From the NCBI GenBank assembly GCA_947625955.1, contig CANQQH010000002.1, positions 1-33,645 of the forward strand: 33,645 nt of DNA, written 5' to 3'. Below are positions 1 to 33,645 of the stretch, one piece after another. Both the position numbers and the translations under genes were made by a program. Under the pieces are notes generated by a model. The model was not told where the DNA came from. It saw only the letters and a program-made list of their open reading frames with translations, and did not search any database. Each line of letters opens with the position of its first letter. Positions within the stretch are counted from its first letter, which is position 1. Origin of the DNA: an uncultured Clostridia bacterium. Lineage in GTDB: Bacteria; Bacillota; Clostridia; Christensenellales; UBA1242.

Positions 1-870
1 CTAGAAAACAAAGAAAAAACTCACCTTTTGCAACAAAAGACTTTGGAAGAGAGCTACAAGCAGAAACTTCAAGACAAGGATGAGCAAATCGGCTACTATA
101 AAGATCTCAAAATCCGCCTTTCAACCAAGATGATTGGCGAAACTTTGGAACAGCATTGCGAAACTGAATTTAATAAAAATCGCGCGCTAGGTTTCCAAAC
201 GGCAAGTTTTGCGAAAGATAACGACGCGTCTTCGGGCAGCAAGGGCGACTATATCTTCCGCGACTTCGACCAAGACGGCACCGAGTTCATTTCAATCATG
301 TTTGAGATGAAGAACCAATCGGACACCACTTCAACCAAGCACAAGAACGAGGACTTTTTCAAAGAGCTCGACAAGGACCGCCGCGAGAAAAAGTGCGAAT
401 ACGCCGTGCTCGTTTCCCTGCTCGAACCTGAAAACGAGTTTTATAACGAAGGAATTGTCGACGTCTCCTACAAATATGAAAAGATGTATGTTATTCGTCC
501 GCAGTTCTTCATTCCTATCATAACGCTTCTCAGGAACGCGTCAAGGTCGTCGCTTGAATACAAGCGCGAGCTCGCAATCGCGAGAAACCAAAACCTCGAC
601 ATCTCAAAGTTTGAAGAGGACATGAACGAGTTCAAAACCAAATTCTCGCGCAACTATTCACTTGCCAGCGAAAAGTTCTTCAAGGCCATTGAGGAGATAG
701 ATAAGACCATCGACCACTTGCAGAAGATGAAGGAGAACCTGCTTTCAAGCGAGAACAACCTTCGCCTTGCAAATAACAAGGTTGACGAGCTCTCAATCAA
801 AAAGCTCACGAAGAACAATCCAACCATGCAAAGCAAGTTTTTGGAACTAAAAAATAAAAAAGACAACTAG
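1..870 (+). CDS. DUF2130 domain-containing protein, 5'-truncated by the window edge
   Basis: Frame is open from base 1 ([19 protein letters not shown]...). The [11 protein letters not shown]...[10 protein letters not shown]...FEMKNQ...[10 protein letters not shown] pattern is typical of DUF2130. Confidence 0.8.
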
Positions 871-922
871 CGTGCATAAACTCCCCTGCCCCGGCTCATA
901 CTAAACGCAGGAGGATGTGTGT

Positions 923-1093
923 ATGAAAAAATATAGGCCAGGTGACACTGTTCCAATGACTTGTGGCTACAAGCCATACGACAAATCTGGAAACAGCCTT
1001 TCAAGCGACAAGATGTTCCTTGAAGAGGGCGACACTTTTCCACCAACCCAGCAGTCCGGCGGCTACTACGTTATGGATATGCGCGGGGAATAA
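923..1093 (+). CDS. YjzC-like small protein, 56 aa (MKKYRPGDTVPMTCGYKPYDKSGNSLSSDKMFLEEGDTFPPTQQSGGYYVMDMRGE)
   Basis: ATG 923 preceded by GCAGGAGG; below the ORF-track length cut-off. The RPGD..P..G.Y...........L..GD.FPPT pattern resembles the YjzC family. Confidence 0.65.
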   Translation: MKKYRPGDTVPMTCGYKPYDKSGNSLSSDKMFLEEGDTFPPTQQSGGYYVMDMRGE

Positions 1094-1124
1094 AAGTAAA
1101 CCACGAGATAAATTCTCGTGGTTT

Positions 1125-1385
1125 TTACTTTCCGTGTTCAAGGTTTTCTCTCATTGATTTGAGGTCTTCAATCAAGTTTTCGTTAAGTTTCATTCTAAGT
1201 TTTGCTTCCTCAGCCTGCCCATCAAAGTATGAAGTTTCGGTCGTTGAATTTGAATATCGTGAAAGTTGCGATATTTCCTTTTGAAGGAGAACATTCGCTT
1301 CTTGCAAACGATTAATAGCTTCTTCAATACTATGAGCATCGGCAACATCAACTTTGAACGCCTTGCCATTGATGTCAATAACCAT
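1125..1385 (-). CDS. Small coiled-coil hypothetical protein (86 aa)
   Basis: Complete ORF with AAGGGGGAG-like RBS and an upstream promoter (TTGACA-N16-TATAAT, minus strand, 1437..1410). Confidence 0.6.
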   Translation of the reverse strand: MVIDINGKAFKVDVADAHSIEEAINRLQEANVLLQKEISQLSRYSNSTTETSYFDGQAEEAKLRMKLNENLIEDLKSMRENLEHGK

Positions 1386-1409
1386 TAAAAACTCCCCCTT
1401 ATATCATTA

Positions 1410-1437
1410 ATTATACCACCAACCTGGGTTTTGTCAA
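1410..1437 (-). promoter_or_regulatory. Sigma70-type promoter for the 1125..1385 gene
   Basis: Minus strand TTGACA-aaacccaggttggtgg-TATAAT. Confidence 0.65.
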
Positions 1438-1551
1438 TATTTTGTATTTTTGGCACATTGCCACCAAAAAAACCACAAATGCGTGAATTGATTTGATTTT
1501 AGTATTATTTTATTTATAATTAAATTGAGATAGTATATCAGAAGGAACATA

Positions 1552-4072
1552 ATGATAAAATCAATAAATCGTCACGCAATAAGGAATTTGAGAATCATTC
1601 TCATATTCTCAATCCTCTACCATCGCAGCTTGTTCGGTGGTATGCGTTTATTGTGCGCTCTGGGGCGAGGCGAACTCATCATTCAACATTGTTTATGAGG
1701 TCTTCACCAGCGATCCGTTCGTCTATGTTCTCAAAGGCGACGACACCTACGAAATCGTTGACCTGACCGATGACACGCTTTCTGAATACATCATCCCCGA
1801 CATGGTCAACGGCAAAAAGGTCACTTCCATTGCAGACAGCATCTTCTATCCAGCGAGGTCAACCATGACGAATGTTGTTTTTGGAAACAACATCAAAAAG
1901 ATTGGTGCATACAGCTTCTATCATTGCAAAAGTCTTACCGAGCTCAACTTCAATGAAGGCTTGGAAGAGATTGGAAAACACGCTTTTCAAGAGTGCGACA
2001 TTCTTTCTTCCATCACAATCCCAACAACCTTCAAAACTTTTGGGAAAAATGCTTTCACGGATTGCTTTGAGCTTGCAACAATAACCTATAAAGCAATAAA
2101 TGCAAACGACATGGACGACGAGTGCCGCCCATTTAGCAACAGCAGTTCACAAAGGCAAGACATGGAAGTTATTTTCACCGAGGATGTTATTCATATTCCA
2201 GCGTGCCTATTCCGCTCTTCTTCCTCAAAAGGTTCTCACGCCTACCTCACAAAGGTCACGATTGGCGAAAATGTTCAAACGATTGGCGACCACGCGTTCT
2301 ATAACAGCTTTTCACTTGCCACATTGAACTTCAATGCAACGCGAGCTGAGGACTTCAATTCAAGTGCCGACATTTTCTATGCTGCCGGCGTTCTTGCCGA
2401 CGAGCTTGTGGTTAACATGGGCAACAATGTTGAGAACATCCCTGCGAATATTTTCCATGGAAGTTCGAGCACAACCAACTATATCAACATAAAATCGCTC
2501 ACCATTCCAGAGGGCGTCAAAGATATTGGCGCGAGCGCGTTCAAATACACATTCGGTCTCGAACATCTCTATTTCAACGCAATCGACTGCGCCAACATGG
2601 AAGACGAAGACGATATTTTCTATCAAACTGCAACGCTTGCTCCAAACGGATGCGAAGTTGTTGTTGGCGACCAAGTAACAAGGATTCCAGCCCACCTTCT
2701 TCACGGCAGCTCCGACAAAGAAAAATTTAACCACTTCACAAAGCTGACCATCGGTTTGTCGGTGAAGGAGTTTGGCTTATACGCATTCAGGAACTGCTAT
2801 GGCCTCAAAGAAGTTCTTTATAGAGCAGAGAACTGCAACGACCTTTCGAGCAGCCTCAGGGTGTTCGACAGGTGCGGCGAGAACACCGACGGCCTGATTT
2901 TCACAGTTGATGACACGGTTCAAAGAATCCCTGCCTATCTTTGCGAAACAACAACCTCAACCGCCGCGCACACCATAGAACTCACAATCGGTCAAAATGT
3001 GACGTCAATTGGCTCGCGTGCGTTTGGCCATTTTGAATATCTTTCAAAGATTTTCTATAACGCAACCGCCATGCCCGACTTCGACCTTTCCACCTTTGTT
3101 GAAGACTCGCCAAACATTTTCTACGACGCCGGGCAACTGAACGAGAACGGCATTGAACTTGTTATTGGCGAAAATGTTACAAGTATTCCTTCGTATCTTT
3201 TCCACTGCCACACAAACGGCTTTCCAAATATCAAAACAATGAACATTCCTGAAAAAGTTGAGTTTATTGGCGAGTATGCCTTCCCATTTTTATATAATCT
3301 TGAGACCCTCAACTATAACGCGATAAAGTTTAGCCACCAGCACACCGAAAACATGCACATTTTTAACTCCGCCGGAAGAGACGTTCAAGCTGGGCTGACC
3401 ATTAACTTTGGCGAATCGGTTTGGGAAATCCCAGACTACCTCTTCTACCCTTCTGGGCAAGAGACTTTGATGATGAATATAAAATCGCTCACCATTCCAG
3501 ACAATGTTCAAAGAATTGGCAGCAACGCGTTCAACTATAACTATAACCTTCTCGAGCTCACCATTGGAACTGGCGTGAAAGAACTTGGCGACTATGCCTT
3601 TGGTCGCTGCAATAACCTTGCAACCATAAACTATAAAATTCCAAAACTTGACCATGAGCTGACAAGCGACTCAAATGTTTTCTATCGCGCAGGGCAAGAC
3701 CATGTTGGAATTGTTTATGTCATCTTCTCCGACGACGTTATCGACATCCCTGCCTACCTCTTCTGCAATAGCGAAACCAGCGCCACAACCATTGACCACG
3801 TTTATATCGGTGCAAACGTTCAAACAATTGGCAACAAAGCGTTCGAATATTGCTTGGAACTTGCAACCGTTATCATCGGCAGCGAGACTATCTATTCTCA
3901 GCTTCAAGACATACAATCCGCCGGGCTCTTGATTGAATACGCAAAGCAAATCGCGGTCAAAGACTCCATCATTGAAAGCCTGGGAACAAACGATTTCCTT
4001 GAAAACAACTACACAAAGTCAGCTGGCGAAGGCGACTATGTTGGCTTCACCGTTTATAGTTTGGCGGCATAA
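1552..4072 (+). CDS. BspA-type leucine-rich-repeat surface protein; N-terminal signal sequence separated from the body by an apparent 1-nt frameshift near 1618
   Basis: Main ORF 1637..4072 contains many LRR_5/BspA repeats (LTIPEGVKDIGASAFKYTFGLEHLYFNA etc.). An in-register signal peptide (MIKSINRHAIRNLRIILIFSIL) starts at ATG 1552 with GAAGGA upstream, but in another frame. Confidence 0.8.
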
Positions 4073-4194
4073 TACATTTTTTTCGCAAAATTGCTATAAA
4101 TCATTTTGTTTTCCACTAAAAATTGTGATATTATAAAGTCAAATTGAGTGCCATCGCCCAATTTGAATAAAAAAATTTATCAAAGGAGGAGCTT

Positions 4195-4803
4195 ATGAGC
4201 ACAAAGAAAAAACTTGTTATTTCGTTGACATCTCTCGCAATTGTTCTCGTTGTTGCAGTTGCTGCGGTTGGAATTACCCTTGCAGCTTTGAATGGAACAG
4301 TTGCTTCTACATTTACCATTAATTACACCGCCTATAACGTTAAAGCAACCGTTACCGCAAAGTATAAAATTGGAACACAAGGAGATGTAAATTTCACTGG
4401 CGGTGAGCCTGCTGGTACATTAAAATTCATCGAAACCCAAGAAACAGCATCTGGAACTCTTAAAGTAGATGATCCTATCACTTTGACATCTACAGATACC
4501 TATGTTGTTGTTACCTACACATTCAAAAACGATTGGACAGAAGATGACAGCGAAACAAAGTCAAACCTTGTTGTTTCTACCGAAACAACAACAATCCAAG
4601 GTCAAGAAGGCATTAAAATCACATACGATACAGATGGTGATGATGACTTTGAGGAAACAGATCTTTCAAGCCTTGCTGCAGTTGCACCAAATGAAACTTT
4701 AACAATAAAGATCAAGTTTGAACTTACCAATAACGCAACAAAAACTGTTAACCTTTCAGTTTCACTTAACTGGAAACTTGAATCACAAAAAATTGAAGAG
4801 TAA
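4195..4803 (+). CDS. Exported protein with SipW/TasA-type signal sequence (202 aa)
   Basis: AAAGGAGGAGCTT RBS. N-terminus MSTKKKLVISLTSLAIVLVVAVAAVGITLAALNGTVASTF, followed by a beta-rich, Thr-rich domain; located upstream of a SipW-like peptidase. Confidence 0.65.
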   Translation: MSTKKKLVISLTSLAIVLVVAVAAVGITLAALNGTVASTFTINYTAYNVKATVTAKYKIGTQGDVNFTGGEPAGTLKFIETQETASGTLKVDDPITLTSTDTYVVVTYTFKNDWTEDDSETKSNLVVSTETTTIQGQEGIKITYDTDGDDDFEETDLSSLAAVAPNETLTIKIKFELTNNATKTVNLSVSLNWKLESQKIEE

Positions 4804-4859
4804 TTAAAAACAAAACAAATAGCTTTCAAAAGTTTGATGGCGGATTTTGAAAGTAGAAC

Positions 4860-4899
4860 AAAATGTCCGGTTGAATTTTTGTTGGCCGAACATTTTTTT
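4860..4899 (+). terminator. Intra-operon rho-independent terminator/attenuator
   Basis: AAAATGTCCGG-ttgaatttttgttgg-CCGAACATTTTTTT stem with T-run. Confidence 0.65.
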
Positions 4900-4914
4900 A
4901 TTGAAGGAGAAAGC

Positions 4915-5502
4915 ATGAACACTCAATATATCTCCACCGCCCCTGCTGCTGAGCAGGAAGAAAAAAAGAAGAAAAAGAAACTTATTCTCATTATTTTCTT
5001 CATCTTCTTTTCGTGTGCCGCCGTTATTGGCGTTATTGTGGGCGTTGTTCTTGGAACGAAAAAGCCCGCTTCAAACCTGCTTTCAGTCACCATCGACCCG
5101 ATTATTGTTAACAATGCGAGCGAAACGCATATCGAAGGCGCCGAGAAGTTCACTCTCGACCTCACCAACGGCTCAAAAGACTTCACAAAAGATCTAAATG
5201 TGCAACTCTCGGGCGAAGAATATTTCAAATATTCAATCGAAATTGAAAACGACGAAACAGACAAAATATACTTTTTTATCAGCCTTTCAAACCTTGAAAA
5301 CAACGGCTTTGCAATAACCTATAAAATTGGTGGCGAGGAGCTCGCCTTCCCCGCCGAGGGTGAAGTGAAGGGCGAGATTGCAAAAGGGCAAAAACAAAAA
5401 ATAGAAATACTTTTCAAAATGAGTGATAGTGAACTTGAAAGTGGTAAAGTTGCCGGGAAGCTGACTTTCTCGGCGTCAATGGTAGAAGAAATAGATGAGT
5501 GA
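4915..5502 (+). CDS. Membrane-anchored exported protein with Lys-rich cytoplasmic segment, one TM helix and a beta-rich extracellular domain
   Basis: ATG 4915 preceded by GAAGGAGAAAGC; MNTQYISTAPAAEQEEKKKKKKLILIIFFIFFSCAAVIGVIVGVVLGTKK... Confidence 0.7.
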   Translation: MNTQYISTAPAAEQEEKKKKKKLILIIFFIFFSCAAVIGVIVGVVLGTKKPASNLLSVTIDPIIVNNASETHIEGAEKFTLDLTNGSKDFTKDLNVQLSGEEYFKYSIEIENDETDKIYFFISLSNLENNGFAITYKIGGEELAFPAEGEVKGEIAKGQKQKIEILFKMSDSELESGKVAGKLTFSASMVEEIDE

Positions 5503-6700
5503 AAACGAAGTTATAGTCGATAGAAAACTGGAAGCAAAGGCAAAGAAACTTGCAAAAAAATATGCCAAGCAGAGAAAGGTCAACGAAAAACTCTTGCGGC
5601 CTAAAAAATGGTGGCAATCTCTTTTGACATGGACATCAAGTATTCTCATGCTCTTTGTAATTTTTATCGCAACAACTTTTTCGGTCAGCGTTGTTGTTTC
5701 AAAAATCAACAAGACAGCCCCAATCTATTTGGGAACAAGCTGCATGAAAATCGCCAGTGGAAGCATGAAGGCAAGCGGCTTTGAAATCGGAGATGTTATC
5801 GTCACCCACTCCGTGAAACCCGAGACCCTCAGCGTTGGCGACAACATTGCGTTCTATGTTTCCTATAACGACATGAGAAGGTTCAATTCTCAAACCGCAA
5901 AACTGATTGAAACAAACCAGAAAATCAAATTTACAACCCCAATTTCCACCCTTCTTGGCATCCATTCAAAAAAGATATCCACTGCTGCAAAGACTGGATG
6001 CAAAATTGTTTTCCACCAGATTGTTGCCGTGTATGAAGACGAAAACGGCGAGAGGTGGTTCAAAACCAAGGGCACCTCAAACTCTTCAAGCGACACCTGG
6101 ACAATAAGCGAATCCATGGTTATTGGCGCCCATGCAACAAACGGCTTTTCAAAAATGGTTGCTGCGATTCTCAACGCCATAACAAACGACCCAAGGCTTC
6201 TTGTTTGCTGCACGCTTCTGCCTTTCATTCTCGTTGTTATACTGGTTGCTGGCAACCTTATCAAAGATATAGCCCTCATCATGATTGAACTCGACATTGT
6301 TGAAGAGAAGCGAAAACTCACCGACGATATCTGCGTCAGGAATAAGATTGGCTACCAAATGGGCACGAAGGTGAAATATAAAGTTCTTGCGCAAGCCAAG
6401 CCTGAGGAGTTCTCGCTCTATATGTCGCTGCTCTGGGAAAACGGCTCAACACCTGCAAATGTGAAAAAGTATTATAAGCGCAAAGCGCTCCTTCTCAGGA
6501 AAAACCAGGAGTTGCTTGAACTCAACCGCGAGTGCCAAGAGATGTTCAAAAACAACGAGACTCCAACAAAGATTGCAAAGCACTATAACGACAAGCGCAG
6601 CGAAATCGAAAAACGCCACAAAGAGCGCGTCAAGAAACTAAACGCCATCAAGAAAAAATACAAAAACAAAAAGCCCCAGGCCGACGCTCCCGCACAATAA
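5495..6700 (+). CDS. SipW-like (ER-type) signal peptidase I
   Basis: TM segment, then IASGSMKASGFEIGDVIVTHSV (Ser box) and IVFHQIVAVYEDENGERWFKTKGTSN...MVIG (His and downstream boxes). ATG overlaps the preceding stop. Confidence 0.8.
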   Translation: MSENEVIVDRKLEAKAKKLAKKYAKQRKVNEKLLRPKKWWQSLLTWTSSILMLFVIFIATTFSVSVVVSKINKTAPIYLGTSCMKIASGSMKASGFEIGDVIVTHSVKPETLSVGDNIAFYVSYNDMRRFNSQTAKLIETNQKIKFTTPISTLLGIHSKKISTAAKTGCKIVFHQIVAVYEDENGERWFKTKGTSNSSSDTWTISESMVIGAHATNGFSKMVAAILNAITNDPRLLVCCTLLPFILVVILVAGNLIKDIALIMIELDIVEEKRKLTDDICVRNKIGYQMGTKVKYKVLAQAKPEEFSLYMSLLWENGSTPANVKKYYKRKALLLRKNQELLELNRECQEMFKNNETPTKIAKHYNDKRSEIEKRHKERVKKLNAIKKKYKNKKPQADAPAQ

Positions 6701-6719
6701 AAAAACATCTATAATAAGC

Positions 6720-6752
6720 AAAAAAATAACGCTACGCAGCGTTATTTTTTCT
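6720..6752. terminator. Bidirectional terminator between convergent genes
   Basis: AAAAAATAACGCT-acgc-AGCGTTATTTTTT; the minus-strand gene's stop codon lies in its loop. Confidence 0.8.
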
Positions 6753-8732
6753 CTCCTTTTTTGGAAAAACCACAAATCTTTTATCATCAAAAATTATGTT
6801 CTCAACTTTGTGCTTTCTCTCGTCTTGTGCAACTTCAACATCAAATTGTTGCTTTTCCTCATCCGCACAAGCGTTTGAAACCAGAAGTTTTGGCCACTTC
6901 TCAAACTCCTGTTCTTGTTTTTGCTTCGCGGCATTTGGAATAAATGAGCTTTGCGCATAAGTGACCTTCGCCTTGAGAAGCGCGTCATTGCCAGATGTAT
7001 TACTAATCTTGGCTTTCAAACTATTCCATTGTTCTCTCGTCCCATGAAAAATAACATCTGTCAAACTATCACAATTTGAAAATGCCGAATCTCCAACACC
7101 TATTAATTCTCCTGGAAGTTCAATCTTCTGCAACTCGTAGCAATAATCAAAAACATTATAATCAATCACCGTCACTCCGCTTGGGATGCTTATTTCCTTC
7201 AATACTTCACAATGAGTAAATGCCGCCATAGGAATCGTTGTAATATATTGAGGAAGCCGAATATAAGTAAGATAATAATTATGACCAAAAGCATACCTAC
7301 CAATTTGTGTCATTGTATCCGGCAAAATCAAACTTTTGAAACTTTTACTATAAAAAGCATTTTCTACGCACGCAATAACAGGCGCACCCGCATAATAGTT
7401 TGGCACAACAATTTCGAGATTTTCATTAGCAACATTATTAGGCACCTGCACAGTATAACCGCCGTCTATTGAAATGTATCTTAAATATGTTGATGAAGCT
7501 GGTTTTTCTTCATATATGATAACAACATCATTATTAACGACATATCTATCTGTTGTTCCCTGTCTTGTTACCCCTTCAACTTCAAGATTCATCCAATATT
7601 CGTTTTTTATAGTATAATATATTTCAAGAACTTCATCTTTTTTAACCTTTTCACCACTATACAATTGTGTTCCATTTCTTTTCACAACAACTTGCTGAGG
7701 TACGGTTCCAAGAAAGAAATCAACATTTTTGTTCAAAATTTCATCTTCATTTATTTCTTCACTTGAACAAGAAAATATTGCGTCTTTTTCAACATATATT
7801 GCTGATCCATATTCAGCTTCACAACGATAAATTTCACCACCTGTTATATTGCAAGATGACCCCGTTGAAACATATATTCCGCCACCATATGTTGCTTGAC
7901 AGGAGTATATTTCGCCTTCAGTCATGGTGAGAGAAGCCCCACCAGATGCAAGAAATATTCCGCCACCATTTGTTGCATTACCACTATAAATTTGCCCATA
8001 ACTATTGTTAATTTCTACTGAACCACCAGCTTCAACATAAATGCAACCACCATTTTGCGCATATCCTCCAAAAATAGCTGGGTGTTTTGATAGGCTTTTA
8101 TAATCAACAACCAATGTTGCACCAGACGACAAGTATATAGTACCACCATTTGAGTTACAATTCCCATCAATAATGCCACCATACATTTCAACTTTGGCAT
8201 TTTTTTCGCAAAAAACCGCTCCACCACAATACTCAGAAGAACCATCTATTGATCCGTCATTCATAATCAAGGTCGCATTTTCTTCAAGATAAACTGCTCC
8301 GCCCCATAGCGAGCTCCCGCGTATATCTCCGCCATTCATTATAAATGTTCCACCCGATTCAACATAGACCGCGCCACCAAAATACGCTTCCGTGCTTCCA
8401 AGGTTCCCGCCTTCCATAATGAATGTGCCCTCGCTCGAAACATAAACAACACCACCAAAGGTTGCGATCCTGCTATCTTCTTCCTCTTGATAAATATTCT
8501 CAAATTCGCCATCCGTCAATGTCATTGTTGCGCCTTTTCCAACAAAAATGCGCGCACCCCGCAAATATGATTCACTCGCTATGCTCGAAGGCTTTGATGG
8601 CGGCTCTTCAAATTCATATTCACCTTCCCAATATAGTGCCGAAGCACTACTTTGGTTTTGAATGAGTTGAAACGAAAAATATATCGCCAGAGTGGTTACA
8701 ATAAAAAGTAAAATTGCCGATATCTTTTTCAT
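6732..8732 (-). CDS. Secreted/surface protein: signal peptide, beta-helix-like ~24-aa repeats (GGAVYVESGGTFIMNGGDI), then BspA-type LRRs
   Basis: MKKISAILLFIVTTLAIYFSF signal sequence, about 9 GG(A/T/G)(V/I)Y repeats, LRR_5 units (YAFGHNYYLTYIRLPQYITTIPMAAFTHCEVLKEISIPSGV). RBS AGGAAGCAA-ATG. Confidence 0.85.
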   Translation of the reverse strand: MKKISAILLFIVTTLAIYFSFQLIQNQSSASALYWEGEYEFEEPPSKPSSIASESYLRGARIFVGKGATMTLTDGEFENIYQEEEDSRIATFGGVVYVSSEGTFIMEGGNLGSTEAYFGGAVYVESGGTFIMNGGDIRGSSLWGGAVYLEENATLIMNDGSIDGSSEYCGGAVFCEKNAKVEMYGGIIDGNCNSNGGTIYLSSGATLVVDYKSLSKHPAIFGGYAQNGGCIYVEAGGSVEINNSYGQIYSGNATNGGGIFLASGGASLTMTEGEIYSCQATYGGGIYVSTGSSCNITGGEIYRCEAEYGSAIYVEKDAIFSCSSEEINEDEILNKNVDFFLGTVPQQVVVKRNGTQLYSGEKVKKDEVLEIYYTIKNEYWMNLEVEGVTRQGTTDRYVVNNDVVIIYEEKPASSTYLRYISIDGGYTVQVPNNVANENLEIVVPNYYAGAPVIACVENAFYSKSFKSLILPDTMTQIGRYAFGHNYYLTYIRLPQYITTIPMAAFTHCEVLKEISIPSGVTVIDYNVFDYCYELQKIELPGELIGVGDSAFSNCDSLTDVIFHGTREQWNSLKAKISNTSGNDALLKAKVTYAQSSFIPNAAKQKQEQEFEKWPKLLVSNACADEEKQQFDVEVAQDERKHKVENIIFDDKRFVVFPKKERKNNAA

Positions 8733-8811
8733 TTGCTTCCTCTATTCAAAATTATTCACAGGAAAAACAGCGCGCAAAGCGACCCTGCCCACTCTTTTTC
8801 TATACATAAAA

Positions 8812-8842
8812 AATATACCCCCCCCCCCCATATTTTTGTCAA
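8812..8842 (-). promoter_or_regulatory. Putative phase-variable promoter with a G12 tract between -35 and -10
   Basis: Minus strand TTGACA(8842-8837)-aaaatat-GGGGGGGGGGGG(8829-8818)-TATATT(8817-8812); spacer 19 bp. Confidence 0.7.
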
Positions 8843-8885
8843 ATGTTTAGGGGCAGTTTTTCAATATTTTTTATTTCCATCAAAC

Positions 8886-8922
8886 AAAAAATCCACTTCG
8901 AAGATGTTGAAGTGGATTTTTT
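8886..8922 (-). terminator. Rho-independent terminator downstream of the DUF1858 gene
   Basis: AAAAAATCCACTTC...GAAGTGGATTTTTT hairpin. Confidence 0.8.
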
Positions 8923-8933
8923 ATATTTTTTTT

Positions 8934-9146
8934 CTAGCCTTTGAGGGCGGCGTTGAGTTTTTCAACCATGAGGTCAACGTCAACACCATGAACCATGGCA
9001 GCCTCTTCGAGCGTTTCCATTCTGCTCATTGGGCATCCAAAGCAATGAAGCCCGAAGCCCATCATTATTGTTGCGAGGTTCTCGTCGATTTTCAAAACAT
9101 CTTCAATGCGCATGGTCTTTGTTATTTTTGCACCTTTCTTTTTCAT
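8934..9146 (-). CDS. DUF1858 domain-containing protein
   Basis: 70 aa; ITKTMRIEDVLKIDENLATIMMGFGLHCFGCPMSRMETLEEAAMVHGVD is diagnostic. TAATG overlap with the upstream gene. Confidence 0.9.
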   Translation of the reverse strand: MKKKGAKITKTMRIEDVLKIDENLATIMMGFGLHCFGCPMSRMETLEEAAMVHGVDVDLMVEKLNAALKG

Positions 9147-10546
9147 TATTTATTCTCCTTATACTTCGTCATTGCATCAACAAGCTCTTTTATCTGCTTT
9201 TCAATACGCTTTGTTTGGCTGGCAGACAAAGGTTGCTCGTTCTTTCTCATGAGTTTCTCGGCTCTTTCAAGCGCTTCCTCGAAGTCCTTGTCGTTCTTTA
9301 TAACGAACTCGCCCGACTGGTTAACTTCCTTCTTTGGTCTGCCTCTTCCCCTCTTCACAGGCTCGTTTTCTACCTCAGTTTCAGGCCCTTCACTCGTTGA
9401 AACGAACGAGTTGATATCAACCTTGAAGTTGTCGGTGATCTTCGCCTTTTTGTCCGCCTCAGTTTCTTCTTTGCCACCAACTTTTTGGGTTTCAGCAGGC
9501 GCTGCTATTTCCTCGTCGGCCTCGTCTTTTTCCTCAGCGAGTTCCTCGTTGTCTTCTTCGATAGGCTCGTCATCTTTTAGTTCTTCGTCTTCTTCATCAA
9601 AGTCGTCTTCTTCAACATCTTCGTCTTCCGCCTCTTCTTCGCTTGGAACGTTAATTTCTTGCCTTGGGGCTTCTTCCTTTTTTATTTCTTCTGCTAGGGT
9701 TGAAGGTGCTTCTTTTTGATTTTCTGGTTCGGTTGAAGGCTCTTCATCGGCAAGGTCTTCAAAGCCCGGCGCAACTATAATGTCGCTGAACATATCTTCT
9801 TCTTTCGACTCTTCTACCCCCTTTATATCTTTCTGCACATCTCTTTCATTCAAAAGATTATTGATTCGATCAAGAAGGTCTTTCACGTCGGAGCCTGCTA
9901 CCACCTCTTCATTTTTGCTTTCGGTTGCAGGTTTGCAAGCTTTGTGGGCGTTGTCGAAGTTATCGAGCATGTCGTTGAAGTCGTCAACGGCGGTTCTATA
10001 TTGATATTGTCTGATCGCCGTGTAAACATAATAGAACACTTTCGCAAGGAGCAAAAATGCCAAAGGAATAATCGCTGCCTCAGCAATCAAGTAGCCAGTC
10101 AAGCTCACCTCGTTTCCAAGGAACGCGATGCTGAAAAGCAAAAGAGAAGTGAAAACAAAGTTGATATATGTTTTGATGAAGGACTTGTTTTGATTGAAAA
10201 CACCACCCGACAACTCAACATCTAGGCTTTCAAACCTCTTGATGAACTTTGAAGGTTTGTCGGTCTGCCCGTCAAGATAGTTGTTGAGTCCGCGTTGGAA
10301 CTCGGACGGCATTTTCTCAGCGAGTTTCAAAAGCCCAGCTTTCGACTCTTCGCCCAGCCCGTTTCTGCTGATATACTCATTGATTTCCCTTGCCCTGAGC
10401 GAGAACTTGTTTTGGAAGGAAAAGATGAGCGAAAAAATAATCCAAATTGCCAAAATTCCAAGGCAGATAAGCCCTGCAATCGCCAAACGCTCGTTTGTTA
10501 TAACGCCAACAATAACTTTGAACGCCGTTCTAAAATATTCAAACAT
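9146..10546 (-). CDS. Membrane protein (about 3 TM) with long acidic linker and C-terminal AT-hook-like KRGRGRPKK
   Basis: 466 aa. Hydrophobic segments LAIAGLICLGILAIWIIFSLIF, FVFTSLLLFSIAFLG and AEAAIIPLAFLLLAKVFYYVY; Glu/Asp-rich 240-380; PVKRGRGRPKKEV. Confidence 0.75.
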   Translation of the reverse strand: MFEYFRTAFKVIVGVITNERLAIAGLICLGILAIWIIFSLIFSFQNKFSLRAREINEYISRNGLGEESKAGLLKLAEKMPSEFQRGLNNYLDGQTDKPSKFIKRFESLDVELSGGVFNQNKSFIKTYINFVFTSLLLFSIAFLGNEVSLTGYLIAEAAIIPLAFLLLAKVFYYVYTAIRQYQYRTAVDDFNDMLDNFDNAHKACKPATESKNEEVVAGSDVKDLLDRINNLLNERDVQKDIKGVEESKEEDMFSDIIVAPGFEDLADEEPSTEPENQKEAPSTLAEEIKKEEAPRQEINVPSEEEAEDEDVEEDDFDEEDEELKDDEPIEEDNEELAEEKDEADEEIAAPAETQKVGGKEETEADKKAKITDNFKVDINSFVSTSEGPETEVENEPVKRGRGRPKKEVNQSGEFVIKNDKDFEEALERAEKLMRKNEQPLSASQTKRIEKQIKELVDAMTKYKENK

Positions 10547-10639
10547 GATTTTGCCTCCATATTATTTTTTTCATTATATCACAATATTTTACCAACAACT
10601 AGCAATTTTTAGTATGTTTTATACATTTTAGATATTTTT

Positions 10640-13600
10640 TTAGACTTCAATGAGATTCCCGGTTTTGAGGCTGGCAAGATACTTCTTCATAACCTTCTTG
10701 TGCTTTGATTTTTCCATTGCCTCAGCATAGAGCGCAAGTTGCTTTCGATATCTTTCGAGCGTGGCTGGATTTTTGAGCGAGCCTGTTTTATAGTCGATAA
10801 TAACAAGTCCGCCATTTTCTTCAAGGCAAAGGTCAACAATACCCTGAACAACAACGCCGTCACCCTCGCAGCCGCCGAAGTTTTCTTTGGCTGAAAGCAA
10901 CATATAAAATTCAACTTCCTTTCCAATGTTCTTCGCGTTTCGAACAAGCAACGCAAACTCATTGTTTTCAAGCAGCTTGCTGATTCCGTCAATCATGATA
11001 TTCTCGCCCTCGTCTTTGGTCAAAAATCCAACTTCAACAAGCTCCTTCACCTTTTTTTCAAGCCCCTCTTTGTTTTCAAGGAGTGAGAGTTTTTCCATGA
11101 ATTTGTGTTGAAGCGTTCCATTCTCTGCCGACGAGCCGTCGCCTTCATCAAACGCAAACATCTGCGGTTCGCCCTCTTCTGCTGCCTCGCTAGAAATGGT
11201 CGTGACCGCCGTTTTAACAGGCACACCAACGCTGTTTTCAAACGGATATTTCTCAGCAAAAATCTCTTTTATCTTCTCAACCTTCTCATCATTAAACTCA
11301 TTAATAAGCACCTGCCTTTTCTCAGGTTTTTGCTTGCTTTCAATAAGTTCGTCGGCGTCGAAGAGCAAAACGTCATAGTTCACGGAGGCATATTTCGTTG
11401 GATTTTTTATCATGTCGCCAAGGTAATCAACAAAGCACATTGGGCTTGTTGGCAGTTCTTCCTTGATGCTTTCATAGCTGCCGCTTCCAACAACATAGAG
11501 ATAGTCGGTTGCCCTCGTCAGCGCAACATACAAAAGACGCTGCTGTTCTTCGAGCAGTTTTCGTGTTTCAACAAGTTTCACCCCTTGCTTTGCGATTGTT
11601 GGAAGTTTATACCTCGCAAAGGTCTCATGGAAAGAGAGCCCAACGCCTAGGTCCTTGCTGATGAGCATATCGCCCCTGAGCGATTTGAGGTTGAAGTTTT
11701 TGTTCGCCATAACCAAGAACACCACGCCAAACTCCAAGCCCTTCGACTTGTGGATTGTCATCACTTTCACGGAGCCGTAGGTGTGCTCGGGCTCGCACTT
11801 CACCCCGCCCTCGTCTTCAAATATATACTCAAACACGCTCTTGTCGCCAAGCGAGGAGAGGTATTTTATGAGTTTTTGCTTTCGTTTTTCGCCAGCCTCT
11901 TCAAAACTCATTCGAACAAGCACGTCTTGTTTTTTCACGATTTCCTCAGCAATCTCGCGTGCGCTGAGATACTCGCTTCGCTCGCGCGCGTTATCAAACA
12001 ATAGGAAAAAGTCTTGAAGTTTCTTTTGAAGTTTTTCGTCAAGTTTGCCGCTTTTGAGCGCGCTGAGTACGTTCTCATAGTAGTAGTCCCCGCCGCCCGC
12101 CAACTTTATCTTTGCCAGTTCATTCGCCGTGAAGCCGAATATCTTTGAGAACAGGCACGAAAAGAGGCTGTAATCATTCTTATAGTTCGCAACACTCTCC
12201 AAAAAACTTTTGAGCCCAAAGATATACTCGTCTTCCAAAATGTCGCTCTCGGTGTCGGTGCTAACAGGAATGCCCTGCTCTTCGATGGTCTCAACAAGCT
12301 TGGTCAAAAAACCATTGCGCGACTGCGTGAGGATGGTGATATCGCTATACCTGATTTCCCGCATCCTGCCAAGGTCTTTGTCGAAAATTTTCTTGTGGGC
12401 AACGAGGTCAGCAATCTGCCCCGCAATCATCAGGCCCTCTGCCTCGCCGTCTTTTTCAAGCTCAATCTCGGTCTGCTTGTCGTTCATAACGCTATAAACT
12501 TCAAGCTCGCCATCGTCTTTTTCTTGCTTCTTGGAGTCTGCAAACAAAATCTTGACGCGCTTCTCAGTGTCAACCTGTTTCTCCTCGTCGCCTGCAACCA
12601 AGCACGCCTCGTCTTTATAGTTAACGCCCCCAAACTCCTCGGTCATGCTCATTGAGAATATGGTGTTAACAAAGTCGAGAATCGCGCTCTTACTGCGGAA
12701 ATTCGCATTCAACAAAACCAGCTCTCCCTTTGTTTTGTCGGCGCCATAGAGGTTGTATTTTTCCAAAAATATCTCGGGGTCGCAAAGCCTGAAACGATAT
12801 ATGCTCTGCTTAACGTCGCCAACCATGAACCTGTTGTCGGGTCTTGACAAAAGGCGCAAAATCTCCTCTTGAACGCCGTTTATGTCTTGGTATTCGTCAA
12901 CAAGCACATAGTCATACTTCGCGCGTATCTCTTCAAGCAGGTCTTGGTTTTTCAAGACTTTGAGCGTGTTCTGTTCAAGGTCGTTGAAGTCCAGCCCGCC
13001 CTTTTCCTTTTTGAGCGAAGAAAACTCAACTTCAAACTCCTGCGTGAGGTCAAAGAGCCGCTGAACAACCTCTTTTGTGACAACAAGATTATCTTTTATG
13101 CTGTCGAGCGCGTCGGATATTGCATACTTTTTGAGCTCCTTGTAGCGCTTCAAAATCTCCTCTTTCAAAGCGGTTGCAGATTCTTTGAGAACAGTTTTCT
13201 CGGGCGTCAGTTTTGGAATGGTTGGCATGCGCGGGATCTCTTTGAGCCTTGACGCATTCTCCAAAAAGTCGCTCTTTGGATTGATGAAACTAACAATCGT
13301 GTCGAGTGCTTGCAGATATTCAACCAGCTCAGTTTCGCCGATTTTTGCAAACTCTTCAATCTTCTTTTGCACTTTTTCCTTGCAACGATAAAACTCGGCT
13401 TTCATGTGGGCGTCTATAATTTTAACGGCTGGGTTTTTGTTTAGGTCCGTGCTATAAAGGTCGTTGATTTTTTCCTTCCATCCGTCGCGGTCAACGATTG
13501 AGCAGAGAAAATCATAGAGTTTCAAAATGACTTCTTTGAGCGCAAACAAACTTCTATTTTTCGCAAAAATGTCAACAAGATTATAAAAATCCGCGTTATT

Positions 13601-14038
13601 TTCGGCACTTTTCGCCTTGAAAAGTTTTTCAAGCGCGCGTTCTTTGAGCGAAGAAACTTCGTCTTCGTCGAGCACAACAAAGGTTGGGTCGAGCCCCACT
13701 TCGAAAAAGTAGGCTTTGAGCAGCCTCGCGCAAAAGCTGTGAAGGTTGCTCACATCACTTGTTAGAATATCGTCAAGCTGCGCCAAAATAAATGGTGTTG
13801 GTTCAAGCGAAGAAAGTTTTTTGATGAGCTTATTTTTCATGTCGCTGGCGCTTGCCTTGGTGAAGCTTATTATCAAAAAGCGCTTGATTGGAATGTGGTC
13901 ATCGCAAACAAGTCGGGCAACTCTTTCAATCATGACCGTTGTTTTTCCGCTGCCCGCTGCCGCCGAAACAAGAATCGAGTTGTCTTTGAAATTGATTGCC
14001 TTTTCCTGTTCTTTGGTGAACCTTACTTTGTCAGCCAT
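10640..14038 (-). CDS. addA: ATP-dependent helicase/nuclease subunit A (AddA)
   Basis: FTKEQEKAINFKDNSILVSAAAGSGKTTVMIERV (Walker A), DYVLVDEYQDINGVQEEILRLL, VMTIHKSKGLEF, LLYVALTRA; C-terminal nuclease motif IIDYKTG. Confidence 0.95.
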   Translation of the reverse strand: MADKVRFTKEQEKAINFKDNSILVSAAAGSGKTTVMIERVARLVCDDHIPIKRFLIISFTKASASDMKNKLIKKLSSLEPTPFILAQLDDILTSDVSNLHSFCARLLKAYFFEVGLDPTFVVLDEDEVSSLKERALEKLFKAKSAENNADFYNLVDIFAKNRSLFALKEVILKLYDFLCSIVDRDGWKEKINDLYSTDLNKNPAVKIIDAHMKAEFYRCKEKVQKKIEEFAKIGETELVEYLQALDTIVSFINPKSDFLENASRLKEIPRMPTIPKLTPEKTVLKESATALKEEILKRYKELKKYAISDALDSIKDNLVVTKEVVQRLFDLTQEFEVEFSSLKKEKGGLDFNDLEQNTLKVLKNQDLLEEIRAKYDYVLVDEYQDINGVQEEILRLLSRPDNRFMVGDVKQSIYRFRLCDPEIFLEKYNLYGADKTKGELVLLNANFRSKSAILDFVNTIFSMSMTEEFGGVNYKDEACLVAGDEEKQVDTEKRVKILFADSKKQEKDDGELEVYSVMNDKQTEIELEKDGEAEGLMIAGQIADLVAHKKIFDKDLGRMREIRYSDITILTQSRNGFLTKLVETIEEQGIPVSTDTESDILEDEYIFGLKSFLESVANYKNDYSLFSCLFSKIFGFTANELAKIKLAGGGDYYYENVLSALKSGKLDEKLQKKLQDFFLLFDNARERSEYLSAREIAEEIVKKQDVLVRMSFEEAGEKRKQKLIKYLSSLGDKSVFEYIFEDEGGVKCEPEHTYGSVKVMTIHKSKGLEFGVVFLVMANKNFNLKSLRGDMLISKDLGVGLSFHETFARYKLPTIAKQGVKLVETRKLLEEQQRLLYVALTRATDYLYVVGSGSYESIKEELPTSPMCFVDYLGDMIKNPTKYASVNYDVLLFDADELIESKQKPEKRQVLINEFNDEKVEKIKEIFAEKYPFENSVGVPVKTAVTTISSEAAEEGEPQMFAFDEGDGSSAENGTLQHKFMEKLSLLENKEGLEKKVKELVEVGFLTKDEGENIMIDGISKLLENNEFALLVRNAKNIGKEVEFYMLLSAKENFGGCEGDGVVVQGIVDLCLEENGGLVIIDYKTGSLKNPATLERYRKQLALYAEAMEKSKHKKVMKKYLASLKTGNLIEV

Positions 14039-17000
14039 TTTTCGCCCTCCTTATAGAATTTTTCCGCCTTTTCGAGGCTTGGCTTGCGGATGAACTTGTA
14101 TTCGTCGTCGTTGATGCCGCAAACATTTTTCAGTTCGCAATAATCGCATGGCAACCTGTCGCCCTTTTTGAACGGCGTTTTGCTGTGGTAGCCCGAAAGT
14201 ATTTCATTTATTGCCTTTTTCGCAACCGCCAACGCGTAGTCACGCATGCTAACAAGCTCGCTTTCAGAGAGAAGATAGTCGTTCGCCTTGAACTCAATGA
14301 TGTTCTTTTCAATGTTCTTCTTCGCCGTTTTGAGGCTTGGCGAAATATAGTGGCTCTTTGGCGAGAGCAAACTGAGGTTCGTGTCCATATCGAAGATGGC
14401 TTTTTCGTTGTTCAGCAAAAAGCCTTGCATCTTGTAGGCGTCCTTTGCCTTTTCCTCGTCGTCAACGAAGTCGTTGTGCACAGGAAAATACAAAACCCCC
14501 GCAGGGCTTTTCTTGCTGCCGCTGAGCGCACTGAGATATATTGCAAGCTGCAACTTGTGGCCATAGTAAACATCCTCAGCCGACGTTGCCAGCTTGCCCG
14601 TTTTATAGTCGATGATGCGATAGTGATCGCTATTTTCGTCAACGCGGTCTATTCTTCCAACGATTTTAACGCTTGGGTTTTCGTGAATTTCAATGCCTTG
14701 AAGTTCGCCCCCGCCGAACCATTGTTCAAGCAAAGTTGGAACAAATTTCGAGTGGTCGAGTTGGTCTTTCAGCCCTTTCAAAAGCCGCTTGGATTCGTCT
14801 TTCAAAATCCCAAGCAACGCAAGGTTCTCTTCCTCGTTGTAGTTTTTCTCCTTGAAAACTTTCATCAAGAGATTGATTGCGAGCTTGTCGGAGTCAAAGT
14901 CCTTGTGCTTCAAATAGTGGTCAACAAACTTCTCACAGACCGCGTGCAAAATGTCACCAACATCAAGAGCTCTCAAAGAAGCAAGCTGCCTTTCTTTGAG
15001 CCTCAGGCCATACGATGCGAAGTGTTTGAGCGGACACGAGAAATAACATTCCAACTCTGAAATACTCGTTGTGCCCTTTTTGAAAAACAAATCTTTTGCG
15101 TTTTCGAGCGGCTCTTCTTGTTTTTGGATGTTGATATTATCAAAGAGTTCCTTTGCCGCGCCCATATCGTTTTCAAGCGCCTTATAGAGGCTGTGAACAT
15201 CCTCAGGCCTTGCAGCAAAATCCTCGCCGTCGCGATAGTGCGAAAGCGCCTCAGCCAAATAGTCGATTGCAACCTCGCGGCTGCCAAGACTTTTCGCGAA
15301 CTCCTCCACCTCGGCGTCTTCCTTGAACGGCGAGTGCAGCCTTTCGATCTTCATCTGCTCCTCGCCAACCAAGAACATTTCAGCAAGACTCATGACAAGC
15401 GCACTCATCTTCTCCTCTTCACCACTAGACGCGTGCTCAGAGAAACTTATGGTGAGTTTCTCAGTTGGAAGCAAAAGCAGCTCAAACGCTTTGTATCTCT
15501 CTCGGCGGTTTATGGTTCGAATTGTTGGCTCAATTTTCTTCTCGCTTATATTCTCAATCGACGAAATCTCGCTGTCTTGAATGAGGCCAAGGTCCTGCTC
15601 ACGCTTTGGGAAGTTCCCGTCGGTTGCACCCATGATATAAATGCTCTTGATGTTATATAGTCCGTCGGGCGAAGACACGATTTGAACCGTGTCAATCGAA
15701 AGGGGCAAAAGATTGATATCTGCTGATTCAAGCCCACTTATCAAAAGTGCATAGAGTTCATCGAGCTGAACTTTTCTTTCGCCCAAAAATTGTTTGAGTA
15801 TGAGAAGAACATTGCTTAGTTTCTTCTCTGCTTGTTTTGTTGCCATTGCAGAGCGCTCATCACCATTTTCAGTTTGCATTTTATAGAGTTTTTCAAGGCG
15901 TTTTGATAACTCAAACTTTTCAAAAAACGCAAAAATGCCGTCAACAAGGTCAAAAATGCGTAAATTTTCGCCGCAAACCAGAGAAAATTCACTAAAAACA
16001 TCGAAAACAACTTTTCGAATCTCTTCGGCATTTTCTTTGAGCGGGTCGTCAATTGAGAAAGGTTTTGAAAACCTGTTGTGGTTTATTGAGTACTTCAAAA
16101 CATAGTTTTCAAAGTCGTCGCACTTGTCTTTGTCTAGTTCCAAAAGTCCATTTCGAACGAACTGCAAAACGTCCTCTTGATCCAAACTTCTCTTAACAAG
16201 CCAGAAAAGCTCCTTCACCAAAACAAAGACCTGATGAGTTTCAAACTGATATGGGCAAGCTGAAAAATATGGCACTCCAAAGTCGCCAAGCGCGCTTTCA
16301 ACGAAAGGTCTAAGCTCCTCTTTCGCCAGATATACGCAAATGTCACGATAGCGATATTTGCCGCTGAGGATGTCTTCCCTTATGAGACTTGCAACCTTTC
16401 TTGCCTCAACATATTCGCTCGTTGCGCCGAAGATATTGATTTCTCCATGGCGCTGCTGCTTTTTGAGCGGATAGCTATAAAGATCATTATAAATATGCAA
16501 AAAGTCCCCTTTGAAATCTGCTTTCACCAGCTCTGGGTCATATTTTATGTGCGCTTTTTCAGCAACAACTTTCAGTTTTTCAAACACCTCATTATCGCTT
16601 ATATGCGCATTTTTTTGCGTTTTGTGCATATATGGAGCACTAACAGTGAGCGATTTTGCGTTTTTTAGTATGCTCGATATAACGCTAGTCATCGACGCCG
16701 TGAGCGAATCAAAGCCAACAAAAAACACATGCGACTTTTTGATTCTCTCGCTAAGTTCAACTTGTTTTTCAAGCATTGAGAGTTTGTCGGATGGGTCGAA
16801 GATGTCTTCCCCAAGATAGTTCTCATAGGCATCATACAAAAGCGCAATGTCAGTCAGCTTGATTTTGAGCGCAACAGGGCATTTTTGCGATGACTCACTG
16901 AGTTCAAGTGGTGAAATTCCACTTGATTTGAGTTGCTGGATTGTTTCATAGATATTCTCAGCAAAGCCAACGGTGAGTGCTGTTTTCTTATAGCACGCGA

Positions 17001-17301
17001 GGTTATCTTGCATTTCCATGATGATGTTGCGAACAATCATCACGCCCGCCTCTTTTGAAAGCGGAAAAATAGGCTTCAATTGCAATTTTTTGAGAAGCCT
17101 TGAAAAACTATAAACGAAAACATTTGAAAAAGCGTGCGAAGGAAAATTATCAAGCAAATATCTTTCAACATAGAGCGTTTTTGTTTCGGGAGCCAAAACA
17201 ATGAACTCTTCCTCACTCCCATTTGCCTTTTCAATAAGTTCACTAAGTGCCTTTTTCAAGGCTTTTTCACAAGTTGCACCAATAATAAAATTCATTTTCA
17301 T
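14023..17301 (-). CDS. addB: ATP-dependent helicase/nuclease subunit B (AddB)
   Basis: Adjacent to and overlapping addA by 16 nt; C-terminal IIDYKTGKL nuclease motif and Cys set (CPLKHF...CDYCELKNVCG). Confidence 0.92.
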   Translation of the reverse strand: MKMNFIIGATCEKALKKALSELIEKANGSEEEFIVLAPETKTLYVERYLLDNFPSHAFSNVFVYSFSRLLKKLQLKPIFPLSKEAGVMIVRNIIMEMQDNLACYKKTALTVGFAENIYETIQQLKSSGISPLELSESSQKCPVALKIKLTDIALLYDAYENYLGEDIFDPSDKLSMLEKQVELSERIKKSHVFFVGFDSLTASMTSVISSILKNAKSLTVSAPYMHKTQKNAHISDNEVFEKLKVVAEKAHIKYDPELVKADFKGDFLHIYNDLYSYPLKKQQRHGEINIFGATSEYVEARKVASLIREDILSGKYRYRDICVYLAKEELRPFVESALGDFGVPYFSACPYQFETHQVFVLVKELFWLVKRSLDQEDVLQFVRNGLLELDKDKCDDFENYVLKYSINHNRFSKPFSIDDPLKENAEEIRKVVFDVFSEFSLVCGENLRIFDLVDGIFAFFEKFELSKRLEKLYKMQTENGDERSAMATKQAEKKLSNVLLILKQFLGERKVQLDELYALLISGLESADINLLPLSIDTVQIVSSPDGLYNIKSIYIMGATDGNFPKREQDLGLIQDSEISSIENISEKKIEPTIRTINRRERYKAFELLLLPTEKLTISFSEHASSGEEEKMSALVMSLAEMFLVGEEQMKIERLHSPFKEDAEVEEFAKSLGSREVAIDYLAEALSHYRDGEDFAARPEDVHSLYKALENDMGAAKELFDNINIQKQEEPLENAKDLFFKKGTTSISELECYFSCPLKHFASYGLRLKERQLASLRALDVGDILHAVCEKFVDHYLKHKDFDSDKLAINLLMKVFKEKNYNEEENLALLGILKDESKRLLKGLKDQLDHSKFVPTLLEQWFGGGELQGIEIHENPSVKIVGRIDRVDENSDHYRIIDYKTGKLATSAEDVYYGHKLQLAIYLSALSGSKKSPAGVLYFPVHNDFVDDEEKAKDAYKMQGFLLNNEKAIFDMDTNLSLLSPKSHYISPSLKTAKKNIEKNIIEFKANDYLLSESELVSMRDYALAVAKKAINEILSGYHSKTPFKKGDRLPCDYCELKNVCGINDDEYKFIRKPSLEKAEKFYKEGEKWLTK

Positions 17302-17311
17302 AGGTCAATTA

Positions 17312-17342
17312 TACCAAAAATCCGTTGCTTTTTCAATCAAAT
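17312..17342 (-). promoter_or_regulatory. Promoter for addB-addA
   Basis: Minus strand TTGAAA-aagcaacggatttttgg-TATAAT (17-bp spacer, TGGTATAAT extended -10). Confidence 0.65.
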
Positions 17343-17454
17343 TGCGTTCAAAAATCATTTTTGTATAGCTCCACAAAACGCAAATTTAATTACTCACTTG
17401 TATAAAAACGCGCAATTTTTATGCGTTTTTAACATTTATATTTTCAAAACAAAA

Positions 17455-17482
17455 AATAGCAGCGTCAAGCCGCTATTTTTTT
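17455..17482 (-). terminator. Terminator at the end of rplI
   Basis: AAATAGCGGC-ttgac-GCTGCTATTTT hairpin, overlapping the 3' end of the gene. Confidence 0.6.
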
Positions 17483-17916
17483 GAAACAATAACTTTCACC
17501 TTTCCGTCAACACCCTTATAGAGCTTGATTGGAACAGAATATGTTCCAACCGCCTTTATTGGATTTTGAAGCGCAATTTTCTTTCTGTCGATATCGAAGC
17601 CGAGGTTTGCAAGTTCTTCGGCAATTTCCTTTTGCCCAACTGAGCCAAACGCCTTGCCATTTTCGCCAATTTGAACACTCAAACTAACAGTAATGCTTTC
17701 AAGTTTTTTTGCAACCTCTTTTGCCGCCTCGGTTTCCTCTTTTATTCTTCTCGCCTCGTTGGCCTTTTCTTGCGCATTTATATTGAGATTTGCATTCGAC
17801 GCAACAACAGCAAGTTTGTTTTTCAAGAGGAAGTTGTTTGCATAGCCGTCGCTAACATTAACGATATCCCCTTTCACGCCCAAAGCTTTCACATTTTGCA
17901 ACAATATAACTTTCAT
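17473..17916 (-). CDS. rplI: 50S ribosomal protein L9
   Basis: [37 protein letters not shown]... is classic bL9. Confidence 0.97.
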
Positions 17917-17957
17917 TTTTCACTCCTTCTAAAAGTGGCTTTGCCCTTATGTTTTTT

Positions 17958-17988
17958 ATTATATCATGCTTTTTTTCTTGGGTCAATG
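17958..17988 (-). promoter_or_regulatory. Promoter for rplI
   Basis: Minus strand TTGACC-caagaaaaaaagcatga-TATAAT (17 bp). Confidence 0.65.
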
Positions 17989-18039
17989 AATAGTATAAAA
18001 ATTCCAAACTCATCTCAAACTAGAAACGGAGGAAAAGAA

Positions 18040-18327
18040 ATGTTTGATTTGAAATGCAAAAGGATGGATTGCAAGTTCAACGAAAAGTGCAACTGCAATT
18101 CCAAAAAGATTGAAGTGAATCCCAAGACCACTTGCAAAACCTATGAAGATTGCGGCGAAAGAAAAGAGATGCCCGACGAGATTGACCAAGTGCCATCGAG
18201 AAAGAACACGGTTGTGCGCTGCAAAGCAAAGTGCCTGTTCAACGACAACACGGTCTGCAAAGCAAATGGTATCTCCGTTCTCACGAACAACCAGAGCCCG
18301 CAATGCTCAACCTTTATGCCAAAATAA
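18040..18327 (+). CDS. DUF1540-like Cys-rich protein with two repeats (95 aa)
   Basis: ATG 18040 with CGGAGGAAAAG RBS; LKCKRMDCKFNEKCNCNSKKIEVNPKTTCKTYE and VRCKAKCLFNDNTVCKANGISVL. Confidence 0.75.
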   Translation: MFDLKCKRMDCKFNEKCNCNSKKIEVNPKTTCKTYEDCGERKEMPDEIDQVPSRKNTVVRCKAKCLFNDNTVCKANGISVLTNNQSPQCSTFMPK

Positions 18328-18342
18328 ACCCGCCACAATAAA

Positions 18343-18374
18343 ATATGCCAATCGAATTTTCGACTGGCTTATTT
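18343..18374. terminator. Bidirectional terminator
   Basis: AAAATATGCCAATCG-aatttt-CGACTGGCTTATTTTATTTTTT. Confidence 0.65.
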
Positions 18375-18790
18375 TATTTTTTTGAAAAATCGGGGTCAAA
18401 CTTCATTCCTGCGCCAACCTCGCCGTATGGCCTTGCAACGAAGCCGAACTTTTCATAGAACTTCTCTCTTCCCTTCGACGCCCCGAGATAAAGGTAGGTG
18501 TCGTCGTCCTCAATTGACCTATACCACTCCACAATCTCTCTCATCAAGATTGCGCCAATGCCTTCCTTTTGGCGTTTCTTGTCAACAACAACATCAAAAA
18601 CGGTATAGTAGCTGCCGTCACCAACAACGCGCGCCATGCCAACAATGTTTTTGCCCTCATAAACCGATACCGCAAAAGCGTTCATCTGCCTGTGCATGTT
18701 TATTTTTTCATCATCTCTTTCTCCCCAACCAACCGACATGAATAGTTTGTTGAAGTCCTCATTGCTTGGGAAACTATGTTTTATTTCCAA
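18374..18790 (-). CDS. GNAT family N-acetyltransferase
   Basis: VGMARVVGDGSYYTVFDVVVDKKRQKEGIGAILMREIVEW...YEKFGF. Confidence 0.88.
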   Translation of the reverse strand: MEIKHSFPSNEDFNKLFMSVGWGERDDEKINMHRQMNAFAVSVYEGKNIVGMARVVGDGSYYTVFDVVVDKKRQKEGIGAILMREIVEWYRSIEDDDTYLYLGASKGREKFYEKFGFVARPYGEVGAGMKFDPDFSKK

Positions 18791-18803
18791 TTTCTTGCCC
18801 TCA

Positions 18804-19514
18804 CTAATTGTTTTCCTTCATTTTAGGGCTTGGACGAATCATCTTGTCGTTAACCTTGACAGTTATTCGATTCATTGTTGAAATCGACACCGAAATTTTG
18901 CTCTCGCCAAGCGTTGTTGAAAGGACAATTGGTACAAAGCTCGTCAGCGTTTTGTGCTCATCAACCGTTTCGCCATCAACCTTGATATAGTGGTTGTAGA
19001 AACCAGCATACACAACAACTTCCTTTCCATCCACCGAATAGATTTTGAAGTTGAGCATCAGCGAGCAAAGGAAGAACGTGAGCGAGATTAATAACACAAA
19101 CACAGAAACCAACAAAAGCGCATAGTTAGTGTTGTCGGCGTCTATCGCAGGGTCAATCGAATAGCTTACTGCCTTCAAGCTCACGCCATAAACATCAACA
19201 CTTGCCGTTTTCTTGCCATTGAAAAAGAAATGCTCGAAGCTGTCGTCAACATATTTTCCGTCTTCGCCATAGAACTTTATGGTGATATATGCGTCGTTGG
19301 CTTTATGGTTAAGGGTCACGGTTATTTTTGCCGTTGAATATTCACCTGTGCTATTTGAGATGATTTTCCCACTATCGTCAACAACTTTATAGTTGCCAAA
19401 TGGATAGAAAGAAAATATCAACAAAAACAGCGACACAAGAAACAATACCCCAAACACCACTCTGTTTATGAGAATGAATAAGTTTTCCTTGTAGTCAAAT
19501 TTTTTCTTTTCCAT
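18804..19514 (-). CDS. Hypothetical membrane protein (2 TM)
   Basis: 236 aa complete ORF with two hydrophobic segments. Confidence 0.6.
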   Translation of the reverse strand: MEKKKFDYKENLFILINRVVFGVLFLVSLFLLIFSFYPFGNYKVVDDSGKIISNSTGEYSTAKITVTLNHKANDAYITIKFYGEDGKYVDDSFEHFFFNGKKTASVDVYGVSLKAVSYSIDPAIDADNTNYALLLVSVFVLLISLTFFLCSLMLNFKIYSVDGKEVVVYAGFYNHYIKVDGETVDEHKTLTSFVPIVLSTTLGESKISVSISTMNRITVKVNDKMIRPSPKMKENN

Positions 19515-19534
19515 ACAAATTTCCCTGTTACTCG

Positions 19535-19870
19535 CTACGCACCTTGACCGTGCGCGGCTTCACTTTTACTTTTATCATAGAGCATTTTAATGTGAAAGCC
19601 AAGCTCATCTTTGAGCTCATAGTTGGTGAAAAGGCTATAATTGTCGTTTATACCAATAACTCCACTTTCAGCAATTGAGCGAAGTATCTCAGTTTCTTTT
19701 ATGAACGGATACTTATGATTATTTTGCTTGATTCTTGCAATCACAATGTCTTTTTTGATAGGAAAAATATATAAATCGTGAATTGAATCCAAAATATCTT
19801 TCTCTATTTCAGTGAGATTTGGTTTGTCTTTTAGAAAATTGTATATTTCAAAAACCTTCTTGTCAAACAT
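19535..19870 (-). CDS. Hypothetical protein (111 aa)
   Basis: Complete ORF in a co-directional series; no family recognised. Confidence 0.5.
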   Translation of the reverse strand: MFDKKVFEIYNFLKDKPNLTEIEKDILDSIHDLYIFPIKKDIVIARIKQNNHKYPFIKETEILRSIAESGVIGINDNYSLFTNYELKDELGFHIKMLYDKSKSEAAHGQGA

Positions 19871-19928
19871 ACTTTTTCACCATTTTGTTAAATTTTTATT
19901 TTCCAATAATCCACGCGATTTTTTTCAG

Positions 19929-20372
19929 CTATTTATTTTTCGCATTTTTCAAAACTTCAACCGCTTCTTTTCGCATGATGTTATGAATTTCAATTTTTCT
20001 ATTTTTTGTTGCTTTGGCTATTGTCTCGCAAGCGATGAGCACTTCTGGGCAATAGTATTTGTTGCTATCTTCGAGTTTTGCAGCGTAGTAAAGTTTATCA
20101 AATTCTTCATATAAAATTGCGCCCATACACATTGGGCAAGGCTCGGTTGAAACATACATTGTCGCCCCCTTTAATTCGCCATATAAGTTGTTATCTTTAA
20201 GGGCGTCTTGGATCGCAACAAATTCTGCATGAGTATAACAACCATTTAGTTTGACCTTTTTGCTATCGCTTCTGCCAACAATCTCGCCGTCCTTCACAAC
20301 AATTGCGCCATAAGGATATTTCGCTGTTTTAGAAATATCAATCGCAATTTGCATGTATTCTTTGTCTGTCAT
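19929..20372 (-). CDS. Nucleoside deaminase (CDA/tRNA-adenosine-deaminase-like)
   Basis: THAEFVAIQDAL and TEPCPMCMGAILY zinc motifs; preferred ATG 20372 preceded by AAGGAGTAATT. Confidence 0.9.
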   Translation of the reverse strand: MTDKEYMQIAIDISKTAKYPYGAIVVKDGEIVGRSDSKKVKLNGCYTHAEFVAIQDALKDNNLYGELKGATMYVSTEPCPMCMGAILYEEFDKLYYAAKLEDSNKYYCPEVLIACETIAKATKNRKIEIHNIMRKEAVEVLKNAKNK

Positions 20373-20392
20373 AATTACTCCTTGTTTCAACC

Positions 20393-20542
20393 TTACTTGT
20401 TCCACATTGCCTTTTGAATCAAAATTGCACGAGTTTGCAAATCATTGAAGAACGCACATTCATGTTCAATGTCAAAATCTTCGCAGTCTGTTTTAAGTTT
20501 ATATTCAACAACAACATTATTATCAAAGAAATATCTTGTCAT
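20393..20542 (-). CDS. Small hypothetical protein, 49 aa (MTRYFFDNNVVVEYKLKTDCEDFDIEHECAFFNDLQTRAILIQKAMWNK)
   Basis: Below the ORF-track cut-off; strong RBS (TAAGGAGTG-ATG); fills the gap upstream of the deaminase. Confidence 0.6.
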   Translation of the reverse strand: MTRYFFDNNVVVEYKLKTDCEDFDIEHECAFFNDLQTRAILIQKAMWNK

Positions 20543-20555
20543 CACTCCTTAAAGT

Positions 20556-21022
20556 TTATAACTTTGAAATAATATCATCTGTTTTGCCTTGAATTAAAAA
20601 CAAATCATCAACTTTTTCAAATCCTATTCGTTCATACCAAGAGAAAGGCATATTGTTCTCGCCAAGATAGGTTGCTCCGTTAACGCAGGTGACTTTGTAG
20701 GCTCTTTTTGCTTTTTTAAGCAAAGTGAGAAGCAACTTTTTTGCCACTCCTTGCCTTCTATACCTTTCGTCAACCGAGATTTCTTCAACCATAAGTTGGT
20801 TGCCATCTGCCCATGGCTTCACATATGAAAAAGTGAAACCAATAACAGCCTCTTTGTCTTTTGCAACAAGAAACAAGTCGGGTTGTTTTCAAAATAATAC
20901 TTGCAAATTGCGTTTGAACTTTCAGTTGTCCACCCCTCGCTCAAAACATTGCTATTATAAATATCCATCAAAATTTTTGCACATTGTTTGATGTCTTGTG
21001 CTGTTGCCGTTTGAATCTTCAT
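20556..21022 (-). pseudogene. GNAT family N-acetyltransferase interrupted by an apparent frameshift near 20880
   Basis: Two frames (21022..~20881 and 20876..20556) join as MKIQTATAQDIKQCAKILMDIYNSNVLSEGWTTESSNAICKYYFENNP/DLFLVAKDKEAVIGFTFSYV...VDERYRRQGVAKKLL. Confidence 0.75.
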
Positions 21023-21049
21023 CCTATTCTCCTTATGGCTTCATGTATA

Positions 21050-21078
21050 ATTATACCACTTCTCGCGGCGACTTCCAA
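21050..21078 (-). promoter_or_regulatory. Promoter TTGGAA-N17-TATAAT (copy 1 of a shared type)
   Basis: TTGGAAgtcgccgcgagaagtggTATAAT upstream of the GNAT gene. Confidence 0.65.
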
Positions 21079-21108
21079 CTTTTTTGCATGGCTTTTTGCC
21101 GCCCTTGT

Positions 21109-21714
21109 TCATGCTTTTGGTGGAAAAATTTGAATGAAAGATTGTTTTCTTATTGACGGTTCCAAGCAATGATCATCAAACCAAGTGTCAAAAAATCGCT
21201 CGGCTGAAAAGTAGTTATAGCCGTCTTTGTTGCCGTCGTAGGTATCGCTTGGGTCGGCGAATATCAAAACATCTTGCTCCTCATTGTCTTTGTTCACCTC
21301 GTCAAACCCAATAACAACACGATAGTGTCCGCCGTCTTCACAATTTTCAACAATCAGCGGTATCTTTTTGTCAATGCTCTCAATGGCGAACTTCTTGAAA
21401 TCACCATATGTTTCAAAGCAGATTCCATCGTCGTTTTTCATGTCGTAGGTGGAAAAAACCTTCAAGCCTGTTAGCATTTTCAAAGCGTTTATGAGGTCAA
21501 TAAGGCGAGTGCCTGTGTACTCTTTTGAATGGCACAACGCTGCAAAGTCCATCTCAGCTGGCACCTTTATTCCATAGTAACCCAGAACCATCATAACGCA
21601 CGAGATTCCACAGGTGTATTCAGTTGTTTGTTGAAGCGTTTCAAACTTTTCAATCAAGTGCAAGTGTTCATTCGCTTTCAAATTATAAAAATCAAAACTC
21701 TTATAGTAGTTCAT
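21109..21714 (-). CDS. Peptidase C39-like family protein
   Basis: TTEYTCGISCVMMVLGYYG (Cys box) and GGHYRVVIGFDE (His box), FADPSD; ATG 21714 has GAGGAGAGT upstream. Confidence 0.75.
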   Translation of the reverse strand: MNYYKSFDFYNLKANEHLHLIEKFETLQQTTEYTCGISCVMMVLGYYGIKVPAEMDFAALCHSKEYTGTRLIDLINALKMLTGLKVFSTYDMKNDDGICFETYGDFKKFAIESIDKKIPLIVENCEDGGHYRVVIGFDEVNKDNEEQDVLIFADPSDTYDGNKDGYNYFSAERFFDTWFDDHCLEPSIRKQSFIQIFPPKA

Positions 21715-21775
21715 ACTCTCCTCGCCCTCGCCTATTTTCGCGTCTTTCATACTCTCTCCGCTTTTGCTTCTGGAC

Positions 21776-22339
21776 TTATTTAAGCCCAGCAATCAAATTT
21801 TTTATTTTTTCAAAAATTTCTATATTGTCTTTATACCCACGCGGATTGAGCGGCGACGGATGATATATTGGTATTAAAGTATATGCCAACGAATTGATTT
21901 CGATTTCAAAAGTCTTTCCAACAACATCGGCAAACTTGTTTATTTTTGTGCCCAGCAGAGCTTGCGTTGGAAACAATCCCATTGTCACGATTATTTTGCA
22001 CGGAATGTCTTCAAGTTGCTCATAGAGTATTGGCAAGCAATTTTGCGTGCAAAACCCCAGATTTTTTCTGTTTTCAATCACACATTTGCAACATTCCGTG
22101 AAATATATGTCATTAATTGAATAGCCAATGTTTTTTAGCAGATTATTTAGTACTCGCCCCGTCCCCTGCAACTTCCCAGAAGAATTATAAAACGCCCGCT
22201 TTGACTGTATCCAACCGTCTTTCGCAGGGCTTTCCCCTATCACAACAAACGGAGTTGTTCCCAGCTGTATCGACGGCTCAACAAGTTTTGGCAGTACGCC
22301 ACACAAACTGCAACTTTCAATCTTGCTTTTGATTTCCAT
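21776..22339 (-). CDS. Uracil-DNA glycosylase family protein (family 4-like, Fe-S)
   Basis: CSLCG...VVIGESPAKDG...FTECCKC...C...IIVTMG...YHPSPLNPRG. Confidence 0.85.
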   Translation of the reverse strand: MEIKSKIESCSLCGVLPKLVEPSIQLGTTPFVVIGESPAKDGWIQSKRAFYNSSGKLQGTGRVLNNLLKNIGYSINDIYFTECCKCVIENRKNLGFCTQNCLPILYEQLEDIPCKIIVTMGLFPTQALLGTKINKFADVVGKTFEIEINSLAYTLIPIYHPSPLNPRGYKDNIEIFEKIKNLIAGLK

Positions 22340-22346
22340 ATAAATT

Positions 22347-22375
22347 ATTATACCACTTCTCGCATTAGTCTCCAA
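22347..22375 (-). promoter_or_regulatory. Promoter TTGGAG-N17-TATAAT (copy 2 of a shared type)
   Basis: TTGGAGactaatgcgagaagtggTATAAT upstream of the UDG gene. Confidence 0.65.
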
Positions 22376-22386
22376 CTTATTTATTC

Positions 22387-22417
22387 AAAAAAGCACGCAC
22401 TTTGTGCGCGCTTTTTG
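22387..22417 (-). terminator. Rho-independent terminator after the 22427..22906 gene
   Basis: AAAAAGCGCGCAC-aaa-GTGCGTGCTTTTTT on the minus strand. Confidence 0.75.
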
Positions 22418-22426
22418 TTTGAAAAA

Positions 22427-22906
22427 CTATTCAAAGTCCACCAAGTTTTCGGTGGTGATGCTCCACTCTTTATAGCTTTCGCTAATTTGCGAACTATGCT
22501 TTGGAAAATTCAAAACGAACTTGTCCCAAAACTTAACCGCGCGCAAGTTTTCAAGCCGTGTTGAAAACGAGAACTCGCCGCCAAAGAGATTGATGATTTC
22601 AGCGGCAAACATAGTGGCATTATTTTTCCCCCTGAACTTAGGCAAAACATAAAATTCGGCAATCTCAAAGTGCTTTGGTTCAAGCTCCCGCACCAGCGCC
22701 AACCCGGCAAATTGGTTGTTCTCGCTCAGCAAAAACGGATACCTGTCCTTGTCTTCCCAGTAGCAATCAAACCACTTGTAGATTGGCTTTTTGTTTTTAT
22801 CAAACTTTATTGTTGGATCAAACTGAGACAGCTCCAAAAGGTAGTCGATGAAGTATTTTCTCACCTTTTCCTTATCGTTCTCCCCCACAAGTTGTATTTT
22901 TTTCAT
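22427..22906 (-). CDS. GNAT-like N-acetyltransferase
   Basis: FAGLALVRELEPKHFEIAEFYVLPKFRGKNNATMFAAEII...RAVKFWDKF; ATG 22906 with AGGAGAA RBS. Confidence 0.75.
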   Translation of the reverse strand: MKKIQLVGENDKEKVRKYFIDYLLELSQFDPTIKFDKNKKPIYKWFDCYWEDKDRYPFLLSENNQFAGLALVRELEPKHFEIAEFYVLPKFRGKNNATMFAAEIINLFGGEFSFSTRLENLRAVKFWDKFVLNFPKHSSQISESYKEWSITTENLVDFE

Positions 22907-22939
22907 TTCTTCTCCTTTTGTTGAAATCATTGACAATTG

Positions 22940-23725
22940 CTAATCAAGTCGTGGTTTTGCAAGCGTGTAGAATTTGTCAATGATTTCGCAAAATTCTTTT
23001 GGAAGTTTATTTCTAGCCTGCTGTTTTAGATCTTGGTCAATCCCAAACAACGCTTCTGCCATACTTCCAACAATGCACGCGTTTGTGTCGGTGTCGCCGC
23101 CGAAATATATCGCTTTTTTGATGGCTTCTTCAAACGAATTTGAACTAAATAACGCAAACAAGCAGACATCGATTGTTTCGTGGCAAGTCAAATTGAAGTG
23201 CGTTAACCTAGGCTTTTTGATTTTCAGTTTCAGCTTGTCCATAATTTCTTCTTTCGAAAGACCCTGCCTTGCATAGAAGATGATCAGCGCAATCGTCGTG
23301 GCGCACGAAATCGCTTCCTCTGTGTTGTGCGACGGGATTGTGCAAAGCCGCGCGTTCTTGACAACCTCTTCTTCGCTTTCAAAGAAATTCCCAACCGGTG
23401 AAATTCGCATCATTGCCCCGTTACCCGCACTATTTCCGTCGGCCTTTCCTTTCGCCCAATTCGTGAAGTTTGGCGAGAACATCGACTTGAAATATGGAAT
23501 ACCCTTTGGTATTTTTTCGTCAAATTCGAGTGCATACTCCCTGAGCTTTTTCTCGTAGCTTTGCTTGTTTATAATCGCGTCGGCAACAGCAACTGTGAGA
23601 ATAGAATCATCGCTGAAAAACGCATCGTCCTCAATGATCTTTCCAATCTTCACCTTGCAATGGCGGCTCACCTGCCCAAACTCATAGACCGACCCCGCCA
23701 AATCTCCAATAATCGCCCCAAACAT
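22940..23725 (-). CDS. ADP-ribosylglycohydrolase family protein
   Basis: MFGAIIGDLAGSVYE...FFSDDSILTVAVADAI...GNGAMMRISPVG...ISCATTIALIIF...YFGGDTDTNACIVGSMAEALFG. Confidence 0.93.
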   Translation of the reverse strand: MFGAIIGDLAGSVYEFGQVSRHCKVKIGKIIEDDAFFSDDSILTVAVADAIINKQSYEKKLREYALEFDEKIPKGIPYFKSMFSPNFTNWAKGKADGNSAGNGAMMRISPVGNFFESEEEVVKNARLCTIPSHNTEEAISCATTIALIIFYARQGLSKEEIMDKLKLKIKKPRLTHFNLTCHETIDVCLFALFSSNSFEEAIKKAIYFGGDTDTNACIVGSMAEALFGIDQDLKQQARNKLPKEFCEIIDKFYTLAKPRLD

Positions 23726-23744
23726 TTCCTCTCCTTTCATTTCC

Positions 23745-23773
23745 ATTATACCACCTTCTCCCCTTTCTTCCAA
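23745..23773 (-). promoter_or_regulatory. Promoter TTGGAA-N17-TATAAT (copy 3 of a shared type)
   Basis: TTGGAAgaaaggggagaaggtggTATAAT upstream of the ADP-ribosylglycohydrolase. Confidence 0.65.
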
Positions 23774-23903
23774 ACCTTTCTCGCAAGAAATCACAATATA
23801 AGCGCCACCTCAAACTTCAAGTATTGCTTTTTATACAAATAATTGATTTGATTTGAAATTTGTTATATTAAAGATTTAATTTAAGAAATTAATTATTCAT
23901 ATT

Positions 23904-25074
23904 GGTTAAGTTCCTTTTTGATTCTTGATATGGTATAATTTCATTTGAAAAGACAATTGGATTAATCCAGTTTTAGTTCCCTATTGGATTTTGGTATGGT
24001 ATAATTTATTCCGACGAGGATTGGTTGCATGATAAGTTTTAGTTCCCTATTGGATTTTGGTATGGTATAATTCTGTTAAGAAACATGAAGCCCTTATCAA
24101 GTGTTTTAGTTCCCTATTGGATTTTGGTATGGTATAATATTGAAAGTTAAGCCTGCGTCACCGCAATTGTTTTAGTTCCCTATTGGATTTTGGTATGGTA
24201 TAATCCGCGCGGGCGGCATTCTTGACGATAGCATGTTTTAGTTCCCTATTGGATTTTGGTATGGTATAATTCTTGTATTTGACAAAATGTCATACAGATA
24301 GTTTTAGTTCCCTATTGGATTTTGGTATGGTATAATTTTTGCGCAGCTCTTTCATATCGTTTGACAGTTTTAGTTCCCTATTGGATTTTGGTATGGTATA
24401 ATAGTTTTTCTCGCCACTGTGTCATCTAGTGAGTTTTAGTTCCCTATTGGATTTTGGTATGGTATAATGGAAACTAAAATAGAGTGAACAGGATTATAAC
24501 CCAACCATAGGTTTTAGTTCCCTATTGGATTTTGGTATGGTATAATTAAAAGGCTCAGTTTTTGCATGGATTAAAAGTTTTAGTTCCCTATTGGATTTTG
24601 GTATGGTATAATAAAAGCAACAAGCCCCAATAAATTAGGACAGTTTTAGTTCCCTATTGGATTTTGGTATGGTATAATAACCATCAAGTGAAAAAGCATA
24701 ACCGTCTTGTTTTAGTTCCCTATTGGATTTTGGTATGGTATAATTTTAACTCCATGATGGATTTTTTCAGCTCAGTTTTAGTTCCCTATTGGATTTTGGT
24801 ATGGTATAATTAGCGTTTTCACTGGCAAATTGATACCTAAGTTTTAGTTCCCTATTGGATTTTGGTATGGTATAATAGGGCGGTCGCACGGAGGTTAAAA
24901 ATTATGGTTTTAGTTCCCTATTGGATTTTGGTATGGTATAATTGGAGCAATTTCCTCACCACAAGAAAGATAGTTTTAGTTCCCTATTGGATTTTGGTAT
25001 GGTATAATCAATAATCGATATTATATATACGGCAAAAAGTTTTAGTTCCCTATTGGATTTTGGTATGGTATAAT
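23904..25074 (+). CRISPR. Type II-C CRISPR array: 18 repeats of 36 bp (the one at 23904 is degenerate) and 17 spacers (15 of 30 nt, one of 31, one of 42)
   Basis: Repeat GTTTTAGTTCCCTATTGGATTTTGGTATGGTATAAT at 23970, 24036, 24103, 24169, 24235, 24301, 24367, 24433, 24511, 24577, 24643, 24709, 24775, 24841, 24907, 24973 and 25039. Orientation deduced from tracrRNA complementarity. Confidence 0.99.
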
Positions 25075-25088
25075 AGGCAACTAAAAAC

Positions 25089-25131
25089 AAAGAGTTCAAC
25101 ATTCGATATTTTCGTTCGTTGAACTCTTTTT
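25089..25131. terminator. Terminator between array and cas2, stronger on + strand
   Basis: AAAGAGTTCAAC-attcgatattttcgttc-GTTGAACTCTTTTT, 12-bp perfect stem. Confidence 0.85.
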
Positions 25132-25155
25132 CATTATAATGATTTTTTCGAAATT

Positions 25156-25476
25156 TTAGAAAAAACTTAATTGATTGCTTTCAACTTTTTTCTCTTTTTT
25201 CAAAGGAACACCAGTTAAAATCTTCATTGAGGAATATTGTTTTTCAGTCACAATCATAGAGCGCACTGAACCTGTTTTGGGAACTTTTACCGCAACTCTG
25301 TCCTGATGCAGTTGAGCTGATTCCAACGTGTTGCACACTCTTCCATAGAGGCTATATTGTATCATATAGAAGCCATCTTTTATCAAAAAGTTCCTAAATT
25401 GTGTTGCCTCTTTTCTTTCAACAGCAGTCACAACGGGCAAATCAAAAAAGACCAAGATTCTCATAACTCTACTCAT
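25156..25476 (-). CDS. cas2: CRISPR-associated endonuclease Cas2 (type II)
   Basis: MSRVMRILVFFDLPVVTAVERKEATQFRNFLIKDGFYMIQYSLYGRVC; follows cas1. Confidence 0.95.
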   Translation of the reverse strand: MSRVMRILVFFDLPVVTAVERKEATQFRNFLIKDGFYMIQYSLYGRVCNTLESAQLHQDRVAVKVPKTGSVRSMIVTEKQYSSMKILTGVPLKKEKKVESNQLSFF

Positions 25477-26359
25477 ACTTGTGCACATTGAGCCCAACAA
25501 TTTTGATTTGTTTTATTTCTCTCTTATTTGTTTTCAAACATTCCAAAAAACTCTCAACATAAATATCGATCGCGTTTGAGAGCGTTTGCATTTTACCATC
25601 AACTTCAACGTCTATATTAATTATATTATAAATCCGTGTTTTTATCTCGGTTGTGACAGCAGTTTCTTTATCAAGATAAATTTTCACAAACAAGTCCACA
25701 ATTGGCCTAAATGGTTCCATCAGATCATCTGCCAAATTAAATTGGTTGAACTGATTTGAATGTTTTATTCCCCAAAACGGCATGAGGCCATGCACAACTA
25801 TACTTCGCGCAACAAATCCGCGTATGATTGCATAACCATAGTTCAAAAATGCATTGATAATGTTATCGTTCCTACGCTTGAAGTCTTTGTTAAACAATTC
25901 TTTGAAATAAATTTGACTTGCTGTTGCTTCAACGTTGCTGCTATCATCACTCAGCACACTATCAGCCAAATTTTTGAGTTTGTCATTCCCGCCACAGATA
26001 TTCAAGACTTCGTTTTGATTCCTAATTTTATTTTTTACAACATTTTGCCATAGTTGTTTTATCAATGGTTTGCTTGCACCAATTTGATGGTTGTAGTTCA
26101 AAATATTATAATGTTGGCAATATGGCAGCAACACGCCACAGGGCAAGTGTTTTTCGTCGCAAACAAAGACCAAAACACCGTTCTGCGCAAACTGAGAAAG
26201 AGTGTAATTTGAAATGCTTCCACTCATATTTTCTATCATAACGCTATTAATGTCTTCAAGTGGATAATCGTTTTGCTGTTCTGAGTTTTTCAAAAACACC
26301 TGGTTGTTCTTTATGTTTATATGCGCTTCATTGCCCACAAAAATATTAATATAACCCAT
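25469..26359 (-). CDS. cas1: CRISPR-associated endonuclease Cas1 (type II)
   Basis: MGYINIFVGNEAHINIKNNQVFLKN...LEDINSVMIEN...QNGVLVFVCDEKHLPCGVLLP...NAFLNYGYAIIRGFVARSIVVHGLMPFWGIKHSNQFNQFNLADDLMEPFRPIVD. Confidence 0.97.
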   Translation of the reverse strand: MGYINIFVGNEAHINIKNNQVFLKNSEQQNDYPLEDINSVMIENMSGSISNYTLSQFAQNGVLVFVCDEKHLPCGVLLPYCQHYNILNYNHQIGASKPLIKQLWQNVVKNKIRNQNEVLNICGGNDKLKNLADSVLSDDSSNVEATASQIYFKELFNKDFKRRNDNIINAFLNYGYAIIRGFVARSIVVHGLMPFWGIKHSNQFNQFNLADDLMEPFRPIVDLFVKIYLDKETAVTTEIKTRIYNIINIDVEVDGKMQTLSNAIDIYVESFLECLKTNKREIKQIKIVGLNVHKYE

Positions 26360-29300
26360 TAAAGTTCTTTCCTTGTTTCCTTAGGCGCTTTGTATATGTT
26401 GCCCATAATATCAACATAATATTTTTCAATATTTGGCAGCGTTTTAACACCTAAATTATCTCTTTTGTAACACCTATCATGAGTAAGGACCTCAATGCTA
26501 GCATTTGCAATATTTGTTCCATTATAATATCCAAGCAACTCTTTCACCTTTATTTTATCTGGCTTCTTCGATAATGGATTATTAAATGTCTTAACACACT
26601 CCTTTTCTTCATTGAAGGTTAACTTTATTAGGTCGTTTTGATAAAGACTGAAACAAAATTCAAAACCATCATCAATTTCAGTCCATTCTTTTCCTATTTC
26701 CACAACTTTATTAGGCAATTTCTTTGCATAATAATCACTCACATAGACTGGACACAAGAAATATTTATTGGCCTTTTTGAAAACATCAACCCTTACCATA
26801 CCTCCGTTTGCCGCCGCCCCATTTGGAGTTTTCACATAGCTTGACGCTTTAACATAAGCTTTAACCTTTCTAACAACAGGCCCATCCGTTCCGTCCTTTC
26901 TAGGTTTTCTAAATTCTATGTTTGGCGTTATTTTCCCATTTTCAATCAAGTAATTTTTGAGCTTCAAATATAACAATCTATCACTTTCTGGTTTATAGTA
27001 ATCCTCAATAGATTGATTTGGATACTTATCCCCTTTCAAAGGAACAATTTCAGGTTTGTTTTTCACACTAAGATTTTCAATAGAAACACTCTTTATCAAT
27101 CTTTTTGTGTTTCCATACTCACGATCACTCATCATTGTTTCTTGGTGAATTGCGCCCGTCAGTTTTGTTGTTTTCATTCTGCTGATAAACACTGGCTCCG
27201 CACCCGCAGTCTCTTCTTCGCTATAACCAAGATTTATCAGTTCTTGTTTGTCGCTTTGCGAAAATTCATTGCGATAGTAGTCAACTTTTCCGCGAATTTC
27301 CAGTTCCTTCACGAAGTTCAAGTATGGCGGAGTTAACCTATCGCTCATCAAATCAATGCCAAGCTGTTCCAATTCATCTTTTTCTTGTTTATTCAAAACT
27401 TCACCAGTTTTCTTGCTGATGAAAACATTATGCTTATCATCAAAAACAAATTTTTCTTTCAGCATATTAAACTTTGTAATTTTTTGAATTTCGCTATTTG
27501 ATACTGTTGAAATGATGGCTGCGTCAATACAATGGTGAATATCACCATCATCACGAATTTTGTTGATACCCCAAAACTTCCTAAGATAACTTGTAACCGC
27601 CCCATTAACACTTCTTATAACATTCTTTTTTTCGCGTTGGCTTGGCTCAACTTTGAGGTATTTTTGCATGAGGTTGAGCATGAAACGAGAAATATATCTT
27701 GTATCGTTAAGATTGCGTTCAATAAAATATTTTTGTTGTTCTTCGCCATACTTTTCCTTTAACAACCTGGTTTCTTTTTCTCTATTTTTCAAAAGAACAA
27801 CACGCCCAACAAACTCAGCCCACTTGTTTTTATCATCGCCCATGTATTCAAACGGAGTTCTGTTGCCCTTGTTCTGGTTTTCCTGAGCCAGAACCAAAAC
27901 CTTATTATTAAAGCTATCATCCATACTTCTGCTGAAAGGCAAAATATGGTCAATTTGCACATAGTTTGGCTCGAAAAGTCTGCTAAACTCTATTGGTTTT
28001 CCACTATATATACATTTACCATTCTGCTCATTATACAATTTATATTTCAGCAAATCCAAGTAGGTCGGTTTAACAAGTCCAAATTCCTTTAAGTTCTCGC
28101 GCGCTTGATCGTTTTTTAGCAAGTTTTCATCTTGCCTTTTCTGCATTTTCTTTCTTTCAGAAAAGTCTCTACTCATATCTCTTGCAAGTTCGATGTTAAC
28201 TTGTTGAGGAGAACCATATTCCTTTATTATTGCATTGATGATTCTTAATGTTTGGTGAACCGCCCTTTTAACAACTGGAGAGGTTATATCTTCAAGTGTT
28301 TCATCAATTTCCTTGCCTTTGAGATATTTCATCTTTTCTGTTTCAAAGCTTGAATGATTATAGCCAGCACTTCTTGCTGCGATATCATATCTCTCGCCCT
28401 TTTCAAGATAAGGAATCATCTTCGTCATTGCAATAATACTCAAAGAACCAAACTGCTCAAAACTCAGTTCTTTAATGCTATTTTGCTGCTCAACAGAAAG
28501 CCCCTTTAACAAATCGCTGTTTTCAATATACTTTTGAATATTTTGCTCACTTTTATTATACGAAAGTATTGTTGCAACCTCGTCGATAAGTTGAATATTG
28601 TCATATGAGCTTTCCAGTTCCAACGCCTTCCTGATCGAATAACTCTTTGTCATACTAAAAAATGTTGCTTTTTCGCTTGACGCAACCAGTTCTTCATCAG
28701 TCAGTTCAACATCTCGCTTGCCTTGATATCTGCAAAGATTGAATCGCTCACTAGTTGGCAAAGACAACAACTTTCTTATTTGAGAAAATTTGAGCTGCTC
28801 TTTCTCCCTGATCTCTTTTATTAGAATATTTCGTTGTTCTTCTGTTAAAGGTTCATCATTGATTCTTAGATTGTTTATTTTCGAAAGCGCATTGAAATAT
28901 TCAAATGTATATGTTGCCTTTGGAGCTCTTGGTTCACCATTTTCGAACGTACACATTCCAACTTCGAATTTGGCAGAGTACGGACTTGGTTTCCCAGGGC
29001 CTTGATCAAATGTCCTCTGCGCAGAAAAAATACTAAGCACATTCTCAATGAATTGCTCGTCGATTTGAGGATAATACTCTTTTTGTTTTTCAAGAATTTG
29101 CCTTATTTCATCTTTTAGCAAACTTCTATAAAAGCAATTTTGGTAATCTCCTGAATGGTTTCTAATGTTATATATCTCGCGCCCGCATTGTTCAATCTTG
29201 AATCTATTGTCAAAATAAAGAGCTTCGCCGACAGTTTTGTAGCCTCCATCGGTCAAGAACTTCGTGTTGCTATTTAATGATTCAAGCAACTTTCCTTCTT

Positions 29301-29718
29301 CACTTCCACCATTCTTGCGATTACTTTCAAAGCCTCTTCTTTTGAGAATATTGAGAATTATTTTTATGATTTCTCCACAACTAACTTTTTCTTTTATAGC
29401 TTTTGAGCGCAACCAATAAACATCTTCATTGGAAACGCTGGCCAGTTGTTTTTCAACATCAACACCAAAAGTCCTTTGCAATAGTGCCTTCATTCTTTGC
29501 TTTCTCAACGCCTTTCTGCGCGTGCGACGACGCAATCCGCGCTTTTCGCGTCGATTTTTGGCAGTGCTCTCACCAGTCTTTTCCACTTCATTTGGACTAA
29601 ACGTCCTGACACCCAACTTTATTATTCTTGTTGGTTCTTCGGTTACAGGGTCATTTTCCAAAACAGCCCAACCAACACTTCCAACGCCAATATCTAAACC
29701 GATTCTATACTTATTCAT
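26359..29718 (-). CDS. cas9: CRISPR-associated endonuclease Cas9 (type II-C, 1119 aa)
   Basis: Ruv[15 protein letters not shown]; Arg-rich bridge helix [20 protein letters not shown]; RuvC-II [50 protein letters not shown]; RuvC-III [12 protein letters not shown]. All catalytic positions appear intact. Confidence 0.98.
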   Translation of the reverse strand: [1119 protein letters not shown]

Positions 29719-29790
29719 TAGTATCTCCTAAGCAACTATAATTAACGACATAATAACACACTTTTCATTCGTTGGCTAGTATTTTTCAAA

Positions 29791-29885
29791 CAAAAAGACC
29801 ACCTTCTCAGGTGATCACTTACTGGATGGGCTTTCGCCCACCATTATTTTAGTAACCTATTGAACTTTGGTATGGTATAAGTTAC
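29791..29885 (-). ncRNA. tracrRNA
   Basis: Anti-repeat 29846-29881 (30/36 identical to the repeat on the opposite strand; remaining pairs mostly G:U plus a 2x2 internal loop), GGUGGGC-GAAA-GCCCAUC hairpin, terminator hairpin GAUCACCU-GAGA-AGGUGGUC-UUUUU. Confidence 0.92.
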
Positions 29886-29891
29886 ATTTTC

Positions 29892-29920
29892 ATTTTATAG
29901 TATCTTTCCCCTTTTGTCAA
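29892..29920 (-). promoter_or_regulatory. tracrRNA promoter
   Basis: Minus strand TTGACA(29920-29915)-N17-TAAAAT(29897-29892); predicted TSS about 29885, just before the anti-repeat. Confidence 0.75.
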
Positions 29921-30068
29921 TAATTTTCAAACATAATTTTTTTTCAATAAATTTTATTGCCGCTGAGCATACTAACACTAACCAGCGCAGAAAACAAATT
30001 TTATGATATTTTCTTTTTTTGCGTGCTTTTGCGAAAGTTTATGCTATAATGGCGGTGTGGAGAAAAAA

Positions 30069-30401
30069 ATGAAAGTATATAACAAACTTGTGAGGGATAA
30101 AATTCCTGAAATCATCGCTGCGGACAACGGCAGAATTTGCTCAACCAGAATAATGAACGACAAAGAATACTTGCTTGCACTCAACCAAAAAATGCAAGAG
30201 GAACTCATCGAATATCTTGAAAGTGGAAGCGTTGAAGAACTGGCGGATTTGGAAGAGGTTTTGCGAGCAATTCTCGACATCAAGAAAGTTCCGTATAGCG
30301 AATTTGAAGAGATAAGAAATTCAAAAGCAGAAAAACGCGGTGCGTTCAAAAAGAAGATTTTTCTTGAAAATGTGAAAGAACCTGATGAACCTGACAGATA
30401 A
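30069..30401 (+). CDS. MazG-like/phosphoribosyl-ATP pyrophosphohydrolase-like protein
   Basis: MKVYNKLVRDKIPEIIAADN...KMQEELIEYLES...EELADLEEVLRAIL; RBS GGAGAAAAAA. Confidence 0.85.
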   Translation: MKVYNKLVRDKIPEIIAADNGRICSTRIMNDKEYLLALNQKMQEELIEYLESGSVEELADLEEVLRAILDIKKVPYSEFEEIRNSKAEKRGAFKKKIFLENVKEPDEPDR

Positions 30402-30420
30402 CGGCTCAGTTTTCGTATAA

Positions 30421-30450
30421 CAAAAAGTCGAGCTTTCGCTCGGCTTTTTG
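30421..30450 (+). terminator. Rho-independent terminator
   Basis: CAAAAAGTCGAGC-tttc-GCTCGGCTTTTTG. Confidence 0.8.
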
Positions 30451-30494
30451 CTTTGAGAATTTATTCAAAACATTCATTTTCTTGGCATATTTAT

Positions 30495-30942
30495 TTATAT
30501 TTTATTCTTTCGCATCATGAAATGAGTTCGAGATTCGTCATATGTTTCAAAAGCCCAGCCTCTCATATAAGTGTTTTGCGGGATTAGATTTGAAAACGCG
30601 CAAAAGGATGACACAATTTTTGTGCTCTTTAATGATTTCTTTTAATATTGTTGTTCCTATTCCCTTGCCCTGCCATTTGGGCAAAATGCAAAGGTTCCCC
30701 TGCTCGTATTCGCCGCTTGGCAAAAACTTGCCATTTTTGAACCCAATTTCTTCATTGCCGCATAGGATAATCTCTATATTTTCTTTTTCATCCTTGAGAA
30801 AACTATCAAACATTTTGTGCTGAACTGCGTCGTCCCAACCGCCAAAATATTCATCAACATATTTCTTATAGCCGATTTTCTTCACATCATAAATGAAGTC
30901 ATAGTCAGCATCGCTATATTTTCTAAAACTAATTTTTTTCAT
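30495..30942 (-). pseudogene. GNAT family N-acetyltransferase with apparent C-terminal frameshift at 30549-30552
   Basis: ORF 30942..30547 ends HLYERLGF*; shifting one base at the T4 run continues ETYDESRTHFMMRKNKI*, the expected GNAT C-terminus. Confidence 0.7.
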
Positions 30943-30988
30943 AATTACTCCTTCGACTTATTGCCTATACTCCATAAGAACTAAACGA

Positions 30989-31444
30989 TTATAAATTATA
31001 ATACTCTGTTGTGGGTTCGTCCAAAAAATAAATAAGACTATTTTGTGTTTTGAATTCTAGCCCTGAGTATGTGGGTTTTTGAACAAAATTAAACCTTTTA
31101 TCATTTTTATAGGTTTTGAAAAATATATCATAGTCTGTCACGCGAAAATCTGGCGCGGCAAGCCATGGCAGTCTTGTTTCATCAAACTTGCGAACTTTAA
31201 TGATTTTGAGCATCCCAAATTGAGTTTTTATAGGTTTATGAAACACATAAAAATTACCTCGTTCAGTTTCTTCTATCACCCTTGCAATCTTTTTTGCTTC
31301 TTCATCAAGCATGGCTTTATGTTCTTCTGACCTTGGAAAAATGTCAATAAAATCAACACCTTCAACATATTTTAGCGTTGAGATGTCTTTTTCGCAATCT
31401 TTCAAACATCCTATGATAATGCTATTAATATTAGAATAGTTCAT
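30989..31444 (-). CDS. Hypothetical protein (151 aa)
   Basis: Complete ORF with GGGAGGAAAAAAAATATG start region; no family recognised. Confidence 0.6.
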   Translation of the reverse strand: MNYSNINSIIIGCLKDCEKDISTLKYVEGVDFIDIFPRSEEHKAMLDEEAKKIARVIEETERGNFYVFHKPIKTQFGMLKIIKVRKFDETRLPWLAAPDFRVTDYDIFFKTYKNDKRFNFVQKPTYSGLEFKTQNSLIYFLDEPTTEYYNL

Positions 31445-31514
31445 ATTTTTTTTCCTCCCTCAAAGTCACGAGTGTATATGTTAATATAAGATTCCTATTT
31501 GATTTTCATCCAGC

Positions 31515-32183
31515 TTACTTTATCTCAAAACTCCACCTGACGTGTTGGGCGGCAAAATATGGGCAGTGCTCTTTGTCTATGTCAGAGTCATGCTCAATGC
31601 CTTCCCAAGCAGCCCAAAATATTCTTCCGTTTTCAATGAACATCGACGCTTCAAAAATCCAATTTGGGTCATCGTCGGGGTCTATTGATGTTCCATTTCC
31701 CTTAATAACATTGGTTTCAACATCTCCATCACATTCGAAAAGAGCCTCTCCACCCCAACAAACAAATTTAATATATTGTTTGTTGCCCTTTTTGTATTTG
31801 TCTATCACGAGGGTATCATGGAACCACAACAGCGCCTCCATCACCCCGTCAATGTCCTTTTGGCTCTTTATCTCAAACCACTCTTGGAACTTTACCTTTA
31901 ATTGCATCTCTTTGCAGCGAGGCAATACCGATTCCAGGGGCTCAGCGTTAAGAATCCAATCATACCCACGATCTTCATCGCGCTCAATCCAATTCTCATT
32001 GCTCACGTCATAGATGAACACTTTGTGAAGAATTGCGCGATTAATCGTCTCAAAGACCGTGACTCTAATCAGCTTTTCGTTTGCCTCGTCCATGACAAGA
32101 AATTCTCGCTCTTCCTCGGTTTTATGAACGGCAAACACCTCTGCGTCATAGAACCCGTTTTTAGTCTTTATTCGTGCACGCAT
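31515..32183 (-). CDS. Hypothetical protein (222 aa)
   Basis: ATG 32183 with GGAGGGCAAAAGT upstream; no family recognised. Confidence 0.65.
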   Translation of the reverse strand: MRARIKTKNGFYDAEVFAVHKTEEEREFLVMDEANEKLIRVTVFETINRAILHKVFIYDVSNENWIERDEDRGYDWILNAEPLESVLPRCKEMQLKVKFQEWFEIKSQKDIDGVMEALLWFHDTLVIDKYKKGNKQYIKFVCWGGEALFECDGDVETNVIKGNGTSIDPDDDPNWIFEASMFIENGRIFWAAWEGIEHDSDIDKEHCPYFAAQHVRWSFEIK

Positions 32184-32255
32184 ACTTTTGCCCTCCAAAT
32201 ATGATTGTAACCGTGCATCAAGTTCTTGTCAAGCCAAACTGGCGGCATATTTGTT

Positions 32256-32313
32256 GCGTGACAAGTCACGCGAAAAGTAATGGCGTTCTGCTTTTCCGCC
32301 CGTTCGAATCCCT
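32256..32313 (+). repeat. 58-bp direct repeat, copy 1, ending in tRNA T-arm-like GTTCGAATCCCT
   Basis: Identical to 32765..32822; contains the palindrome GCGTGAC-AA-GTCACGC. Confidence 0.85.
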
Positions 32314-32450
32314 AACCCCTTGGAGAGAGGGATTCGCTCCTCGTCGAAGTGCGAGCTTTGTGGCGGGCAATCACTTGTTCCGCCTCTCTATCGAACCGGC
32401 GGCACAACCAACCGCACCTAGCATCATCTTTTGGGTTAAAAGTCAATTGA

Positions 32451-32490
32451 AAAAATCGCCATACAGCAGTAGTGTTATGGCGATTTTTTT
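32451..32490. terminator. Hairpin terminator
   Basis: AAAAATCGCCATA...TATGGCGATTTTTTT. Confidence 0.7.
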
Positions 32491-32764
32491 CTTGCCTTTT
32501 ATTCCCAAAATCTAACGCAATCTGCTACCCTGGTCGATAGAATAAGTATAACAGGGTGAAACTAATAAAGGTTTACTTCGTTTCAGCCAGCCCCTTAAAG
32601 TTAACGCTACTCCTGTTGTGGATGTTATATAGTATAAAGCAGCAGATAGGGTGAAGATTATGAAATATGCAAAGAAAGAAAAAGCCTTAGACCTGTTTGG
32701 TCAAGGCTTTGCACTTTCTGTCGCAAATTTTGTGATATTCGCCCTATGTGCGTGAACTTTTGTC

Positions 32765-32822
32765 GCGTGACAAGTCACGCGAAAAGTAATGGCGTTCTGC
32801 TTTTCCGCCCGTTCGAATCCCT
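32765..32822 (+). repeat. 58-bp direct repeat, copy 2
   Basis: Exact copy of 32256..32313. Confidence 0.85.
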
Positions 32823-32889
32823 CAATTCACACTAGATAAAATGAAATCCGGACACAAGGTTCGGATTTCGTTTTATATGGCGGAGAGAG

Positions 32890-33002
32890 AGGGATTCGCT
32901 CCGCATCGCTATCGCGACCGCCCACTTCCGTGGGCTTGCTATCACGCCGGCCGCTAAAAACGCTCCACTGGAGCATTTTTTTAACGCGGCGTTCGAATCC
33001 CT
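32890..33002. repeat. Inverted-repeat-bounded GC-rich element with tRNA-3'-end-like termini
   Basis: AGGGATTCG (32890) ... CGAATCCCT (to 33002), with internal hairpins GCCCAC-ttcc-GTGGGC and GCTCCA-c-TGGAGC. Confidence 0.55.
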
Positions 33003-33015
33003 CACAAACTTCGTG

Positions 33016-33054
33016 AGATAAAAAAATCGGGCATAAGCCCGACTTTTTTTATCT
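33016..33054. terminator. Long hairpin terminator
   Basis: AGATAAAAAAATCGGGC-ataa-GCCCGACTTTTTTTATCT. Confidence 0.7.
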
Positions 33055-33162
33055 GGCGGCACGTCGGCATCCGAATTTGAACTAAATTTATATATCACAA
33101 AAAAGCGTTTTGCCATTAAATTTGCGCTAACTCAATTTAACTTATATCAGCATGGCATCTGT

Positions 33163-33531
33163 TTATATTTCAGTTGAGACCATTTTATAAGTACGATTTT
33201 TTGTGCTTACACTTTCTTTATAGATATTATAACCCTTTTCACGAGCTACATCAATTAAAAATTTTTGATTTGCTTGCGATATTTTACTTCCAAGATAAAT
33301 CGCCGTCGGCTTTTTTATTACAAAACCAATATCCTTTTGTAACAAAGTATAATCATTTGTATTAGTGTATATAATTCTCCATTCTTTTTCTTCCTTCCAC
33401 TCTTTTGCCTTATGAATTATAATCCTAGCCCAAATCAGTGAGTCTATCGGTCCAAGCATTTGTTGTTTGAAATCATTGTTTACTCCACCAAACATATATA
33501 TTAATAATTCATCTAATAAAAAAGAACGCAA
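33163..33531 (-). CDS. DUF2971-like protein, C-terminal part (upstream end unclear at the window edge)
   Basis: KAKEWKEEKEWRIIYTNT...KKPTAIYLGSKIS resembles the DUF2971 C-terminus. Only an ATT/TTG-type start in-window; the frame stays open upstream. Confidence 0.5.
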   Translation of the reverse strand: MRSFLLDELLIYMFGGVNNDFKQQMLGPIDSLIWARIIIHKAKEWKEEKEWRIIYTNTNDYTLLQKDIGFVIKKPTAIYLGSKISQANQKFLIDVAREKGYNIYKESVSTKNRTYKMVSTEI

Positions 33532-33645
33532 TATATTATGTATCTTTACATTACCTTCTGAAACATATTGCGCACCTTGTCCAGGCGGCTGTTTGGACGG
33601 CGGGGCTGGATGACTGGCTTGCCGACAGCGGCCTGATACCCTTTC

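Follow-up and report, generated by a model that had tools for sequence, protein, structure and literature searches.

Introduction

The paralogous vlp genes of Mycoplasma hyorhinis, an organism with a small genome, encode surface lipoproteins, lie in a cluster, and each carry their own homopolymeric promoter switch, a poly-A tract. In Neisseria meningitidis, a homopolymer in the spacer between the -35 and -10 elements (poly-G in porA and poly-C in opc) sets the promoter strength of a surface-protein gene, according to the titles of two papers, van der Ende 1995 and Sarkari 1994, that PMC5084427 cites. Promoter poly-G tracts also occur at several putative surface-protein genes of Treponema pallidum (tpr, TP0126, and tprL), where tract length affects reporter activity (PMC7864442), and in the gut commensal Bifidobacterium breve, slippage in a G-tract controls a surface structure, the sortase-pilus (PMC9187656).

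Here, we describe a poly-G promoter in a stretch of 33,645 nucleotides from an uncultured Clostridia bacterium (Christensenellales). This stretch, hereafter the window, makes up the entire contig C2; the assembly to which it belongs comprises 1.04 Mb in 127 contigs and is 71% complete.

Results

A G12 Tract in the Spacer of the Window Promoter

On the minus strand, positions 8842-8812 of the window read TTGACA-AAAATAT-GGGGGGGGGGGG-TATATT. The sequence and a pattern search placed the -35 element TTGACA at 8837..8842 and the -10 element TATATT at 8812..8817; the 19-bp spacer between them is made up of a fixed 5' part, AAAATAT (8830..8836), which is common to several paralogous promoters, and a G12 tract (8818..8829), the proposed length switch. 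These minus-strand coordinates confirmed the elements and the spacer length read in the initial annotation, and the tract lies 85 nt from the ATG at 8732, in agreement with its estimate of a promoter about 80 bp upstream of the start codon. The 12-nt run had also been described as striking in an AT-rich sequence. The run does stand out, as no other G/C run in the window reaches six (the runners-up are C5 and G4), but the window, with a GC content of 40%, is only moderately AT-rich. About 2e-4 runs of 12 were expected under a dinucleotide model, and no dinucleotide shuffle reached the observed count of G8 matches.

The promoter is part of a self-contained unit of terminator, promoter, leader, a single gene, and that gene's own terminator, all on the minus strand. 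A terminator scan detected an intrinsic terminator (TCCACTTC..GAAGTGGATTTTTT, 8886..8922) that separates the promoter from the DUF1858 gene upstream; the hairpin is a palindrome that the scanner reports in both orientations, and it serves the minus-strand transcript. The 79-nt 5' leader (8733..8811) contains a GAGGAAG-type ribosome binding site and blocks shared with paralogs, among them GTTTTTC (8768-8762) and AATTTTG (8753-8747). As GTTTTTC(TT) and AATTTTG, these two blocks (8768-8747) are conserved among the putatively phase-variable paralogs. The leader was rejected as a structured RNA, since RNAalifold predicted no pairs when a conserved leader structure was looked for and an Rfam search of the window gave no match. 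The gene (6732..8732) is followed by an intrinsic terminator found in the same scan (6720..6751).

In G005 and G003, the two of six congeners in which the DUF1858 gene was located, other genes follow it and the cassette is absent, indicating an insertion or loss specific to a lineage; for the same reason, orthologous tract lengths are not comparable at this locus. The window also contains a CRISPR-like array with a 66-nt period and a repeat of about 36 nt, GTTTTAGTTCCCTATTGGATTTTGGTATGGTATAAT, close to a gene for a Cas9-like protein that has HNH_4 and RuvC domains (23901-25101 and 26359-29718).

The Downstream Gene Encodes a Predicted Surface Protein

The 666-aa exported protein encoded behind the promoter has an N-terminal hydrophobic (signal/TM) helix, a predicted beta-helix, a BspA-type LRR_5 domain, and a disordered tail, as expected from its earlier description as a signal-peptide-bearing beta-helix/LRR protein. 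The Pfam LRR_5 match (E = 2.8e-26, 92 bits against a cut-off of 27.7) gives it the repeats of the BspA-type LRR surface proteins; several paralogs have no LRR_5 match. In the AlphaFold2 model (pLDDT 77), the predicted beta-helix spans residues ~60-330 and the BspA-type LRR residues ~450-590. The best Foldseek matches were LRR cell-surface proteins, many of them from gut bacteria, and weaker matches were adhesin or tailspike beta-helices. The protein is predicted to lie at the cell surface, and no cell-wall anchor was recognised in it. Many otherwise divergent beta-helix paralogs share a short C-terminal tail of the type (F/V)D(N/T/D)KKFxLxP..K, found at 6732-6800 (minus strand) of the window and in L032, L033, L036, L038, L041, and L042 of the same genome, and this tail could mark the proteins for sorting or anchoring.

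The Window Promoter Belongs to a Genome-Wide Set

Pattern searches, from which all genome-wide statistics derive, revealed that the window promoter has counterparts across the genome, a point missed by the initial annotation. The genome has 17 places with G9 or longer, and at 13 of them, the window's 8842-8812 and 12 further places, the homopolymer lies between recognisable -35 and -10 elements (contigs C2, C7, C15, C22, C23, C36, C41, C42, C61, C82, C86, C101, and C111; the -35 element at C61 is TTGAAA). Since C86 and C111 probably stem from the same locus, these represent 12 distinct spacer tracts rather than 13. At C25, the -35 element is lost at the contig end and a -10 element is present after the tract. 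The remaining three places are of another, coding-type kind: the tract of C5 overlaps a possible ATG start, contig C97 begins at its tract, and C60 carries G11 (L040:2189-2199) within an acyltransferase-like ORF that is out of frame as assembled and would form one frame of ~400 aa with G9 or G12. Judged from its reading frames, C60 may be a second poly-G switch, one that acts on translation, in a gene of the surface-modification type and in the OFF state as assembled.

Shorter versions (G7-G8) of the tract occur at C7, C17, and C86. An HMM of the beta-helix N-terminus gave 47 matches on ~20 genes of this genome, of which at least 13 bear a tract of G7-G15 ahead of the -10 element, most of them with leader blocks such as GTTTTTCTT in common. 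The cassette often consists of a terminator, TTGACA, ~7 AT-rich nucleotides, the G tract, the -10 element, a related leader, and an exported beta-helix gene. Three paralogs represent the short end of the range, one with G4, one with G3 and a second -10 element at 16 bp, and one with a plain 17-bp spacer and no tract. Poly-G spacers were also found before a P-type cation ATPase gene (G8) and before the gene of an unrelated 403-aa protein (G12 and G11 in two overlapping contigs), with tracts at L043:66-77, L043:3027-3034, and L046:35-45, indicating that the switch is not confined to beta-helix genes. An exported or membrane N-terminus, called by a simple hydrophobicity rule applied equally to both sets, was present in 12 of the 14 genes behind tracts in this genome, compared with 11 of 55 in the baseline.

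Signs of Variation in Tract Length

The end of C86 and the start of C111 are identical over the 34 nt that precede the tract and the 65 nt that follow it, and their sole difference is G12 versus G11. Further, 5 of the 17 tracts lie within 70 bp of a contig end, more than expected (P = 2e-5), as if alternative lengths had broken the assembly at the tracts. The C86/C111 difference could instead reflect stutter or a duplication, and because library or sequencing stutter can produce both this difference and the excess at contig ends, the two observations are suggestive and not proof. Promoters with identical flanks within one genome also differ by one to several Gs; these are paralogs and are not independent.

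Spacer Length and Predicted Promoter Strength

Promoters of the genus, collected from three genomes as TTGACA...TATAAT with no tract required, had a sharp spacer peak at 17 bp (68 of 147), with 68% at 16-18 bp, suggesting that tract length should matter. The tract spacers of this genome, in contrast, were scattered over 14-22 bp (14, 14, 15, 18 in three, 19 in six, 20 in two, and 22 bp), and only 3 of 15 fell within 16-18 bp (P = 4e-4; the 15 include both C86 and C111, probably one locus). Most of these promoters are accordingly predicted to be weak or OFF as assembled. This includes the window's, for which the prediction of the initial annotation fits the 19-bp spacer, although with G12 it may keep some residual activity.

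Across the family, tract length correlated negatively with the length of the remaining spacer (r = -0.30, P = 1e-4), as would be expected if total spacing were under selection. A 17-bp peak was looked for among the family-wide total spacers and was not found, the distribution being broad. Poly-G spacers of the family dip at 17 bp (11) between 16 bp (27) and 18 bp (27), for which mostly-off states, shared ancestry, or an altered DNA geometry of the G-tract may be responsible.

The Architecture Recurs in the Family and Beyond

Of the family's 298 genomes, 80, from 23 of 42 genera, matched the pattern TTGACA-N4-9-G8+-N0-7-TATNNT for this architecture, whereas the reversed pattern, used as a control, gave one match; the position of the tract in the spacer is non-random. 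Poly-C (8 or more) occupied the same spacer position in 48 family genomes (control, 0), concentrated in one other genus, g60, and absent from the window's genus. A sequence-specific role of the tract was rejected because of this poly-C at the same position in relatives. Within the window's genus, 10 of 12 downstream genes had an exported or membrane N-terminus.

Named GTDB genomes contained at least 118 stretches with the pattern, many in MAGs of gut Clostridia and Bacilli and some in isolates; among the matches listed, an exported or membrane N-terminus was found in 67 of 103 downstream genes versus 92 of 466 in the baseline (P = 1e-18). The signature is present in a cultured relative, Pumilibacter muris, which gave 8 matches. 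An rpoB tree placed the window's genus beside Pumilibacter and Borkfalkia (98/100), which is the sole use made of this tree, as three named rows sit on a long branch, probably owing to a wrong reading frame.

Discussion

The best reading of the window promoter is the one proposed in the initial annotation, a phase-variable promoter of a surface protein, since the genome repeats the arrangement at no fewer than 12 distinct promoters, 80 of the 298 genomes in the family have it against a single reversed-control match, tract length varies among promoters with identical flanks, and promoters of the genus peak at 17 bp. We consider it highly likely that the system operates by multi-locus transcriptional phase variation through slipped-strand mispairing, with the G12 tract as the switch of a contingency locus. 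Slipped-strand mispairing at replication would add or remove single Gs, each event shifting the distance from TTGACA to the -10 element by 1 bp. G9-G11 (16-18 bp) would then give stronger expression of the beta-helix/LRR surface protein, and G12 or more or G8 or fewer would give weaker or silent expression. Given the 17-bp preference of the genus, each cell lineage would toggle between stronger and weaker or silent states as the number of Gs changes.

Three other explanations were weighed against slipped-strand switching. The tract might be an inert passenger copied along with a duplicating cassette, the promoters being real and the tract length either stable or irrelevant to expression. The promoters do belong to a paralogous family with leaders and flanks in common, and two congeners lack the cassette at the corresponding position; however, a passenger would hardly be expected before the unrelated P-type ATPase and 403-aa protein genes of this genome or before unrelated exported genes in many lineages, nor would it account for a range of G3 to G15 in promoters that are otherwise alike, or for poly-G or poly-C at the same position in different genera. 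We consider this explanation unlikely. It is still harder to credit that the run is a regulator binding site or a structural element, such as a G-quadruplex or an A-form-like spacer, that tunes the promoter without acting as a slippage switch. Runs of 11 or more G are able to form stacked structures, and in the window's genus the run is exclusively G on the non-template strand. Against this, poly-C at the same place in relatives argues against a strand- or sequence-specific reader, tract lengths differ among paralogs, and transcription is expected to start downstream of the tract, which would thus be absent from the RNA.

A sequencing or assembly artefact is the most improbable explanation and deserves very little weight. 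False poly-G is a known product of two-colour Illumina chemistry, and some contigs (C25 and C97) end in a tract, but on the outward strand these two finish in C, whereas dark cycles would leave G. Most tracts of this genome have unique sequence on both flanks, and the flanks are -35 and -10 elements in 80 family genomes as well as in named genomes, isolates among them, that come from many studies.

Returning to slipped-strand switching, a cassette present at least 13 times with differing tract lengths would lead a population to hold a combinatorial mixture of surface coats, in which single cells probably switch parts of the coat on and off at random. On balance, we favor the view that this is a genome-wide combinatorial surface-coat system of small-genome gut Clostridia, in which the poly-G promoter/leader/beta-helix cassette has been multiplied to at least 13 independent switches. 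With poly-G or poly-C recurring in the spacers of more than a quarter of the family's sampled species, multi-locus phase variation would be a widespread trait of commensal-type bacteria rather than a hallmark of pathogens. This touches a question raised in PMC11868660, for which the genome and its family look like a testable counter-example. If true, surface variation in reduced-genome gut Clostridia is stochastic, presumably to their advantage, and is relevant to phage resistance, IgA recognition, and niche adaptation; TTGACA-Nx-G8+-TATNNT would offer a simple genomic signature for finding such systems. In the literature searched, which excludes most subscription journals and preprints, no report was found of poly-G promoters serving as a genome-wide surface-protein system at multiple loci of small-genome gut Clostridia, and no paper treating Christensenellales together with phase variation.

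The arrangement is like that of Neisseria porA and opc, as far as the cited titles describe them, in that a homopolymer lies between the -35 and -10 elements of a surface-protein gene, with the effect on promoter strength being predicted here. Those genes encode outer-membrane proteins of a Gram-negative bacterium and are single loci, whereas at least 13 paralogous beta-helix genes are involved here in a Clostridia genome of ~1 Mb. The likeness to Treponema pallidum, a spirochaete pathogen unlike the window's gut Clostridia, lies in promoter poly-G before putative surface genes, irrespective of the spacer position and of any kinship of the genes. In Bifidobacterium breve, the tract is intragenic and acts by frameshift, and only C60, and possibly C5, resemble it. 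The vlp switches of Mycoplasma hyorhinis are poly-A and clustered, while those described here are poly-G and belong to dispersed beta-helix genes. The proposed mechanism is already known from Neisseria porA/opc and Treponema tpr; what would be notable here is its scale and the taxon in which it occurs.
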